From contig NZ_JAJNCX010000006.1 of assembly GCF_021026315.1 (NCBI RefSeq), forward strand, positions 62,001-126,000: a stretch of 64,000 nt of DNA, read 5' to 3'. Made by a program: the position numbers and the translations under genes. This stretch comes from Rhizobium sp. C4 (GTDB lineage Bacteria; Pseudomonadota; Alphaproteobacteria; Rhizobiales; Rhizobiaceae). The notes under the pieces were generated by a model. The model was not told the DNA's origin. It worked only from the letters and a program-made list of their open reading frames with translations, and made no database searches. This document shows positions 1 through 64,000 of the stretch, one piece after another (within the stretch, counting starts at the first letter, position 1; each line of letters begins with the position of its first letter).

Positions 1-1
1 C

Positions 2-1072
2 GGCTCGGAGGAAGGCTTCCTCGCGCTCAACCTTTTCCGGCCGGGCGTGGAGCTCGCAGCGCTGAATTTCGCCCCGCAGGGACTGGCTGTCACCGCCACA
101 CGGCTCGCCGACGCCGGAACGACCGAGTTGCGGCCGGCCATCCTGCTCACCGCCTTCCTGCTGCTTGTGGCAGACAGCATCGCCGTCTTCATCCTCGGCG
201 GGGCCTTTTCCGGCCTCGTCAACCGCCGCCGCGCCAGCGCCTCGGCAGCCATCGTTCTGGCGCTCGGCGCAGGCCTCGCGCTGATGCCGCATGAGACCCG
301 CGCGGCCGACGACACCAGGCCCGGCGACCAGAAGATCGTCGCAGCACTCGACACGACGCATCTCGCCTATGTCCGCACCGGCGAAGAGGACGTCGATCGC
401 ATCTCGCAGGCCGGCCTCATGGGCCTTTCGGATTTCATCCGTTACCGCACCTCGCTCGAACCCGGCGATCCGGTCGGCATCGACATCGCCCGCGACGAAC
501 TGGCCTTCTATCCGATCATCTACTGGCCGGTGACGGCGACCGCGCCCATGCCCTCGCCCGAGGCGATCAACCGCATCGACGCCTATATGCGCGCCGGCGG
601 CACCGTGCTTTTCGACACCCGCGACCAGGACACGAACCTCGAAGGCTCGGCCGCAAGCCCCAATACCGAGCGGTTGCAGGCGATCCTCGGCAGCCTCGAC
701 ATTCCGCCGCTGGAGCCCGTGCCGCACGCGCACGTTCTGACGAAATCCTTCTATCTCCTGCAGAATTTCCCCGGCCGCTATGCCGGAAGCCCGCTCTGGA
801 TCGAGGCGTCGGGCGACGCCAAGCGCGATGCGGCGCGGCCCGTGCAGAGCGCCGACGGCGTTTCGCCAATCCTCATCACCGGCAACGACTTTGCCGGCGC
901 CTGGGCAGCCGATCGCTCCGGCAATCCGCTGCTGCCAACCGTGCCGCCGGATGAACGCCAGCGCGAAATGGCCTTCCGCGCCGGCGTCAACATCGTCATG
1001 TACATGCTGACCGGCAATTACAAAGCCGACCAGGTGCATATTCCAGCGCTTCTCGAACGGCTGGGGCAGTGA
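2..1072 (+). CDS. DUF4159-domain membrane protein, 5'-truncated by window edge
   Basis: The reading frame is open from base 2, so this is the C-terminal part of a longer gene; the GTG at 47 is an internal valine. A hydrophobic segment (about residues 45-70 of the visible part) is followed by a soluble domain with the DUF4159 pattern (AYVRTGEEDVD, then YWPVTA and GGTVLFDTRD), which resembles a ThuA/glutamine-amidotransferase-like fold. In alphaproteobacteria such proteins carry an N-terminal BatA segment and follow moxR and DUF58 genes; those would lie upstream of this window. The stop codon is one base from the next start, so the two genes are cotranscribed. The biochemical role of this operon is not established. 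Confidence 0.8.
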   Translation, partial: GSEEGFLALNLFRPGVELAALNFAPQGLAVTATRLADAGTTELRPAILLTAFLLLVADSIAVFILGGAFSGLVNRRRASASAAIVLALGAGLALMPHETRAADDTRPGDQKIVAALDTTHLAYVRTGEEDVDRISQAGLMGLSDFIRYRTSLEPGDPVGIDIARDELAFYPIIYWPVTATAPMPSPEAINRIDAYMRAGGTVLFDTRDQDTNLEGSAASPNTERLQAILGSLDIPPLEPVPHAHVLTKSFYLLQNFPGRYAGSPLWIEASGDAKRDAARPVQSADGVSPILITGNDFAGAWAADRSGNPLLPTVPPDERQREMAFRAGVNIVMYMLTGNYKADQVHIPALLERLGQ

Positions 1073-1073
1073 G

Positions 1074-3143
1074 ATGATCACCTTTGCCCCCTTCTTTCCC
1101 CTCTGGGTGCTGATTGCCGTCGGCATCGTCGCAGTGCTGCTGGCCGGCTTCGGCCTCGTCCGCCGCATGCGCGGCGCGTGGCTGCGGGCGCTGGCACTGG
1201 CGCTACTGGTGCTTGCGCTGGTCAATCCGTCCTTTGTCTCGGAAAACCGCGAGCCGCTGTCGACCATCGTCGCCGTTGTGGTCGACCGCAGCCAGAGCCA
1301 GCTGATCCCGGAACGCGTCGCCCAGACGGACGCGGCCCTCAAGGAGCTGACCGGCCGCCTTGCCAAGCTTCCCGGCATCGAGCCGCGCATTGTCGAGGTT
1401 CACGATGACGGCCAGGAGGAATCGCCCTCCACCAAGGCCTTTGCCGCGCTGAACGAGGCGCTGTCCGACGTATCGCCCGGCCGCATCGGCGGCGCTGTCT
1501 TCATCACCGACGGGCAGATCCATGACATTCCCGAGGCCGGCAAGCTGCCCGGCTTCAATGCGCCGGTCCATGCGCTGATCACCGGCCGGCCGAACGAGTT
1601 CGACCGCCGTATCGAGGTCGTGCGCGCCCCGCGCTTCAGCCTCGTCAATGCCCAGCAGGAGCTGACCTTCCGCGTGATCGACGACGGGACGCCGATCGCA
1701 TCGCCGGCAAGCGTCACCATCCGCATCAACGGCGAAGAGGTTGGCGCGCTGCAGGCCGAGCCGGGCCGCGACACGCGCTTCGAATTCAAGCTCACCCGCG
1801 CCGGCACGAATGTCGTCGATTTCGAAGTGGCCCCCGTGCCGGGCGAGCTGACGACCGCGAACAACCATGCCGTCCAGCTGATTGACGGCATCCGGCAGAA
1901 GCTGCGCGTGCTGCTCGTCTCCGGCGAACCGCATGCCGGCGAGCGCGCCTGGCGCAACCTCTTGAAATCCGACGCGCTGGTCGATCTCGTCCACTTCACC
2001 ATTCTGCGTCCGCCGGAAAAGCAGGATGGCACGCCGATCAACGAACTGTCGCTGATCGCCTTTCCGACGCGCGAGCTCTTCGTCGACAAGATCAAGGAAT
2101 TCGATCTGATCGTCTTCGACCGCTACCAGAACCGCGGCGTGCTGCCGATCCTCTACTACGACAACATCACCGAATATGTGAAAAAGGGTGGCGCGCTGCT
2201 GATCGCGGCGGGGCCGGAATATGCGAGTCCGAATTCGATCGCCGATACCCCGCTCTCCGAGGTCCTGCCGGCCCTGCCGACGGGCGAGCTGAACGAGAAG
2301 GGCTTTTACCCGCGCCTGACCGATATCGGCAAGAAACACCCGGTGACCCGTGGGCTTGAGGGCTCCGAAAGCGAGCCGCCGAAATGGGGCCGCTGGTTCC
2401 GCACGGTCGGCGTTTCCGACGTGCAGGGCAGCGCCGTGATGAAGGGCGCCAATGACGATCCGCTTCTGGTGCTGAACCGCGCCGGCGAAGGCCGCATCGC
2501 CATGCTGCTGTCCGACGAAGGCTGGCTCTGGTCGCGCGGCTTCGAGGGCGGCGGCCCGCATGCCTCGCTCTATCGCCGCATCGCCTATTGGCTGATGAAG
2601 GAACCGGCGCTGGAAGAAGAGGCGCTGACCGCCCGCGCCGCCGGCCGCAATCTCGAAATCACCCGCCAGACAATCGGCAATGCGCCGGGCGAAGCCACCA
2701 TCACCTACCCCTCCGGCAAGACCGAGACGGTGACCCTGACCGCCTCCGAACCGGGCCTCTACAAGGCCTCCGTTGCGGTCGGCGAAACGGGCCTCTTCAA
2801 GGTGAAGAACGGCGAGCTTTCCGCACTTGCCCATGTCGGCGCCGTCGATGCGCCCGAGTTCAAGTCGGAAGTCTCGACCACGGCGACGCTTGCCCCGATG
2901 GCGCAGGCTACGCATGGCGTCGTTGCCCGCCTTGCCAACGCCGACGGCAGTGCCGAGCCGCTGCCGCAGATGCTGACCGTGCACGGCAATGTGCAGATCG
3001 AAGGCAATGAGCGCATGGCCTTCCGGCTGACCGGCGAATCCGTGCTCAAGGGCATCGACACGCTGCCGCTCTTCAACGGCCTGATCGGCCTCGTCGCCCT
3101 GCTCTTCGCAGCCTCCGCCATGTGGTGGCGCGAGGGCAGGTAG
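1074..3143 (+). CDS. membrane-anchored VWA/amidotransferase-like protein of the BatA/DUF4159 operon
   Basis: This 689-residue protein has two N-terminal membrane helices (about residues 8-28 and 38-54), a large soluble part and a final helix near residue 665 followed by a short basic tail. After the helices comes a von Willebrand A-like segment (VAVVVDRSQS, later GGAVFITDGQ), then a region with the pattern of class I glutamine amidotransferase-like domains (DLIVFDRYQN, GGALLIAAGP). Catalytic Cys/His residues are not evident, so it is probably non-enzymatic. Start ATG lies one base after the DUF4159 stop. It is expected in the cytoplasmic membrane, as part of a complex with the DUF4159 protein. 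Exact function unknown. Confidence 0.75.
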   Translation: MITFAPFFPLWVLIAVGIVAVLLAGFGLVRRMRGAWLRALALALLVLALVNPSFVSENREPLSTIVAVVVDRSQSQLIPERVAQTDAALKELTGRLAKLPGIEPRIVEVHDDGQEESPSTKAFAALNEALSDVSPGRIGGAVFITDGQIHDIPEAGKLPGFNAPVHALITGRPNEFDRRIEVVRAPRFSLVNAQQELTFRVIDDGTPIASPASVTIRINGEEVGALQAEPGRDTRFEFKLTRAGTNVVDFEVAPVPGELTTANNHAVQLIDGIRQKLRVLLVSGEPHAGERAWRNLLKSDALVDLVHFTILRPPEKQDGTPINELSLIAFPTRELFVDKIKEFDLIVFDRYQNRGVLPILYYDNITEYVKKGGALLIAAGPEYASPNSIADTPLSEVLPALPTGELNEKGFYPRLTDIGKKHPVTRGLEGSESEPPKWGRWFRTVGVSDVQGSAVMKGANDDPLLVLNRAGEGRIAMLLSDEGWLWSRGFEGGGPHASLYRRIAYWLMKEPALEEEALTARAAGRNLEITRQTIGNAPGEATITYPSGKTETVTLTASEPGLYKASVAVGETGLFKVKNGELSALAHVGAVDAPEFKSEVSTTATLAPMAQATHGVVARLANADGSAEPLPQMLTVHGNVQIEGNERMAFRLTGESVLKGIDTLPLFNGLIGLVALLFAASAMWWREGR

Positions 3144-3154
3144 ATCCCTGTCGC

Positions 3155-4009
3155 CTACAGCGCCGGACTGCCGATCCGCGATTCCACCTCGCGCCACAGC
3201 GCCTCGACGATCTTCGGATCGACGCCGCGCGAGGGGACGAGGACGAATTCGACCGCCTCAAGCGCCGGCAACTGCGGCACCTCGACCTCCACCAGACCCG
3301 CCGGCGCCATGGCGACAGGCTGCACCAGCACGCCCATCCCGGCTGCTGCTGCCGCCGTCAGGCCGCTGAGACTGTTGCAGGTGCAGACGATCCGCCAGGC
3401 AAAGCCCGCGCGTTGCAGCGCCTCGATGGCGACGCGCCGGGTGATGCTCGGCTGGGGATAGGTAATCAGCGGAATGGCGCTGCCGCTTTCGAGTTGGAGA
3501 TGCCGGTCGCGTCCGAGCCAGGTCAGCGGCTCGCGTTGCAGGAAGCGCCCCCTCGCCTCGTCCTTCAACCGCTTGGCAAGCACCAGATCGAGATCGCCCT
3601 TGGCCTGCGCCTCATAGAGCACGCCGCTCAGGTCCACCGTCAGTTCCAGATCGACCAGCGGGTGCTGGCGGATGAAGCTTTCGAGCACCGCCGTCAGCCG
3701 CGAGGTGACGAAATCCTCCGAAATGCCGAGCCGCAGCCGGCCGCGCAGCCGCGTCTGGTTGAAGAGTGCGGAGACCTTGCCGTCGATATCCAGCAACTCG
3801 CGCGCATGGCTGATCAGCGCCTCGCCATCCGGCGTGAGGCGCACCGCATGCGTCGTCCGCCAGATCAGCTTGCGGCCCAGATGCTCCTCAAGCCGCTGAA
3901 TATGCTGGCTGACCGTCGACTGGCTCAGGCCCAGCCGCGTCGCCGCACCGGTGAAACTGCCGGCCTGCTGGAGCGCCACGAAGGTCGCGACATGATGGAG
4001 ATTGAGCAT
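3155..4009 (-). CDS. LysR-family transcriptional regulator
   Basis: The 284-residue product begins with a typical LysR helix-turn-helix (FVALQQAGSFTGAATRLGLS, residues about 9-28, then TVSQHIQRLEEHLGRKL) and continues with a periplasmic-binding-protein-like effector domain. It is divergent from the transporter at 4098, with an 88-bp gap that must hold both promoters, the usual arrangement for a LysR protein controlling its neighbour. The effector is not predictable. Its 3' end faces the end of the preceding operon 11 bp away. Confidence 0.9.
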   Translation of the reverse strand: MLNLHHVATFVALQQAGSFTGAATRLGLSQSTVSQHIQRLEEHLGRKLIWRTTHAVRLTPDGEALISHARELLDIDGKVSALFNQTRLRGRLRLGISEDFVTSRLTAVLESFIRQHPLVDLELTVDLSGVLYEAQAKGDLDLVLAKRLKDEARGRFLQREPLTWLGRDRHLQLESGSAIPLITYPQPSITRRVAIEALQRAGFAWRIVCTCNSLSGLTAAAAAGMGVLVQPVAMAPAGLVEVEVPQLPALEAVEFVLVPSRGVDPKIVEALWREVESRIGSPAL

Positions 4010-4097
4010 TTATTGCAAAACCCGATAACTGTTAGCGTTTTCATTATGATCCGTGAAGACTTAGACTGCAAGCATTGCACTCCCCGGATTTGACACG

Positions 4098-5090
4098 ATG
4101 AAACGCTTCCTGCCCGATACCTTCACCATCCTCCTGGTCCTCACCGTCCTCTTCGCCTCGCAGGTGCCGATCTACGGCCAGCCGGCCGAATGGTTCTCGA
4201 CGGCGACGAAGATCGCCATTGCCGCACTCTTCTTCCTGCATGGCGCGCGCCTGTCGCGGGATGTGGTGATTGCCGGCCTGCTGCACTGGCGGCTGCATCT
4301 GATGATCGTGCTGGTCACCTTCGGCCTCTTCCCGCTGGTGGGCTTTGGTCTCAGCTTCGCGCTCAAGGGCTTCCTGTCGCCGACGCTCTTCATCGGCGTG
4401 CTTTATCTCTGCACCCTGCCCTCGACCGTCCAGTCCTCGATTGCCTTCACCTCCATGGCAGGCGGCAACGTGCCAGCGGCGATCTGCGCCGCCTCCGCCT
4501 CCAACATTTTCGGCATGTTCCTGACGCCGTTGCTCTGCGGCCTGATCCTCTCGGCCGGCGGCCATGGTGGCGTGTCGCTGGATGCGATGCTGCAGATCTT
4601 CACGCAGCTTCTGCTCCCCTTCATCGCCGGCCAGCTGCTCCAGCCGTGGATCGGCAACTGGGTCCGCGCCCACAAGAAAATCCTGATGCCGATCGATCGC
4701 GGCTCGATCCTCATGGTCGTCTATGGCGCCTTCAGCGAGGCGATGATCGAGGGCATCTGGCACAATTTCGACCTCACCGATATCGGCCTGATCATCCTCA
4801 TCGACGCCGCCCTGCTGGCCGTCATGCTGACGATCACCATGTTCGGCAGCCGCAAGCTCGGTTTCTCGCGCGAGGACGAGATTGCCATCACCTTCTGTGG
4901 ATCAAAGAAAAGCCTGGCCTCCGGCGTGCCGATGGCCAATGCCATCTTCGCCGGCCAGGCGGTCGGCGCCATCGTTCTGCCGATCATGATCTTCCACCAG
5001 ATCCAGCTGATGACCTGCGCAGTCTTGGCGCAGCGCTATGCGGCCAAGGCCCCGAAGGACCCGGAAGCCGCACCCGTCGCCGCCGCCTGA
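4098..5090 (+). CDS. SBF-like (bile acid:sodium symporter superfamily, YfeH-type) transporter
   Basis: This 330-residue protein is hydrophobic with about ten membrane helices and shows family signatures such as CTLPSTVQSSIAFTSMAGGN and the late FCGSKKSLASGVPMA segment, matching the SBF-like CPA-transporter (DUF4137/YfeH) family. Members are inner-membrane secondary transporters of anions or organic acids; substrates are poorly known. The divergent LysR gene is the likely regulator. Its stop codon abuts the end of the convergent acetyltransferase gene with no spacer. Confidence 0.85.
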   Translation: MKRFLPDTFTILLVLTVLFASQVPIYGQPAEWFSTATKIAIAALFFLHGARLSRDVVIAGLLHWRLHLMIVLVTFGLFPLVGFGLSFALKGFLSPTLFIGVLYLCTLPSTVQSSIAFTSMAGGNVPAAICAASASNIFGMFLTPLLCGLILSAGGHGGVSLDAMLQIFTQLLLPFIAGQLLQPWIGNWVRAHKKILMPIDRGSILMVVYGAFSEAMIEGIWHNFDLTDIGLIILIDAALLAVMLTITMFGSRKLGFSREDEIAITFCGSKKSLASGVPMANAIFAGQAVGAIVLPIMIFHQIQLMTCAVLAQRYAAKAPKDPEAAPVAAA

Positions 5091-5594
5091 TCAGTCAGCC
5101 CGCCAGTGGATGTCGCCCCGGATCAGATCGTGGGCGCCTTCCATCAGCGGCACAACGAGAATCCGGCCCGGATCGGTGGGGCCGGGAAACTGGAGCGCGT
5201 TGTAGGCGACCTTCTCGAAGCCGAGCGGCATGTAATAGGGCGGATCGCCAACCAGGATCACGCCCTCGGACCCCTTGCGCCGCGCCGCATCGACAGCGAT
5301 GCGCACGAGCTCCCGCCCGATGCCGATATTCTTGTGCGAGGGTCTGACGGCCAGCGGCCCGAGAAGATGCCCCTTCAGCTGCCCGGCCATGACAGGCGTC
5401 ATCCGGACGGAGGCAATCACCTCGCCATTGTCGATCGCAACGAAGGAGAGCGAGCGGTCATGCGGCCCCTGCTCGCGGATCCGCTGCGACGACTTGGTGT
5501 AGCGTCCGGGACCAAAGGCTTCGCCATTGATGAATTCAATGACGTTATCGTGCGTTGCATCTTCGGTGAGATACAGGAAGTCGTGCTTTTTCAT
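5091..5594 (-). CDS. GNAT-family N-acetyltransferase (YhbS-like)
   Basis: The 167-residue protein shows the GNAT fold: the beta-4/acetyl-CoA segment LGPLAVRPSHKNIGIGRELV (about residues 80-99) is a variant of the Q/R-x-x-G-x-G/A motif, and VILVGDPPYYMPLGFEK resembles the C-terminal motif of YhbS-type enzymes. Its substrate is not inferable. The gene starts next to a 323-bp non-coding interval and ends flush against the convergent transporter gene. Confidence 0.85.
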   Translation of the reverse strand: MKKHDFLYLTEDATHDNVIEFINGEAFGPGRYTKSSQRIREQGPHDRSLSFVAIDNGEVIASVRMTPVMAGQLKGHLLGPLAVRPSHKNIGIGRELVRIAVDAARRKGSEGVILVGDPPYYMPLGFEKVAYNALQFPGPTDPGRILVVPLMEGAHDLIRGDIHWRAD

Positions 5595-5917
5595 GGGGTG
5601 AAATCAACCGCAACTGGACAGGCATGGAAAATCGGTCGCGCCTCTTCGGCACGTCAAAATCGATCTTCAGCGTCGTCGCGGGTTTCTTCCGAACATGGTT
5701 TGCTTCCTGTTGTGGAAAATGCGGATAGCAGGAAATTTTCAAAACGCAAACCGAAAAACACACTGTTCATCGATTTCACGGTACTCCTGTCACGCGTCGG
5801 AGACTATGTTTACGGGAAGCATCGTAAAGAGCAGGTGCTGTAAGTTTTTGCCTGAGCATCGGATTTGCCCGAAACCGGTCCCCACTTTTCGGTCCGATGC
5901 TCCAAAGGAGAACACCC
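5595..5917. other. non-coding interval between acetyltransferase and GST genes
   Basis: This divergent intergenic region is noticeably more AT-rich than its surroundings and must hold promoters for both flanking genes. I see no convincing conserved gene in it; short open frames have no recognisable product. Its right end carries a palindromic element (5854-5902) that runs almost into the ribosome binding site of the GST gene. Confidence 0.6.
5854..5902. repeat. rhizobial-type intergenic palindrome (stem-loop)
   Basis: Perfect 10-bp arms GAGCATCGGA (5854-5863) and TCCGATGCTC (5893-5902) enclose a 29-nt loop containing GAAACCGGTCCCCACTTTTC. Similar elements with an internal GAAACCG...CACTTTT core are scattered in rhizobial genomes (recollection, not searched). 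It ends one base before the AAAGGAG ribosome binding site of the downstream gene, so it would sit in that mRNA leader. Confidence 0.7.
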
Positions 5918-6868
5918 ATGGGCATGCTGATCGAAGGCGTCTGGCACGATGTCTGGTACGACACGAAGGAAACGCGCGGCCATTTCAAGCGGCAGGAATC
6001 GCGCTTCCGCAACTACGTGACCGCCGACGGCAGCGCCGGTCCCACGGGTGAAGCCGGCTTCAAGGCCGAGGCCGGGCGCTATCATCTCTATGTCTCGCTT
6101 GCCTGCCCCTGGGCGCATCGCACGCTGATCTTCCGCAAGCTGAAGAAGCTGGAAGACCTCATCAGCGTCTCCATCGTCGACCCCTACATGCTGGAAAACG
6201 GCTGGGAATTCAAAGACCGCAACGGCGGCACCAAGGACGACCTCTTCGGCTCGGATTACCTGTGGCAGGTCTATACCCGCGCCGACCCGACCTATTCCGG
6301 CCGCGTCACGGTGCCGGTTCTCTGGGACAGAGAGAAGAACACGATCGTCTCCAACGAAAGTGCCGAAATCATCCGCATGTTCAATTCCGCCTTCAACGAA
6401 CTGACCGGCTCGACGGAGGATTTCTATCCGCAGGACCTCCGCGCCGAGATCGATACGCTGAACGCGGAAATCTACGACAAGGTCAATAACGGCGTCTACA
6501 AATGCGGCTTCGCGACCACGCAGGACGCCTATGAGAGCCATATCGGCCCGCTCTTCGACATGCTGGACACACTGGAAGCACGTCTCTCCGAGGGCCGCTA
6601 CCTCTTCGGCGACCGGATGACGGAGGCCGACTGGCGTCTCTTCACCACGCTGATCCGCTTCGACCCGGTCTATGTCGGCCACTTCAAATGCAACATTCGA
6701 CGCATTGCCGACTACCCGAACCTTTCGGCCTATCTGAAGGACCTCTACCAGACCTCAGGCGTCGCCGAGACGGTGGATTTCTACCACATCAAGCACCACT
6801 ATTACGGCAGCCACCGCATGATCAACCCGACCGGCATCGTGCCAAGCGGCCCGGTGCTGGATCTGTAG
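5918..6868 (+). CDS. glutathione S-transferase, glutathionyl-hydroquinone reductase type
   Basis: The 316-residue protein carries the CPWAHR motif (within SLACPWAHRTLIF) characteristic of Xi-class GSTs / glutathionyl-hydroquinone reductases (YqjG, PcpF), which use that cysteine to remove glutathione from glutathionyl-hydroquinones. The N-terminal thioredoxin-like and C-terminal helical domains are both complete, ending with the typical HYYGSHRMINPTGIVPSGP segment. I start it at 5918 rather than at an in-frame ATG 21 bp upstream because AAAGGAG at 5904-5910 is correctly spaced for it. It is a cytoplasmic enzyme, presumably for quinone detoxification. Confidence 0.9.
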   Translation: MGMLIEGVWHDVWYDTKETRGHFKRQESRFRNYVTADGSAGPTGEAGFKAEAGRYHLYVSLACPWAHRTLIFRKLKKLEDLISVSIVDPYMLENGWEFKDRNGGTKDDLFGSDYLWQVYTRADPTYSGRVTVPVLWDREKNTIVSNESAEIIRMFNSAFNELTGSTEDFYPQDLRAEIDTLNAEIYDKVNNGVYKCGFATTQDAYESHIGPLFDMLDTLEARLSEGRYLFGDRMTEADWRLFTTLIRFDPVYVGHFKCNIRRIADYPNLSAYLKDLYQTSGVAETVDFYHIKHHYYGSHRMINPTGIVPSGPVLDL

Positions 6869-6977
6869 AGCCCACACGGGCGGGGATGAAATCCGGCTCA
6901 AATCCGGCATTGGAGTTTTCGGATTCAGGAAGCCTTAATTGACGCGCATTAAACCATGGCAACCATTTGAGGTTGTC

Positions 6978-7592
6978 ATGGCAAATCACGAGACTGAGAC
7001 AGACACGGCCGAAAACGAGCGCTCTCAGAACTGGAAGGCGCTTCCCGATGGAAGTTTCATCTGGCAGCGCAACCGCAAGGCAGAAGCGCGGATTGTACCA
7101 TCGGACGTGCTCGATCAACTCAAGCGTTTGAAGAATCTGGAACAGACCCTGGTCCTGCCGCTTGGAGTTCCGGTATCTGTGCTGTCCTTCTTGGCTTACA
7201 ATCACACCGTCCCCGTCCTCTGGGCCATCGGGGCTATAATTTTTTACTGTATCGCCGGGACCGGAGTTTATCTCTACTGTCAATCTCGATTGGAGCGTCT
7301 GGAACAACTCTACCCGAAGAGCGAAGGCATCCTGCAACCGGTCAAGATAGCAAATACCTTTCTCACAGGCCTCCCTGATTCAATGTTGAGACGCAGCCTT
7401 CTCGTTTCAGCGGCAGGCGCGATCGGATCGGCAATTGAATTGGGAAGCCGGATCATTTCGGAAGAACCGATTCTCCTCGGCAAGCAAAACCAACCATGGC
7501 CCGCACTCTTGCTCCTCCTGGCGGGCTGCATATTTGCCGCCTACCATCTGAACCGCGAGCGGATCAGGCGAAAACAGACGCGGCAAGCTTAG
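6978..7592 (+). CDS. hypothetical membrane protein, no family recognised
   Basis: The 204-residue product has a hydrophilic N-terminus (about 50 residues) and four hydrophobic segments in two pairs (about 55-70, 73-95, 135-155, 170-190), separated by a charged loop, and ends in a basic tail. Start 6978 is preceded by GAGG; an upstream TTG at 6939 is possible but lacks a good site. Base composition is visibly less GC-rich than neighbouring genes, and it lies beside a toxin-antitoxin module, so it may belong to a transferred segment. I do not recognise the family. Confidence 0.6.
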   Translation: MANHETETDTAENERSQNWKALPDGSFIWQRNRKAEARIVPSDVLDQLKRLKNLEQTLVLPLGVPVSVLSFLAYNHTVPVLWAIGAIIFYCIAGTGVYLYCQSRLERLEQLYPKSEGILQPVKIANTFLTGLPDSMLRRSLLVSAAGAIGSAIELGSRIISEEPILLGKQNQPWPALLLLLAGCIFAAYHLNRERIRRKQTRQA

Positions 7593-7620
7593 GCGCTATC
7601 AGTCGATAGTCATAGCTGAG

Positions 7621-7663
7621 TTGCTTTCATGTGTCATGTGTCGTAGATTATGCGACACTTGAC
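7621..7663 (+). promoter_or_regulatory. promoter with overlapping inverted-repeat operator of the first toxin-antitoxin module
   Basis: A -35-like TTGCTT (7621-7626) and a -10-like TAGATT (7644-7649) are 17 bp apart. An inverted repeat with 11-bp arms, GTCATGTGTCG (7633-7643) and CGACACTTGAC (7653-7663), one mismatch and a 9-nt spacer, covers the -10 element. This fits autorepression by the antitoxin, as is usual for such modules. Sites are read by eye. Confidence 0.55.
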
Positions 7664-7678
7664 GTATGAAAGAGTGCC

Positions 7679-8155
7679 ATGAACACGCGCGAGACAGTCG
7701 GACAAGTCAGCGAAACGATCGACGTCGCCATGCTCTTCGGCGGTGCCAAGGGGCTTGGGCACGATGTATCGAGCCCGATCGCCGTCCATGAACTGATTCT
7801 GACCGGAATTCCGGGCGCGGCACTCGAACGCCTCGTGAAACAACTACCGGCCATTTCAGACAATAGTGACGCCTTCGAAAAAGCCTTCGGTATGAGCGAG
7901 CGGACCTATCAGCGCCACAAGGCGGACCGGACAAAGGTGCTGAGCCCCGAGCAAAGCTCACGCACCTGGAATTTCGCCCGCCTCCTCGCCAAGGCCGCCG
8001 CCGTGCTTGGCGCGCAGGCGGAGGCGGAAGCCTGGATGCTGAAGCCGGCGCTGGGCCTTGAAGGCCACCGCCCGATCGATCTCCTCGCCACCGCTGCCGG
8101 CAGCGATCTGGTGCGCGAATATCTCGACCGGCTGGATTACGGTGTCTATGCATGA
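7679..8155 (+). CDS. Xre/MbcA/ParS-type antitoxin (DUF2384) of a RES toxin
   Basis: The 158-residue protein has an N-terminal helical DNA-binding region (FGMSERTYQRHKADRTK, about residues 70-86) and a C-terminal DUF2384 toxin-binding domain (AWMLKPALGLEGHRPIDLLA, then EYLDRL). In this family the C-terminal part blocks the NAD-binding site of the partner RES toxin, and the protein represses its own operon. Its stop overlaps the toxin start as ATGA, showing translational coupling. An inverted repeat over the promoter is a candidate operator. Confidence 0.9.
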   Translation: MNTRETVGQVSETIDVAMLFGGAKGLGHDVSSPIAVHELILTGIPGAALERLVKQLPAISDNSDAFEKAFGMSERTYQRHKADRTKVLSPEQSSRTWNFARLLAKAAAVLGAQAEAEAWMLKPALGLEGHRPIDLLATAAGSDLVREYLDRLDYGVYA

Positions 8156-8655
8156 TGCCGCTGCCCGGCCCGCTCGGTTCGGGAAAGATCATCGGCTGGC
8201 GTCTGGATCAAAGGCGCTTTGCCGAGACATGGGATAGCGGCGAAGGCGCCTTCCTCTTCGGCGGTCGCTGGAACAGCAAGGGCCATCGCGTCGTCTATGC
8301 CGCGCTCGATCCGTCGACGGCCATTCTGGAAGTCGCGGTCCACAAGGGCTTCAAGGCGCTGGACACCGTGCCGCATGTGCTGACCGCCTTCGAAATCCTC
8401 GATCCGGAGGATGTGAAACCCGTGCTGCCATCGAATGTCGCGAACCCGAACTGGCTGCGACCATCCATCCCCAGCGCCGGCCAGCAGCAATTCGGCGACG
8501 CCCTTGTCGGCGATCATCTGTTCGTCGCGATCCCCAGCGCCGTCTCGACCATGGCATGGAATGTCGTTTTCAACCCGCAAAGGGCGTCCGGACGCTATCG
8601 CCTGCTTCACCAGCAGGAATTCGCCCTCGATCCGAGACTGCATCCGCCGGCCTGA
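8152..8655 (+). CDS. RES-domain toxin (NAD+ phosphorylase/glycohydrolase family)
   Basis: The 167-residue product has the RES-domain hallmarks: the early Arg in GWRLD, GRWNSKGHRVVYAALDPSTA, and the Glu in AILEVAVHK. The Ser is harder to place. Characterised relatives (MbcT, Res toxins) destroy cellular NAD+ and arrest growth unless bound by the cognate DUF2384 antitoxin, encoded immediately upstream with a 4-bp overlap. Two ATGs occur in tandem frames at 8152 and 8155; only 8152 is in frame. Its 3' end is 3 bp from a convergent Nudix gene. Confidence 0.9.
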   Translation: MMPLPGPLGSGKIIGWRLDQRRFAETWDSGEGAFLFGGRWNSKGHRVVYAALDPSTAILEVAVHKGFKALDTVPHVLTAFEILDPEDVKPVLPSNVANPNWLRPSIPSAGQQQFGDALVGDHLFVAIPSAVSTMAWNVVFNPQRASGRYRLLHQQEFALDPRLHPPA

Positions 8656-8658
8656 CCC

Positions 8659-9150
8659 TCACCAGACCTGCATCACCTCGTCCTCACCGGCGATCTCCCT
8701 GAGACGCTGGCGGGTGGCCTGCGTTGTGCCTTCCGGCAGGGCGTCGAGGGCGAAGAAGCCGGACTCGGCAATCTCCTTGTCAGGCACTTTGGGCACCTGG
8801 CAGCGCACGTCGCGGCAGACATAAAGGAGCACATGGTCGCGGTTGGTGACGCGGGTGTTGAAGTAGACGCCGAAGAGCTCCGGTGCGGCGCCGAGCGTCA
8901 CATTGCCCTCTTCGAACAGTTCCCGCTCCAGCGCCTCCAGCGCCGTCTCATCCACCTCGACACCGCCGCCGGGAAACTGCCAGCCGGGCACATAGGTATG
9001 GCGCACGAGGAAGACGCGGTCCTTGTCGTCGAAAGCTGCGGAACGCACGCCGAGCGTCAGGCCGCGCTTCATCCGGAACCACAGATGCACCACGTAAAGC
9101 AGCCGGCGGCGGATGGGCCCGAGCTTGCCCGGATCGCGGGGTTGTTTCAT
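8659..9150 (-). CDS. Nudix hydrolase
   Basis: The 163-residue protein contains a Nudix box, read as G-x5-E-x7-RELFEEGNV (about residues 61-84), preceded by VRHTYVPGWQFPGGG. The metal-binding REx2EE core is intact, but the final conserved glycine position holds Asn. Nudix enzymes hydrolyse nucleoside diphosphates linked to other groups; the substrate here is not predictable. It lies between two NAD-degrading toxin modules, which may be coincidence. Confidence 0.88.
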   Translation of the reverse strand: MKQPRDPGKLGPIRRRLLYVVHLWFRMKRGLTLGVRSAAFDDKDRVFLVRHTYVPGWQFPGGGVEVDETALEALERELFEEGNVTLGAAPELFGVYFNTRVTNRDHVLLYVCRDVRCQVPKVPDKEIAESGFFALDALPEGTTQATRQRLREIAGEDEVMQVW

Positions 9151-9221
9151 CGTATCACACTCCGAGGCCGGCGGGCCGCCCGGTTTTGACGCACGGTCTG
9201 CGACCTGCTAACCAGTGGCCC

Positions 9222-10115
9222 ATGTTCAGGCTTGCCCACATTTCAGATATCCATCTCGGCCCTTTGCCGGATGTGCCGCTCCGCGATCTTCTGTCGAAAC
9301 GGATCACCGGTTATGTGAACTGGCATCGCAACAGACGCAAGCATCTCTTCGGCAATACGCTGGAATTATTGCTGGAGCAGATGCAGGCTCATGCACCGCA
9401 TCACGTCGCGGTCACCGGCGATCTCGTCAATCTCGCTACCGCCATCGAAATCGGCAACGCTGCTGCCTGGCTCTCCGAGGTCGGCACACCGTTCGACGTG
9501 TCGGTCGTGCCGGGCAATCATGACGCCTATGTGCCGGGTGCCGCCGGCCGGGCTGCCGCCGCCTGGAACGAATACATGGCAGGCGACGCGGATGTGCTTT
9601 CGGAAGCGCGCAAGTTTCCCTATGTCCGCCGTCGCGGTCAGGTCGCCATTGTCGGCTGCTCGACGGCGGTCGCCACGCCCCCCTTCTCCGCCAACGGCTT
9701 CTTCAGCGCCGGCCAGGCGCGCCGCACGCTCGACCTGCTGCGCCAGCTCGGCGAGGAAGGCCTCGCCCGCGTCGTCCTCATCCATCATCCGCCGATCCGG
9801 GGCGCTGCCCCCAATCACAAGCGCATGGTCGGCATCCGCCGCTTCGCCGCCGTCATGCGCGAGGCGGGTGCCGAACTCGTCCTCCATGGCCACACCCATC
9901 TCAACACGCACTATACGCTCGCCGGCCGCGACCGCCCGGTCCCGGTCATCGGCATCGCCTCGGCCTCGCAATCGCCCGGAGGCAGGAAGCCGCCGGCTGC
10001 GTTCAACCTCTTCGAGATCGATGGCGAACCCGGGCGCTGGCAGGTTCTGCACAAGCGCTTCGCGCTGAACGACGACGCGCGGACATTTCAGCTGGTCGTG
10101 GACGAGGTCTTGTGA
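9222..10115 (+). CDS. calcineurin-like metallophosphoesterase
   Basis: All five metallophosphoesterase motifs are present in order: D-x-H (HISDIHLGP, residues 6-14), GDLV, GNHD (about residue 97), IHHPP and GHTH. The fold binds two metal ions and cleaves phosphodiesters or phosphomonoesters; this subgroup resembles CpdA/Icc-type cytoplasmic phosphodiesterases, but cAMP specificity cannot be read from sequence. I place the start at 9222 because the motif-bearing N-terminus begins there; a longer frame from 8883 would overlap the divergent Nudix gene. It ends 4 bp from the convergent RES toxin gene. Confidence 0.9.
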   Translation: MFRLAHISDIHLGPLPDVPLRDLLSKRITGYVNWHRNRRKHLFGNTLELLLEQMQAHAPHHVAVTGDLVNLATAIEIGNAAAWLSEVGTPFDVSVVPGNHDAYVPGAAGRAAAAWNEYMAGDADVLSEARKFPYVRRRGQVAIVGCSTAVATPPFSANGFFSAGQARRTLDLLRQLGEEGLARVVLIHHPPIRGAAPNHKRMVGIRRFAAVMREAGAELVLHGHTHLNTHYTLAGRDRPVPVIGIASASQSPGGRKPPAAFNLFEIDGEPGRWQVLHKRFALNDDARTFQLVVDEVL

Positions 10116-10119
10116 GCGC

Positions 10120-10794
10120 TCACGACCGCAGCTCGTAGACCTGCCCGATCTCCACCCCGTTCCATTTATAGATCAGATGCGCCCCTTGCCGGACATTGCC
10201 GAGCGTCTTTGGCCTAAACAGCGCCACGCATTCCCCGCCCTCGCGCCGCACGCTGTCATAGGCAATGCCCGCTGAACCCTGCCCGCGCAGGCGACGCGCG
10301 AGTGCCTGGGACGCGCCATAGTCATCGACCCGATAGATATCCGGCATGTCGACTGCGCGTCCGCGAACATCATGCAGGTCAGCCGCCATGTCGGCGAGAT
10401 AGACGCGCATCTCGATGCCGATCGGCGCTTCTCGGGTCGCGCGCAGGAACTCCTTGCGGTGGAACTTCGTCTCGGCAATGGCCGTGTCAACATCGGCAGC
10501 GGCATAGTAGGCGCCGAATGTCGCATCGGCAAAGCGGCTGCCGGACGGATTGAGATGCGTGAAGGCCGCCATGATCACGCTCGCCCCCGGCCCGCTCACC
10601 CGCTCTTCAAGCGGCACCAGCGAAATATCGCCGACCTCCTGCCGGATCCGGTCATTGGTCAGCTCCTCCAGCGCGATCAGCGCCTCCCAATCCTCCGGCG
10701 GCGCAATGCGCTCGAAAAGATCGATGGGCGGAAAGCGCGAGGGAATGATGCGGTAGCAGGGCAACCATTCAAGCTGCGAAATGGCGATCTCCAT
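10120..10794 (-). CDS. RES-domain toxin (second module)
   Basis: The 224-residue protein has the RES pattern Arg (LPCYRIIPSRFPP), Glu (AIAETKFHRKEF) and Ser (GIAYDSVRREGGECVALFRP), and is about 57 residues longer than the toxin at 8152. Like others in the family it is expected to degrade NAD+. It is translationally coupled to the antitoxin upstream by a one-base TGATG overlap. The two RES proteins in this window differ enough to be separate lineages and not a recent duplication. Confidence 0.9.
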   Translation of the reverse strand: MEIAISQLEWLPCYRIIPSRFPPIDLFERIAPPEDWEALIALEELTNDRIRQEVGDISLVPLEERVSGPGASVIMAAFTHLNPSGSRFADATFGAYYAAADVDTAIAETKFHRKEFLRATREAPIGIEMRVYLADMAADLHDVRGRAVDMPDIYRVDDYGASQALARRLRGQGSAGIAYDSVRREGGECVALFRPKTLGNVRQGAHLIYKWNGVEIGQVYELRS

Positions 10795-11207
10795 CAGCCG
10801 CCCCGCTGCGCATCCAGATATTGCCGCACGACATAGAGGTCCGCGACATTGCCAGACAGCATGCGATCCAGCGCCGAACGCCCGCCGAACAGCGGCGCAT
10901 CATTCGGCTTCTTCAGCCAGGCATCGGCCACGGCCGGTTCAGGCAGCAGGATTTGCAGCGCGCGATATATGCCGAGCAGATAGGAAATCCGCTCCAGCGT
11001 ATCGCGCGAAAGCCGCGCATTATCCGCATCCGACTTCCATTTGAAGAAGGTCGATTGCGCGGAAATCCCGAGCAGCGTCATCTGCTGGGTGGCGGAAAGC
11101 TTCCACAGCTCCGCCATGTTGAAGAAGGCGCGCAAGGCCGGCCCTGCCGGAATTTTGGCCGGCTGGGTGGCGCGTTCCGCTGCCGGATGTGCGGCTGCCA
11201 TGGACAT
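10794..11207 (-). CDS. Xre/MbcA/ParS-type antitoxin (DUF2384), second module
   Basis: The 137-residue protein has an N-terminal Xre-like helix-turn-helix (MTLLGISAQSTFFKWKSD) and a C-terminal DUF2384 domain (AWLKKPNDAPLFGGRSALDR, then YVVRQYLDAQ). An upstream ATG at 11219 is in frame, but GGAGG (11213-11217) lies ideally for the ATG at 11207. The preceding 60 bp are AT-rich with several -10-like hexamers, so the promoter sits there. Partner: the RES gene immediately downstream. Confidence 0.88.
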   Translation of the reverse strand: MSMAAAHPAAERATQPAKIPAGPALRAFFNMAELWKLSATQQMTLLGISAQSTFFKWKSDADNARLSRDTLERISYLLGIYRALQILLPEPAVADAWLKKPNDAPLFGGRSALDRMLSGNVADLYVVRQYLDAQRGG

Positions 11208-11268
11208 GCGATCCTCCATATTTGAACTTCATGTATAAAATAGTCCAAATGTGGAGTTTTACAAGTCC

Positions 11269-12408
11269 TCAGTCCAGCGTCCGTCGGAACCGCATCAACG
11301 CCAGCGCCATGTAGATCAGGATGAAACCCGCCAGCACCATGATCTCGAACGACACGGCATTCCAGTCGGCCCCCTTGAGCATGATGGCGCGCACGATGCG
11401 CAGGAAATGGGTGATCGGGAAGATTTCGCCGAGATATTGCGCCCAGACCGGCATGCCGCCGAAGGGGAACATGAAGCCCGAAAGGAGGATCGACGGCAGG
11501 AAGAAAAAGAAGGTGAGCTGCATCGCCTGCATCTGCGTGCGGGCAATCGTCGAAAACGTATAGCCGAGGATCACGAGCGCAAAGACGAAGATGAGGATGG
11601 CGAAGAGCAGCAGCGTCAGCGAGCCGACGAAGGGCACGCCGAAGAGCAGCTTCGCCGCCGTCAGCACGACCACCACCTGCACCGATCCGACGCAGAGATA
11701 GGGAAGAACCTTGCCGAGCATGATCTCGATCGGGCTTGCCGGCATGGCCAGCAGGTTTTCCATCGTGCCGCGCTCGATCTCGCGCGTCAGCGCCATCGCC
11801 GTCATCATCATCATCGTCATCTGCAGGATGACGCCGAGCAGGCCCGGCACGATATTGTATTGCGTGATGCCTTCCGGATTGTAGCGCTTGTGGACGATGA
11901 CCTGCAGCGCGTTGTCCGCCGCCGCTGCCGCTTCGGCCTGCTTGCCCTGCTCGCGCAGCAGCGCCTGGGCCGTCACGGTGGACAGCGTCGAGATCGCACC
12001 GGAGGCCACCGAAGGGTCGGTCGCATCGGCTTCGATCAGGATCTGCGGATTGTCGTTGCGCTCGACGCGCGTCGCAAAGTCGGACGGGATGGTGACGACG
12101 AAGGAGACCTTGCCGGACGCGATCATCGCCTCCGCCTCGTCCGCCGTCGCGCCGACCTTGATGAAACGATAGTAATTGGTGAGTTCCAGCGCCGAGACCA
12201 TGGCGCGCACATATTGATCCGTCCCGGAACTGACGAGCACGGCGGGGAGATATTTCGGATCGCTGTTGATCGCATATCCGAAGAGCACGAGCTGCATCAG
12301 CGGCACGCCGAGCATCATGCCGAAGGTGATGCGGTCGCGCCGCATCTGGATGAATTCCTTGAAGAGCAGCGCCGTCAACCGGCCGAAGGAGAAGAAGGAG
12401 CTGCTCAT
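11269..12408 (-). CDS. ABC-2 type transporter permease (YbhS/YbhR-like)
   Basis: The 379-residue protein has one N-terminal helix, a long extracytoplasmic domain (about residues 45-170) and five C-terminal helices with the ABC-2 signature (EIERGTMENLLAMPASPIEI). This matches the YhhJ/YbhS group of exporters. It is the last gene of a TetR-HlyD-ATPase-permease operon and overlaps the ATPase gene by ATGA. Only one permease is present, so it presumably homodimerises, unlike the E. coli YbhS/YbhR heterodimer. Confidence 0.9.
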   Translation of the reverse strand: MSSSFFSFGRLTALLFKEFIQMRRDRITFGMMLGVPLMQLVLFGYAINSDPKYLPAVLVSSGTDQYVRAMVSALELTNYYRFIKVGATADEAEAMIASGKVSFVVTIPSDFATRVERNDNPQILIEADATDPSVASGAISTLSTVTAQALLREQGKQAEAAAAADNALQVIVHKRYNPEGITQYNIVPGLLGVILQMTMMMMTAMALTREIERGTMENLLAMPASPIEIMLGKVLPYLCVGSVQVVVVLTAAKLLFGVPFVGSLTLLLFAILIFVFALVILGYTFSTIARTQMQAMQLTFFFFLPSILLSGFMFPFGGMPVWAQYLGEIFPITHFLRIVRAIMLKGADWNAVSFEIMVLAGFILIYMALALMRFRRTLD

Positions 12409-13325
12409 GCCATATTGTCCTTCGACCCGGCCATGAACTGGATGAACACATCTTCGAGGCTCGTTTCACCTTCGCTCACCGTCACGCCGGGGCGATGGCG
12501 CAGCGGTTCGAGCGCCGCACTCAACCGCGCCCTGTCCTCTCCGACCACATGCAGCGCCGCACCAAAGGGTGCGACCTGATCGATATCGGGGGTCTTGCGC
12601 AACTCGTCCGCCAGATCGGCGATCTCCGGCCCCTCGACCACGAAGGTCGAAAGCCCGGCATTCGCCACCACTTCGGCCACCGTGCCGCTGGCAATCAGCG
12701 AACCATAGGCGATGTAGTGGATGCGATGGCAGCGCTCGGCCTCGTCCATGTAATGGGTGGAGACGAGCACGGTCAGCCCGCGCGCGGCCAGCCGATGGAT
12801 CTCGTCCCAGAATTCGCGCCGCGCCTTGGGATCGACGCCCGCCGTCGGCTCGTCCAGCAGCAACAGCTTCGGATCGTGCATGATGCAGGCGGCGAGCGCC
12901 AGACGCTGCTTCCAGCCACCTGACAGCGTGCCGGCCAGCTGCTTGCGCCGCGCCGTCAGCCCCAGATCTTCCAGTGTCTTGGCCACATGTTCGGCCGGCG
13001 GCTTGAGCCCGTAGAGCCGCGCCACGAACATCAGGTTTTCCTCGATCGACAGGTCTTCGTAGAAGGAGAACTTCTGCGTCATGTAGCCGACTTCGTTCTT
13101 GATCTTCAGGCTCTCGGTATTGAGGTCATAGCCAAGAACCCGGCCGGAACCCGAGTCCGGCGTGAGCAGCCCGCACATGATCCGGATCGTCGTCGTCTTG
13201 CCCGAGCCGTTGGGCCCGAGAAAGCCGACGATCTCGCCCTGCGCCACGCTCATCGTCACATTGTTGACGACGGTCTTGCCGCTATAGGTCTTGGTGAGGC
13301 CTGTGACTTCGATGGCGTTCGTCAT
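12405..13325 (-). CDS. ABC transporter ATP-binding protein (YbhF-like, single domain)
   Basis: This 306-residue ATPase has Walker A GPNGSGKTT (about residues 36-44), signature TLSGGWKQRLALAA, and Walker B LLLLDEPTAGVD. Its C-terminal 80 residues form the extension common in ABC-2 exporters. E. coli YbhF carries two such ATPase domains; here there is one. Start and stop overlap its neighbours by 4 bp each, indicating a tightly coupled operon that energises export through the permease at 11269. Confidence 0.92.
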   Translation of the reverse strand: MTNAIEVTGLTKTYSGKTVVNNVTMSVAQGEIVGFLGPNGSGKTTTIRIMCGLLTPDSGSGRVLGYDLNTESLKIKNEVGYMTQKFSFYEDLSIEENLMFVARLYGLKPPAEHVAKTLEDLGLTARRKQLAGTLSGGWKQRLALAACIMHDPKLLLLDEPTAGVDPKARREFWDEIHRLAARGLTVLVSTHYMDEAERCHRIHYIAYGSLIASGTVAEVVANAGLSTFVVEGPEIADLADELRKTPDIDQVAPFGAALHVVGEDRARLSAALEPLRHRPGVTVSEGETSLEDVFIQFMAGSKDNMA

Positions 13326-14305
13326 GACGCGCCACCGCCTTTGACATCCGGCCCTTTCGCATCCTCAAGCCGCACATCGACGATCTGTCCGGGCTTCAAC
13401 CCGTCCGCCGACCCTTCCGGCTGTGCCTCGATCATGTAGACCAGCTTCTGCCGGTTCTCGAGCGAGTAGATGACCGGCGGCGTGAATTCCGGCCCGTCGG
13501 CAATATAGCTCACCCGCGCCCTGATGCCGGGCGCACAGCCATCGCAATTGACGGCAAGGATCGACCCCATTTTCAGCCGCGCCACATCCTTTTCCGGAAT
13601 GTAGATGCGAAGCTTCACAGCCCCGTCCGGCAGAACGGAAAGCACCGGCTGCGACGGCCCCGCCACCTCGCCGGCGCGGCGGATGATGTCCTGCACGATG
13701 CCATCGGCAGGTGCGGCCAGCCGGCGCTTGCCGAGCTTCCATTTGGCCTGATCGAGCGAGGCTTCCGTCTGCTTCACGGCATCCCTGGCCGCATCGATTT
13801 CCTGGATGCGCGCCGGCAGTTGCGCGACGGCGAGATTGGCGTTTGCCTGCGCGACCGCCGCCGTAGCGAGATCCAGCGCGGTCTTCGCCTTGTCGAAATC
13901 GGATTGCGGCGCGATCCCGCGTTTCAGGAGATCGGCCTGCCGGTCGAAGGTGCGCTGGGCATCTTCCGCCTGCGCCTGCGCCGAGACAAGGTTGGCATGA
14001 ATGACCGCGATCTCCTCCGGCCGCCTGCCCTGCTGCAGGTTGGCGAGTTGCGAGCGCGCCTGCCCCAGCGCCGCGGTCGCCAGCTGAACGGCGATCTCGG
14101 CATCCTGCGTTTCCATCGCCGCAAGCGGTGCGCCCACCTTGACGCGATCGCCGCGCCGCACGGAAATCGTTTCGACGCGGGCGACATCGAGCGGCGCCAT
14201 CAGCACATAATCGCCCTCGACATAGCCGGTGGCGAGCGGCGCATGGGCCCCGCAGGCGGCAAACAAGCTGCTGATCAGCGGCAGCGCGCAGACAAAACCC
14301 GCCAT
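13322..14305 (-). CDS. HlyD-family periplasmic adaptor, likely lipoprotein (YbhG-like)
   Basis: The 327-residue product has a hydrophobic leader with a lipobox-like LFAAC near residue 20, a biotinyl-lipoyl-like half motif, a long coiled coil (about residues 75-190) and the second lipoyl half (RRLAAPADGIVQDIIRRAG). It would link the inner-membrane ABC exporter to an outer-membrane channel encoded elsewhere. I start at 14305, four bases after the TetR stop and behind GGAAGGGG; the longer frame from 14332 would overlap the regulator. Confidence 0.88.
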   Translation of the reverse strand: MAGFVCALPLISSLFAACGAHAPLATGYVEGDYVLMAPLDVARVETISVRRGDRVKVGAPLAAMETQDAEIAVQLATAALGQARSQLANLQQGRRPEEIAVIHANLVSAQAQAEDAQRTFDRQADLLKRGIAPQSDFDKAKTALDLATAAVAQANANLAVAQLPARIQEIDAARDAVKQTEASLDQAKWKLGKRRLAAPADGIVQDIIRRAGEVAGPSQPVLSVLPDGAVKLRIYIPEKDVARLKMGSILAVNCDGCAPGIRARVSYIADGPEFTPPVIYSLENRQKLVYMIEAQPEGSADGLKPGQIVDVRLEDAKGPDVKGGGAS

Positions 14306-14309
14306 GACA

Positions 14310-14960
14310 TCACCCCTTCCGATGGGCTGCAATCAGCCCCTTGAGATTGGTCTTGAAGACGTCGACGAGTTCGTCGGCTTCAGCCGGCCCGATATCGGCC
14401 CAGTCCATGCGCTTGAGCACGATGGGCCGCGCGACGCGGAAATAGAGAACCTGCCCGAGCAGCGAGAACACGGCGGCCTTCACAAGCTGGCTTTCCGGAT
14501 CGAGCCCCGTCGCCACGCCGAAGAGACCGCAAAGCCGCATATGCGCCCGCGAGATCAGCGTGTCGTAGATGTAATCGACCACCTCGCCGGGCTGCATGAT
14601 CTCGCGCAACATGAAGGCGGCATAGGTCCCGGCATCGCGCGAGGAGACGAGAAAGCGGGCAAAGCGCTCGATCGCCGCGTCCATCATGGCCATGGCGACC
14701 TGCGGATCGGTGGGAAGATCGGTAGCAATGGCGGGCGCGGCAAAATTGGTGATCCGGTTGGCCACGAATTCCGCGCAGGCCATGCGCAGCCCCGGCTTAC
14801 CGCCGAAGTGATAGGCGATGGAGCCGATATTCGCCTCTGCCGCATCGGCGATCTGCCGTGTCGACACGGCATCATAGCCATGGGCGCCGAAAAGCTTCAA
14901 CGCCGCCTCGATCAGTGCGACCCGGGTCGCCTCGCCGCCTGTTTTTGTCTGCCTGGTCAT
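14310..14960 (-). CDS. TetR-family regulator of the CecR (YbiH) type
   Basis: The 216-residue protein has an N-terminal TetR helix-turn-helix (STRQIADAAEANIGSIAYHF) and a C-terminal domain like CerR/CecR regulators. It is the first gene of its operon, followed by an HlyD adaptor, ATPase and permease, the same partners as E. coli cecR-ybhGFSR. A perfect 26-bp palindrome 19 bp upstream of its start is the probable operator, implying autorepression and control of the exporter by a small molecule. Confidence 0.9.
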   Translation of the reverse strand: MTRQTKTGGEATRVALIEAALKLFGAHGYDAVSTRQIADAAEANIGSIAYHFGGKPGLRMACAEFVANRITNFAAPAIATDLPTDPQVAMAMMDAAIERFARFLVSSRDAGTYAAFMLREIMQPGEVVDYIYDTLISRAHMRLCGLFGVATGLDPESQLVKAAVFSLLGQVLYFRVARPIVLKRMDWADIGPAEADELVDVFKTNLKGLIAAHRKG

Positions 14961-14978
14961 GAAAATCTCCTAGCAGGA

Positions 14979-15004
14979 ATTTTAATCAATCGATTGATTA
15001 AAAT
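14979..15004. promoter_or_regulatory. 26-bp perfect palindrome, probable TetR operator
   Basis: The two 13-bp halves, ATTTTAATCAATC and its complement, are centred between 14991 and 14992 with no mismatch. The core AATCAATCGATTGATT resembles sites bound by TetR regulators. It lies between the regulator start (14960) and the divergent TPR gene (15120), so it could influence both promoters. Confidence 0.75.
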
Positions 15005-15119
15005 CAACCTCGCGAACATTTGATCATACTTGATTGTCTAAAATGTCCGGAACATGCTGATTTCACTCAGAAAGCCATCACCGCTTCGCCCCGATCATGA
15101 TCAATCTGGAGAGACATAA

Positions 15120-15674
15120 ATGACCACGTTCAACTTCAAGACTATCGCAGCAGCGCTGGCGCTCGCCGTCGCCATGCCGGCAGCCGCCTTTGCCGTTGGC
15201 TCGGAAACCGACCAGACCAAGCCGCCGGCCAAGACCGAGACCTCCACCAAGTGCAAGGACGGCGAAGTCTGGGACAAGGAAAAGAAGGCCTGCGTCAACC
15301 CGAAGAAGTCGAGCCTTGACGACGACACGCTCTATCAGGCCGCCCGCGAACTTGCCTATGCCGGCCAGTATCGCAACGCGCTGACCGTGCTTTCGGCCAT
15401 GAAGAACCAGAACGAGCCGCGCGTGCTGAACTACAAGGGCTATGCCAACCGCAAGGCCGGCAACGTCAAGGTCGGCATGAACTACTACCAGCAGGCGCTC
15501 GCCAAGGACCCGAACTTCATCCTCGCCCGCTCCTACATGGGCATGGCCTATGTCGAGCAGGGCAACATGAAGGAAGCCAATCATCAGTTGATCGAAATCC
15601 GCGAGCGCGGCGGCAGCAACACCTGGGCCTATAATGCCCTGAAGCAGACGATCGCGTCGAAGACGCATTACTGA
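15120..15674 (+). CDS. secreted tetratricopeptide-repeat protein
   Basis: The 184-residue protein has a signal peptide (cleavage after PAAAFA, about residue 25), a lysine-rich linker with a Cys pair (KCKDGEVWDKEKKACVNPKK) and about three TPR motifs (DDTLYQAARELAYAGQYRNA; NYKGYANRKAGNVKVGMNYY; ARSYMGMAYVEQGNMKEANH). TPRs mediate protein contacts, so this is a periplasmic scaffold or assembly factor of unknown partner. A good ribosome binding site (GGAGAG) precedes 15120. It is followed by a strong terminator and is therefore monocistronic. Confidence 0.8.
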   Translation: MTTFNFKTIAAALALAVAMPAAAFAVGSETDQTKPPAKTETSTKCKDGEVWDKEKKACVNPKKSSLDDDTLYQAARELAYAGQYRNALTVLSAMKNQNEPRVLNYKGYANRKAGNVKVGMNYYQQALAKDPNFILARSYMGMAYVEQGNMKEANHQLIEIRERGGSNTWAYNALKQTIASKTHY

Positions 15675-15727
15675 GCAAGCCCGCCCCGCGCGCAAGCGCG
15701 GACGGCAGGACAATCAGGTCGAACGAG

Positions 15728-15760
15728 AAAGGCGGTAGCGCAGGGCGCTGCCGCCTTTTT
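15728..15760 (+). terminator. rho-independent terminator of the TPR gene
   Basis: Arms AAAGGCGGTAGCG and CGCTGCCGCCTTT with a short loop are followed by a T run ending at 15760. Placement 54 bp after the TPR stop fits. Confidence 0.85.
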
Positions 15761-15862
15761 GCGTGGGCGCAAGACACCTGCCCTGTTCCCCCGGAAACAG
15801 CCGGCCGGCAAAAACTGTCGAATAAAGGATGCAACCGAAACGTCAGCCAAACGGAAACACGG

Positions 15863-16372
15863 ATGTCAACGATTGCCAAACACGAGGAAATGGAACTGGT
15901 CCGCGCACTGCCCCGGCTTCGCCGCTTTGCCTTCACGCTGACGCGCAATGCCGCCGACGCCGACGACCTCGTGCAGGACACCTGCCACAAGGCGCTCGCG
16001 AAATATGCGATGAAGCCCGAAGGCGCGAAGCTTGAAAGCTGGCTCTACACGATGATGCGCAACATGTGGATCGACGAGGTGAGAAAGCGCAAGGTCCGCC
16101 TCGGACGCGGCGTCACGGATGCTGCGGAAGAAGCAACGCTGCAGATCGGCCCGGCGGGCGAGGATGCGGTCTATGCCAGACAGGCCCGCGCCATGATCGC
16201 CCGCCTGCCGGAAGGCCTCGCCAGCGTGTTCCTCCTGGTAAACGTCGAAGGCCACAGCTACCGCGAGGCCGCCGACATCCTGCAGATACCGATCGGCACG
16301 GTGATGAGCCGGCTATCGACGGCGCGCCTCAGACTGGCCGCCATGTTGGGAACGGAGAGATATGCAGCCTGA
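15863..16372 (+). CDS. ECF-type RNA polymerase sigma factor
   Basis: The 169-residue protein has sigma region 2 (LTRNAADADDLVQDTCHKAL, then SWLYTMMRNMWIDEVRKRK) and region 4 (SVFLLVNVEGHSYREAADIL, then IGTVMSRLSTARLRL), the two-domain form of extracytoplasmic-function sigma factors. Its end overlaps the next gene by 11 bp; that gene encodes a short anti-sigma-like protein, so the pair is probably a signalling unit. The regulon cannot be read from sequence. Confidence 0.92.
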   Translation: MSTIAKHEEMELVRALPRLRRFAFTLTRNAADADDLVQDTCHKALAKYAMKPEGAKLESWLYTMMRNMWIDEVRKRKVRLGRGVTDAAEEATLQIGPAGEDAVYARQARAMIARLPEGLASVFLLVNVEGHSYREAADILQIPIGTVMSRLSTARLRLAAMLGTERYAA

Positions 16373-16628
16373 AAACAACACGATATTCGCAGAGGATTCA
16401 AACCCCTCGATCACGCAGACGCTGACGGCCTATCTGGACGGCGAACTGAGCGAACCGGTCCGCGAGGTGCTGGACGCGCGGCTCGCCGCAGAGCCGGCGC
16501 TTCGGGCGCTGATGGCGGAGCTTGAAAGCGGCAAGGCGCTCGGCCTCGACCTGTTTGCGGCGCTTGCGCGCGAGCCGGTTCCGCCGGGCCTGACACGGGC
16601 CGCGCGGATTACGCGGTCTGCTCGATGA
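16362..16628 (+). CDS. short anti-sigma-factor-like protein
   Basis: The 88-residue product begins like anti-sigma factors of ECF pairs (LTAYLDGELSEPVREVLDARLAAEPALRALM) but has no zinc-binding His-Cys-Cys set, no transmembrane segment and no periplasmic sensor. Typical members exceed 200 residues. It is translationally coupled to the sigma gene (11-bp overlap) and its last 20 bp overlap the end of the convergent hydrolase gene. Either a genuine soluble minimal anti-sigma factor or a C-terminally truncated one. Confidence 0.65.
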   Translation: MQPENNTIFAEDSNPSITQTLTAYLDGELSEPVREVLDARLAAEPALRALMAELESGKALGLDLFAALAREPVPPGLTRAARITRSAR

Positions 16629-17382
16629 TCAGCTCGGCGACCCTGCCCGGGCATTCGTCCAGCAGCATATGGCCCATGCCCGGAATCCGGTGCTTGTTGA
16701 AATGCTCTGGCAGGCGATCCATCTGGTGCGAGGGCAGGATGGCATCATCGTCACCCCAGATGACTGCGACCTTCGTCTTCAGCGTTTCCAGAAGCTCGAG
16801 CGGCAAGACCCCTTGCGCCTTCACCGGCGACGACTGCTCGGTGAACATGGCGTCATAGATCTCCTCCAGCGCTTCGATCGCACCGGGCCGTTCGCGGTCC
16901 ATCGCCATGCTCTCGATCACGTCCGCCGGGATTTCGACGCCGGGCGCGGTCATGATGCGCAGCGCATCGGCCAGCTCCTCCGCCGTCACCGCCTGCGCAA
17001 AACGCTCCAGCGCATGCGCATTGATTTCCGGTCCCATGCCGCCGGGCGCGACCAGCGTCAGCGATTTGACCTTCGCGCCGGCCCGCATGGCAATCAGCGC
17101 GGCGACTGCCCCGCCCATGGAATGGCCGGCGAGATGGAATTCCTTCAAGCCCTGCGCGTCGAGATCGGCAAGGATCATCTTCGCCATTCGGCCCGCGCCG
17201 CCATGCTCTTCCGTATGCAGCGAGCGGTTATGGCCGGGCAGGTCATAGGCGATCACCGGCACGTCCTCCGGCAACAGGGCCACCACCGGGTCCCACGCCG
17301 CAGCACTCCCGCCAAAGCCATGGATCAGCACCACGGGCGGTCTTGAGCTCGGATCACCGGAAATTTCCGAAAACAGCGTCAT
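16609..17382 (-). CDS. alpha/beta hydrolase
   Basis: The 257-residue enzyme has the oxyanion segment VVLIHGFGGSAAAWDPV, the nucleophile elbow GHSMGG (Ser at about residue 94), the acid in VIWGDDDAILP and the catalytic His in GMGHML. It most resembles cytoplasmic esterases or acyltransferase-like hydrolases; substrate unknown. I start it at 17382, behind GGGAAGGGATC, and not at an upstream in-frame ATG at 17451 that lacks a binding site. Confidence 0.88.
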   Translation of the reverse strand: MTLFSEISGDPSSRPPVVLIHGFGGSAAAWDPVVALLPEDVPVIAYDLPGHNRSLHTEEHGGAGRMAKMILADLDAQGLKEFHLAGHSMGGAVAALIAMRAGAKVKSLTLVAPGGMGPEINAHALERFAQAVTAEELADALRIMTAPGVEIPADVIESMAMDRERPGAIEALEEIYDAMFTEQSSPVKAQGVLPLELLETLKTKVAVIWGDDDAILPSHQMDRLPEHFNKHRIPGMGHMLLDECPGRVAELIIEQTA

Positions 17383-17589
17383 GATGATCCCTTCCCTGCT
17401 CAATGCCTGCCGATATCCGCGCAACGCGGACAGGACAACACTATCCATCAAGGGCAGCGAAATCGTGATTCAAGTCAAGGCCGATCGACCTTGTTCGGAT
17501 CAATGTCATGGAACGCTTCTATCGTGGCCGCAATCCAGAGCCGACCCATCGTCTCGGAAACGGCCCTCGAACCGTGAAAGGCGTTCATC

Positions 17590-19080
17590 ATGGAAAGCAT
17601 GATCTCAACTCCCGAAAAGACCGCAGCCGCAGGCCTGCTGGTGGAAGTCACCGGCCTTCGGGATGAAATTGTCACCAAGGCAGCCCCGCTGATTGAAGCA
17701 GCGACGGCAGGCACCGACATGGCGGAAGCCGACAAGCGGACCATTGCCAATCTCTATCACTATCTCGGCTTACGCCGTCACGACATCCGCTCGCTGCAGC
17801 GGCGGCTGATGGTGCGCGGCCTGTCATCGCTCGGCCGGCTGGAAAGCCGCGTCCTGCCGACGCTGGACAGCGTGATCGCAGCCCTTGCCGAAATGGCCGA
17901 TGCGGCCCCCACCGTCGATGCCCCGTCCGAAGAGGCCTTCTTTGCAGGCGAGGCCGCGCTGGAAGCGGCCACCGATGCGCTCTTCGGCCCCAGACCCTAT
18001 GGCCGGCGCGGCCGCATCATGGTCACACTGCCGGGCGACGCGGCCAGCAACCCGGACCTTCTCGTCGATCTCGCCCGCCGCGGCATGGACATTGCCCGCA
18101 TCAACTGCGCCCATGACAACCCGGAGGTCTGGCGGGCGCTCGCCAACCACGCCCGCAGCGCGGGGGCCGAAACAGGCCGCACCGTGCGCGTGCTGATGGA
18201 CATTGCCGGCCCCAAGATCCGGACGGAAGCCGTGCTCTGCGAACGCAAGCTCGTCGCCGGCGATGCGCTTCGCCTCGTCGCAGAGGGCGAACCGTTTCTG
18301 TCGGAGGGCATCACCGCCTGCGCCGCCGTCTCGATCCCCGAAATCGTCACCCATCTCTCCGTCGGTGACCGCATCCGCTATGACGACGGCAAGCTCGAAG
18401 GCGCCGTCGAGGAGACCGACGGACGGCAGGCAACCGTCCGCGTTCGCCGCACCAAGGCCGGCGGCGCCAAGATCAGGCCGGAAAAGGGCCTGAACCTGCC
18501 GGATACGGCCCTCGGCCTCTCGCCGCTGACCGCCAAGGACGAGGAGGATCTGGCAAGCGTCGTCGAATATGCCGACATGATCGGCTATTCCTTCGTCAGC
18601 GAGCCGGCCGATATCGATCTTCTCGAAAAGGCGCTCAGCCAACGCAATCTGGCCGGCAAGACGCTGGGGCTGATTGCCAAGATCGAACAACCCCGCGCGG
18701 TCCACAATCTCCCGGCGCTGATCGCCCAGGCCAAGCGCCACCGCCACCCGTTCGGCGTGATGATCGCGCGCGGCGATCTCGCCGCCGAGATCGGCTTCGA
18801 GCGGCTGGCGGAAATGCAGGAGGAAATCCTGTGGCTCTGCGAGGCAGCCTCTGTGCCGACCATCTGGGCAACGCAGGTGCTGGAAGACCTGGTGAAGACC
18901 GGCCTGCCCTCGCGTGGCGAAATGACGGACGCGGCCATGGCCGCGCGCGCCGAATGCGTCATGCTGAACAAGGGACCGGCCATTGCCGAGGGCGTCTCCG
19001 TGCTCGATCACCTGATCGGCCGCATGGAGGGCCACATGTTCAAGAAGACGCCGATGCTGCGGGCCCTGACATCCTGGTGA
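17590..19080 (+). CDS. atypical pyruvate kinase-like protein
   Basis: Residues from about 138 onward match the pyruvate kinase A and B domains: MDIARINCAH, LMDIAGPKIRT, KGLNLP, LIAKIEQP, IARGDLAAEIG and ATQVLEDL. The active-site Lys and metal ligands (LIAKIE, RGDL) are kept. Unlike ordinary pyruvate kinase it has an extra helical N-terminal region of about 135 residues and stops before the C-terminal allosteric domain. Lys replaces the usual Glu in GPxIR (residue 209), and the potassium ligands Ser and Thr are Ala and Ile, as expected for a K+-independent enzyme. It could be a true pyruvate kinase, or a relative using another substrate. Confidence 0.75.
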   Translation: MESMISTPEKTAAAGLLVEVTGLRDEIVTKAAPLIEAATAGTDMAEADKRTIANLYHYLGLRRHDIRSLQRRLMVRGLSSLGRLESRVLPTLDSVIAALAEMADAAPTVDAPSEEAFFAGEAALEAATDALFGPRPYGRRGRIMVTLPGDAASNPDLLVDLARRGMDIARINCAHDNPEVWRALANHARSAGAETGRTVRVLMDIAGPKIRTEAVLCERKLVAGDALRLVAEGEPFLSEGITACAAVSIPEIVTHLSVGDRIRYDDGKLEGAVEETDGRQATVRVRRTKAGGAKIRPEKGLNLPDTALGLSPLTAKDEEDLASVVEYADMIGYSFVSEPADIDLLEKALSQRNLAGKTLGLIAKIEQPRAVHNLPALIAQAKRHRHPFGVMIARGDLAAEIGFERLAEMQEEILWLCEAASVPTIWATQVLEDLVKTGLPSRGEMTDAAMAARAECVMLNKGPAIAEGVSVLDHLIGRMEGHMFKKTPMLRALTSW

Positions 19081-19087
19081 AGCCAAA

Positions 19088-19131
19088 GCATTTCCGGGAA
19101 AGGTAGGAACCGGTTTTCCATCCGGAAATGC
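19088..19131. repeat. rhizobial-type intergenic palindrome between convergent genes
   Basis: Perfect arms GCATTTCCGG (19088-19097) and CCGGAAATGC (19122-19131) enclose a loop with AACCGGTTTTCC. It fills the 58-bp gap between the convergent pyruvate-kinase-like and ArsB-like genes and could act as a shared transcription stop. It belongs to the same family as the elements at 28813 and 59855. Confidence 0.7.
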
Positions 19132-19138
19132 GTCAACC

Positions 19139-20413
19139 TTATCCCGCGACGAGAGCGACGCTGGCCAGCGTCGCCAAGAGCGCCGGAACCATGACGACGA
19201 AGCCGATCTTCAGGAAGCGCCAGAAGCCGACGTCGACGCCCTCGCGGCGCAGCGCATTGATCCAGAGAATGGTGGCGAGCGACCCGGTGATCGACAGGTT
19301 CGGCCCGAGATCGATGCCGATCAGCACCGCCGCCGAGATGGCCGGCGAGGCATGCGCGCTATTGACGACGCTGCCCGCCACAAGCCCGGCCGGCAGGTTG
19401 TTGACGATATTGGCGACAAGCCCGGTGACAATCCCCGCCCCCATCACCGTCGCCTTCGGATCGGCCGCCGCATGGGCATTGAGCGTGGCGGCAAGCGACT
19501 GGATCATCCCCGTCTGCCCCAGCGCCTCGACCACAACGAAGAGGCCCGCCACCAGCGGCAGCACACTCCACGAAATCTCCTTCATGTAGCCAACCGGGTT
19601 TTCGCGATTGAACAGGCTGACCAGCGCCAGCGTCGCGAAGCCGGCAATGAAGGTCGGCCAGCCGAGATCGAAATCGAGCGCGGAGGCCACCAGAAGTGCA
19701 ATCGCCGTCACGATCAGCCCAAGACCGGCGATCTTCGCGCCGTGGCTGAGCGTCACGCTTTCGATATCGGTGGAGATGCTGTCTTCGGCAATCGCCTTGC
19801 GCTGCGTCAGATAGAGCGCCGCAAACGTCACGACGATGGACACGACGGAGGGCAGCGCGAACATCGAGAACCATGTGCCCAACGCCGGCATATGCCCGCC
19901 GCTGAAGATGACGAGATTGGCCGGATTGGAGATCGGCAGCACGAAGCTCGCGGCATTGGCAATGAAGGCGCAGATCAGCATGTAAGGGAACGGATCACGC
20001 ACTCTGGCCGCCTTGCAGGCGGCATAGACGGCGGGCGTCAGCACCACGGCTGTGGCGTCATTCGACATGAAGACCGTGACCAGCACGCCGACGAGATAGA
20101 TCAGCACGAAGAGCCGGCGCGGCGAGCCTTTCGCATGTCCCGTTGCAATGGCCGCCAGCCAGTCGAACAGGCCTTCCTTTCGGGCGATATCGGAGATCAG
20201 CATCATGCCGATGAGGAAGAGATAGACATCGAGCCCCTTGGCGACGCCGGCATAGGCGCCCTGCCAGGCGATCAGCCCGGACACCACCAGAACCACGGCA
20301 GCGAGAACCGCCCAGACGGCCTCCGGCCAGCGGAACGGCCGCACGAGAAGGCCTAGCGCCGTCAGCGCGGCAATCGCCACGATGGCGAGAGAGGATGTAT
20401 CGTTGAAGAGCAT
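19139..20413 (-). CDS. ArsB/SLC13-type ion transporter (arsenite efflux family)
   Basis: The 424-residue membrane protein has about 11-12 helices and the ArsB-type motifs MSNDATAVVLTPAV, LPISNPANLVIF, IVNNLPAGL and GIDLGPNLSITGSLATILW. The family exports arsenite/antimonite, with or without an ArsA ATPase, though relatives move organic anions. No arsR, arsC or arsA gene lies near it, so arsenic specificity is inferred from sequence only. Confidence 0.85.
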   Translation of the reverse strand: MLFNDTSSLAIVAIAALTALGLLVRPFRWPEAVWAVLAAVVLVVSGLIAWQGAYAGVAKGLDVYLFLIGMMLISDIARKEGLFDWLAAIATGHAKGSPRRLFVLIYLVGVLVTVFMSNDATAVVLTPAVYAACKAARVRDPFPYMLICAFIANAASFVLPISNPANLVIFSGGHMPALGTWFSMFALPSVVSIVVTFAALYLTQRKAIAEDSISTDIESVTLSHGAKIAGLGLIVTAIALLVASALDFDLGWPTFIAGFATLALVSLFNRENPVGYMKEISWSVLPLVAGLFVVVEALGQTGMIQSLAATLNAHAAADPKATVMGAGIVTGLVANIVNNLPAGLVAGSVVNSAHASPAISAAVLIGIDLGPNLSITGSLATILWINALRREGVDVGFWRFLKIGFVVMVPALLATLASVALVAG

Positions 20414-20528
20414 GTCAGATGTCGTTCCAGCGGGGGATGCGTGGGGACGTCGGACAGGAAACCCGACGGCATGATGATAAGGCGGCCACTAGCATAAGGA
20501 CTGATTCCAATGAAGATGCGCGAAAGCC

Positions 20529-20558
20529 GGAACAATTGCTGAACCCGGACATTGTTCC
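20529..20558. promoter_or_regulatory. palindromic element copy 1, GGAACAA-N16-TTGTTCC
   Basis: Arms at 20529-20535 and 20552-20558, with a 16-nt spacer. The layout GGAAC-N18-TT also satisfies the loose consensus described for the rhizobial general-stress sigma factor RpoE2/EcfG, on both strands. Either a regulator operator or a stress promoter. Confidence 0.5.
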
Positions 20559-20731
20559 GCCGTTGGACGCTGCCAGCGGTTTTCCGACGACGTTTCCGTG
20601 ACCTCCACTGATCCCTCAATGGTTACGTCCTCGCGCCCGCAGCGTCCAACACCCGCCGTCCTCTCCCGCGTTTCAGCCCTGATGGCCCCTCCCCGCGCCG
20701 ATGACCCGGCTCGAAAAGCGCGCAGGCATCC

Positions 20732-20761
20732 GGAACAAATGCGCATCCCCAACATTGTTCC
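20732..20761. promoter_or_regulatory. palindromic element copy 2, GGAACAA-N16-TTGTTCC
   Basis: Same arms and the same 16-nt spacing as copy 1, 203 bp away; over a 35-bp stretch the two copies agree at 27 positions. It lies 27 bp upstream of the MFS start, a position that suits a promoter or operator for that gene. Confidence 0.5.
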
Positions 20762-20788
20762 CGCGATTTCATCACGAGAGAATAGCTC

Positions 20789-22060
20789 ATGGTCTCCACC
20801 CCGGTTTCCTCCCGACCGATCGACCGCTCCATCGTCGCACTTGCCGCCCTCAACTTCTTCCTCGCCGACGCCCGCGACGGCCTCGGCCCCTTCCTCGACG
20901 GATTTCTGGCGACCAATGGCTGGAACCCGTTCACCCTGGGCATGATCGCCACGATCGGCGGCGTGCTCGGCATGATCGCCACGCCGCTTTTCGGCGCGCT
21001 GGTCGACGCGTCGAGCTACAAGCGGACGCTGATCATCCTGCCGGTCATCTTCGTCACCGCCGCCGCCCTCTGGACGCTCGCCAGCCCCGACAACTATTCC
21101 GTCTTCGGCGGACAATCGGCCACGGCAATCGTCGGCGCAGTCGTCGGGCCGGCGCTGATGGGGCTGACGCTCGGTCTCGTCGGCGAGAAGCGCTTCTCGG
21201 ACCAGGTGTCGCGCAACGAATTCTGGAACCATGCCGGCAATGTCTTCTCGCTCGCCGCCATCTATATCGGCACGGTCTATTTCGGCATGATGGGCATTGT
21301 CTATCTGATGATCGCGACCGCGATTGCCACGATTGTCGCCGTGCTGGCGATCGACCCGGAGCGGATCGACAACAAGGTGGCGCGCGGCCTTGCCCATGAC
21401 GATGGCGAGCCGGGTCCCTCCGGCTTCAGCGTGCTGTTCGAACGCAAGGGCCTGCTGGCGCTTGCCGTCGTGCTGATGATCTTCCATTTCGGCAACGCGC
21501 CGATCAGCCGCCTGATTGCGCAGAGCTTCTCGATCCAGCTCGGCACACCCTTCCGCACGACCGCGATCACCACCGGCGTCTCGCAGGTCTCGATGATCGT
21601 CATGGCGCTCGCCGCCCCCTTCCTCATCCGCCGCTTTGGCCTGGCCATGGTGATCCTGATCGGCCTCATCGCGCTGCCGATCCGTGGCGCCATTGCCGGC
21701 GCCTTCACCTCTTTCGGATCGATCTATCCGGTGCAGGTGCTGGATGGCGTCGGCGCGGGGCTGATCGGCATTGCGACGGCCATCGCGGTCGAGCGCATCC
21801 TCTCCGGCTCCGGCCGCTTCAATGTCGGCCTCGCCGTCGTCGGCACGATCCAGGGCATTGGCGCATCATCGAGCAATATCGTCGCCGGGTGGCTCACCGA
21901 TCTCGGCGGCTACAAGCTTGCCTATTGGGTCCATGGCGGCGTTGCCTTGATCGCCGTCGTCGTCTTCTTCATCTGGCGACACGAGATTGCCCCGCCGCTT
22001 CCCGGAGACGGCAAGCAGGAAGACAATGTGTCGCCCGGGAGCGCTGCGGCTCTCCCCTGA
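20789..22060 (+). CDS. MFS transporter
   Basis: The 423-residue protein has twelve predicted helices and MFS features (GALVDASSYKR in the loop after helix 2, DGVGAGLIGIATAIAVERIL in the second half). It opens with FFLADARDGLGPFLDGFL, a pattern seen in a group of uncharacterised major facilitator proteins often annotated as drug or sugar transporters. Substrate unknown. It ends 7 bp from the convergent EamA gene. Confidence 0.85.
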   Translation: MVSTPVSSRPIDRSIVALAALNFFLADARDGLGPFLDGFLATNGWNPFTLGMIATIGGVLGMIATPLFGALVDASSYKRTLIILPVIFVTAAALWTLASPDNYSVFGGQSATAIVGAVVGPALMGLTLGLVGEKRFSDQVSRNEFWNHAGNVFSLAAIYIGTVYFGMMGIVYLMIATAIATIVAVLAIDPERIDNKVARGLAHDDGEPGPSGFSVLFERKGLLALAVVLMIFHFGNAPISRLIAQSFSIQLGTPFRTTAITTGVSQVSMIVMALAAPFLIRRFGLAMVILIGLIALPIRGAIAGAFTSFGSIYPVQVLDGVGAGLIGIATAIAVERILSGSGRFNVGLAVVGTIQGIGASSSNIVAGWLTDLGGYKLAYWVHGGVALIAVVVFFIWRHEIAPPLPGDGKQEDNVSPGSAAALP

Positions 22061-22067
22061 CCCTCGC

Positions 22068-22988
22068 TCAGTCCGGAAGGAGGCCCGAAATGACCAGCCC
22101 CAGCGCCGTGACCAAAGCACCCACCCAGATCGTCAGGCCGACCCAGCCATGACCGATCAGGCCTTCAAACAGGATGATGAAGGAGGGCGTCAGATAGCCG
22201 TAAGACAGCGTCTTCGACGCCGGCAGCCGCATAGAGGCATATTGCAGCAGCATGAAGGTGACGGCCGTCGTTGCCACCGCGAGATAGAGGATCGCGACCC
22301 AGACTTCCGCCGGAAATGACGTCAGATCGGTATGGATGAGCGCCGGAATGCCGGGGATCATCAGCCAGGCAGCGGTGGCCGCCACCGCCCAGAAGCCGAC
22401 AAAGATCGGCGGCTCGCCCCGGCTGAACAGCCTGAGCAGCGGCGCATAGGCCGCATGGCAGACGACACCGATGAAATAGATCGCCTCGCCCCGGCCGACA
22501 TCAAACCCGAGAATGGCGCTGATATCGCCGCGAAAGATCACCCAGACCGACCCGATGGCCGCCACGACGAGGCTGACCAGCACCGCCGGCTTGGTATGCT
22601 GGCGCATGAGAAACCATGCAAACCCCGCCGAAATCAGCGGCATCAGCGTGAAGACCGCCCCCGTTGCCACCGGCGAGGTGAATTCCAGCGCCGTGAACAT
22701 CGTGAACATGTAGACGGCCATCAAGAGCCCCAGCACGACATAGCGCCACGGCTCCTTCGGGATCGTGAGCTTCACCTTCATGACCTGCGTGGCAAACACC
22801 CACATGACGCCGACCGACAGAATGTAGCGCAGCGCATTGATCGCCGCCGACGGCGCATATTTCGCCGCAATGCCGCCCAGCGAAAACGAACCGGAAATCA
22901 GTAGCGCAAAAGACAGCATCGCCAGATGCGCCATCAGCTTCTCGCGGCCCGTGGCATGGGCATTATGGGCGGTCTTGACTTGGGTCAT
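22068..22988 (-). CDS. EamA/DMT-family transporter
   Basis: The 306-residue product has ten hydrophobic segments in two EamA repeats (first about residues 20-145, second about 165-300), each with the glycine- and proline-rich pattern of drug/metabolite transporters. It is probably an inner-membrane metabolite exporter. A 227-bp gap separates its start from the DUF2892-sigma gene on the other strand, so the two are divergently transcribed. Confidence 0.88.
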   Translation of the reverse strand: MTQVKTAHNAHATGREKLMAHLAMLSFALLISGSFSLGGIAAKYAPSAAINALRYILSVGVMWVFATQVMKVKLTIPKEPWRYVVLGLLMAVYMFTMFTALEFTSPVATGAVFTLMPLISAGFAWFLMRQHTKPAVLVSLVVAAIGSVWVIFRGDISAILGFDVGRGEAIYFIGVVCHAAYAPLLRLFSRGEPPIFVGFWAVAATAAWLMIPGIPALIHTDLTSFPAEVWVAILYLAVATTAVTFMLLQYASMRLPASKTLSYGYLTPSFIILFEGLIGHGWVGLTIWVGALVTALGLVISGLLPD

Positions 22989-23178
22989 GTGGCGGACTCG
23001 GACTTTTCTATCTGTAAGTCAGAGCTTTTCACGATGCCGGCTGCATTTCCAACAGATAATGGTGAGGCAGGCGCACATTTGTTGATCGGTGCCCGCTGAC
23101 AGGTCAGCCACAAATTTCCATCTCAAAAAATTCACAAAACCCGCGAATCCTTTTGGTCCCTCGCCGCCTCTTTATCGA

Positions 23179-23195
23179 CAGGACGATCCGTCCTG
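23179..23195. promoter_or_regulatory. GC-rich inverted repeat in the leader of the sigma fusion gene
   Basis: Perfect 7-bp arms CAGGACG and CGTCCTG with a 3-nt spacer, ending 7 bp before the AAGGAGG ribosome binding site. Could be an operator or an RNA hairpin affecting initiation. Confidence 0.4.
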
Positions 23196-23215
23196 ACACG
23201 ACAAGGAGGGTTTAC

Positions 23216-23941
23216 ATGGCATTCTACCGCAATAACATCGGACGCACGCAGCAGGCGGTGCGCATTGTGCTGGGGGCCGCAATAGTCGTTCTGGGGCTCG
23301 TCATGCTGCCGGGCCTGTGGGCCTGGCTCGCGGCCGCATCCGGGATCGGCATGGCGCTCACCGGCTTCATCGGCTGGTGCCCGGCCTGCGCCGTCGCGGG
23401 CATCGGCAAGGGGGGAAAGGTCATGAATGCAGGCATCGTCCCCCACGAAACCTTCGAGGCCGCGCAACGCGGCGATCAGGCCGCGATCCTCACGCTACTG
23501 GAACGAACACAGCCCGACATTCGCCGCTATGCACGCGCCTCGTGCCGCACGTCCTCCGATATCGATGACGCCACACAGGAGGTCCTCTGGCTTCTCTCCC
23601 GCCATGTGGGCGCCATCCGTGCCTTTGCGGCCCTCTCCGGCTGGCTGTTCAAGGTGGTACAGCGCACCTGCCTGAAGCTCGCCCGCGACGTCGGCCTGAT
23701 CGCCAATGACGACGACGCGCTGGAACGAACCCTTGCCGCCCGGCAGGAAAGCGAGTTGCGCCTCGATCTCGCCGCCGCCTTCGAGGCGCTGCCGCAATCC
23801 TATCGCGAGGTCGCGGTCATGCGCGACCTTCACGAAATGACGATCGATGAAATTGCCGCAGCCCTCGGCCTTTCAAGGCAGGCTGTCAAGGCAAGGCTGC
23901 ATCGCGCACGCCTGCTGCTGCGCGAATATCTGACGAGGTGA
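23216..23941 (+). CDS. DUF2892 membrane domain fused to an ECF-like sigma factor
   Basis: Residues 1-68 form a complete DUF2892 (YgaP-like) module: FYRNNIGRTQQAVRIVLGAA, two helices and a Cys pair in GWCPACAVAGIG. Residues from about 70 are a sigma factor with region 2 (IDDATQEVLWLLSRHVGAIR, then LSGWLFKVVQRTCLKLARD) and region 4 (EALPQSYREVAVMRDLHEMT, then LSRQAVKARLHRARLLL). Start 23216 has AAGGAGG upstream. An in-frame ATG at 23423 at the domain junction has its own purine-rich site (GGGGGGAAAGG), so a free 172-residue sigma factor may also be made. An AhpD-like gene follows 4 bp later. Confidence 0.8.
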   Translation: MAFYRNNIGRTQQAVRIVLGAAIVVLGLVMLPGLWAWLAAASGIGMALTGFIGWCPACAVAGIGKGGKVMNAGIVPHETFEAAQRGDQAAILTLLERTQPDIRRYARASCRTSSDIDDATQEVLWLLSRHVGAIRAFAALSGWLFKVVQRTCLKLARDVGLIANDDDALERTLAARQESELRLDLAAAFEALPQSYREVAVMRDLHEMTIDEIAAALGLSRQAVKARLHRARLLLREYLTR

Positions 23942-23945
23942 GATC

Positions 23946-24287
23946 ATGAGCGACTATCAACGCCCCGGAGACCTCGCAACCGTCTCGCGCTTTGCCGCAC
24001 TCGCCCCGACCGAGGCCAAGGCATTCCTCGCCTTCAACCACGCCTGCGAACGCGACGACGGGACAATCCCGCGCAAGTATCGCGAGTTGATTTCGCTCGC
24101 CGTAGCACTGACCACGCAGTGCGCCTACTGCCTCGACGTCCACGCCAAAGCCGCCGCCAAGGCCGGAGCGACCCGCGAAGAACTGGCCGAAACCGCCATG
24201 ATCGCCGCCGCCGTTCGCGCCGGCGGGACCTTGGGCCACGCACTGATGGCGCTGCGGTTGTTTGAGGAACAAGTACCGCGCCCCTGA
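23946..24287 (+). CDS. AhpD-like / carboxymuconolactone decarboxylase family protein
   Basis: The 113-residue protein has the alkylhydroperoxidase CxxC motif (TTQCAYCLDVHAKAAAKAG), in which two cysteines and a His form a redox centre. It resembles single-domain AhpD-like peroxidases more than protocatechuate-pathway decarboxylases. It starts 4 bp after the sigma fusion gene and so is cotranscribed. Genes of this family are frequent partners of ECF sigma factors, suggesting a peroxide or redox response. Confidence 0.88.
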   Translation: MSDYQRPGDLATVSRFAALAPTEAKAFLAFNHACERDDGTIPRKYRELISLAVALTTQCAYCLDVHAKAAAKAGATREELAETAMIAAAVRAGGTLGHALMALRLFEEQVPRP

Positions 24288-24395
24288 TGGCAATCGGAGA
24301 TGCATTGACCGATTCTGGATCAGCAGCCGGCTTGCCGCATGATGAGGGCGGGCAAGCCGGCTCCTCAGAACCGTGCGGCGGGACTTCGCGCCAGA

Positions 24396-24893
24396 TCAGG
24401 ATTTGGCCGGGGAGAGCGGATCGAGATCCGGGAACATGGCAGCGTCGCGCGTGACCATGATCGAGGACATATCCAGGATCTTGACCGCGTGGGTAAAGAT
24501 GTGGCCTTCGAAATTCATCTTTATGACATCGGGAGACTTGCCGGATTTGTAGCTTTCGGGGGAGTTTTGTTCCGCGAGCGCCAGATAGGCGTAAATGGAG
24601 TCGGTCGCGCCCATGCTCGCGGTCAGCTGGGTCATCCACTCCTGATCGGTCAGCCCCTCCGGTCTGTCCGGAGAATTCAGTTTCTCGAACGCGGATCGAA
24701 CAGCATCGCTCGCATCACTGAGGCTGGTCTCCTTCACATCATGCCAGATCATGCTGGCGACCTCTTCCGGGCTCGCTTCGATCGGCGATTTGGGATCCAG
24801 ACTGATCATGTCCGAGAAACTCTGTCGCGGTTGTAAAACGCGTGCAGGATTTTCCGGTCGATAAGAATTGGGCGAAGTCTTGCCAACATCCAT
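24396..24893 (-). CDS. hypothetical protein
   Basis: The 165-residue product is soluble, has no signal peptide or membrane segment and no motif I recognise. The N-terminal 40 residues are proline- and serine-rich (YRPENPARVLQPRQSFSDMI); the rest looks helical. It stands alone between the AhpD-like gene and the preA terminator, with 100 bp on either side. Its lower GC content than its neighbours suggests recent acquisition. Confidence 0.55.
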   Translation of the reverse strand: MDVGKTSPNSYRPENPARVLQPRQSFSDMISLDPKSPIEASPEEVASMIWHDVKETSLSDASDAVRSAFEKLNSPDRPEGLTDQEWMTQLTASMGATDSIYAYLALAEQNSPESYKSGKSPDVIKMNFEGHIFTHAVKILDMSSIMVTRDAAMFPDLDPLSPAKS

Positions 24894-24972
24894 GATGCAT
24901 GTCCCCGAAGCAGTGAGGAGTTGAGCATGACAATCGAAGATTGCGCCACGCTATCTTTCCGGGGCCGCGTCC

Positions 24973-25003
24973 ACAAAAGGAAAGGCCCCCGTCTCCGGAG
25001 GCC
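24973..25003 (-). terminator. terminator of the preT-preA operon
   Basis: On the minus strand, arms GGCCTCC and GGGGGCC (one mismatch) around a 6-nt loop are followed by TTTCCTTTT. It lies 13 bp beyond the preA stop. Confidence 0.6.
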
Positions 25004-25015
25004 TCGCCTGTGTCT

Positions 25016-26329
25016 TCACTCCGCGGCGACCTTCGCCATCGGGTTGTTCGGATGCGTCGTCCAGTTGGCGTAATCTGCCGAGACGACCTTGCCGGTGCGC
25101 TTGTCGATTTCGCCGGGCTGCTTCTCCACCATGGTGATGCAGTTTTCAACCGGGCAGACATCGATGCAGAGGTTGCAGGCGACGCATTCCTCTTCGAGGA
25201 CCTCGAAGTGGCGCACGCCATTGACCATGTTGGTGATCGCCTGGTGCGAGGTGTCCTCGCAGGCGATGTGACAGCGGCCGCACTTGATGCAGGCGTCCTG
25301 ATCGATATGCGCCTTGGCGATGTAGTTGAGGTTAAGATACTGCCAGTCGGTGACATTCGGCACCGCCTTGCCCCGGAAGTCATCGAGCGTGGCATAGCCC
25401 TTCTCGTCCATCCAGGCTTCAAGCCCGGTGATCATTTCCTCAACGATCTTGAAGCCATAGGTCATCGCCGCCGTGCAGACCTGCACGTTGCCGGCGCCGA
25501 GCATCAGGAACTCCGCCGCATCGCGCCATGTCGTCACGCCGCCAATGCCGGAAATCGGCAGGCCGTAGGTCTCCGGATCGCGAGCGATTTCGGCGACCAT
25601 GTTGAGCGCGATCGGCTTGACTGCCGGGCCGCAATAGCCGCCATGCGTGCCCTTGCCGTCGATGGACGGCGTCGGCGAACAGGTGTCGAGATCGACGCCG
25701 GTGATCGAGTTGATCGTGTTGATCAGCGAGACCGCATCGGTGCCGCCATTCTTGGCCGCACGCGCCGGACGGCGCACATCGGTGACATTCGGCGTCAGCT
25801 TGGTGATGACCGGCATGCGCGTATACTGCTTGCACCAGCGCACGACCATTTCGACATATTCCGGCACCTGACCGACGGCGGCACCCATGCCGCGCTCGGA
25901 CATGCCGTGCGGACAGCCGAAGTTGAGCTCGATGCCATCGGCCTCGGTCTCTTCGACCAGCGGCAGGATCGCCTTCCAGGCGTCCTCCTCGCAAGGCACC
26001 ATGATCGAGGCGATCAGCGCCCGGTCGCGCCACTTCTTCTTCACAGCCTTCATTTCCTGAAGGTTGATCTGCAGCGGGCGATCGGTGATCAGCTCGATAT
26101 TGTTGAGGCCGAGAAGACGGCGGTCGGCCCCCCAGATCGCGCCATAGCGCGGGCCGTTGACATTGACGACCGGCGGGCCTTCCTCGCCCAGCGTCTTCCA
26201 GACCACACCACCCCAGCCGGCGGCATAGGCGCGCTCGACATTATAGGCCTTGTCGGTCGGCGGCGCAGAGGCGAGCCAGAACGGGTTGGGCGATTTGATG
26301 CCGACGAAATTATTGCGGATATCAGCCAT
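25016..26329 (-). CDS. preA: NAD-dependent dihydropyrimidine dehydrogenase subunit PreA
   Basis: The 437-residue protein joins a dihydroorotate-dehydrogenase-like FMN barrel (ELNFGCPHGMSERGMG, KLTPNVTD, then GIGGVTTWRDA) to a C-terminal two-[4Fe-4S] ferredoxin domain (CIKCGRCHIAC and CVACNLCIDVCPVENC). With PreT it reduces uracil and thymine, the first step of reductive pyrimidine catabolism. The start at 26329 has AAGGGGAA upstream and gives the conserved MADIRNNFVGIKSPNPF start; the longer frame adds an implausible leader. It is 22 bp downstream of preT. Confidence 0.95.
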   Translation of the reverse strand: MADIRNNFVGIKSPNPFWLASAPPTDKAYNVERAYAAGWGGVVWKTLGEEGPPVVNVNGPRYGAIWGADRRLLGLNNIELITDRPLQINLQEMKAVKKKWRDRALIASIMVPCEEDAWKAILPLVEETEADGIELNFGCPHGMSERGMGAAVGQVPEYVEMVVRWCKQYTRMPVITKLTPNVTDVRRPARAAKNGGTDAVSLINTINSITGVDLDTCSPTPSIDGKGTHGGYCGPAVKPIALNMVAEIARDPETYGLPISGIGGVTTWRDAAEFLMLGAGNVQVCTAAMTYGFKIVEEMITGLEAWMDEKGYATLDDFRGKAVPNVTDWQYLNLNYIAKAHIDQDACIKCGRCHIACEDTSHQAITNMVNGVRHFEVLEEECVACNLCIDVCPVENCITMVEKQPGEIDKRTGKVVSADYANWTTHPNNPMAKVAAE

Positions 26330-26351
26330 TTTGAATTCCCCTTCCCGCGCT

Positions 26352-27683
26352 TCAGGCCAGAGCCTTGATGATGGACATGGCCGCATCGCGGCCCATGGCG
26401 ACGGCGGAGACGGTCAGGTCCTCGCCACCGGTTGCGCAGTCGCCGCCGGCCCAGACACCGGCAACGGAGGTACGGCCCTCTTCGTCAATGACGATCTTGC
26501 CCTTCTCGACCTTCACCGTATCGAGGCCGGCGACGTCGAGCGTCTGGCCGATTGCCGTCAGGATCTGGTCGCAGGCGATATCCACCGTATGGCCGGTTTC
26601 CTTCAGAAGCCCGTTTTCGAGATGGGTATAGGCAAGCGTCATGCCCGAGACATGGCCGCCATGGCTATGCACGGCCTTGGGCGCCAGCCAATGGCGGATC
26701 AGCACGCCCTTGGAGGCGGCCAGTTCCTGCTCATAGAGCGAGGCATTCATATGCTCCTGGCCGCGCCGGTAGCACATCGTCACCTCTTCGGCGCCGAGAA
26801 GCTTGGCCTGCACAGCGGCATCCACCGCCGTCATGCCGCCGCCGATGACGACGACGCGACGACCGACCGGCACATCGCCCTTGGCATCCGCCTGACGCAG
26901 ATTGGCGATGAACTCGACCGCATCGACCACGCCATATTCATGCGTGCCTTCGACAGTCAGCGCGTTGACACCACCGAGCCCCACGGCAAGGAAAACGGCA
27001 TCATGCTTGGCCTTCAGATCGGCGAGCGTGAAATCGCGGCCGAGCATTTCGCCGTCGAGCACATCGATGCCGCCAACTGAGAGAATGTAATCCGCTTCCT
27101 TCTGGGCGATGTCATCCGTCGCCTTGTAGGTCGCGATACCATATTCGTTGAGGCCACCGGCCTTTTCGCGATGGTCATAGACCGTCACGTTGAAGCCATT
27201 GATGGCAAGCCGATGAGCTGCGGCAAGGCCAGCAGGTCCCGCGCCGACCACGCCGACCGATTTCCCGTTGGATGCCGGTCGCGTGTAGAACTGTTTGCCG
27301 GCATGCATGGCCTTGTCGGTGGCAAAACGCTGCAGGCGGCCGATCTCGACAGGCTTTTCCTCGGCCGTGTTGCGCACACAGGCCTGCTCGCACAGCGTTT
27401 CGGTGGGACAGACGCGGGCGCACATGCCGCCCATGATGTTCTGGTCGAAAATCGTCTTGGCAGCACCGATGGCGTTCCCCGTCGAAATCTGACGGATGAA
27501 CAAAGGCACATCGATGGAGGTGGGACAGGCCGTCATGCACGGCGCGTCATAACAGAAATAACAGCGGTCCGAGGCAACCAGCGCTTCGTGGTCATTGAAA
27601 ACCGGATGCAGCTCGGCGAAATTCTTCTCGTATTCGGCAGGCGAAAGCCGGCCGGAATGGATCCCAGGTTCCAGTCGTCCCAT
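26352..27683 (-). CDS. preT: dihydropyrimidine dehydrogenase NAD(P)-binding subunit PreT
   Basis: The 443-residue flavoprotein starts with an [Fe-S]-binding domain with two Cys clusters (CYFCYDAPCMTACPTSID and CARVCPTETLCEQAC), followed by FAD- and NAD(P)-binding GxGxxG folds (VGVVGAGPAGLAAAHRLA; VVVIGGGMTAVDAAV). It passes electrons from NAD(P)H to PreA. A RutR-like operator lies 55 bp upstream of its start (27738-27753), matching one at the hyuC-hydA locus, so preTA is probably repressed by RutR until pyrimidines are available. Confidence 0.95.
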   Translation of the reverse strand: MGRLEPGIHSGRLSPAEYEKNFAELHPVFNDHEALVASDRCYFCYDAPCMTACPTSIDVPLFIRQISTGNAIGAAKTIFDQNIMGGMCARVCPTETLCEQACVRNTAEEKPVEIGRLQRFATDKAMHAGKQFYTRPASNGKSVGVVGAGPAGLAAAHRLAINGFNVTVYDHREKAGGLNEYGIATYKATDDIAQKEADYILSVGGIDVLDGEMLGRDFTLADLKAKHDAVFLAVGLGGVNALTVEGTHEYGVVDAVEFIANLRQADAKGDVPVGRRVVVIGGGMTAVDAAVQAKLLGAEEVTMCYRRGQEHMNASLYEQELAASKGVLIRHWLAPKAVHSHGGHVSGMTLAYTHLENGLLKETGHTVDIACDQILTAIGQTLDVAGLDTVKVEKGKIVIDEEGRTSVAGVWAGGDCATGGEDLTVSAVAMGRDAAMSIIKALA

Positions 27684-27737
27684 GTTGTTCCCCTATGTGT
27701 AACGGCTAGTGGAGGAACGCTAACTCAGTTCAAAAAT

Positions 27738-27753
27738 TTTATCAAACGGTAAA
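27738..27753. promoter_or_regulatory. RutR-like operator upstream of preT
   Basis: The sequence TTTATCAAACGGTAAA is an imperfect palindrome that matches 13 of 16 positions of the site at 37541. Both resemble the E. coli RutR box TTGACCAnnTGGTCAA. It lies 55 bp upstream of preT and inside an AT-rich promoter-like region. Confidence 0.65.
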
Positions 27754-27817
27754 AATATGCCGGAGACGATTTTTTTGGCGCGCCCAAAACTTGGGCGTTT
27801 CCGTGCATTGCGGGTCG

Positions 27818-30054
<2,237 letters not shown>

Positions 30055-30084
30055 CGCCTGATCCGATACCATGTCTCCCAAGGC

Positions 30085-30115
30085 CGGCGGCTCCGAAAGG
30101 GGCCGCCGTTTTCGT
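30085..30115 (+). terminator. terminator of pobA
   Basis: Arms CGGCGGCTCC and GGGGCCGCCG (one G-T pair) with loop GAAA, followed by TTTTCGTTT, 30 bp after the stop. Confidence 0.8.
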
Positions 30116-30187
30116 TTGACGTGGTTACGCAAGCGATCAACACATATCACTGACAAAGCTGTTTCCGCCGAGGGATACTCTATCACT

Positions 30188-30312
30188 CCGTCATCCCGGA
30201 CTAGATCCGGGATCCAGCCAGCCCGCGTCTGCGGGCTGAAAGAACCCTTTTTCAAGAGTCTTCCGCGCGAAGGACTTCGCGCACTGGATGCCGGATCAAG
30301 TCCGGCATGACG
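30188..30312. repeat. composite palindromic intergenic repeat, copy 1
   Basis: A 125-bp element bounded by CCGTCATCCCGGACT and its imperfect complement near GTCCGGCATGACG, containing two inner hairpins: CAGCCCGCG/CGCGGGCTG-type (around 30220) and GCGCGAAGGACTTCGCGC (around 30268), with AAAGAACCCTTTTT between. It matches the element at 42751-42878 in opposite orientation. Similar repeats are common between genes in rhizobia (recollection, not searched). Confidence 0.75.
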
Positions 30313-30444
30313 TAGGGTGGGGGGACCGCGCCGACACTGTCAACAGCCTCCCCAAAAAGGTGACTCTTTTCATCCACTTTAATCTTTACCAAAATAATCA
30401 TGTTTTGTATGTTGCCGCCACTGGACACCTTCTGGAGGATGCAA

Positions 30445-30846
30445 GTGGCGAAAAAGGCTTCGAAAAATGCAGGGAAGCAGGATTCGCGGAAAAGCGGCGG
30501 TGACTGTAGACCCGAGGAGAGCAGCGCGGATCTGAAGAGCTTTCTCTATGTCGGCGGGCGCGATTGCCAGGTGGCGCATCTGCGCCAGATCGCCTCTGCC
30601 CATGGCGCGGAACTCATTCACCACGACGGAGGCCTGCGCGAAGCGGTGAGCCGCATCGACACGGTGCTGCCGTCCGTCGATTGCGTCTTCTGCCCGATCG
30701 ATTGTATCAGCCACGACGCCTGCCTGCGCGTCAAATCCGGCTGCAAGAAGCACGGCAAGCGCTTCATCCCCTTGCGCAACGGCTCCAAGTCGAGCCTGGA
30801 GCGCGCCCTTCAGGACATCAAAGACGGACGGCTGAAACATGCGTGA
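30445..30846 (+). CDS. DUF2325-domain protein
   Basis: The 133-residue product has a lysine-rich N-terminus (about 30 residues) and a DUF2325 domain: LKSFLYVGGRDCQVAHLRQI, LIHHDGG, then VDCVFCPIDCISHDACLRVK and SKSSLERAL. The Cys/His-rich centre (CVFCPIDCISHDAC) could bind a metal, iron-sulphur cluster or haem. I start at GTG 30445 because GGAGG at 30434-30438 would be too close to the ATG at 30439. It heads a three-gene set ending with an IsdG-like haem-degrading protein. Confidence 0.75.
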   Translation: MAKKASKNAGKQDSRKSGGDCRPEESSADLKSFLYVGGRDCQVAHLRQIASAHGAELIHHDGGLREAVSRIDTVLPSVDCVFCPIDCISHDACLRVKSGCKKHGKRFIPLRNGSKSSLERALQDIKDGRLKHA

Positions 30847-31078
30847 CAAAGACGGAACCGGGCTTGGCGGCATGATACGCCTGCACGACATCGCCGCTGC
30901 CTATGGCGACGGCTTGATCCCGGAGCTGTACGATCTTCTCACACGTCCGGCACCGCCGGTCGAGATCGCGGGCAATGTCGTCGCCCTGCCCCTTCGTCAC
31001 GCCGAGCCGTTGAACCCGTCTTTGAAAAACCGCGAAAATCTGCGAGACAAGGACGAGGCCGCAGGCTCGACAAACTGA
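30839..31078 (+). CDS. small hypothetical protein in the DUF2325 operon
   Basis: This 79-residue frame overlaps the DUF2325 gene by 8 bp and ends 15 bp before the next gene, so coupling suggests it is real. The central part (MIRLHDIAAAYGDGLIPELY) looks like a helical protein; the C-terminus is charged and probably disordered. No family recognised. An internal ATG at residue 12 is an alternative start. Confidence 0.5.
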   Translation: MRDKDGTGLGGMIRLHDIAAAYGDGLIPELYDLLTRPAPPVEIAGNVVALPLRHAEPLNPSLKNRENLRDKDEAAGSTN

Positions 31079-31093
31079 ACTCGGGAGAGATGC

Positions 31094-31408
31094 ATGTATA
31101 TCGCCATGAACCGCTTCAAGATCGCCAAGGGTTCCGAAGGCCAGTTCGAGGATATCTGGCGCAACCGCGATTCGAAGCTGAAGGAAAATCCCGGCTTCGT
31201 CGAATTCCATCTCCTGCGCGGCAAGACGCATGACGAGGAAGGCTTCACGCAATTCGTCTCGCATTCTACCTGGGAAAGCGAAGAGGCATTTATCGGCTGG
31301 ACGAAATCGGAGAACTTCCGCGCCGCCCACAAGAATGCCGGCGATAATCGCAGCATCTATCTCGACCCGCCGGTCTTCGAGGGTTACACCTCGGTCGTCG
31401 ACGGCTGA
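31094..31408 (+). CDS. IsdG/HmuQ-like haem-degrading monooxygenase (ABM fold)
   Basis: The 104-residue protein has the dimeric ABM fold and the three residues that mark haem-degrading IsdG-type enzymes at matching spacing: Asn6, Trp69 and His79 (within FIGWTKSENFRAAHKN). Such enzymes open haem to release iron in the cytoplasm; Bradyrhizobium HmuQ/HmuD are related. It closes the DUF2325 operon and is followed by a strong bidirectional terminator. Quinol-monooxygenase-type relatives lack the Trp-His pair, so haem degradation is the better call. Confidence 0.8.
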   Translation: MYIAMNRFKIAKGSEGQFEDIWRNRDSKLKENPGFVEFHLLRGKTHDEEGFTQFVSHSTWESEEAFIGWTKSENFRAAHKNAGDNRSIYLDPPVFEGYTSVVDG

Positions 31409-31430
31409 TTGAGCGATCTGTCAGGAATGA

Positions 31431-31465
31431 GAAACGGGCGGCATCTCTGCCGCCCGTTTCATTTT
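31431..31465. terminator. bidirectional terminator between convergent genes
   Basis: Perfect 13-bp arms GAAACGGGCGGCA (31431-31443) and TGCCGCCCGTTTC (31448-31460) with loop TCTC, followed by ATTTTG; on the minus strand the stem is preceded and followed by AT-rich bases too. It serves both the haem-monooxygenase gene and the convergent hydrolase gene. Confidence 0.85.
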
Positions 31466-31466
31466 G

Positions 31467-33158
31467 TCAGAACGGCGCCTGCGTCGCCTGCCCCGCCACC
31501 ACGAACCAGGTGACGAAGAGACCGGCAAAGAGCGCGCCCGGCAGATAGGAATTCGTGCGGCGCCAGGCGAATGTCGAGAAGATCGCGACAAAGGCCAGAA
31601 CCGGCACGAACGGAATGCCGACGATCAGGAACAGCGCCAGATCCGGCAGCGGCAGGCCGCCGGTGATGAAGAGCGCCGCATAGAGGCCCGCCAGCAGAAC
31701 GGCGAGACCGAGCACGAAGGACAGCGCATTCCAGGCATATTGCCCGAACGTGCTCTGGTCGCGGATCGACAGCGTCGCATGCATGGACCGCAGCGCGATG
31801 AGGAAGAAAACCGTGAACGGGATCAGATAGATCGCGAAGATCTTCATCTGCGTCGCCGACATCAGCTTCAGCGCGATAATCCAGAAGCGTGCATCCACGC
31901 CATAGGCCGCACCGACCATGGCAAGCGCGCCATAGACGCCGAGAACCGTCAGAACCGCGATACCAAGCGAAGCACCGATGCGAGTGTTGAACTCGGCACC
32001 ACGCCCATTGAGAACCAGTTGCAGCACCAGCGAAACGACGGCGACGCCGAGCGCCCAGACCATGAAGCCATTGGTCACTTGCTGCGGCAGCCAGGGCGTC
32101 GCACCAATATTCGTATAGCCCACGCCCGCCAGCGGGAAATAGGCAAGCGCCGGAACGATGGTGGAGACGAGGAAGGCAACCCACCAGCCGCCATTGCGCG
32201 CCGGACGTGCCGGCTGCGGTTCCGCCTTCAGCGAAGCGAAGGCCGGCAGGCCAAGCGCCACGTCGAAAATGCCAAGCGCCAGAACCATCAGGCCGAGCAG
32301 GATCGCCAGCGTCGCGAATTCCTTGTGATACCAGATCTGGTCATCGGCCGGCTTCGGCGTGCCGCCGACAAGCGTCTTGGAGAACCAGTCAATGGCATCG
32401 CCGATCGCTGCCGTCGACATATGGTCGCCCGCATGCGTCGTCACCGGCTGGTAGAGCATGCGCCCCGTTCCGGCGGCGATATCGCCATAAAGCTGACCAA
32501 CCTTGATGTCGGTCGTGCCGAACACGCCCTGAAGCTTCGGACCCGTCACGATATCGACGGGACGGTGAACGCCCCACATGAGTTGCGAGAACTCGTCATA
32601 CTTGCTGTAGACGAGGCCGAAATTGCGTGGCCAGTCGGGCGTGCCTTCCTTGGCGAAGGGTGCGCCGGTGGACGAGCCTTCCAGCACCAGCGCCTTGTAA
32701 TCATTCGGCATGGCGGCAGCGGCCGCAAGCACGGTCCAGCCACCCATCGAGTGACCTTCAAGGCCGATATTGCTCTTGTCGACAAAGTCGAAGCTGCGAA
32801 GATAGGCAAGGCCGGCCGGACCGCCGAAACCATCGGCAAAGGCCGGTCCGTCGCTATAGCCGTGGCCGCGCTGGTCCATTTCCAGAACCACATAGCCGCG
32901 ACGTGCGAATTCGATCGCAAACCCGTCCTGCGTCTCGCGCGAATTGACATAGCCGTGAACGGCGAGAATGCCCGGCGCCGGTGTCTTGGCCGTCGCATTC
33001 GGCGGAATATAGAGGAAGGCGCTCATGACGGTGCCGGACGGCGTCGCGAAACGAACGTCCCTCACCTTGATCCCGCCATCGGTTCGCGTCATGTGCGCGA
33101 CGACTGCCCCTGCCAGGATCAGCACGAAGCCGACCAGCACAAGTGTCCATTTTTTCAT
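31467..33158 (-). CDS. alpha/beta hydrolase fused to a multi-helix membrane domain
   Basis: The 563-residue protein has an N-terminal membrane anchor (about residues 5-22), then an extracytoplasmic or cytoplasmic alpha/beta hydrolase domain (GILAVHGYVNSRETQ, GHGYSDGP, nucleophile elbow GLEGHSMGG with Ser near 145, and a late His in TTHAGDHM). From about residue 285 come roughly eight hydrophobic helices. The combination suggests an enzyme acting at the membrane on lipid or cell-envelope substrates. The start at 33158 follows GGGAGAG; the extra ten residues upstream are unlikely. Confidence 0.75.
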   Translation of the reverse strand: MKKWTLVLVGFVLILAGAVVAHMTRTDGGIKVRDVRFATPSGTVMSAFLYIPPNATAKTPAPGILAVHGYVNSRETQDGFAIEFARRGYVVLEMDQRGHGYSDGPAFADGFGGPAGLAYLRSFDFVDKSNIGLEGHSMGGWTVLAAAAAMPNDYKALVLEGSSTGAPFAKEGTPDWPRNFGLVYSKYDEFSQLMWGVHRPVDIVTGPKLQGVFGTTDIKVGQLYGDIAAGTGRMLYQPVTTHAGDHMSTAAIGDAIDWFSKTLVGGTPKPADDQIWYHKEFATLAILLGLMVLALGIFDVALGLPAFASLKAEPQPARPARNGGWWVAFLVSTIVPALAYFPLAGVGYTNIGATPWLPQQVTNGFMVWALGVAVVSLVLQLVLNGRGAEFNTRIGASLGIAVLTVLGVYGALAMVGAAYGVDARFWIIALKLMSATQMKIFAIYLIPFTVFFLIALRSMHATLSIRDQSTFGQYAWNALSFVLGLAVLLAGLYAALFITGGLPLPDLALFLIVGIPFVPVLAFVAIFSTFAWRRTNSYLPGALFAGLFVTWFVVAGQATQAPF

Positions 33159-33299
33159 AGTGAATCTCTCCCTTTGCCGCCGTGTCACAACGGTGGCGCG
33201 GCAGCAGAAAAGACCGGATTACGCTTACGCGCAAGTCAAAATTGATCAAAACGAAAATTATCGAAAAGAAAACGAACGAATAAGGAATATTCTATTTGT

Positions 33300-33671
33300 T
33301 CAGGCCTTCTGTTGGCCGTGCAGCAGCGCGCCCGCACCGACGACCAGCCAGCCGGCCATCATGATCATGCCGCCGCTCGGTGCCGACATCGGGAAAAGCC
33401 CCGTCCCCGCGAAGTGACGCTTCACCAGATCGCCCGCGAAGAGCAGCACGCCGAGAATGAAGAGAGCGCCGGAAAGCGCGGTGAAGCGCACCCGGTTGCC
33501 CGCCGCGATCAATCCGAGAAGCGCCGGCGCGTGCACAAGGCACATCAGCGAGGCCGCACCGAGAAGCCGCTGATCGTCCATGTGCGAGGCAGCGGCCGCC
33601 AGACCGATGCCGCACATGCCGAAGAGCCCGGCAAAGACGCCGAAGAGGCGGATACGAACATTCTCAGGCAT
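33300..33671 (-). CDS. DUF423 membrane protein (YgdD-like)
   Basis: The 123-residue product has four hydrophobic helices and the DUF423 pattern (GAASLMCLVHAPALLGL; ALFILGVLLFAGDL; APSGGMIMMAGWLVVGAGAL). DUF423 proteins are small inner-membrane proteins of unknown function. Its start overlaps the end of the truncated haemoglobin gene by 8 bp, so the pair is cotranscribed. Confidence 0.88.
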   Translation of the reverse strand: MPENVRIRLFGVFAGLFGMCGIGLAAAASHMDDQRLLGAASLMCLVHAPALLGLIAAGNRVRFTALSGALFILGVLLFAGDLVKRHFAGTGLFPMSAPSGGMIMMAGWLVVGAGALLHGQQKA

Positions 33672-34074
33672 GGGGCTCGCCCTCCTCGCGGTTCTGCATG
33701 TGATGGGCCAATTGCTCCACCGGCTTCCAGATGATCTCGCGAAGCTTCGGATGCGCGATCGTTTCGTCCATGGCCATGCGGAAGCAGAGCAGCCATTCGT
33801 CGCGCTCTGCCACGCCGATCGGTGCCGAGAAATGGCGCGCGCGCAGCCGGGGATGACCGTATTTCTCGATATAGAGCTGCGGCCCGCCCATATAGCCGGT
33901 CAGGTAGTCGTAGAGCTTGTCGCGGGACCGTTCGAGGCTCGGCGGGTGAATGGCCCGGCAGTTCTTCGCCTCCGGCAGCGTGTCCATGAGATCATAGAAG
34001 CGCGCGACCAGCTTGCGGATCGTCTCCTCTCCGCCGATAGCCTCGTAAAGCGTGATGGTTTCTTCTTCGCTCAT
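33664..34074 (-). CDS. group II truncated haemoglobin
   Basis: The 136-residue globin has the proximal His in RARHFSAPIGVAERDEWLLC and the group II-type Trp at the G8 position (DEWLLCFRMAMDE). Helix B/E features (FYDLMDTLPEAKNCRAIH) match the trHbO family, implicated in oxygen or nitric-oxide chemistry. I start at 34074; the frame extends upstream for 46 residues without family similarity. Confidence 0.88.
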   Translation of the reverse strand: MSEEETITLYEAIGGEETIRKLVARFYDLMDTLPEAKNCRAIHPPSLERSRDKLYDYLTGYMGGPQLYIEKYGHPRLRARHFSAPIGVAERDEWLLCFRMAMDETIAHPKLREIIWKPVEQLAHHMQNREEGEPHA

Positions 34075-34159
34075 CGCCGGTTCTCGCACCCTTGACCCAT
34101 AAACACCGTGCCTGCTTAAGCACGCGCGAGGGACGGAGGCAAGGCGGCGATTTGGCGCG

Positions 34160-36508
34160 TCAGCGCTGACGGCCGGCAGCAGTGCGCCTGGACGTGGCGC
34201 CCTGCGGGCCAAGGCCCGAATTCTGGGGCGACCTGCCGCTCAGCAATTCCCGCACATCCGCCGAGGGCATCGGCCTGCCGAGAAGAAAACCCTGCAGGTC
34301 ATCGCAATGATTGACACGCAGGAACTCCATCTGCCCGCGCGTTTCCACCCCTTCGGCGAGAACGCGAAGCCCGAGCCTTTGCCCCATCGCGATGATCGCG
34401 GAAGCAATCGACGCTGCAGCATCGTTGGTTTCGATGTCGCTGATGATAGACCTGTCGATCTTCAGCCGGTCGACGGGCAGACGCGCGAGCGCACCGAGAT
34501 TGGAGAACCCCGTGCCGAAATCGTCGATGGCGATCGAAATGCCGAGCGTCTTCAGTTCGCTCATGATCGCGATGGCCGTGCACTCGTCGTCGAGCAGCAT
34601 GGATTCGGTCAGTTCGAGTTCCAGCAGCGCCGGGTCAAGGCCGCTTTCGGCAAGCGCATGGCGCACCTGATCGCGAATCTCGCCACAGGAAAACTGCTGG
34701 GCGGAGACATTCACGGACACGCTGCGGCAGACGCCGAAATCGCGGTTCCAGCGCGCAGCCTCCCGGCAGGCCCGCGTCAACACGGCGCCGCCGAGCTCCA
34801 CGATGAGGCCTTCCTGTTCGGCGAGCGGAATGAAAGCGCCGGGGCCGAGCCGCCCCTCATGCGGGTGCTGCCAGCGGGCCAGCGCCTCGAAACCATAGAT
34901 GCTTCCGTCATGCAGGTTCATCAGCGGCTGGAAATCGAGATCGATGCCGCCCGTCGCAATCGATTCGCGCAGCGCTTCGATGCGCTGGCGCCGCTCTTCC
35001 TGCTGGCGCGAGAACTCGGGATCATAGACTTCGTCGCTGTCGTAGCCGACCTGCTTCGCCCGGTTCATCGCAGTCGTGGCGTGGCTCAGCAATTCCTGCA
35101 CGTTGTTCCCGTGTTGCGGAAAGAGCGCAAGCCCGGCCGTCATCGACGTCCCGAGCCGCAACCGCGGCATATCCACCGGCTTGCGGATCGCGGCGAGAAA
35201 CTCGTGCAGCGCGCCTCTGGCATCCCGGCCTTCGGCTTCGCGCAGCACCACGACGAACTCGTCGGCACCCAGCCGGGCGACGACGTCCCCCGGGCGGATG
35301 GCTTTCACCATCCGCGCACTGACCGCGGTCAGGAACGCATCGCCGACCGTGTGGCCGTGGCGGTCATTGACCAGCCGGAAATCATCGATATCGAGAACAG
35401 CCACGCCAAGAGAGCGGCCTTCGGCATGGGCCGAGGCCAGCTCACGCGCAAGAATTTCCGAGAAGGCCGACCGGTTCGGCAGGCCGGTCAGGCTGTCACG
35501 CTCGGCCATGATGCGCAGCTGCGCGGTCACCCGCTCGCGCTCGACTGCCAGTTCGGCAAGCCGCGCGCCGAGTGCAAGGCAGCGCGACTCGAATTCGCTC
35601 GGCAGGCGCGGCTGCCGGGAGTAGAGACCAAACGTGCCGTGGACCGTTCCATCGGCGTTGAAATAGGGCATGGACCAGCAGGAGTGCAAACCATAGGGCT
35701 CCACAAGAACCCTGTAGTCGTCCCACTTGTGATCCGTCAGGATGTCTTCCGTGTAGACAGGCACGCCGCGGTAGCAGGCGGTTCCGCAGGTGCCGACGTT
35801 GTCGTCGATGATCAGGCCGATCAGGGCGTCACCGTATTCGCTGGCCATGGAGGGTGCGATGGCTTCCACCACCGCCGAACCGGCTTCGTTCAGAACGAGG
35901 ATCGACCCCCAGAAGCCCTCAAGCAGGCCTTCGCAAAGCGAGATGATCCGCTGGAAAACCTCTCCGAGGGGGCGATCCGCGGCCAGCATTTCGAGAACGT
36001 CGATCTGGGCTTCCAGAAGCACCCGCCATTGCATCGCTTCGGTGGATTGGCGCACCTGACCGCAGACCGCCACAACCTGGCCATCCTTGTCGAAGACGGG
36101 GTATTTTGACGTCTGGTTCCAGCGTACCCCACCCTGAGGCAGCGTCCATTGGAAGGGCTGGGAGAAAACCGGCCGACCGTTGGCGAATATCTCGGCGTCC
36201 TCGGCGAGAAAGCGTTTGGCGAAGGCCTCACCGTAGAGCTCGAGATCCTGCCTGCCGTTCATGGCGCCCGGTGGCAGCCCCAGAGAAAATTCGCATTCGC
36301 GATTGGCCAGAATGTAATGACCATCGCGATCCTTGAGGAAGATTTCGTCGGGCAGCTGGTCGAGCGCTGCCGCCACAAGCTGGAATCGGGACGCATCGTC
36401 CTGCAGGGTGGCGAGTGCAGTGAGAAGTCGTGAACGATGTTCGTCATCAAGTTCAGTGTGAGCGCTCAAAATGCGCTCGATCTCCAAACTGGACGTCTCG
36501 CCTCTCAC
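34160..36508 (-). CDS. PAS-GAF-GGDEF-EAL cyclic-di-GMP enzyme
   Basis: The roughly 780-residue cytoplasmic protein has a PAS domain (about 40-165, DGHYILANRECEFSLGLPPG), a GAF domain (about 175-335), a GGDEF domain and an EAL domain (from about 510). The GGDEF signature is GADEF (near residue 414), so cyclase activity is doubtful; the EAL site is intact (GFEALARW, DDFGTGFS, DRLKIDRS, AEGVET). It is therefore likelier a sensory phosphodiesterase. No ATG lies at the start: a TTG at 36517 and GTG at 36508 compete, and GAAGGG fits the GTG. A 258-bp AT-rich region upstream holds its promoter. Confidence 0.85.
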   Translation of the reverse strand: MRGETSSLEIERILSAHTELDDEHRSRLLTALATLQDDASRFQLVAAALDQLPDEIFLKDRDGHYILANRECEFSLGLPPGAMNGRQDLELYGEAFAKRFLAEDAEIFANGRPVFSQPFQWTLPQGGVRWNQTSKYPVFDKDGQVVAVCGQVRQSTEAMQWRVLLEAQIDVLEMLAADRPLGEVFQRIISLCEGLLEGFWGSILVLNEAGSAVVEAIAPSMASEYGDALIGLIIDDNVGTCGTACYRGVPVYTEDILTDHKWDDYRVLVEPYGLHSCWSMPYFNADGTVHGTFGLYSRQPRLPSEFESRCLALGARLAELAVERERVTAQLRIMAERDSLTGLPNRSAFSEILARELASAHAEGRSLGVAVLDIDDFRLVNDRHGHTVGDAFLTAVSARMVKAIRPGDVVARLGADEFVVVLREAEGRDARGALHEFLAAIRKPVDMPRLRLGTSMTAGLALFPQHGNNVQELLSHATTAMNRAKQVGYDSDEVYDPEFSRQQEERRQRIEALRESIATGGIDLDFQPLMNLHDGSIYGFEALARWQHPHEGRLGPGAFIPLAEQEGLIVELGGAVLTRACREAARWNRDFGVCRSVSVNVSAQQFSCGEIRDQVRHALAESGLDPALLELELTESMLLDDECTAIAIMSELKTLGISIAIDDFGTGFSNLGALARLPVDRLKIDRSIISDIETNDAAASIASAIIAMGQRLGLRVLAEGVETRGQMEFLRVNHCDDLQGFLLGRPMPSADVRELLSGRSPQNSGLGPQGATSRRTAAGRQR

Positions 36509-36766
36509 CTGCTGCAACCCTTCGGGCCCTCCGAACGCACTTGGCTATCTGATACAGCCCCTGACAATATTTCCGATCTGCGCGGGTCTGGCTGACGCAT
36601 GCAGTCGCAAGTCTCATTCTGCGACACTACATCGTTTCAGCACATATTGCAGAATTACACAGAGTCCATGTTAACGCACAGTAAAAATATAAACTTGCAC
36701 CGAAATGGGACGACAGACCTTAACTTTAGAAACATCTTTTAGAATACAATCCGCATATACATGACC

Positions 36767-37405
36767 TCAGGTTGTGACCTGAAGACCATTCATGTAAAGC
36801 TGCTCAAGGAAGCGCGCTGCATCTTCAAAACGACCATCGCCGCTGCGGGTCGGCCCCAGCACCGCCCTCACCTGCACATCGAAGTCGGCGTAATGCTGCG
36901 TCGTCGCCCAGATGGAAAAGATGAGGTGATAGGGATCGCAACGGCTGATCTTGCCCGCCTTGACCCAGGCACGGATGACCTCGGCCTTTTCATCGACGAG
37001 CTTCCTCAGATCATCCAGCTCCTCCATGATGGTGGGCGCACCGCGCAGGATTTCGTTGGCGAAAAGCCGGCTTTCGCGCGGGAAGTCGCGCGCCATTTCC
37101 AGCTTGCGGCGGATATAGCTCTTGATCTCGATCTCCGGGTTTCCCTCGGCATCGAATTCCCGCAAGGGATCAAGCCAGGTGTCGAGCACGCGGTCGATCA
37201 GCGCCCGGTGCATCGCCTCTTTCGTGCGGAAATAATAGAGCAGATTGGGCTTCGACATGCCGGCGACTTCGGCGATCTGGTCGATCGTCGCGCCCTTGAA
37301 CCCGTGCATGGAAAACACATCCAGCGCCGCCTCCAGAATGACCTCTTCCTTCTCCTCCTGGATGCGTGTCCTGCGCTGGGTTTTCGCCGCTCTCGGTATC
37401 GCCAT
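36767..37405 (-). CDS. rutR: TetR-family regulator RutR
   Basis: The 212-residue protein has the TetR helix-turn-helix (ATIDQIAEVAGMSKPNLLYY) and a C-terminal region matching RutR (LREFDAEGNPEIEIKSYIRR, GAPTIMEELDDLRKLVDEKA, then YADFDVQV). In E. coli, RutR senses uracil and represses pyrimidine-degradation genes. Here it is divergent from hyuC-hydA, and matching operator-like sites precede both that operon and preTA. Start 37405 is preceded by GAGGGG. Confidence 0.93.
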   Translation of the reverse strand: MAIPRAAKTQRRTRIQEEKEEVILEAALDVFSMHGFKGATIDQIAEVAGMSKPNLLYYFRTKEAMHRALIDRVLDTWLDPLREFDAEGNPEIEIKSYIRRKLEMARDFPRESRLFANEILRGAPTIMEELDDLRKLVDEKAEVIRAWVKAGKISRCDPYHLIFSIWATTQHYADFDVQVRAVLGPTRSGDGRFEDAARFLEQLYMNGLQVTT

Positions 37406-37540
37406 GTCACCCCTCATCGTCTGCCATCCGGGCAGAATTGCCTTTTGAAAAGGCACTGCGAACATAATATGCACTTATCGACGATTTTCTCTTTAGGGAC
37501 CGCTTTTTTCGTCTTGAGTGCTGCAACGGAAGCTGTAATG

Positions 37541-37556
37541 TTTACCAACCGGTCAA
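37541..37556. promoter_or_regulatory. RutR-like operator in the rutR-hyuC divergent region
   Basis: TTTACCAACCGGTCAA is a near-palindrome whose right half is identical to the E. coli RutR half site GGTCAA. It lies 132 bp upstream of hyuC and 136 bp from rutR and matches 13 of 16 positions of the site at 27738. Confidence 0.7.
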
Positions 37557-37687
37557 ATTATCCGTCATGCAATTTACAAACGCAACGCGGATTTTGTGAA
37601 AAAACAAGAAAAGAAAACCGGCTGGAACAATGAGGCTGAAGCCGCGCCACGCGGTCCGTCTCGACATGAAAACTGAGGAGAATTTCC

Positions 37688-38938
37688 ATGGCTGCACCAG
37701 GCCAGAACATGCGCGTCAATGCCGATCGTCTTTGGGACAGCCTCATGGACATGGCCAAGATCGGGCCCGGCGTTGCCGGCGGCAACAACCGCCAGACGCT
37801 GACGGATGCGGATGCCGAGGGACGCAAGCTCTTCCAGTCCTGGTGCGAGGCAGCCGGCCTCACCATGGGCGTCGACAAGATGGGCAACATGTTCATGACG
37901 CGTCCGGGCACCGACCCGGATGCCCTGCCGGTCTATGTCGGCTCGCATCTCGACACCCAGCCGACGGGTGGCAAATATGACGGTGTGCTCGGCGTTCTCG
38001 CCGGCCTCGAAGTCATCCGCTCGATGAATGATCTGAACATCAAGACAAAGCACCCGATCGTCGTCGTCAACTGGACGAACGAGGAAGGCGCGCGCTTTGC
38101 GCCTGCCATGCTCGCCTCCGGCGTCTTCGCCGGCATCCATTCGATCGACTACGCCTACGATCGCAAGGACATGGAAGGCCTGCGCTTCGGCGACGAGCTC
38201 GCCCGCATCGGCTGGATCGGCGACGAAGAGGTAGGCGCGCGCAAGATGCACGCCTATTTCGAATATCACATCGAACAGGGCCCAATCCTTGAGGCCGAAG
38301 ACAAGCAGATCGGCGTTGTCACCCACTGTCAGGGCCTCTGGTGGCTCGAATTCACGCTGACCGGCAAGGAAGCCCATACCGGCTCGACACCGATGAACAT
38401 GCGCGTGAATGCCGGCCTTGCCATGGCCCGGATCATGGAAATGACGCAGGCCATCGCCATGGAAAACCAGCCCGGCTGCGTCGCCGGCGTCGGTCAGGTG
38501 AAGTTCTCGCCGAATTCCCGCAACGTCCTGCCCGGCACGGTCGTCTTCACCATCGACCTGCGTTCGCCCGACCAGACCAAGCTCGACGGCATGCGTGCCC
38601 GCATCGAAAAGGAAGCGGCCGCCATCGCCGAAGTACTCGGCGTCGGCTGCTCGGTCGAGGCCGTCGGCCATTTCGATCCCGTCACCTTCGACCCGACACT
38701 TGTCTCCGCCGTCCGCAAGGCCGCCGAAGACCTCGGCTACAGCCACATGAACCTCATCTCCGGCGCCGGCCATGATGCCTGCTGGGCAGCCAAGGTCGCG
38801 CCTGCCACCATGGTCATGTGCCCCTGCGTCGGCGGCCTCTCGCACAATGAGGCGGAAGAGATTTCCAAGGACTGGGCAGGCGCCGGCTGCGACGTGCTGT
38901 TGCGCGCTGTGGTGGAGACTGCGGGGATTGTGGAGTGA
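37688..38938 (+). CDS. hyuC: beta-ureidopropionase / N-carbamoyl amidase (M20 family)
   Basis: The 416-residue enzyme has the dinuclear metal ligands of the M20 carbamoylases: His87 (VGSHLD), Asp98 (YDGVLG), Glu132-Glu133 (NEEGARF), His194 (HIEQGP) and His386 (LSHNEAEE). It hydrolyses N-carbamoyl-beta-alanine to beta-alanine, CO2 and ammonia, the last step of the reductive pathway. The symbol hyuC is used loosely; other databases use amaB or pydC. It heads the operon driven from the RutR-controlled region. Confidence 0.92.
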   Translation: MAAPGQNMRVNADRLWDSLMDMAKIGPGVAGGNNRQTLTDADAEGRKLFQSWCEAAGLTMGVDKMGNMFMTRPGTDPDALPVYVGSHLDTQPTGGKYDGVLGVLAGLEVIRSMNDLNIKTKHPIVVVNWTNEEGARFAPAMLASGVFAGIHSIDYAYDRKDMEGLRFGDELARIGWIGDEEVGARKMHAYFEYHIEQGPILEAEDKQIGVVTHCQGLWWLEFTLTGKEAHTGSTPMNMRVNAGLAMARIMEMTQAIAMENQPGCVAGVGQVKFSPNSRNVLPGTVVFTIDLRSPDQTKLDGMRARIEKEAAAIAEVLGVGCSVEAVGHFDPVTFDPTLVSAVRKAAEDLGYSHMNLISGAGHDACWAAKVAPATMVMCPCVGGLSHNEAEEISKDWAGAGCDVLLRAVVETAGIVE

Positions 38939-38978
38939 GCGCGTTGGCATTATCTTTGCCGCATCGAGAGGTGATGTC

Positions 38979-39206
38979 ATGTCCGACAAGGTCACGAACG
39001 AACTCATCTATGAAACGCTCAAGCGGATGCAGCAGACGCTTGGCACCCATACCCAGTATCATCTCGAGACCAAGGAACGTCTTGGATTGCTCGAGTATCA
39101 GGTTGGCGGTCTCACGGCGCAATATGCCAGCCTATCCCAACGTTTGGATCGCGTGGACGAGCACCTCACCCGCATCGAGAAACGCCTGGACCTCGTCGAG
39201 GCTTAA
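38979..39206 (+). CDS. small coiled-coil protein 1
   Basis: The 75-residue product (start set by GAGAGGTG at 38966-38973) is an amphipathic helix with heptads, ending in RIEKRLDLVEA. Its last 45 residues are homologous to the next small gene. It has no signal or membrane segment. It lies within the pyrimidine operon, 40 bp after hyuC. Function unknown; it could be a trimeric or tetrameric scaffold. The overlapping longer frame from 38772 is not needed. Confidence 0.65.
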   Translation: MSDKVTNELIYETLKRMQQTLGTHTQYHLETKERLGLLEYQVGGLTAQYASLSQRLDRVDEHLTRIEKRLDLVEA

Positions 39207-39278
39207 AAACCAGACCGCTGGTCGAGCAAACAGTCCAGCAGAACATGCCTCGGATAAAGGTCTTCAGGAGAAGAACCT

Positions 39279-39476
39279 ATGGCAACAGACAATCTTGTTC
39301 TCGAACACCTTCGCTCGATCCGCTCGACCGTCGAGCGCCTTTCCGACGACATGCAGGAGCTCAAGGGCCGGCTCGGCGTCCTCGAACAGCAATACGCCAT
39401 CATCTCGAACCGCTTCGATCGACTCGATGATCGTGTCCTTCGCATCGAAAAACGCCTCGACCTCGTCGAAGCCTGA
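39279..39476 (+). CDS. small coiled-coil protein 2, paralogue of the preceding gene
   Basis: The 65-residue product is almost wholly coiled coil (EHLRSIRSTVERLSDDMQEL, then FDRLDDRVLRIEKRLDLVEA) and shares the C-terminal RIEKRLDLVEA with the protein at 38979. AGGAG lies about 8 bp upstream. The two genes look like a tandem duplication between hyuC and hydA. Function unknown. Confidence 0.65.
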   Translation: MATDNLVLEHLRSIRSTVERLSDDMQELKGRLGVLEQQYAIISNRFDRLDDRVLRIEKRLDLVEA

Positions 39477-39570
39477 ATCCCCAAGACCTTGTTTACGAAT
39501 TTTGTCGCGCGTTGATTGACGCGCGCTTGAAAGCATCTGCGTCCAAGAAAAACACCAAGGGAACAGCATC

Positions 39571-41028
39571 ATGAGCAGCAAAGTCATCAAGGGCGGCACC
39601 ATTGTCACGGCTGACCTGACCTACAAGGCGGATGTGAAGATCGAGCATGGGGTGATCACCGAGATCGGCCCGAACCTCTCCGGCACCGAGGTGCTGGACG
39701 CGACCGGCTGCTATGTCATGCCGGGCGGCATCGATCCGCATGTGCATCTCGAAATGCCCTTCATGGGCACCTATTCGTCCGACGATTTCGAGAGCGGCAC
39801 GCGGGCGGGTCTTGCCGGCGGCACGACCATGGTGGTGGATTTCTGCCTGCCCGATCCGGGCCAATCGCTCGTTGATGCGCTGAAGCGCTGGGACAACAAG
39901 TCGACCCGCGCCAATGCCGACTATTCCTTCCACATGTCCATTACCTGGTGGGGCGAGCAGGTCTTCAACGAGATGGAGACCATCGTCAAGGAAAAGGGCA
40001 TCAACACCTTCAAGCATTTCATGGCCTACAAGGGCGCGCTGATGGTGGATGACGACGAGATGTTCTCCTCCTTCCAGCGCTGCGCCGCTCTCGGCGCGCT
40101 GCCTCTGGTGCACGCTGAAAACGGCGACATCGTCGCGCAGATGCAAGCCAAGCTGCTCGGCGAAGGCAATAACGGCCCCGAGGCCCACGCCTATTCCCGC
40201 CCCGCCTCCGTCGAGGGCGAAGCGACCAACCGCGCCATCATCATCGCCGACATGGCGGGCGTGCCGCTCTACGTCGTGCACACGTCCTGCGAACAGGCCC
40301 ATGAAGCAATCCGCCGCGCCCGCCAGAACGGCATGCGCGTCTATGGCGAACCGCTGATCCAGCACCTGACGCTGGACGAAAGCGAATATGCCAATGCAGA
40401 CTGGGACCATGCGGCACGCCGCGTCATGTCGCCCCCCTTCCGCGACAAGAAGCATCAGGACTCGCTTTGGGCCGGTCTTGCGTCTGGCTCGCTGCAGGTG
40501 GTCGCCACTGACCACTGCGCCTTCACCACCGAACAGAAGCGCTATGGCGTGGGCGATTTCACCAAGATCCCGAACGGCACCGGCGGCCTCGAAGACCGCC
40601 TGCCGATGCTCTGGACCTATGGCGTGGCGACCGGCCGCATCACCATGAACGAGTTCGTGGCCGTCACCTCGACCAATATCGCCAAGATCCTCAACGTTTA
40701 TCCGAAGAAGGGTGCAATCCTTGTCGGCGCCGATGCCGACATCGTCGTCTGGGACCCGAACCGCGAAAAGACGATCAGTGCCACCGGCCAGCAATCAGCC
40801 ATCGACTACAACGTCTTCGAAGGCAAGAAGGTCAAGGGCCTGCCCCGCTTCACGCTGACCCGCGGCTATGTCGCGATCGAAGAATCCACCATCAAGACCC
40901 GCGAAGGCCACGGCGAGTTTGTCGCCAGGCCCCCCTTCCCGGCCGTGTCTTCGGCGCTGTCGACCTGGAAGGGAATCACCGCGCCGAGGAAGGTCCAACG
41001 CACGGGGATACCGGCGAGCGGGGTTTGA
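39571..41028 (+). CDS. hydA: dihydropyrimidinase
   Basis: The 485-residue amidohydrolase has all ligands of the binuclear zinc site: His57 and His59 (DPHVHLE), the carboxylated Lys148 (TFKHFMAYKG), His181 (LVHAENGD), His237 (VVHTSCEQ) and Asp314 (VATDHCAF). It opens dihydrouracil and dihydrothymine to N-carbamoyl amino acids, the step between PreTA and HyuC. Length is normal. It lies downstream of the two small genes in the same direction. Confidence 0.95.
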   Translation: MSSKVIKGGTIVTADLTYKADVKIEHGVITEIGPNLSGTEVLDATGCYVMPGGIDPHVHLEMPFMGTYSSDDFESGTRAGLAGGTTMVVDFCLPDPGQSLVDALKRWDNKSTRANADYSFHMSITWWGEQVFNEMETIVKEKGINTFKHFMAYKGALMVDDDEMFSSFQRCAALGALPLVHAENGDIVAQMQAKLLGEGNNGPEAHAYSRPASVEGEATNRAIIIADMAGVPLYVVHTSCEQAHEAIRRARQNGMRVYGEPLIQHLTLDESEYANADWDHAARRVMSPPFRDKKHQDSLWAGLASGSLQVVATDHCAFTTEQKRYGVGDFTKIPNGTGGLEDRLPMLWTYGVATGRITMNEFVAVTSTNIAKILNVYPKKGAILVGADADIVVWDPNREKTISATGQQSAIDYNVFEGKKVKGLPRFTLTRGYVAIEESTIKTREGHGEFVARPPFPAVSSALSTWKGITAPRKVQRTGIPASGV

Positions 41029-41032
41029 GCCG

Positions 41033-41689
41033 ATGGATTGGTCGAATCTCGCGGCCTTTGCCGCGACAGAGTTCCTGCTCTGTTTATCGCCGGGGCCGAC
41101 GGTGCTTCTGGTGGTCGGCCTGTCCATGCGGCAGGGTTTGTGGCGTTCGCAATGTGCGGCCGCCGGAGCACTCACGACCAATGCCATCTATTTTGCCCTG
41201 TCGGCAGCAGGCGTCGCATCGCTGATCATCGCAAGTGCGACGCTCTTCTATGTGCTGAAGATCGTTGGCGCGCTTTATCTCGCCTGGCTCGGCATCAAGA
41301 TGGTGCTTCCGCTGATCGAGGCGTGGTGGCGCGGCGAGAAACACGATGCACCTTTCGCGGAAGCCTCGAAAATGCCGCGCGCCAAAACCACGCCGCTTAA
41401 GCTCTATTGGAAAGGCATCAGCCTTCAGGCGGCCAACCCGAAGAACCTTGCCTTTTTCGTCGCCATCCTGCCGCAGTTCATCGACCCGCATGGGCCTGTC
41501 GCGCTGCAAATGATGGTTTTCGGCAGCGTTTCGATCCTGCTGGAGGTGCCGGTCTTGCTGATCTATGCGATCTCCTTCTCTGCTCTCGCAAAGGTGATCA
41601 CGGAACGCGTGGTGCTATGGATAGAGGCCATCGCCGGCGGCTTTCTAATACTGTTGGCCGGAGCGCTTGCCTGGGAGAGAAAGGCGTGA
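41033..41689 (+). CDS. LysE/RhtB-family exporter
   Basis: The 218-residue membrane protein has six helices and the family signature (LCLSPGPTVLLVVGLSMRQG near residues 16-35). LysE proteins export amino acids. It begins 4 bp after hydA, so it is coupled to pyrimidine breakdown; export of beta-alanine or beta-aminoisobutyrate is a reasonable but unproven guess. The longer frame from 40868 overlaps hydA and is rejected. Confidence 0.85.
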   Translation: MDWSNLAAFAATEFLLCLSPGPTVLLVVGLSMRQGLWRSQCAAAGALTTNAIYFALSAAGVASLIIASATLFYVLKIVGALYLAWLGIKMVLPLIEAWWRGEKHDAPFAEASKMPRAKTTPLKLYWKGISLQAANPKNLAFFVAILPQFIDPHGPVALQMMVFGSVSILLEVPVLLIYAISFSALAKVITERVVLWIEAIAGGFLILLAGALAWERKA

Positions 41690-41877
41690 GGGCAAGGACT
41701 GCCCCGCGTCACGCAACTGAAAACAAGCTTGCATTCATGGTCGCCACCGGATGACATAGAAGCAAGACCTAAATAAAAAAACAGACGGACGAAAAGTCCG
41801 GGGAACATCATCAGCGCGACGTGACAAAAGAGCGAAAATCGCCAGCGTCCCGCGAAACAGAAATGCACTGGGTGAAC

Positions 41878-42669
41878 ATGGCAGAAAATCAGTCTTCCGT
41901 CGTTTCGGCGAAAAATCTGGGCCTGACCTTTCAGACGAATGACGGTCCCGTCAACGCGCTGACCGGGGTCAATCTCGATGTGCGCAAGGGCGACTTCGTG
42001 TCCTTCATCGGGCCTTCCGGCTGCGGCAAGACGACGTTCCTGCGCGTCATTGCCGATCTCGAAAAGGCAACCGAAGGCCAGATCCTTGTCAACGGAACGA
42101 CGCCGGAGGATGCGCGGAAAAACCGTTCCTATGGCTATGTCTTTCAGGCGGCAGCCCTCTATCCGTGGCGCACGATCGAGAAGAACATAGCCCTTCCCCT
42201 TGAAATCATGGGCTATTCCAAGGACGAGCAGAAGAAGCGGATCGACCATACGCTGGCGCTCGTCAACCTCACCGGCTTCGGCAAGAAATATCCCTGGCAG
42301 CTCTCCGGCGGCATGCAGCAGCGCGCCTCGATTGCCCGCGCGCTCGCCTTCGACGCCGATCTCCTCCTGATGGACGAGCCCTTCGGCGCTCTCGACGAAA
42401 TCGTCCGCGACCATCTCAACCTGCAGCTTCTGGAGCTTTGGGCCCGCACCAACAAGACGATCTGTTTCGTCACCCACTCGATCCCCGAGGCCGTCTATCT
42501 CTCGACCAAGATCGTGGTCATGAGCCCCCGCCCCGGTCGTGTGACGGACATCATCGAGTCCACGCTGCCGAAGGAACGCCCGCTCGATATCCGCGAAACG
42601 CCGGAATTTCTGGCCATTGCCCATCGCGTCCGCGAAGGGCTGAAGGCGGGGCATAGCTATGATGATTGA
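41878..42669 (+). CDS. ABC transporter ATP-binding protein (nitrate/taurine/pyrimidine type)
   Basis: The 263-residue ATPase has Walker A GPSGCGKTT (near residue 47), signature LSGGMQQRASIARAL, Walker B LLLMDEPFGALD and the H-loop THSIPEAV. It belongs to the SsuB/TauB/RutG-like importer group and is the ATPase for the two permeases and binding protein that follow. A run of weak in-frame starts exists upstream (41821, 41863); 41878 has the best spacing. Confidence 0.88.
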   Translation: MAENQSSVVSAKNLGLTFQTNDGPVNALTGVNLDVRKGDFVSFIGPSGCGKTTFLRVIADLEKATEGQILVNGTTPEDARKNRSYGYVFQAAALYPWRTIEKNIALPLEIMGYSKDEQKKRIDHTLALVNLTGFGKKYPWQLSGGMQQRASIARALAFDADLLLMDEPFGALDEIVRDHLNLQLLELWARTNKTICFVTHSIPEAVYLSTKIVVMSPRPGRVTDIIESTLPKERPLDIRETPEFLAIAHRVREGLKAGHSYDD

Positions 42670-42686
42670 GGCTAGGCTCCACCACT

Positions 42687-42735
42687 CTCCCCCCTTGAGC
42701 GGGAGATGTCTGCGCAGCAGACAGAGGGGGGTGCG
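42687..42735. repeat. CTCCCC-type intergenic repeat fragment
   Basis: Contains CTCTCCCCCCTTGAGCGGGA followed by the hairpin TGTCTGCGCAGCAGACA and GAGGGGGGTG. It resembles the start of the element at 61930 (both with CTCCCC...GGGGAG). Fills the ABC ATPase-permease gap together with the next repeat. Confidence 0.5.
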
Positions 42736-42750
42736 CCGCTACCATTCCCT

Positions 42751-42878
42751 CCGTCATGCCGGACTTGATCCGGCATCCAGCCGCGCGATGTCCATCGCGC
42801 GAAAGGACCCTTTTTTGAAGGGGTCTTTCAGCCCGCAGACGCGGGCTGGCTGGATCCCGGATCAAGTCCGGGATGACG
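42751..42878. repeat. composite palindromic intergenic repeat, copy 2 (inverted to copy 1)
   Basis: A 128-bp element bounded by CCGTCATGCCGGACTTGATC and its complement near GATCAAGTCCGGGATGACG, with inner hairpins CGCGCGATGTCCATCGCGCG and CAGCCCGCAGACGCGGGCTG. Inner parts match 30188-30312 in reverse orientation. It separates the ATPase gene from the permease gene inside what should be one operon. Confidence 0.75.
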
Positions 42879-42903
42879 AAAGTGAATGTTGCGGAGTCCC
42901 GTC

Positions 42904-43794
42904 ATGACAAACACGCTCCGCACCAAGATCTGGCCCGTCCTCGCCGTCCTCGTCGTGATCATCGCCGCATGGTACGCCGCAGCCCTCCTCATGAACCGCA
43001 CACTCGCGGTCGAGGAAGCCGCCCGCAAGGGTGAGGTGCTGACAACGGGCGCGATGTGGCTGAAAGCCTATTCGATGGACAAGCCGCTGCTGCCCGCGCC
43101 GCACCAGATCGTCACCGAAATCTGGAATTCCACGGCGACGATGAGCATCACCTCCAAGCGCTCGCTGGTCTATCACGCCTGGATCACGCTTTCGGCCACC
43201 CTGCTCGGCTTCGGGCTCGGCACGGTTCTCGGCATCGCATTGGCTGTCGGCATCGTGCATAACCTTGCCATGGACAAGTCGATGATGCCCTGGGTCATCG
43301 CCAGCCAGACGATCCCGATCATGGCGATTGCGCCCATGCTGATCGTCGTGCTGAACGCCATCGGCATTTCCGGCCTCTTGCCCAAGGCGCTGATTTCCAC
43401 CTACCTCTCCTTCTTCCCAGTCGTCGTCGGCATGGTGAAGGGGCTGCGTTCGCCGGAAATCATTCAACTGGATCTGATGCACACTTATTATGCCAGCCGC
43501 ACCCAGCTCTTCTGGAAGCTGCGCTTCCCCGCCGCCATTCCCTTCCTCTTTGCCTCGCTGAAGGTGGGTATCGCGATTTCGCTGATCGGCGCGATTGTCG
43601 GCGAACTGCCGACCGGCGCGGTCGCGGGCCTCGGCGCGCGCCTCCTCTCCGGCTCCTACTACGGCCAGACGATCCAGATCTGGGCAGCGCTGTTCGTGTC
43701 ATCCATCGTGGCCGGCCTCCTCGTCTTCATCGTCGGCGGCATAGAGCGTCTCGTCTATCGCATGATGGGCGCAAGACCGGAGGCACAGGCATGA
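42904..43794 (+). CDS. ABC transporter permease 1 (importer, NMT1-type system)
   Basis: The 296-residue protein has six helices and the inner-membrane permease signature loop (LDLMHTYYASRTQLFWKLRF..., with the EAA-like ALKVGIAISLIGAIVGELPT). It partners with the permease at 43791, overlapping it by ATGA. Substrate expected to be a pyrimidine or derivative, from operon context. Start 42904 has GCGGAG upstream. Confidence 0.88.
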   Translation: MTNTLRTKIWPVLAVLVVIIAAWYAAALLMNRTLAVEEAARKGEVLTTGAMWLKAYSMDKPLLPAPHQIVTEIWNSTATMSITSKRSLVYHAWITLSATLLGFGLGTVLGIALAVGIVHNLAMDKSMMPWVIASQTIPIMAIAPMLIVVLNAIGISGLLPKALISTYLSFFPVVVGMVKGLRSPEIIQLDLMHTYYASRTQLFWKLRFPAAIPFLFASLKVGIAISLIGAIVGELPTGAVAGLGARLLSGSYYGQTIQIWAALFVSSIVAGLLVFIVGGIERLVYRMMGARPEAQA

Positions 43795-44663
43795 GCGCCG
43801 TCGTCGTCATCATAATCGCGCTTGCCGTCTGGCTCGGAAGCTGGGCGCTCAACGAATATCTCGTGCGCCTCAAGCCCGCCGGCCCCGCTGCCGAACGGCA
43901 GATCGGCTTTATCGTGCCGGCCATTTTCGGTCTGTGTCTGCTGGCGCTGTGGGAACTGCTGACGCGTGGCCTCGCCATCCCGGAAATCCTGTTGCCCGCC
44001 CCCAGCATCATCGTTGAAGCGGCGGCCAATTCGCTGCCGATCATCGCCGTTGATGTCTGGCAGACCGTGTTCAAGGAAGTGCTGCCGGGCTATGCCATCG
44101 GCTGCGGCGCGGGGCTGATCGCCGCCTTCCTGATCGACCGTTCGCCCTTTCTGAAAGCGGGGCTGCTGCCGCTCGGCAATCTCGTCTCGGCGCTCCCCAT
44201 CGTCGGTCTCGCACCGATCATGATCATGTGGTTCGGCTTCGAATGGCCGTCCAAGGCGGCGATCATCGTCACGATGATCTTCTTCCCGATGCTTATCAAC
44301 ACGATCACCGGCCTTACCGCCGCCGGCCATATGGAGCGTGACCTGATGCGCACCTATGCCGCAAGCTGGCCGCAGACGCTGCTGAAGCTCCGCCTGCCCG
44401 CCGCCTGGCCCTTCATCTTCAACGCCCTGAAGATCAACTCGACGCTCGCCATGATCGGCGCCATCGTCGCCGAATTCTTCGGCTCGCCCTCGGTCGGCAT
44501 GGGCTTCCGCATCTCGACCGAGATGGGCCGCATGAACACGGCCATGGTCTGGGCGGAAATTCTGGCCGCCGCCATCGCCGGTTCGCTTTTCTACGGGATC
44601 GTCGCGCTCATCGAGCGCAAGGTCACGTTCTGGCATCCCTCTGTCCGTGGGGGGCAGAGGTAA
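43791..44663 (+). CDS. ABC transporter permease 2
   Basis: The 290-residue protein has seven helices and the EAA-like loop (RDLMRTYAASWPQTLLKLRL, then ALKINSTLAMIGAIVAEFFG), homologous to permease 1. The two would form a heterodimeric channel. Overlaps permease 1 by four bases. A palindrome follows immediately after its stop. Confidence 0.88.
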   Translation: MSAVVVIIIALAVWLGSWALNEYLVRLKPAGPAAERQIGFIVPAIFGLCLLALWELLTRGLAIPEILLPAPSIIVEAAANSLPIIAVDVWQTVFKEVLPGYAIGCGAGLIAAFLIDRSPFLKAGLLPLGNLVSALPIVGLAPIMIMWFGFEWPSKAAIIVTMIFFPMLINTITGLTAAGHMERDLMRTYAASWPQTLLKLRLPAAWPFIFNALKINSTLAMIGAIVAEFFGSPSVGMGFRISTEMGRMNTAMVWAEILAAAIAGSLFYGIVALIERKVTFWHPSVRGGQR

Positions 44664-44664
44664 A

Positions 44665-44682
44665 AGGCAGGCTTGCCTGCCT
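44665..44682 (+). promoter_or_regulatory. hairpin between permease and binding-protein genes
   Basis: AGGCAGGC-TT-GCCTGCCT is a perfect palindrome, 2 bp after the permease 2 stop and 53 bp before the binding-protein start. It has no T run. Such hairpins often protect or attenuate mRNA so that the binding protein is made in excess. Confidence 0.45.
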
Positions 44683-44734
44683 CAATCAAGGTTCCGTCCG
44701 TGGTGGACGGGAGAAACAAAAAGAGGGTTGAACA

Positions 44735-45721
44735 ATGAAAAAGACAATTGCTTCGCTCATGCTCGGCACGGCGCTCGCCCTTTCCGGCGTCGCTGCCCAC
44801 GCCGCCGAAAAGGTCACGCTGCAGCTGAAATGGGTCACGCAGGCCCAGTTTGCCGGCTATTTCGTCGCCAAGGACAAGGGCTTCTACAAGGAAGAAGGCA
44901 TCGACGTCGAGATCAAGCCGGGCGGCCCGAACATCGCGCCGGAACAGGTCATCGCCGGCGGCGGCGCCGACGTCATCGTCGACTGGATGGGTGCAGCCCT
45001 TGCCGCTCGCGAAAAGGGCGTTCCGCTCGTCAACATCGCACAGCCCTACAAGAGTGGCGGTCTCGAAATCGTCTGCCCGAAGGATGGCCCGGTCAAGAAG
45101 ATCGCCGACTTCAAGGGCCGCACGGTCGGCGTCTGGTTCTTCGGCAACGAAGTGCCCTTCTTCGCGCTGATGAACAAGGAAGGCATCTCCACCGAGGGCG
45201 GCCCGAACGGCGTCAAGGTTCTGCAGCAGAGCTTCGACGTGCAGCCGCTCATCCAGAAGCAGGCCGACTGCATCCACGTCATGACCTATAACGAACTCGG
45301 TCAGGCCATCGACGCCGGCTTCACGCTCGATAAGCTCACCGTGTTCAACTACACGGACATGGGCGCAAACCTGCTGGAAGACGGCCTCTACGTTCTCGGC
45401 GACAAGCTGAAGGACGCCAAGTTCAAGGACAACATGGTCAAGTTCGTCCGCGCGTCCATGAAGGGCTGGGCCTATGCCAAGGCACATCCGGAAGAAGCTG
45501 CTGGCATCGTTCTCGAAAATGACTCCACCGGCGCGCAGACCAAGGAACATCAGGTCTACATGATGGGCGAAGTGGCCAAGCTCCTCGGCGATTCCACCGG
45601 CGTTCTGGACGAAGCCGCCTATACCCGCACGGAAGCTGCCGTTCTCGCGCAGAAGATCATCACCAAGAAGCCGGAAGGCGCCTGGACGCATGAAATCACC
45701 GATGCGGCTCTCAAGAAGTAA
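44735..45721 (+). CDS. ABC transporter substrate-binding protein (NMT1/THI5-like)
   Basis: The 328-residue protein has a signal peptide (cleavage after VAAHA, about residue 23) and the NMT1/THI5 pattern (LKWVTQAQFAGYFVAKDKGF, then GGPNIAPEQVIAGGGADVIV). This group binds thiamine-pyrimidine precursors, riboflavin or pyrimidine-like compounds. As the last gene of the RutR-associated operon it probably captures pyrimidines in the periplasm. Confidence 0.88.
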   Translation: MKKTIASLMLGTALALSGVAAHAAEKVTLQLKWVTQAQFAGYFVAKDKGFYKEEGIDVEIKPGGPNIAPEQVIAGGGADVIVDWMGAALAAREKGVPLVNIAQPYKSGGLEIVCPKDGPVKKIADFKGRTVGVWFFGNEVPFFALMNKEGISTEGGPNGVKVLQQSFDVQPLIQKQADCIHVMTYNELGQAIDAGFTLDKLTVFNYTDMGANLLEDGLYVLGDKLKDAKFKDNMVKFVRASMKGWAYAKAHPEEAAGIVLENDSTGAQTKEHQVYMMGEVAKLLGDSTGVLDEAAYTRTEAAVLAQKIITKKPEGAWTHEITDAALKK

Positions 45722-45743
45722 GCCGCAACGATTCCGATGACCG

Positions 45744-45775
45744 ATGCGCGGGCTGCAGGGCCCGCGCATTTTTCG
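45744..45775 (+). terminator. terminator of the pyrimidine-uptake operon
   Basis: Arms ATGCGCGGG (45744-45752) and CCCGCGCAT (45761-45769) followed by TTTTTCGTTT. Confidence 0.85.
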
Positions 45776-45887
45776 TTTCTGCACAGCGCGATGCAGCCTG
45801 CTGCCAGAACCTGTCAGCAGCCGCGCTGGAGTGCGATTGAAATTTAGCAGGGCTCGATATAACGATTTTGACGAAGTTCATGCTGCC

Positions 45888-45975
45888 GCAGCCGTGTCAA
45901 CGGCTGCATTTGGCGCTTCGTGAAATGCGACATCCCCCGGTTGACGCCCGGTTGACGAAAGACATGTCGCATTTC
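45888..45975. other. structured intergenic element with two nested inverted repeats and a tandem decamer
   Basis: A hairpin GCAGCCGT-GTCA-ACGGCTGC (45888-45907) is followed by 12-bp arms GAAATGCGACAT (45922-45933) and ATGTCGCATTTC (45964-45975). Inside the second loop CCGGTTGACG occurs twice (from about 45937 and 45948). Such regularity suggests a regulatory site or a small RNA; nothing in the sequence decides which. Confidence 0.5.
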
Positions 45976-46368
45976 GTTCAAAACCGTTTGCCCTGCACAC
46001 GCGTAAAAGGGATGACGGCCAGAGGTCGGAGAGCATATTGCACCGCCGCAAAAGACTGGAATATCGGCACGGGATATGTTGTATTAGGAATAGCACCAAG
46101 TGGAACAGCACACTTGTCATGAGAGCAGTTGATCCCCACATGCCGCGAGACTGTTTTGAAGCTGTTGTCGACCCTGTCCGGAAGTGATGGGAAACATAGC
46201 ATAAATTGATTGGTTATCTCGCTTTTTCAATGCTTAGAAACTTAACCACTATACGTTATTCGACTTGCAAATGAGGGGGTTCCTGTCTGTAGGCGTAGCA
46301 GCTGACTGGCAGACATGAATGTCGCAGGAGCGCGTTTGGGCACGCGCTGGCAAAGGGTTCTGAAAGAC

Positions 46369-47553
46369 ATGACGATCAAGACTTCGAAAGTGAATTGGCT
46401 GCTTGCAACAGCGGCGCTCCTGATGGCTGCACCTGCCTGGGCGGAAGATGCGCCGGCTGCAAAGCCCGCCATCAACGCGCCCTCCATTGTGGTGACCGCC
46501 GTCACCGAACGGAAGCTGACCGACCGTGTTCTGACATCCGGCACAATCCAGCCTGTTGAGGAAGTCTATGTCCAGCCGCTCGTCGAGGGGCTGTCGATCA
46601 AGATGCTGCAGGCCAATGTCGGCGACAAGGTGAAGGCCGGTGACGTGCTGGCCACGCTGATGGACGACACGCTGATCCTGCAGAAGAGCCAGCTCGAAGC
46701 CAACAAGGCCAAGGTGATTGCCGCCGGCGCACAGGCCGAGGCGCAGCGCCTTTCGGTCAAGAGCAATCTGGACGAGGCGAACCGCCAGCTTGATCGAGGC
46801 GAAGCACTTGCCAAGTCCGGCACGATTGCCACCTCGAAGCTCGATCAGCTGAAGGCTGCCGTCATCTCGGCCTCCGCCGCGCTGAATTCGGCCGAACAGT
46901 CCATCAAGGCCAATGCCGCCGACATGAAGGTCATCGACGCCCAGATCGCCGATATCAACCTCAAGCTTTCCCGCACCGAGGTCAAGGCCCCGGTCGACGG
47001 CGTGATCTCCGCCCGCACCGCGAAGGTCGGCGCGATCGCCAGCGGCGCAGGCCAGCCGCTCTTCACGCTGATCCGCGACAACGCACTGGAACTCAAGGCG
47101 GATCTTGCGGAAGAAGACGTGCTGAAGGTCGCCAAGGACCAGAAGGTGACGATCTCGCTCGCCGGCTCCGGCGCCAAGATTTCCGGCACGGTCCTGAAGG
47201 TTGACCCGACGGTCAACGCCACGACCCGCCTCGGCTCCGTCGAAGTCAAGATCGACAATCCCGACACCGTTCGCTCGGGCATGTATGCGCAGGCCGACAT
47301 CACCGTTGCCCAGCGCACCGCTCCGGCGCTGCCCATCACGGCCGTGACGACCAACAGCGAGGCCACCACCGCACGCCTCGTGAAGGATGATGTCGTCCAT
47401 ATCGTGAAGGTCGAAACCGGCATTCAGGATGGCCAGTATATCGAAATTCGCAGCGGCCTGAGCAATGGCGACAAGGTCGTCGCCAAGGCCGGCGCCTATG
47501 TGCGCGATGGCGACCGCGTAAAGCCGGTCGACTCGCTGCCGGCGACGAACTGA
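46369..47553 (+). CDS. RND efflux periplasmic adaptor (HlyD/AcrA family)
   Basis: The 394-residue protein has a signal peptide (MTIKTSKVNWLLATAALLMA; cleavage near APAWA), a lipoyl domain split around a coiled coil (residues about 75-185), a beta-barrel domain and a membrane-proximal domain. It couples the pump at 47570 to an outer-membrane channel not present here. The start at 46369 is chosen because the signal peptide begins there; an earlier ATG at 46315 lacks one. Pump and adaptor genes are 16 bp apart. Confidence 0.9.
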   Translation: MTIKTSKVNWLLATAALLMAAPAWAEDAPAAKPAINAPSIVVTAVTERKLTDRVLTSGTIQPVEEVYVQPLVEGLSIKMLQANVGDKVKAGDVLATLMDDTLILQKSQLEANKAKVIAAGAQAEAQRLSVKSNLDEANRQLDRGEALAKSGTIATSKLDQLKAAVISASAALNSAEQSIKANAADMKVIDAQIADINLKLSRTEVKAPVDGVISARTAKVGAIASGAGQPLFTLIRDNALELKADLAEEDVLKVAKDQKVTISLAGSGAKISGTVLKVDPTVNATTRLGSVEVKIDNPDTVRSGMYAQADITVAQRTAPALPITAVTTNSEATTARLVKDDVVHIVKVETGIQDGQYIEIRSGLSNGDKVVAKAGAYVRDGDRVKPVDSLPATN

Positions 47554-47569
47554 GGGGCACGGGAAGACG

Positions 47570-50500
47570 ATGAACTTTTCAGCCTGGTCGATCCGCAATC
47601 CCGTCGCGCCGCTTCTGGCGTTTTTCCTGCTCATGTTCATGGGCATTCAGGCCTTCAACAAGCTGCCCGTCACGCGCTTCCCGAATATCGACGTGCCGGT
47701 CATTTCCGTGTCGGTGAGCCAGAGCGGCGCCGCCCCGTCGGAGCTTGAAAGCCAGGTCACCAAGATCATCGAAGATGCGGTCGCCGGCGTTGCCGGCATC
47801 GACTACATGCAGTCGAACATCACGGACGGGCTTTCGACGACGGCTGTGATCTTCAACATCGAAGTGCCGACGAACCAGGCGCTTCAGGACGTGAAGGATG
47901 CGGTGGACCGCGTCCGCAGCACCCTCCCCGCCTCGGTCGATGATCCCAAGGTGGCAAAGATCGACGTCGAAGGTCAGGCGATCCAGACCTATGCCGTCTC
48001 CTCGCCCAACATGACGCTCGAAGAGCTGTCCTGGTTTGTGGACGATACCGTCAAGCGCGCGCTGCAGGGCGGCAAGGGCGTCGGCCGTATCGACCGCTTC
48101 GGCGGCGCGGACCGCGAAGTCCGCATTCAGCTCGACCCGCTCAAGATGAAGTCCTTCGGCATTTCGGCCTCGGACGTCAACACGCAGCTGCGTCTCACCA
48201 ACACCGATCTCGGTGCCGGCCGCGGCCAGATCGCCGGCGGCGAACAGACGATCCGCACGCTCGGCGATGCGCGCTCGGTCGCAGCCCTCGAACAGAAGAC
48301 GATTGCGCTGCCCAATGGCCGCTTCGTCAAGCTTTCCGATATCGGCACCATCACAGACACCTACAAGGAGCCCGTCTCCTTCTCGAATTTCGACGGCAAT
48401 CCCGTCGTCACCTTCGCCGTGTTCCGCGCCAAGGGCGCCAGCGAAGTGACGGTTGCCGACGAGGTGCAGAAGGCGCTCGACAAGGTCAAGGCCAAGAACC
48501 CCAATGTGAAGATCGAGCTGGTCAATGACAGCGTCTACTTCACCATCGGCAATTACGAAGCCGCCATTGACACACTGATCGAAGGCGCGCTGCTGGCCAT
48601 CATCGTGGTCTTCCTGTTCCTGCGCAACTGGCGCGCCACGCTGATTTCGGCCGTGGCGCTGCCCCTTTCCGCGGTCCCGACCTTCTGGATCATGGACATG
48701 ATGGGCTTCTCGCTGAACCTCGTCAGCTTCCTCGCGCTGACGCTGGCGACGGGTATCCTCGTTGACGATGCGATCGTGGAAATCGAGAACATTGCCCGTC
48801 ATATCCGCATGGGCAAGACGCCCTATCGCGCCGCGATCGAAGCGGCGGACGAAATCGGCCTCGCCGTGATTGCGACGACCTTCACGATCATCGCCGTCTT
48901 CGCGCCCGTCTCCTTCATGCCGGGCATTCCGGGCCAGTACTTTATCCAGTTCGGCCTGACCGTCGCCTTCTCCGTCTTCTTCTCGCTGATGGTGGCCCGC
49001 CTCATCACGCCGATGATGGCGGCCTATCTGATGCGGTCCAGTGACAGCGTGCCGGATCACGGCGATCACGACGGCGCGATCATGCGGGCCTATACCGGCC
49101 TCATCCGCACGACCACCCGCCCGGTGTCGCGTTATATGACGCTGCTGGCGGCCATCGCCTTCCTGATCGGCTCGGTCTACATGTTGCTTCAGGTTCCCGG
49201 CTCGTTTCTGCCGCCGGAAGACTCCGGCCGCGTGACGCTTTCCGTCGAGCTGCCGCCCAGCTCTTCGCTCAACGACACGAACAGATCCACCGCAGCGATC
49301 TATGAGCGCGTGAAGGATATCGAAGGCGTGCAGGACGTGTTCATTCTGGGTGGCTCCTCACCCAAGGGCGACCTGTCGATCACGCGCGCCACCGTCACGC
49401 TGCTCCTGAAGCACAAGGAAGCCTCGCTGGTGACCGCTCTGGTCAATGATCTGGCGGGCAAGCTCCCGATCATCGGGCAGTATCTGCCGAAGGTGACGCC
49501 GAAGGGCCGCGTGCGCCCGCAATGGGATATCGAAAAGGAAGTCTTCGCCAAGCTCAAGGACATTCCGGACGTCCGGCTGCTGCGCCTCAACGACCGCGGC
49601 GACCGCGACCTGTCGTTCAACATTCTGTCCGCCAACGAGGCCGACCTGTCCAAGGCCGTCGCCCTGCTCGAAGCGCGCCTGCGCCAGGAGCCGGTTCTGG
49701 CCAATGTCAGCTCGGAAGGCGCGCTTCCGCGCACCGAATTGCGCATCATGCCGCATTCGGACCAGATCGCGCGTCTTGGCATCACGGTACAGCAGATCGC
49801 CGAAGCTGTCCGCGTGGCCACCATTGGCGACGCCGATGCCGCGCTGCCGAAGATGGCGCTCGACAATCGCCAGATCCCGATCCGCGTCATGTTCAACACG
49901 GACATGCGCCACGATCTCGCGGCGATCAAGGCGCTGCGCGTCCGCACCGCCGCAGGTGCGACCGTGCCGCTGGCCAGCGTTGCCGACGTGGTCTTCTCGG
50001 AAGGTCCGAGCTCGATCAAGCGCCAGGATCGCAACCGCGTCGTCACCATCGGCGCCGACCTGCCGCAGGGTGTGGCACTCGACACGGCAACAGCCCGCTT
50101 CAAGGCGGCGGCCAAGGAAGTGCAGCTGCCGGCGAGCGTCCAGTTCCTCGAAAGCGGCGACGCCAAGGTTCAGGGCGAAATGGTCAAGAGCTTCGGCAAT
50201 GCCATGCTGCTCGGCCTTCTCCTCGTGCTGATGGTACTGATCCTGCTCTTCAAGGACGTGATACAGCCGTTTACGATCCTGTTCTCGCTGCCGCTCGCCA
50301 TTGGCGGCGTCGCAGCCGGCCTGATCGTCACCGGCAACTCGCTCTCCATGCCCGTTCTCATCGGTATCCTCATGCTGATGGGCATCGTGACCAAGAACGC
50401 GATCCTGCTCGTCGACTTCGCCATCGAGACCATGCACAAGGGTGTGAACCGCATCGAGGCCATGATCGAAGCCGGGCGCAAGCGCGCGCGGCCCATCGTG

Positions 50501-50890
50501 ATGACCTCGATTGCCATGTCGGCCGGCATGCTGCCCTCGGCACTCGGCGTCGGCGAAGGCGGCTCCTTCCGCTCGCCGATGGCGATTGCGGTGATTGGCG
50601 GCATCATCGTCTCGACCGTGCTGTCGCTGGTCGTTGTGCCGTCCTTCTTCCTCATCATGGATGACCTGTCCCGCCTGCTCGGCCGCATGTTCGGCCGCAT
50701 CCTCGGCAAGAAGGAAGACGAGGCAGAGCCGCCGAGCGCCGAAGAACTCGGCACGGCGGTCGCCGAAACCGGTCGCGCCGTGCAGTCGCTCGACGAGCGT
50801 CTCGCCGCGCTGGAAAGCAAGGCCGACAAGGAGGCCTCCACTCGGGCGGCCAGCAATATCAGGGCGCTGCCGAACCTGGCAGCAGAATAA
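47570..50890 (+). CDS. RND multidrug efflux permease (HAE1 family)
   Basis: The 1106-residue protein has the twelve-helix RND architecture with two large periplasmic loops; GILVDDAIVEIENIARHIRM in helix 4 carries the paired proton-relay aspartates, and GIVTKNAILLVDFAIE lies in helix 10. It is longer than AcrB because of a C-terminal cytoplasmic tail (about 75 residues) predicted as coiled coil (LDERLAALESKADKEAS). Probably a proton-driven exporter of hydrophobic compounds. A hairpin lies 26 bp beyond its stop. Confidence 0.93.
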   Translation: MNFSAWSIRNPVAPLLAFFLLMFMGIQAFNKLPVTRFPNIDVPVISVSVSQSGAAPSELESQVTKIIEDAVAGVAGIDYMQSNITDGLSTTAVIFNIEVPTNQALQDVKDAVDRVRSTLPASVDDPKVAKIDVEGQAIQTYAVSSPNMTLEELSWFVDDTVKRALQGGKGVGRIDRFGGADREVRIQLDPLKMKSFGISASDVNTQLRLTNTDLGAGRGQIAGGEQTIRTLGDARSVAALEQKTIALPNGRFVKLSDIGTITDTYKEPVSFSNFDGNPVVTFAVFRAKGASEVTVADEVQKALDKVKAKNPNVKIELVNDSVYFTIGNYEAAIDTLIEGALLAIIVVFLFLRNWRATLISAVALPLSAVPTFWIMDMMGFSLNLVSFLALTLATGILVDDAIVEIENIARHIRMGKTPYRAAIEAADEIGLAVIATTFTIIAVFAPVSFMPGIPGQYFIQFGLTVAFSVFFSLMVARLITPMMAAYLMRSSDSVPDHGDHDGAIMRAYTGLIRTTTRPVSRYMTLLAAIAFLIGSVYMLLQVPGSFLPPEDSGRVTLSVELPPSSSLNDTNRSTAAIYERVKDIEGVQDVFILGGSSPKGDLSITRATVTLLLKHKEASLVTALVNDLAGKLPIIGQYLPKVTPKGRVRPQWDIEKEVFAKLKDIPDVRLLRLNDRGDRDLSFNILSANEADLSKAVALLEARLRQEPVLANVSSEGALPRTELRIMPHSDQIARLGITVQQIAEAVRVATIGDADAALPKMALDNRQIPIRVMFNTDMRHDLAAIKALRVRTAAGATVPLASVADVVFSEGPSSIKRQDRNRVVTIGADLPQGVALDTATARFKAAAKEVQLPASVQFLESGDAKVQGEMVKSFGNAMLLGLLLVLMVLILLFKDVIQPFTILFSLPLAIGGVAAGLIVTGNSLSMPVLIGILMLMGIVTKNAILLVDFAIETMHKGVNRIEAMIEAGRKRARPIVMTSIAMSAGMLPSALGVGEGGSFRSPMAIAVIGGIIVSTVLSLVVVPSFFLIMDDLSRLLGRMFGRILGKKEDEAEPPSAEELGTAVAETGRAVQSLDERLAALESKADKEASTRAASNIRALPNLAAE

Positions 50891-50915
50891 CCCGAAAGAC
50901 TTCTCTGTACTGACG

Positions 50916-50941
50916 AATGGCCGGATGAAAATCCGGCCATT
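50916..50941 (+). terminator. stem-loop after the RND genes
   Basis: Perfect 11-bp arms AATGGCCGGAT (50916-50926) and ATCCGGCCATT (50931-50941) with loop GAAA. The T run that follows is weak (TATCCATTTATG), so it may be an inefficient terminator or an mRNA-stabilising hairpin. Confidence 0.55.
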
Positions 50942-50954
50942 ATCCATTTATGAG

Positions 50955-50968
50955 TTGATCGAAATCAA
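50955..50968. promoter_or_regulatory. perfect FNR/FixK box upstream of the Crp/Fnr gene
   Basis: TTGATCGAAATCAA is an exact TTGAT-N4-ATCAA palindrome, the canonical FNR/FixK target. It lies 154 bp upstream of the regulator start, suggesting that the regulator is itself controlled by oxygen or by its own family. Confidence 0.75.
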
Positions 50969-51122
50969 ACAGCCCCGCGCCTGAAAGCGGTATGAAATCG
51001 CTAATGCAGCGCTGGGTGGTTGGTTCGGTTGAGCTGATCGGCTTGATAACAGAGCAGTCCAGCGCGCTGCACTATGGGCCACCCCCACGAGGGACGCTCA
51101 TAAGGCACGGGGGATTTGAACT

Positions 51123-51806
51123 GTGATCAAGGTCTTGAAATTGAACGTTCGCGAAAAAGAGATTCTTCTGCGATCCTATTTCCTGAGCGAACTGACGTCC
51201 GCTACGGCCCTCAAGATTGTCGACCATGTGACCGTGGCAAGCCACGAGGCGCGTGATCCGATCTTCAAGCAGGGCGAGAAGGCGGACTATTTCTATACGG
51301 TGCTGACCGGCTTCGTCCGCGTCTTCCGGCTCTCCAAGGACGGCCGCGAGGCGGATATCGGCATCTACGGCCCGGGCGAGACCTTCGCCGAGGGCGTGAT
51401 GTTCAATGGCGGGACGCACCGCTTCTGTGCGCAATCCGCCGAGGCCGTGACGCTCGCCCGCTATGAAGTCGACAAGCTGAAGCAGTTTGCTTCGCAGGAC
51501 CCGGCAATCGGGATCGCACTGATGGCCTCGCTGTCGCGCAATCTCGACCAGGCTCTGGAATGCGTGGCCGACGACCGGCTGCACACGGCACCGCAGCGCG
51601 TCGCCAACTTCATCCTGCAGAACTGCCCGGAAAATGCGAACAGCGCCCGCTTCCGGCTGCCGTTCCAGAAGAGCCTGCTGGCCGGCAAGCTGGGCCTTGC
51701 GCCCGAAGCCCTGTCGCGCGCCTTCTCGGCGCTCAAGTCCGCTGGCGTCAGCGTCCACGGCCGCATCATCGAGATCGGCGATGTGAACGCGCTGAAGAAC
51801 TTCTGA
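51123..51806 (+). CDS. Crp/Fnr-family transcriptional regulator
   Basis: The 227-residue protein has a cyclic-nucleotide-binding-like sensor domain (about residues 25-125, FKQGEKADYFYTVLTGFVRV, then IYGPGETFAEG) and a C-terminal helix-turn-helix (LAGKLGLAPEALSRAFSALK). It lacks the N-terminal cysteine cluster of oxygen-sensing Fnr, so it resembles FixK/DNR-like members. It is convergent to ureG (116 bp apart) and follows the RND genes; which it controls is unclear. Confidence 0.9.
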   Translation: MIKVLKLNVREKEILLRSYFLSELTSATALKIVDHVTVASHEARDPIFKQGEKADYFYTVLTGFVRVFRLSKDGREADIGIYGPGETFAEGVMFNGGTHRFCAQSAEAVTLARYEVDKLKQFASQDPAIGIALMASLSRNLDQALECVADDRLHTAPQRVANFILQNCPENANSARFRLPFQKSLLAGKLGLAPEALSRAFSALKSAGVSVHGRIIEIGDVNALKNF

Positions 51807-51922
51807 GCCTCTACACGTTTCCACGGGGGTGGACGGGGCGGTTTGTCTCTTTCGAAAGAAGGAGCAGGCCGCCCCACTATTTTTGGGCAACGGGCCAGCA
51901 AAGCCTCATTCGCCGCGTGCAA

Positions 51923-52534
51923 TCAAAGCCCGCCCTGAACCTTCAGGAAATCGACGATCGCACCGACGCCCTCGGCCCGCTTCATGTTGGAGAAGACGAA
52001 GGGACGCCCGGCGCGCTGCTTCGTGGCATCGCGCTCCATCACGCCGAGATCGACATCGACATGCGGGGCCAGATCGGCCTTGTTGATGACCAAGAGATCG
52101 GAGCGCGTAATCCCCGGCCCGCCCTTTCGCGGAATTTCCTCGCCCTGACAGACGGAGATCACATAGATCGTGATATCGGCCAGATCCGGCGAAAAGGTCG
52201 CCGCCAGATTGTCGCCGCCGGACTCGATGAAGACGACATCGAGATCGGGGAAACGCTGGTTGAGCCCGGAAATCGCCTGCAGATTGATCGAGGCATCCTC
52301 GCGGATTGCCGTATGCGGACAGCCGCCCGTCTCGACGCCGACGATGCGATCCGAGGTCAGTGCCTGCATGCGCACCAGCGCATCCGCGTCCTCGCGCGTG
52401 TAGATGTCATTGGTGACGACGGCGACGGAATAGTCGCCGCGCATCGCCTTGCAAAGCTCCGCCGTCAGCGCCGTCTTGCCGGACCCCACAGGGCCGCCAA
52501 TGCCCACTCTCAATGGACCGTTCTGCGATTTCAT
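51923..52534 (-). CDS. ureG: urease accessory GTPase UreG
   Basis: The 203-residue SIMIBI GTPase has P-loop [11 protein letters not shown] (about residues 9-19), the CPH metal motif ([14 protein letters not shown]) and the G4 motif NKAD. It drives GTP-dependent delivery of nickel to urease apoprotein. Of two in-frame ATGs, the second (52534) is better spaced from GGAG than the first (52543). Last gene of the ure series; 28 bp after ureF. Confidence 0.95.
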
Positions 52535-52562
52535 CGGGGTCATTCTCCAAAGTCAGAGGCAG

Positions 52563-53261
52563 TCAGGAGCGGAAAAGCCGCGTCACCTGTGTCTCATGTT
52601 TCAGCGAGGAAATCTCGGCAATGAAGGTCGCCGAGCCAAGATCGTCTTCCGTGCAATCGGTGAGTTCGCCGGCCAGCGATGCCACGTGATCCTCAAGGGA
52701 AGCCAACAAACCAACGCCCTGCTTCTGTCCGATCACGCCGCAGCGAATGGCAACGGAAACAAGCTGGCTGAGATTGGCATGCAGATAGGCGGCAAGCCCC
52801 GCCTCCAGCCCCGTCTCATGCGCCCCGGCCATCGCGCCGGCCGCCACCGGATAGGCAACCCGCCCATCGGCTCGCGTGCGCACCTCCGAAAGCACCGGAT
52901 GCGGCCAGTCGCGCGCCGCATCGACAAAGGCAGTCCCCAGCGACACCGTCTCGGCCAGTCGCTCGGCAGAACCGGCCAGCGCCAGCGCCAGATCGTTGGT
53001 TTCAGAAAGCGTCGCCTCGCCGCAGGCGCGGTAGCTCAGCGAAAAGAAGATCGCATCGGTCTTGAGCGCGCCATAGGCCATCAGACCATCCAGCCAGGCG
53101 TGAAGCCCGTCGCGGTCGCGGATGCGGCCATCGGCAATCGCCCGCTCCAGCCCGCCCGAATAGGCAAACGCCCCGATCGGAAAGGCCGGCGACAGCCAGG
53201 TCATCAGGCGGATCAGCGCCGTCGTGTGGCGGCGTTCAGTGGGCGTGATGGCCATGTGCAT
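52563..53261 (-). CDS. ureF: urease accessory protein UreF
   Basis: The 232-residue all-helical protein begins with the conserved [22 protein letters not shown] and continues with the UreF pattern (LETVSLG-like region, then [20 protein letters not shown]). It forms the UreD-UreF-UreG activation complex with apo-urease. Start 53261 gives ribosome-site spacing of 8 bp from GGAGG; the beginning overlaps the end of ureE by 26 bp. Confidence 0.93.
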
Positions 53262-53703
53262 GTCCATGCCCTCCCGAATGATAAGCGCCGCGAACCGGCT
53301 GGAAAGCTTCACGAACATGCCGGACAGACGCGCCGAGCCCGTTCAGCATGTCCTCAATGACGTGATCGCGGAGGATCAGGATGCGCCCCTCCTCCACCTG
53401 CGCGGCGAGATGCCGGTTGCCGAGATGCCAGGCAAGCTCGATCAGGTGCAGGCGGTCGCGCGGGATGATTTCGAGCAGATCCTCTTGCGCCGCCACGACC
53501 TTGATGCAGGTCCCGTCATCCAGCGACAGCAGATCGCCATCGGCCAGCATCACGGTTTCCTTCAGGTCCAGCATGACCATGCCGCCGCTTTCCGGATGCA
53601 GAAGCTTGCGCCGCAGGTGCCGCCCGTCATGCGGCAGCACCACCGTATCGACCGGCGCAGAATGGGGCTCTCCGGGAGCCAGGACCGAGATCGCGCGTAA
53701 CAT
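53236..53703 (-). CDS. ureE: urease nickel metallochaperone UreE
   Basis: The 155-residue protein has the UreE N-terminal beta domain and the C-terminal nickel domain with [17 protein letters not shown], and ends in a histidine-rich tail ([14 protein letters not shown], seven His) that binds nickel. It hands nickel to UreG. The ATG at 53703 is the family start; a longer frame adds 18 residues. It ends inside ureF. Confidence 0.95.
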
Positions 53704-53811
53704 GGAAACCCTTCCGCAAACGCGTGAAATCAAATCGAATTCCTTGCCGAAAGGCAAGACATCTCAAGGCCAAACATGACAAAATTGTTGCACTGCACGC
53801 ATATCGGCAGA

Positions 53812-54108
53812 TTACAAATTGTCCACCTTTGCCGGTTCGATGATTTCGATCGTGCGATTGGCCACCATATCCTTCGTCGCCTCCCGATAGACCAGCATAT
53901 GCGGCGCGGAAAAATGCGCCTTCAGATGCTCGCGGCTCTCCCAGCGCTCGACAAAGACAAGCGTGTTCGGCTCGCCTTCGCGACGGTGGAGGTCATAGGA
54001 AATGCAGCCTTCCTCCGCGCGCGTGCCGATTAGGCAGGGTGCTGCCGCGGCGACGAAATCCTCCACGGTGCCGGGCTTCAGGTTGACGGTAGCAATCACG
54101 TAGATCAT
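53812..54108 (-). CDS. ABM-fold monooxygenase (YgiN-like)
   Basis: The 98-residue protein has an antibiotic-biosynthesis-monooxygenase fold (IYVIATVNLKPGTVEDFVAA; VFVERWESREHLKAHFSAPH). It lacks the Trp-His spacing of IsdG haem enzymes, so a quinol-type monooxygenase is likelier. Substrate unknown. It lies between the LysE-like gene and ureE; no clear link to urease. Confidence 0.8.
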   Translation of the reverse strand: MIYVIATVNLKPGTVEDFVAAAAPCLIGTRAEEGCISYDLHRREGEPNTLVFVERWESREHLKAHFSAPHMLVYREATKDMVANRTIEIIEPAKVDNL

Positions 54109-54153
54109 CTGAGCTCCTCGATGTTTTTCCTCGGGAGTCTCAGTGGCAGGAGA

Positions 54154-54762
54154 TCAGTGGCGCGTCAACGCCATGGAACCGCCAGCCGCAATCAGCGCGC
54201 CGCCGACAAGGCGGTTGAGGTTGATGAACACGCGGGCAGATTTGATGAAACGCCCCAGCACCGCACCCGCCAACGCATAAAGCGCCACCGCCAGAACCTC
54301 GAGAACGAGAAACACGCCGCCCATCTGCAACAGCTGCGACCAGGCCGGCATCGACGGATCGAGGAATTGCGGGAAGAAGGCGGTGAAGATCGCAATCGCC
54401 TTCGGATTGGCAATCGCCATGGTGAAATCCCGCCGCATCAGCGCCTTCAGCGCCACATCGCCGGACTGCATCTCGGCAAAGGCCTTCGCCTTCAGGAGCA
54501 TCTGGATGCCGGTATAGATGAGATAGATGGCGCCGGCGATCTTGATGACGAGAAACGCCTCGGCAGAGGCCGCCAGCACCGCCCCGAGCCCCAGCACCGT
54601 CACCCCGATCAGTGCCGCAAAGGCCGGCACCCGCCCGAGCCCGCCCAGGCAGGCCGTGCCGAAGCCCAGCCGCGCGGCATTGGAAAAAGCCATCATATTG
54701 TTTGGCCCCGGCGCGCAGTTGAGCGCGAAACAGGCCGGAATGAAGAGTGCCCATGCGATCAT
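54154..54762 (-). CDS. LysE-family exporter
   Basis: The 202-residue membrane protein has six helices and the LysE/RhtB signature (CAPGPNNMMAFSNAARLGF, residues about 16-34). Amino-acid export is the usual role of the family. It is unrelated at fine detail to the LysE gene at 41033. It sits in the urease region, downstream of the DUF2459 gene. Confidence 0.85.
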   Translation of the reverse strand: MIAWALFIPACFALNCAPGPNNMMAFSNAARLGFGTACLGGLGRVPAFAALIGVTVLGLGAVLAASAEAFLVIKIAGAIYLIYTGIQMLLKAKAFAEMQSGDVALKALMRRDFTMAIANPKAIAIFTAFFPQFLDPSMPAWSQLLQMGGVFLVLEVLAVALYALAGAVLGRFIKSARVFINLNRLVGGALIAAGGSMALTRH

Positions 54763-54796
54763 GATTGAAGTCCTCCAGATGCGGGCGACGATATCG

Positions 54797-55471
54797 TCAT
54801 TTATTGAACAACGATAGGGAGCGCGTCAGGGAAACCGGCAGGGGATTCCAGAGGCCGGTGCGCAAACCTGCCTCTCGCAGCATATGCGCCGTCCATGTAT
54901 TGCAGCCCAACAGGGCATTGAAAAAGCCGTTCGCCTCGAAGAAGAGATCCGAACGGCCATAGGACTTTCCGAGGATCACCTGCGGCTTCCCCTCGGTCAT
55001 CCGGAACGACTCGTCGATCGCACGGGCCATTGTGTCGAAACCGCTTTTCCCGATGGAGAGGCTGTAAACAGCCGGGTTCTTCGGATCGATATCCCCCACC
55101 ACCTCGACATGCATGACTGACTGGTCAAGCGTCAGGGAGCGAAGCACCGGCATCGGTTTCAGCTCAGCCCATGTCGGCGTTTCGAGATAGAACGAACGGC
55201 CGCCCCATCCGAAGATGACCCAACGGGCCAGCGGATGCCGGACCGGCAGCCCGGCGGCCTCCAGAAAGGGAAAACGGGCCAGCGTTTCCTCATCCAGCGG
55301 AAAGGCCAGATCCGTGTGGATAGGATTGGAAATGACAAGGACCTGCCGCTTGATGTCGTCGGCAGGTCCTTGCGATCCGGCGGAAAAGAGCGGACGGGGG
55401 ACGAACGTTCCCGAAACGACGACGGCTGCGACAATCAAAAGCCCCAGCAGTATCCGTCTCAACCAACGCAT
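54797..55471 (-). CDS. DUF2459 (TIGR02117) urease-region protein
   Basis: The 224-residue protein has one N-terminal membrane helix and the DUF2459 pattern (NPIHTDLAFPLDEE; WVIFGWGGRSFYLETPTW; GCNTWTAHMLREAG). TIGR02117 was named because these genes commonly lie in urease regions, which holds here. A Cys and His in these motifs (NPIHTDL, GCNTW) look like papain-like-fold catalytic residues, an inference. No measured function known to me. Confidence 0.85.
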   Translation of the reverse strand: MRWLRRILLGLLIVAAVVVSGTFVPRPLFSAGSQGPADDIKRQVLVISNPIHTDLAFPLDEETLARFPFLEAAGLPVRHPLARWVIFGWGGRSFYLETPTWAELKPMPVLRSLTLDQSVMHVEVVGDIDPKNPAVYSLSIGKSGFDTMARAIDESFRMTEGKPQVILGKSYGRSDLFFEANGFFNALLGCNTWTAHMLREAGLRTGLWNPLPVSLTRSLSLFNK

Positions 55472-55517
55472 GCGTGACGCCCTCGCCTTGCGGCGCGGGG
55501 CGCGCGCCCGTCAAAAC

Positions 55518-56057
55518 TCAGGCGGCCTGCTTGCGGCGCAACGTTTCCAGAATATTCTGCGGCGAGGATACGCCGTAGGGATCGGTCTCGCAATTGTCCG
55601 AGAAGCCTTCTTCCTCGAACCACTGCTCCACCACGCCGTTGTTGATGACGGCGGCGTAACGCCAGGAGCGCAGGCCGAAGCCGAGATTGTCCTTGCGAAC
55701 CAGCATGCCCATCTTGCGGGTAAACTCGCCCGAACCATCCGGGATGAGCTTCACATGTTCCAGGCCCTGCGACTTGCCCCAGGCATTCATCACGAAGGCA
55801 TCGTTGACGGAGACGCAGTAGATCTCGTCAATCCCCTCCGACTGGAAGTCCGGATAGAGCTTTTCGAAATCCGGCAGCTGATAGGTTGAGCATGTCGGGG
55901 TGAAGGCACCCGGCAGCGAGAACAGGATGACGCGCTTGCCACCGAAATAGTCGGCGGACGTCACGTCCTGCCAACGGAAAGGATTCGGGCCACCGATCGA
56001 TTCATCGCGGACACGCGTGCGGAAAGTAACATCGGGCACCTTGCGGCCAATGAGCAT
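55518..56057 (-). CDS. peroxiredoxin (Prx5/AhpE-like type)
   Basis: The 179-residue protein has the catalytic PGAFTPTCSTYQLPDFE (peroxidatic Cys about residue 56) and the Prx5-type C-terminal DPYGVSSPQ. It reduces peroxides. It sits between ureC and the DUF2459 gene on the same strand, with a 241-bp gap from ureC that can hold its own promoter. Confidence 0.9.
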   Translation of the reverse strand: MLIGRKVPDVTFRTRVRDESIGGPNPFRWQDVTSADYFGGKRVILFSLPGAFTPTCSTYQLPDFEKLYPDFQSEGIDEIYCVSVNDAFVMNAWGKSQGLEHVKLIPDGSGEFTRKMGMLVRKDNLGFGLRSWRYAAVINNGVVEQWFEEEGFSDNCETDPYGVSSPQNILETLRRKQAA

Positions 56058-56239
56058 GGATCATCTCCTTGAAATTGAATGCGCCCAAGCCACGGGGGGC
56101 GGCTGAGCGATACTTTCAAGATATAACCATGTCTCCGCGTGCAGTGCAGCATGGAAGGCTGATTTAAACAGGCTTGCATGGGAGGTATTCGTCAGATGCA
56201 TAACTGTGAACCGCTATATCCGCATCGCGCATGCATCAT

Positions 56240-56266
56240 CACGCGGGCAGATCGCCCGCCCGCGTG
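56240..56266 (-). terminator. possible weak terminator after ureC
   Basis: Arms CACGCGGG (56240-56247) and CCCGCGTG (56259-56266) with an 11-nt loop, 33 bp beyond the ureC stop. No T run follows, so this is only a candidate for stopping or processing the transcript. Confidence 0.35.
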
Positions 56267-56298
56267 CGCCTCAAATGTCTGCGACGGTCTCGTCGATC

Positions 56299-58011
56299 TT
56301 AGAACAGGAAATACCGCTGCGCCATCGGCAGAACCGTCGCCGGTTCGCAGGTGAGCAAGACGCCATCCGCCCGCACTTCATAGGTCTCTGGGTCCACCTC
56401 GATATGCGGCATGGCCGCGTTGTGGATCATCGACGCCTTGGTGAGCCCGCCGCGCGTGTTCTTGACCGCGATCATGTTCTTGGCAGTCCCCAGCCTGTTC
56501 TTCAGCCCGCCATCGAGTGCGGCTTGGCTGACGAAGGTGACGGAGGAATTCGTCAGCGCCTTGCCGTAAGCGCCGAACATCGGGCGGTAATGCACCGGCT
56601 GCGGCGTCGGGATGGATGCATTGGGGTCGCCCATGGGGGCAGCGGCAATCGTGCCGCCGATCAGCACCATGTCCGGCTTCACGCCGAAGAAGGCCGGGTT
56701 CCAGATCACGAGGTCGGCGCGCTTGCCGATCTCGATGGAGCCGATTTCATGGGAAAGACCGTGGGCCAGCGCCGGGTTGATCGTGTATTTGGCGATGTAG
56801 CGCTTGACGCGGAAATTGTCGTTGTCGCCGGTCTCTTCCGGCAGCGGCCCCCGCTGGCGCTTCATCTTGTCTGCCGTCTGCCAGGTGCGGATCGCCACTT
56901 CGCCGACGCGGCCCATGGCCTGGCTGTCGGAGGAGATGATCGAGAACGCGCCGATATCGTGCAGGATGTCTTCCGCCGCGATCGTTTCCTTGCGGATGCG
57001 GCTTTCGGCAAAGGCGATGTCTTCGGGGATCGACGCCGACAGGTGATGGCAGACCATCAGCATGTCGAGATGCTCGGCAATCGTGTTGACCGTGTAGGGC
57101 CGCGTCGGATTGGTCGAGGACGGGATGACATTCGGCTGGCCGCAGATCTTGATGATATCCGGCGCATGGCCACCGCCCGCCCCTTCCGTGTGGAAGGCGT
57201 GGATGGTGCGGCCCTTGATCGCCGAAATCGTGTCTTCCACGAAGCCGCTTTCATTGAGCGTATCGGTGTGGATCATCACCTGCACGTCATATTCGTCGGC
57301 GACCGACAGGCAGCAATCGATCGCGCCCGGCGTCGTGCCCCAGTCCTCATGCAGCTTCAGCGACGAGGCGCCGGCCAGCACCATTTCTTCAAGCGCTGCG
57401 GGAAGCGAGGCATTGCCCTTGCCGGCAAAGGCAAGGTTCATCGGGAAGGCATCGGCCGCCTCGATCATGCGCGCGATATGCCACGGGCCGGGCGTGCAGG
57501 TCGTGGCGAGCGTCCCATGTGCCGGCCCCGTGCCGCCGCCGAGCATGCAGGTGAGGCCCGACATCAGCGCTTCCTCGATCTGCTGCGGGCAGATGAAGTG
57601 AATGTGGCTGTCCATGCCGCCGGCGGTGATGATCTTGCCCTCGCCGGCAATGGCTTCCGTACCCGGACCGACAATGATGTTGACGCCCGGCTGCGTGTCC
57701 GGGTTGCCGGCCTTGCCGATGGCGGCAATGCGCCCGTCCTTGAGCCCGATATCGGCCTTGTAGATGCCGGAATGGTCGACGATCAGCGCATTGGTGATGA
57801 CGGTATCGACCGCACCCGCCGCGCGCGTCACCTGGGATTGCCCCATGCCGTCACGAATGACCTTGCCGCCGCCGAATTTCACTTCCGAACCATAGGTGGT
57901 GAAATCCTTCTCCACCTCGATGAAGAGTTCCGTATCAGCAAGGCGCACCTTGTCGCCGGTTGTCGGTCCGAACATGCCGGCATAGGCCGCGCGGGACATT
58001 TTGTAAGACAT
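56299..58011 (-). CDS. ureC: urease alpha subunit
   Basis: The 570-residue catalytic subunit has all active-site residues: His136 and His138 (SHIHFICP), carbamylated Lys219 (SLKLHEDWG), His221, His248 (MIHTDT), His274 ([12 protein letters not shown]), the flap Cys321-His322 (MVCHHLS) and Asp362 (SSDSQAMGR). It hydrolyses urea to ammonia and carbamate with two nickel ions. It follows the sialyltransferase-like gene by 23 bp. Confidence 0.97.
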
Positions 58012-58034
58012 GAGCCGTAATCTCCTGATCCGGA

Positions 58035-58661
58035 TTATGCGTGTTTTGTTTCAGTGATCCGCCGGACGAGGCCTTTTGCCTCCAGCGGTTCGAGATAATC
58101 TCTTTCGGCATCCCAGGGATGGCCGTCCCAGCCCTGATGCGAGAAGCCGGCGAGAGCGATGTGGTCATCGCCTTCCATGCGGTTCTCGATCAGGTCGGCA
58201 ATGGTCACAAGGCCGGTCGAGGGCACGACATAGGGCGCCGGCGAAAAGGCCGAAAGCGCCTCGTCCAGCCGCTCGTGCACGGCACGCGGAACCACCCGGA
58301 AGCCCTTGCCGGCGCTTCCCGCATAGGCGCGGAAGCCGTCGGTATAGTCATCGCAGAAATCGTCGAGTTCGGGATGGCTGACGGCCAGCGGCGCACGCAT
58401 CTCGGCAAACTTTTCCGGATCGCGCACGCACCAGATTTCGTCCGCAGCATTGACAGAGGGGTGCGCCCGCCAGCCCGGCTCCCCCAGCATCTTCTTGCCC
58501 GGCCGGCCCGTGTTGCAGACAACCACGATGTCGGTGCGCGCCGCATCTGCACCGGCGGAGCGGCAATCGTTGAAGCGCACGACGGCATGCGCATCGGCGA
58601 TTGCTTCCCGCGCATTCGGCCCGATATCGCCATTGCCAACCACCATGAAGAGACGCCCCAT
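58035..58661 (-). CDS. urease-operon accessory protein, GT29/sialyltransferase-like N-terminus
   Basis: The 208-residue protein starts [20 protein letters not shown] and VVRFNDC, which resembles sialylmotif L of family GT29 glycosyltransferases (a VVGN then D-x-VVRFN pattern). Rhizobial urease operons carry homologues called urease operon accessory protein. The remaining motifs of a true transferase are hard to place, and it has no membrane anchor. Role in urease is unknown. Confidence 0.7.
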
Positions 58662-58662
58662 C

Positions 58663-59079
58663 CTATTGATCGCCCTCTTCCATCAGCGCCTTCAGATCCG
58701 CGATCCGCTTCTTCGTCAGCTCTTCCTGGCAGCCGGCCACCATCATCGGTTCCATCGATCCGCCTCGCGCGCTGAACCCGATACCCTCACAATGGCCGTC
58801 GCGATAGTCGATCCAGGCGCGCTGCGCCTTCTTCAAGGCGGCAGCCGCGCCCTTCAGGTTCGGCTGATCGGCATAGCTGTCGTCCTGCTTCTTGGTATAG
58901 GCGACCGCCTTCTTGTAAATTTCGTTCAGCTCTCTGTCCGCCTTGGCGAAATCATCCCAGGCACAGATGTTCATTTCCGCCTGCGAGCCTTCCGGATTGC
59001 ACTTCATCTCGTCATCCGCAAAGGCCGAGGACGCCAGAAGAAGAGCGAAAGGAGCAACGAAAAGCGCAGGCGTCTTCAT
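58663..59079 (-). CDS. LprI-like (DUF1311) secreted protein 2
   Basis: The 138-residue product has a signal peptide (cleavage after SSAFA, about residue 21) and the DUF1311/LprI pattern (CNPEGSQAEMNICAWDDFAKA, KAQRAWIDYRDGHC, CQEEL) with four cysteines for two disulphides. LprI-type proteins are lysozyme inhibitors or periplasmic proteins of unknown role. It is paralogous to the next gene upstream, from which it is separated by 2 bp. Confidence 0.85.
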   Translation of the reverse strand: MKTPALFVAPFALLLASSAFADDEMKCNPEGSQAEMNICAWDDFAKADRELNEIYKKAVAYTKKQDDSYADQPNLKGAAAALKKAQRAWIDYRDGHCEGIGFSARGGSMEPMMVAGCQEELTKKRIADLKALMEEGDQ

Positions 59080-59081
59080 GA

Positions 59082-59534
59082 TCAATTCGATCCTTCCGAT
59101 TCCGCGTCCTCGTTGGCGGCGCGCCCTTCTTCGAGCATTGACCGCAGCTCTTCCGTGCGCGCCTGGGTCAGTTCAGTCCGGCAGCTGGCAATCTCCATCG
59201 ACTGCATCGACCCGCCGCCCGAACTCGGCTCACCGCATTTCCTGTCGCGAGTCTTGATCCAATCCCTCTGGGCCTTCTTCAGGATCGCAACGGCGCTTTC
59301 GTCGTCGGACTGCGGATCGGTCTTGGCATCCTCCGACTTCGCAAAGGCCATGGCTTCGCGGTAGACGGCATTCAATTCATCATCGGCCTTCTGCAGATCA
59401 TCGAAGGAGCAGGCATTCATCTCCATCTGCGTTCCATCGGGATTGCATGCGACATCGTCGTCCGCAAAGGCCGACGTCGCCCACAGCAGCAGCAGAGGCG
59501 CCAGAACCGGAAGCAGCTTTTTCACGACAGTCAT
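59082..59534 (-). CDS. LprI-like (DUF1311) secreted protein 1
   Basis: The 150-residue protein has a signal peptide (cleavage after ATSAFA, about residue 24) and the same four-cysteine DUF1311 pattern (CNPDGTQMEMNACSFDDLQK; KAQRDWIKTRDRKC; SCRTEL). Its start overlaps the ureB stop by one base (TAATG), so it is cotranslated with ureB. The pair of LprI-like genes within the urease operon looks like a tandem duplication. Confidence 0.85.
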   Translation of the reverse strand: MTVVKKLLPVLAPLLLLWATSAFADDDVACNPDGTQMEMNACSFDDLQKADDELNAVYREAMAFAKSEDAKTDPQSDDESAVAILKKAQRDWIKTRDRKCGEPSSGGGSMQSMEIASCRTELTQARTEELRSMLEEGRAANEDAESEGSN

Positions 59535-59839
59535 TACAGCTTGCCCATCACGTCCTGACGGAAACCATAGATCTCGCGGCTGCCTTCCATCGGTATCAGA
59601 TTGACGCTGCGGGTCTGCCCCGGCTCGAAGCGCACGGCAGTCCCTGCCGGAATGTCGAGACGCTGGCCACGGGCCTTCTCACGGTCGAATTTCAGGCCCG
59701 GATTGGACTCGTAGAAATGATAGTGCGAGCCCACCTGCACGGGCCGGTCACCGGCGTTCGATACATCGATCGTGATCACCGGAAGACCGGCATTGAGTTC
59801 GATTTCGCCTTTGGCGGCAATGATTTCGCCCGGAATCAT
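59534..59839 (-). CDS. ureB: urease beta subunit
   Basis: The 101-residue protein has the UreB pattern ([45 protein letters not shown]). It forms the urease trimer of heterotrimers with UreA and UreC. It is separated from ureA by a 76-bp insert containing a palindromic repeat. Confidence 0.95.
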
Positions 59840-59854
59840 GATTCATTCTCCAAA

Positions 59855-59908
59855 GCAATTCCAGCAAAAGTGCATCGCGGTGTTGCGTCCGGAATTGCGT
59901 AAAACAAA
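59855..59908. repeat. rhizobial-type intergenic palindrome inside the ureA-ureB gap
   Basis: Arms GCAATTCC (59855-59862) and GGAATTGC (59891-59898), with GCAAAAGTGC and TTGCGTCC inside and AAAACAAA after. It is the same family as 28813. Located within an operon, so it will be transcribed. Confidence 0.75.
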
Positions 59909-59915
59909 AGACCTG

Positions 59916-60218
59916 TTAACGGATCGGTTCATGCACGGTGACAAGCTTCGTCCCGTCCGGGAACGTCGCCTCGACCTGCACGTCGTGGATCATCTCGGCC
60001 ACGCCTTCCATCACCTGCGCGCGGCTGATGACATGCGCGCCGGCTTCCATCAGTTCAGCCACGGAACGACCGTCACGCGCACCTTCGACGACGAAGTCGG
60101 TGATGAGCGCGATGGCTTCCGGATGGTTGAGCTTCACGCCCCGCTCCAGCCGGCGGCGCGCGACCATGGCGGCCATGGAAATCAGGAGCTTGTCTTTTTC
60201 TCGTGGAGTCAGGTTCAT
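59916..60218 (-). CDS. ureA: urease gamma subunit
   Basis: The 100-residue protein has the UreA pattern ([58 protein letters not shown]). It is the smallest subunit of the trimeric unit. It follows ureD by 25 bp. Confidence 0.95.
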
Positions 60219-60243
60219 GGGGAATCCGCTGTATTGAAAAACG

Positions 60244-61068
60244 TCACGTGTTCCAGACTTTCGGCAAGGGCGCGCCGTTGCGCAAGAGCGAAATGACGGG
60301 CGTCAGAATTTTTCTGAGATGTTGCCCATCGACGGCGGCAACCCTCACGATGAGCTTGCCATCCCACTGGCTCGCGCCCCCATCCGCATCGCCCAGCACT
60401 GCCCTAATTTTAGGCAGAAGCGCCTCGCCGGCGGTCCCGCAATAAAGCAGCGTGGCAAAGGCGCGATTGCCGGCCAGCACCGGGGAAAGGCTGGCAATAT
60501 CGTTCACCGCGCCATCAAGCCGCGCGTCCTCGGCATGGATCAGCCGGCCGGCACGGCGAATGCGCCAGCGGTCGCGGAAGAGCCCGGTATTGACCACCTC
60601 GCCCATGGCCGTACGACCGAGAATGACAGCCTCGACGCCCAAGAATTCGGCATCGCCGGCAAGGTCCACATCGAGCCGGCGGTTGAGATGGCCGTAGTCG
60701 AAGAGGATCGTTTCCTGCGGCAGCCAGGAGAGCCGCGCGCCCTCGCCTGCCCTCAGCACCGCCTCGACTTCTGCCGCGCCTTCGCTTGCCTTGTAGACCT
60801 TCTCGCAGGCCTGCGTCGTCACGGTCACATCGGTATTGGCTTCGGCTTCAACGGCCCAGGATATGCGGTCGCCGCCGGTCAAACCACCGGATGTGTTGAT
60901 CAGCACGGCTTCCAGCGTGTCATCGAACGTATCGGGAAGCCTGATTTTTGCGCAGCCTTCCTGAAACAGCGTCTCGATCCGGCTCTTGCCGCCCGAGCGC
61001 TTGACGGAAAGCTTTCCGCTTCCTTTGGCTCTTTGCGGCCGGCCTATCACCGCTTCCTGCACGCTCAT
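60244..61068 (-). CDS. ureD: urease accessory protein UreD
   Basis: The 274-residue protein has the UreD beta-helix pattern ([51 protein letters not shown]). It binds apo-urease as scaffold for UreF and UreG. The ATG at 61068 has AGGAAG at suitable distance; a GTG 9 bp upstream does not. Located between urtE and ureA on the same strand. Confidence 0.93.
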
Positions 61069-61193
61069 TCCCGACACTTCCTACTGCTCATTTCCGATCG
61101 CCCTCAGGATATTCCCAGGGCATGCCCACCAAAAAGCAAGAACCGGACCAGACAGCAGCGAGGCATACTCCACTCGCTATATTTCGCGAGTCT

Positions 61194-61889
61194 TCACACC
61201 GTCAGGTGCCGGCGCGCCTCCTGCGTGTCGAGCGTTTCGGCCAGCCCCTCGTGAACGATCTCTCCGCGATCCATGATATATACATAGTCCGCCAGCTCGC
61301 GGCAGAAATCGAGATACTGTTCCACCAGCAGAATGGCCATGCCGGTGGAATCGCGCAGATATTTCAATGCGCGGCCGATATCCTTGATGATGGAGGGCTG
61401 AATGCCCTCCGTCGGCTCGTCGAGCACGATGATCTTCGGCCGCGTCACCAGCGCCCGGCCGATGGCGAGCTGCTGCTGCTGCCCGCCCGACAGGTCGCCG
61501 CCACGCCGCGCCAGCATGGATTGCAGCACCGGAAACAGGCTGAAAATGTCATCGGGAATGGAGCGCTCCGCCCGCTTCAGCGGCGCATACCCCGTCTCCA
61601 GGTTTTCCTTCACCGTCAGCAGTGGAAAGATCTCGCGCCCCTGCGGCACGTAGCCGATGCCGGTCTTCGCCCGCTGATAGGGCGGCAAGCCGTTCAACAC
61701 CTTGCCCTGAAAGGCAATCTCACCGCCCGACAAGGGATGCTGACCGGTCACGGCGCGCAGCAGCGAGGATTTGCCCACCCCGTTGCGCCCCAGAACGCAG
61801 GTGATCTTGCCCATCTCGGCCTTCAGCGACACGCCACGCAAGGCCTGTGCTGCACCATAGTGGAGGTTCGCGTTTTCAACGGTCAGCAT
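61194..61889 (-). CDS. urtE: urea ABC transporter ATPase UrtE
   Basis: The 231-residue ATPase has Walker A GRNGVGKSS (about residues 34-42), signature LSGGQQQQLAIGRALV and Walker B IIVLDEPTEGIQPS, typical of LivF/UrtE. It lies between urtD and ureD, and the context with urtC-D identifies it as the urea importer's second ATPase. A 124-bp gap separates it from the ureD start. Confidence 0.93.
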   Translation of the reverse strand: MLTVENANLHYGAAQALRGVSLKAEMGKITCVLGRNGVGKSSLLRAVTGQHPLSGGEIAFQGKVLNGLPPYQRAKTGIGYVPQGREIFPLLTVKENLETGYAPLKRAERSIPDDIFSLFPVLQSMLARRGGDLSGGQQQQLAIGRALVTRPKIIVLDEPTEGIQPSIIKDIGRALKYLRDSTGMAILLVEQYLDFCRELADYVYIMDRGEIVHEGLAETLDTQEARRHLTV

Positions 61890-61929
61890 TGATGTGCTCC
61901 TTGCAAGTCATTGTCTGTCCTCCCGGTTT

Positions 61930-62083
61930 GAAAGACCCCTCCCCAACCCTCCCCACAAGGGGGAGGGAGAGCCCCCCAACGCCAATCTGCCCCAAGCAAA
62001 ACCGTCAACGGATTGCGAGGGCAGCGCCTCTTGCCGTCTCCCCCCTTGTGGGGGAGATGGCGGCAGCCAGAGGAGGTCTTTCC
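61930..62083. repeat. CTCCCC-type repeat element in the urtD-urtE gap
   Basis: A roughly 154-bp insert bounded by GAAAGACCCCTCC and GGAGGTCTTTC, with inner arms TCCCCACAAGGGGGAG and CTCCCCCCTTGTGGGGGAG. It fills the 201-bp gap between urtD and urtE, which are normally nearly adjacent. Confidence 0.7.
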
Positions 62084-62090
62084 AGCTAGG

Positions 62091-62852
62091 TCACCGCCCC
62101 AGATAGTTTTCGATGACCTTCGGATCGTTCGACACGAAGTCGATCGAGCCCTCGGCCAGCACGGAGCCTTCGGCAAGGCAGGTCACCTTCACGCCGAGGT
62201 CGCGGATGAAGCCCATGTCGTGTTCGACCACGACGACGGAGCGGGTCTTGGCGATTTCGCGGAGCAGAATGGCCGTTTCCGAGGTCTCCGCATCGGTCAT
62301 GCCGGCCACCGGCTCGTCCACCAGAAGCAGCTTCGGCTCCTGCGCCAGCAGCATGCCGATTTCCAGCCATTGCTTCTGCCCATGCGACAGGTTCGCGCCG
62401 AGATCGTCCTTGCGATGTGTCAGGCGAACGGTGGCGAGGATTTCCTCGATACGGTCCTTGTCCTCGCCGGAGAGCTTGTAGAACAGCGTGCCGAAGACAC
62501 CGCGCTTGCGGTTGAGCGCCAGTTCCAGATTGTCCCAGACGGTATGGCTTTCAAACACCGTCGGCTTCTGGAATTTCCGGCCGATGCCGAGCTGGGCGAT
62601 ATCCGCCTCGTCCTTGGTCGTCAGGTCCACCGTGCCGTTGAAGAAGACTTCGCCGCTGTCCGGCCGGGTCTTGCCGGTGATGATGTCCATCATCGTCGTC
62701 TTGCCGGCCCCGTTGGGGCCGATAATGGCGCGCAACTCGCCGGGCTCGACCACGAAGGAGAGCGAATTCAACGCCTTGAACCCGTCGAAGGAGACCGAGA
62801 CGCCGTCGAGATAGAGAAGGCTGTTCGGCTTGTAGGTCTTCATGTCGCTCAT
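62091..62852 (-). CDS. urtD: urea ABC transporter ATPase UrtD
   Basis: The 253-residue ATPase has Walker A GPNGAGKTT (about residues 48-56), signature LSHGQKQWLEIGMLLA and Walker B LLLVDEPVAGMTD. It resembles LivG/UrtD. Its start overlaps the urtC stop (ATGA). A repeat element lies between it and urtE. Confidence 0.93.
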   Translation of the reverse strand: MSDMKTYKPNSLLYLDGVSVSFDGFKALNSLSFVVEPGELRAIIGPNGAGKTTMMDIITGKTRPDSGEVFFNGTVDLTTKDEADIAQLGIGRKFQKPTVFESHTVWDNLELALNRKRGVFGTLFYKLSGEDKDRIEEILATVRLTHRKDDLGANLSHGQKQWLEIGMLLAQEPKLLLVDEPVAGMTDAETSETAILLREIAKTRSVVVVEHDMGFIRDLGVKVTCLAEGSVLAEGSIDFVSNDPKVIENYLGR

Positions 62853-64000
62853 TGTGCCGCCTCCGCCTGTTCCGCACCCGTCGCTTCAGCGGTTTTTTGT
62901 GCCGCTGCAGGCTTCGCCTTGCGCTTGGCCATGAACTCCGCCACCGTTCCGACGATCCCCTTGGGCAGGAAGAGCGTCACGGCGACGAAGAGCGCGCCGA
63001 GCGCAAAGAGCCAGAATTCCGGCCAGATCCCCGTGAAGATCGTCTTGCCACCATTGACGAGGATGGCACCGAGGATCGGCCCGATCAGCGTGCCGCGCCC
63101 GCCGACCGCCGTCCAGATGACGACTTCGATCGAGTTGCCTGGCGCGAATTCCCCCGGATTGATGATGCCGACCTGCGGCACATAAAGCGCACCGGCAACG
63201 CCTGCCATCATCGCCGAAACGACGAAGGTGAAGAGCTTGTAGTTCTCGACGCGATACCCGAGGAAGCGCGTCCGGCTTTCCGCATCGCGAATACCCACCA
63301 GCACCTTGCCGGCCTTGGAGCGGACGATGCCCGAAGCGATCAGCAGGGAGAGCGCCAGCGCAATCGCCGAAGCTGCGAAGAGTACGGCGCGGGTCGAATC
63401 CGCCTGCACTTCAAAGCCGATGATGTCCTTGAAGTCGGTCAGGCCATTGTTGCCGCCGAAGCCCATGTCGTTGCGGAAGAAGGCGAGCATCAGCGCATAG
63501 GTCATGGCCTGCGTGATGATCGAGAGATAGACGCCATTGACGCGGGAGCGGAAGGCGAACCAGCCGAAGATGAAGGCGAGAACGCCGGGTGCCACGAAGA
63601 CCATCACCATGGCAAACCAGAACATGTCGAAGCCATGCCAGAACCACGGCAGCGTCTTCCAGTTCAGGAAGACCATGAAGTCCGGCAGGACCGGGTCGCC
63701 ATAGGAGCCGCGCGAGCCGATCTGGCGCATCAGATACATGCCCATCGCATAGCCGCCGAGCGCGAAGAACGCGCCATGGCCAAGCGAAAGAATGCCGCAG
63801 AAACCCCAGACGAGATCGAGCGCCAGCGCCAGAAGCGCATAGTTCAGATACTTGCCGAAGAGCTGCATGACATAGGTCGGCATATGCAGCGCACTGGCCT
63901 TCGGGAAGGCGAGGTTCAGCACCGGCACGAGGACGGCAATCGCCAGCAGGACAAGGATCGCAATCGAAATGCGGCGGTCGAGCGACTTGAGAAGGAAGGA
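62849..64000 (-). CDS. urtC: urea ABC transporter permease UrtC, 5'-truncated by window edge
   Basis: The frame is open to the last base of the window, so the N-terminus lies just outside; the GTG at 63928 is internal. The visible product has about nine helices of the LivM/UrtC type (GILSLGHGAFFALGGYAMGM; GIRDAESRTRFLGYRVENYK; GGRGTLIGPILGAILVNGGK). Its C-terminus is a soluble Ala-rich tail. It forms the urea channel with UrtB, presumably encoded beyond the window with urtA. Confidence 0.93.
   Translation of the reverse strand, partial: SFLLKSLDRRISIAILVLLAIAVLVPVLNLAFPKASALHMPTYVMQLFGKYLNYALLALALDLVWGFCGILSLGHGAFFALGGYAMGMYLMRQIGSRGSYGDPVLPDFMVFLNWKTLPWFWHGFDMFWFAMVMVFVAPGVLAFIFGWFAFRSRVNGVYLSIITQAMTYALMLAFFRNDMGFGGNNGLTDFKDIIGFEVQADSTRAVLFAASAIALALSLLIASGIVRSKAGKVLVGIRDAESRTRFLGYRVENYKLFTFVVSAMMAGVAGALYVPQVGIINPGEFAPGNSIEVVIWTAVGGRGTLIGPILGAILVNGGKTIFTGIWPEFWLFALGALFVAVTLFLPKGIVGTVAEFMAKRKAKPAAAQKTAEATGAEQAEAAQ

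Follow-up and report, generated by a model that had tools for sequence, protein, structure and literature searches.

A DUF2892 membrane module joined in frame to an ECF-like sigma factor in Rhizobium sp. C4 is most likely an incidental form of a conserved gene pair with a predicted promoter of its own

A single open frame in Rhizobium sp. C4 joins a small membrane module to an ECF-like sigma factor, which raises the question of whether this organism makes a membrane-tethered sigma factor or whether the joined frame is an incidental form of two genes that are ordinarily separate. We addressed this question with the frame itself and with its relatives, taking as our window the whole 64,000-nucleotide stretch of DNA in which the frame lies (Table 1). 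Our analysis supports the fusion being most likely incidental and points to a pair of closely linked genes, preceded by a predicted promoter, as the conserved unit.

Table 1. Positions in the window of the fused frame, its parts, and the surrounding features
Feature	Positions	Strand	Remarks
EamA-family transporter gene, divergent	22068..22988	-	neighbor, thought to lie outside the unit
Predicted cognate ECF promoter GAATCC-N17-CTCTT	23145..23172	+	-35 at 23145-23150, -10 at 23168-23172; from conservation
Inverted repeat CAGGACG-ATC-CGTCCTG at expected transcript start	23179..23195	+	between -10 and ribosome-binding site
Ribosome-binding site (AAGGAGG) ahead of the membrane-protein start codon	23203..23209	+	direct reading
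Fused ORF, DUF2892/YgaP-like hairpin and ECF-like sigma factor	23216..23941	+	241 aa
PF11127 YgaP-like transmembrane module	23228..23407	+	fusion residues 5-64; helices 10-30 and 34-52 (profile match; AlphaFold2)
CPAC motif (C55, C58) after second helix	23378..23389	+	CPxC in sigma-linked proteins
G6 run at junction	23410..23415	+	G5 in syntenic relative, where first-gene TGA overlaps sigma ATG (ATGA)
ECF-like sigma factor frame from its own ATG	23423..23941	+	172 aa; same start as separate gene in L005 and L033
Sigma Cys41 (fusion Cys110), region 2	23543..23545	+	47/47; control ECF sequences 1/12
Sigma Cys83 (fusion Cys152), region 2	23669..23671	+	47/47; control ECF sequences 7/12
Carboxymuconolactone decarboxylase (CMD)/AhpD-core protein	23946..24287	+	113 aa; CAYC...H
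165-aa ORF after CMD gene	24396-24893	-	no Pfam match to E 0.01

Direct reading of the window confirmed one open frame from ATG to TGA. The preliminary description had recognized in it a two-helix DUF2892 module with a cysteine pair, followed by complete sigma regions 2 and 4, and profile searches bore out both parts. PF11127 (YgaP-like_TM) matched the N-terminal module over the whole domain (3.5e-15; 56.3 bits against a cutoff of 25.3), as expected of the YgaP-like (DUF2892) family. Sigma70_r2 (fusion residues 94-158; 4e-7) and Sigma70_r4_2 (residues 183-234; 5e-14) both matched above their Pfam cutoffs, and TIGR02937 scored 73.9 bits on the sigma part against a cutoff of 42.9. Sigma70_r3 was not among the matches of the protein listed to an E value of 0.01. 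Thus, the protein combines regions 2 and 4 and lacks region 3, as in ECF (group 4) sigma factors. An AlphaFold2 model of the fusion (mean pLDDT 72.0; pTM 0.43) placed the two membrane helices in blocks of pLDDT 90-95 and the junction (residues 62-71) below 50, and with this pTM and this junction the model is too uncertain to indicate contact between the sigma factor and the hairpin.

The same description had placed a second ATG with its own ribosome-binding site at the domain junction and an AhpD-like gene 4 bp downstream of the frame, and both are there. The internal ATG (23423) is preceded by GGGGGGAAAGG at 23410-23420, and the downstream gene encodes a CMD/AhpD-like protein that matches PF02627 and the AhpD core domain TIGR00778 (69.6 bits against a cutoff of 27.8). 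Assignment of this protein to the AhpD subfamily TIGR00777 was rejected (26.3 bits against a cutoff of 191.95). A mechanical ORF list opens the fused frame earlier, at TTG 23153; we preferred ATG 23216 because AAGGAGG precedes it and because of the position of the upstream promoter element described below.

To place the fusion among its relatives, we gathered loci with a query that contained the membrane module, so loci with linked genes are favored in the sample. An initial search of the genome collection gave 28 loci, and 6 of 41 plasmid records were fetched. After five loci (L039, L040, L057, L058, and L059) were left out as second copies of places already counted, 47 distinct fetched loci had a sigma factor of this kind, and 43 of these, the window counted, had a hairpin gene no more than 200 nt upstream (L034 and L038, two strains of one species, are both within the 43). 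The hairpin and sigma genes were separate at 41 of the 43 loci. Start codons were assigned automatically by proximity to the aligned position, and on that basis 21 of the separate pairs overlapped by 14, 8, or 4 nt, and the other 20 were spaced by 0 to 16 nt. These findings support the close link between the DUF2892 and sigma modules that had been proposed for the window, and public annotation places a "DUF2892 domain-containing protein" beside a "sigma-70 family RNA polymerase sigma factor." They do not support tethering as a conserved stand-in for an anti-sigma factor. The preliminary description had itself named relatives with separate, overlapping genes as the observation that would speak against the fusion, and the loci that we compared come close to that.

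The pair occurs in Pseudomonadota and Chloroflexota. With the whole fusion as query, the sigma factor was detected in two of six genomes of the genus, the window's own genome included, and in one of 151 genomes of a family draw, which was again the window's own (both at E 1e-20). At E 1e-15, it was detected in at least 15 of 397 genomes of an order draw and in at least 12 of 398 genomes of a phylum draw; these two draws share genomes, and both counts are lower bounds since at most seven first-look candidates were scored per genome.

Only one of the other 42 loci shares the joined state of the window, and it does so through a separate event. This locus, L049 (G343:C1:1294888-1295610), is a second in-frame DUF2892-sigma fusion and lies in a one-contig genome of the same order. 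Compared with L052 and L053, which are close to it among the fetched loci and keep separate genes, L049 has two bases fewer within the CPxC codons, which shifts the frame and removes the second cysteine. Because different small frameshifts made the fusions in the window and in L049, we consider them independent. A conserved fused architecture was therefore rejected (2 of 43 loci, by different events).

The origin of the fusion in the window was apparent from the nearest relative that we found, Rhizobium sp. C1 (L005), whose locus is syntenic and whose sigma part and hairpin are 93.6% and 78.8% identical to those of the window, respectively. By blastn, the flanks are largely collinear between the window's contig (298 kb) and 400 kb of the relative's contig, with 48 pieces of more than 500 bases covering 187,872 bases at a mean identity of 84.8%. 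In Rhizobium sp. C1, the hairpin and sigma factor are encoded in different frames as two genes overlapping by ATGA. The intervening stop codon that had been proposed as a check in close relatives is thus present, with TGA ending the first gene at the sigma ATG. The junction reads AAGGGGGGAAAGG in the window versus AAGGGGGAAAG in the relative. The window has one G more; therefore, the stop of the hairpin gene falls out of frame and reading runs on into the sigma gene. Since a G5AAAG run lies at the same place before the separate sigma ATG of Rhizobium sp. C1, the G-run site in the window is a ribosome-binding site inherited from a sigma gene that stood on its own.

A difference of one base in a G6 homopolymer, set against a syntenic relative and 40 other loci with separate genes, is what an assembly or sequencing error would produce, in which case Rhizobium sp. 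C4 would have the ordinary arrangement of two genes that overlap. We regard such an error as a serious possibility, at well below even odds. The contig does not show a flood of homopolymer differences: among the 187,872 aligned bases, coding and non-coding together, we counted 15 non-triplet indels that stood alone between conserved flanks; 13 involved a single base, and by eye only the junction falls in a run of five or more. This count indicates that homopolymer trouble is not widespread in the contig, and we rejected assembly-wide trouble of this kind as an easy explanation; a single error keeps the odds given above. A protein-level comparison of the contig with the relative gave 9 and 8 apparent frameshift cases by direction (one ORF appearing twice), many of which are antisense shadow frames as suggested by codon-position G+C. 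Also weighing against an error are the state of the assembly, which is 99.97% complete in 50 contigs, and the occurrence of the other fusion in a genome of one contig. If the extra G is real, ribosomes starting at 23216 would produce the membrane-joined protein, placing some of the sigma factor at the membrane, and the old start at 23423 could still give the free form; the fusion would then be a recent change with no evolved mechanism behind it. Free sigma factor is likely to be made from 23423, and a tethered product is possible only with a real extra G. It is a further step to suppose that regulation acts on the joined protein as a genuine membrane-tethered sigma factor, with the tether and the internal start yielding two products. 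The open frame with both domains intact, the retained internal ATG and its site, the second in-frame fusion, and published ECF factors joined to membrane parts (PMC8999054, in excerpt) are in keeping with this proposal. However, each of the two fused loci owes its state to its own frameshift, the CPxC motif is destroyed in one of them, and we found no sign of selection keeping the joined state, which is absent from the other 41 loci. We therefore consider a regulated tethered form improbable.

Membrane-joined ECF factors described in the excerpted text of PMC8999054 include ECF36, with three to four N-terminal helices and DUF2275, IutY (ECF243), and ECF48, ECF52, and ECF53. The window protein resembles them in having sigma regions 2 and 4 and membrane helices in one chain, which is the trait of membrane-regulator-fused ECF factors. 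Unlike those proteins as described there, its membrane module is PF11127 and its joined state hangs on one base, and the conservation of the fusion within a lineage that marks such factors was not found here (2 of 43 loci). Even a genuine fusion in the window would resemble known proteins, since membrane-joined ECF factors are already in print (PMC8999054, in excerpt).

The separate pairs revealed a cysteine motif that distinguishes the sigma-linked membrane proteins. CPxC was found in 42 of the 43 sigma-linked hairpins, with the frameshifted L049 as the sole exception. As a control, we took the 30 best-scoring PF11127 matches from 121 genomes of the order, of which 29 were readable; lower-scoring matches, including sigma-linked members and a shorter class, lie outside this control. 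None of these 29 ordinary proteins has CPxC: 28 have CPxY and one has CPAN, and most have a later cysteine. L111, outside the 29 counted, reads CPAY in its frame as printed. CPxY is therefore typical of ordinary members by our count rather than by any published definition, and the window, with CPAC, departs from it. In the window's genome, a second PF11127 protein has CPAA. If the N terminus is inside, as the positive charge suggests, the CPxC motif would face the cytoplasm.

Two cysteines in region 2 of the sigma factor are invariant across the 47 loci (Table 1). We compared them with 12 control ECF sequences from L002-L004 and L025-L032, the latter being distant ECF factors without a hairpin. 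The frequencies of cysteine at the two positions in the controls mark Cys83 as ordinary and Cys41 as distinctive, and none of the 12 controls had both. The conserved CPxC motif, the two invariant sigma cysteines, and the CMD gene that follows the pair in some relatives make a redox response of the unit, as initially suggested for the window, possible.

A conserved element upstream of the pair further supports a regulatory unit. In the window, GAATCC-N17-CTCTT ends 43 nt ahead of ATG 23216. The strict form was found upstream at 26 of the 43 pair loci (mean 0.0 and maximum 0 in 1000 single-base shuffles) and a loose form, GAA[TC]C[CG]-N17-CTC followed by TT, TA, TC, or CT, at 37 of the 43 (mean 0.013 and maximum 1 in 1000 single-base shuffles). 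Variants were recognizable by eye at the six loci without a loose match. When any spacer of 14 to 20 nt was allowed, the strict hexamers occurred in 27 of the 43 upstream stretches versus none in 539,580 nt elsewhere in the same loci. The consensus of the 37 loci is cGCGAATCC-n-ttt-N8-g-n-cgCCTCTT, and the element precedes pairs in Rhizobiaceae, in Massilia/Duganella-type betaproteobacteria, in Bowmanella (as a variant), and in Chloroflexi. By conservation alone, we recognize this element as a candidate promoter and infer that it is read by this sigma factor. Activation of its own operon by the sigma factor would follow from that assignment.

Genome-wide counts suggest that the element belongs chiefly to this locus in Rhizobium sp. 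C4. The exact N17 site occurs only once in the window's genome, at this locus, and sites with at most one mismatch number 37 versus 24 in a backward control; near matches thus leave room for a possible small wider regulon. Across 19 genomes with the sigma factor, we counted 28 exact sites versus 13 for the backward control, of which 8 belong to the pair itself or to a lone sigma gene and 20 lie away from the pair. All seven GAATCCTTT-N14-CTCTT sites in these 19 genomes are among those 8, with six before the pair and one before the lone sigma gene of L063. In 400 kb of Rhizobium sp. C1 (G152), there are two strict and four loose sites, one of them being the pair's own.

Between the element and the membrane-protein start, the inverted repeat at the expected transcript start may be an operator or a 5' hairpin. 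Its arms differ together between the window and Rhizobium sp. C1, with a matching change on both. Of 37 leaders, 19 have a stem of at least 5, compared with a mean of 6.3 and a maximum of 15 over 300 shuffles; for a minimum stem of 6, the figures are 8 leaders versus a mean of 1.5 and a maximum of 7.

We also analyzed what surrounds the pair at other loci. Behind the pair, the window, Rhizobium sp. C1, and L043 have a CMD gene that matches along almost all of its length, and L042 and L044 have one that matches in part. No CMD gene was detected after the remaining pairs; the sequence fetched for many of them included only 1.5 kb of flanking DNA. After the pair in Massilia sp. Root418 (L012:4717-5529), we noted by eye an ORF for a Crp/Fnr-type-like regulator. 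Four of the 47 sigma factors, at L014, L024, L037, and L063, lack a hairpin gene within 200 nt upstream. Since L014 and L063 keep the promoter element without it, the membrane protein is not required in every lineage. The sigma factor of L037 (NZ_CP092394.1, 9970-10497), on a Klebsiella IncR plasmid, is a lone relative 49% identical over 61% of the query; it also occurs on other enterobacterial plasmids and adjoins a gene of the carboxymuconolactone decarboxylase family and a haloacid dehalogenase gene. At L063 (G790:C1:151764-152361), we recognized by eye, after the element and the lone sigma gene, a Buf-like protein of EGKCG type and then a DUF692-like gene. This pairing of a relative of the sigma factor with a precursor-like protein and a DUF692-like gene recalls the gig/rpoQ and bufferin operons (PMC10304878 and PMC12452194, in excerpt), and L063 is possibly a bufferin operon under this sigma clade. 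In the window, by contrast, we saw neither kind of gene next to the pair.

Considering these results together, we favor, at a probability of about 0.6, an autoregulated ECF sigma operon in which a small CPxC membrane partner would regulate the sigma factor in response to thiol or metal state and the fusion in the window is incidental. The operon would be ordered as promoter, two-helix CPxC membrane protein, closely coupled sigma factor, and AhpD/CMD-like protein. In this model, the sigma factor would read GAATCC-N17-CTCTT and switch on its own operon and, judged by exact sites, little else in the window's genome. Made ahead of the sigma factor and coupled to it, the membrane protein would most likely keep that factor in check at the membrane, and oxidation of the CPxC motif or metal binding, perhaps together with the sigma cysteines, would bring about release. 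The CMD protein would be the likely effector in Rhizobium sp. C4. The arrangement could instead reflect translational coupling only, with the DUF2892 protein being an effector, for example in thiol or sulfur handling, that is made with an autoactivating sigma factor and does not regulate it. We hold this to be a plausible but less favored explanation. The sigma factors of L014 and L063, with the element and no membrane gene, fit it, as do the would-be effectors encoded after the sigma gene of L063. On the other side, one would expect an autoactivating sigma factor with no inhibitor to lock on; the membrane gene stands first and close at the 41 separate loci in two phyla, and the CPxC motif went unseen in the 29 ordinary PF11127 members. 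An operon regulated by its CPxC membrane partner thus remains our preferred reading.

Several known systems provide points of comparison for such an operon. SigF/NrsF is one of them, with its DUF1109 protein and its cysteines. EcfF/OsrA is an ECF sigma factor with a co-transcribed membrane anti-sigma factor (PMC3420878, in excerpt). In the available accounts of both systems, as at our locus, a small membrane partner is encoded with the sigma factor, autoregulation occurs or is proposed, and cysteines are suspected as the sensor. The partner at our locus differs from those in these accounts: it belongs to PF11127, has two helices and a CPxC motif in ~70 aa, and has its gene ahead of the sigma gene, and its anti-sigma role is putative. 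ECF41 factors carry a C-terminal SnoaL-like extension; unlike them, the sigma part of the window stops at region 4 without such an extension. The likeness to ECF41 lies in the CMD gene adjoining the ECF factor, as sigma factors of that group are encoded beside carboxymuconolactone decarboxylase genes (PMC3426412, in excerpt).

We did not find the DUF2892-ECF pair described in the literature searched, which left out the 2021 ECF reclassification, and for that reason the clade may already be a numbered ECF group. Nor did this literature link a GAATCC promoter motif to an ECF sigma factor. One paper that names DUF2892 and a sigma factor concerns, in its excerpted text, a different and unrelated gene (PMC6710368). 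We tentatively propose, as a minority expectation, that the sigma-linked CPxC subfamily of DUF2892/YgaP-like proteins may be an undescribed class of minimal (~70-aa, two-helix) membrane sensor and anti-sigma factor, controlling a cysteine-bearing ECF clade, found in both Pseudomonadota and Chloroflexota, for which GAATCC-N17-CTCTT would be the one conserved promoter ahead of its own operon.

The fusion in Rhizobium sp. C4 is chiefly cautionary: one base within a G run is enough to make two coupled genes pass for a new domain architecture. Of greater interest is the pair itself, with its own conserved promoter element and cysteines. If the model holds true, a role could be given to one subfamily of a widespread small membrane domain, and the sigma clade would offer a ready test in the form of its promoter and a 70-residue partner.
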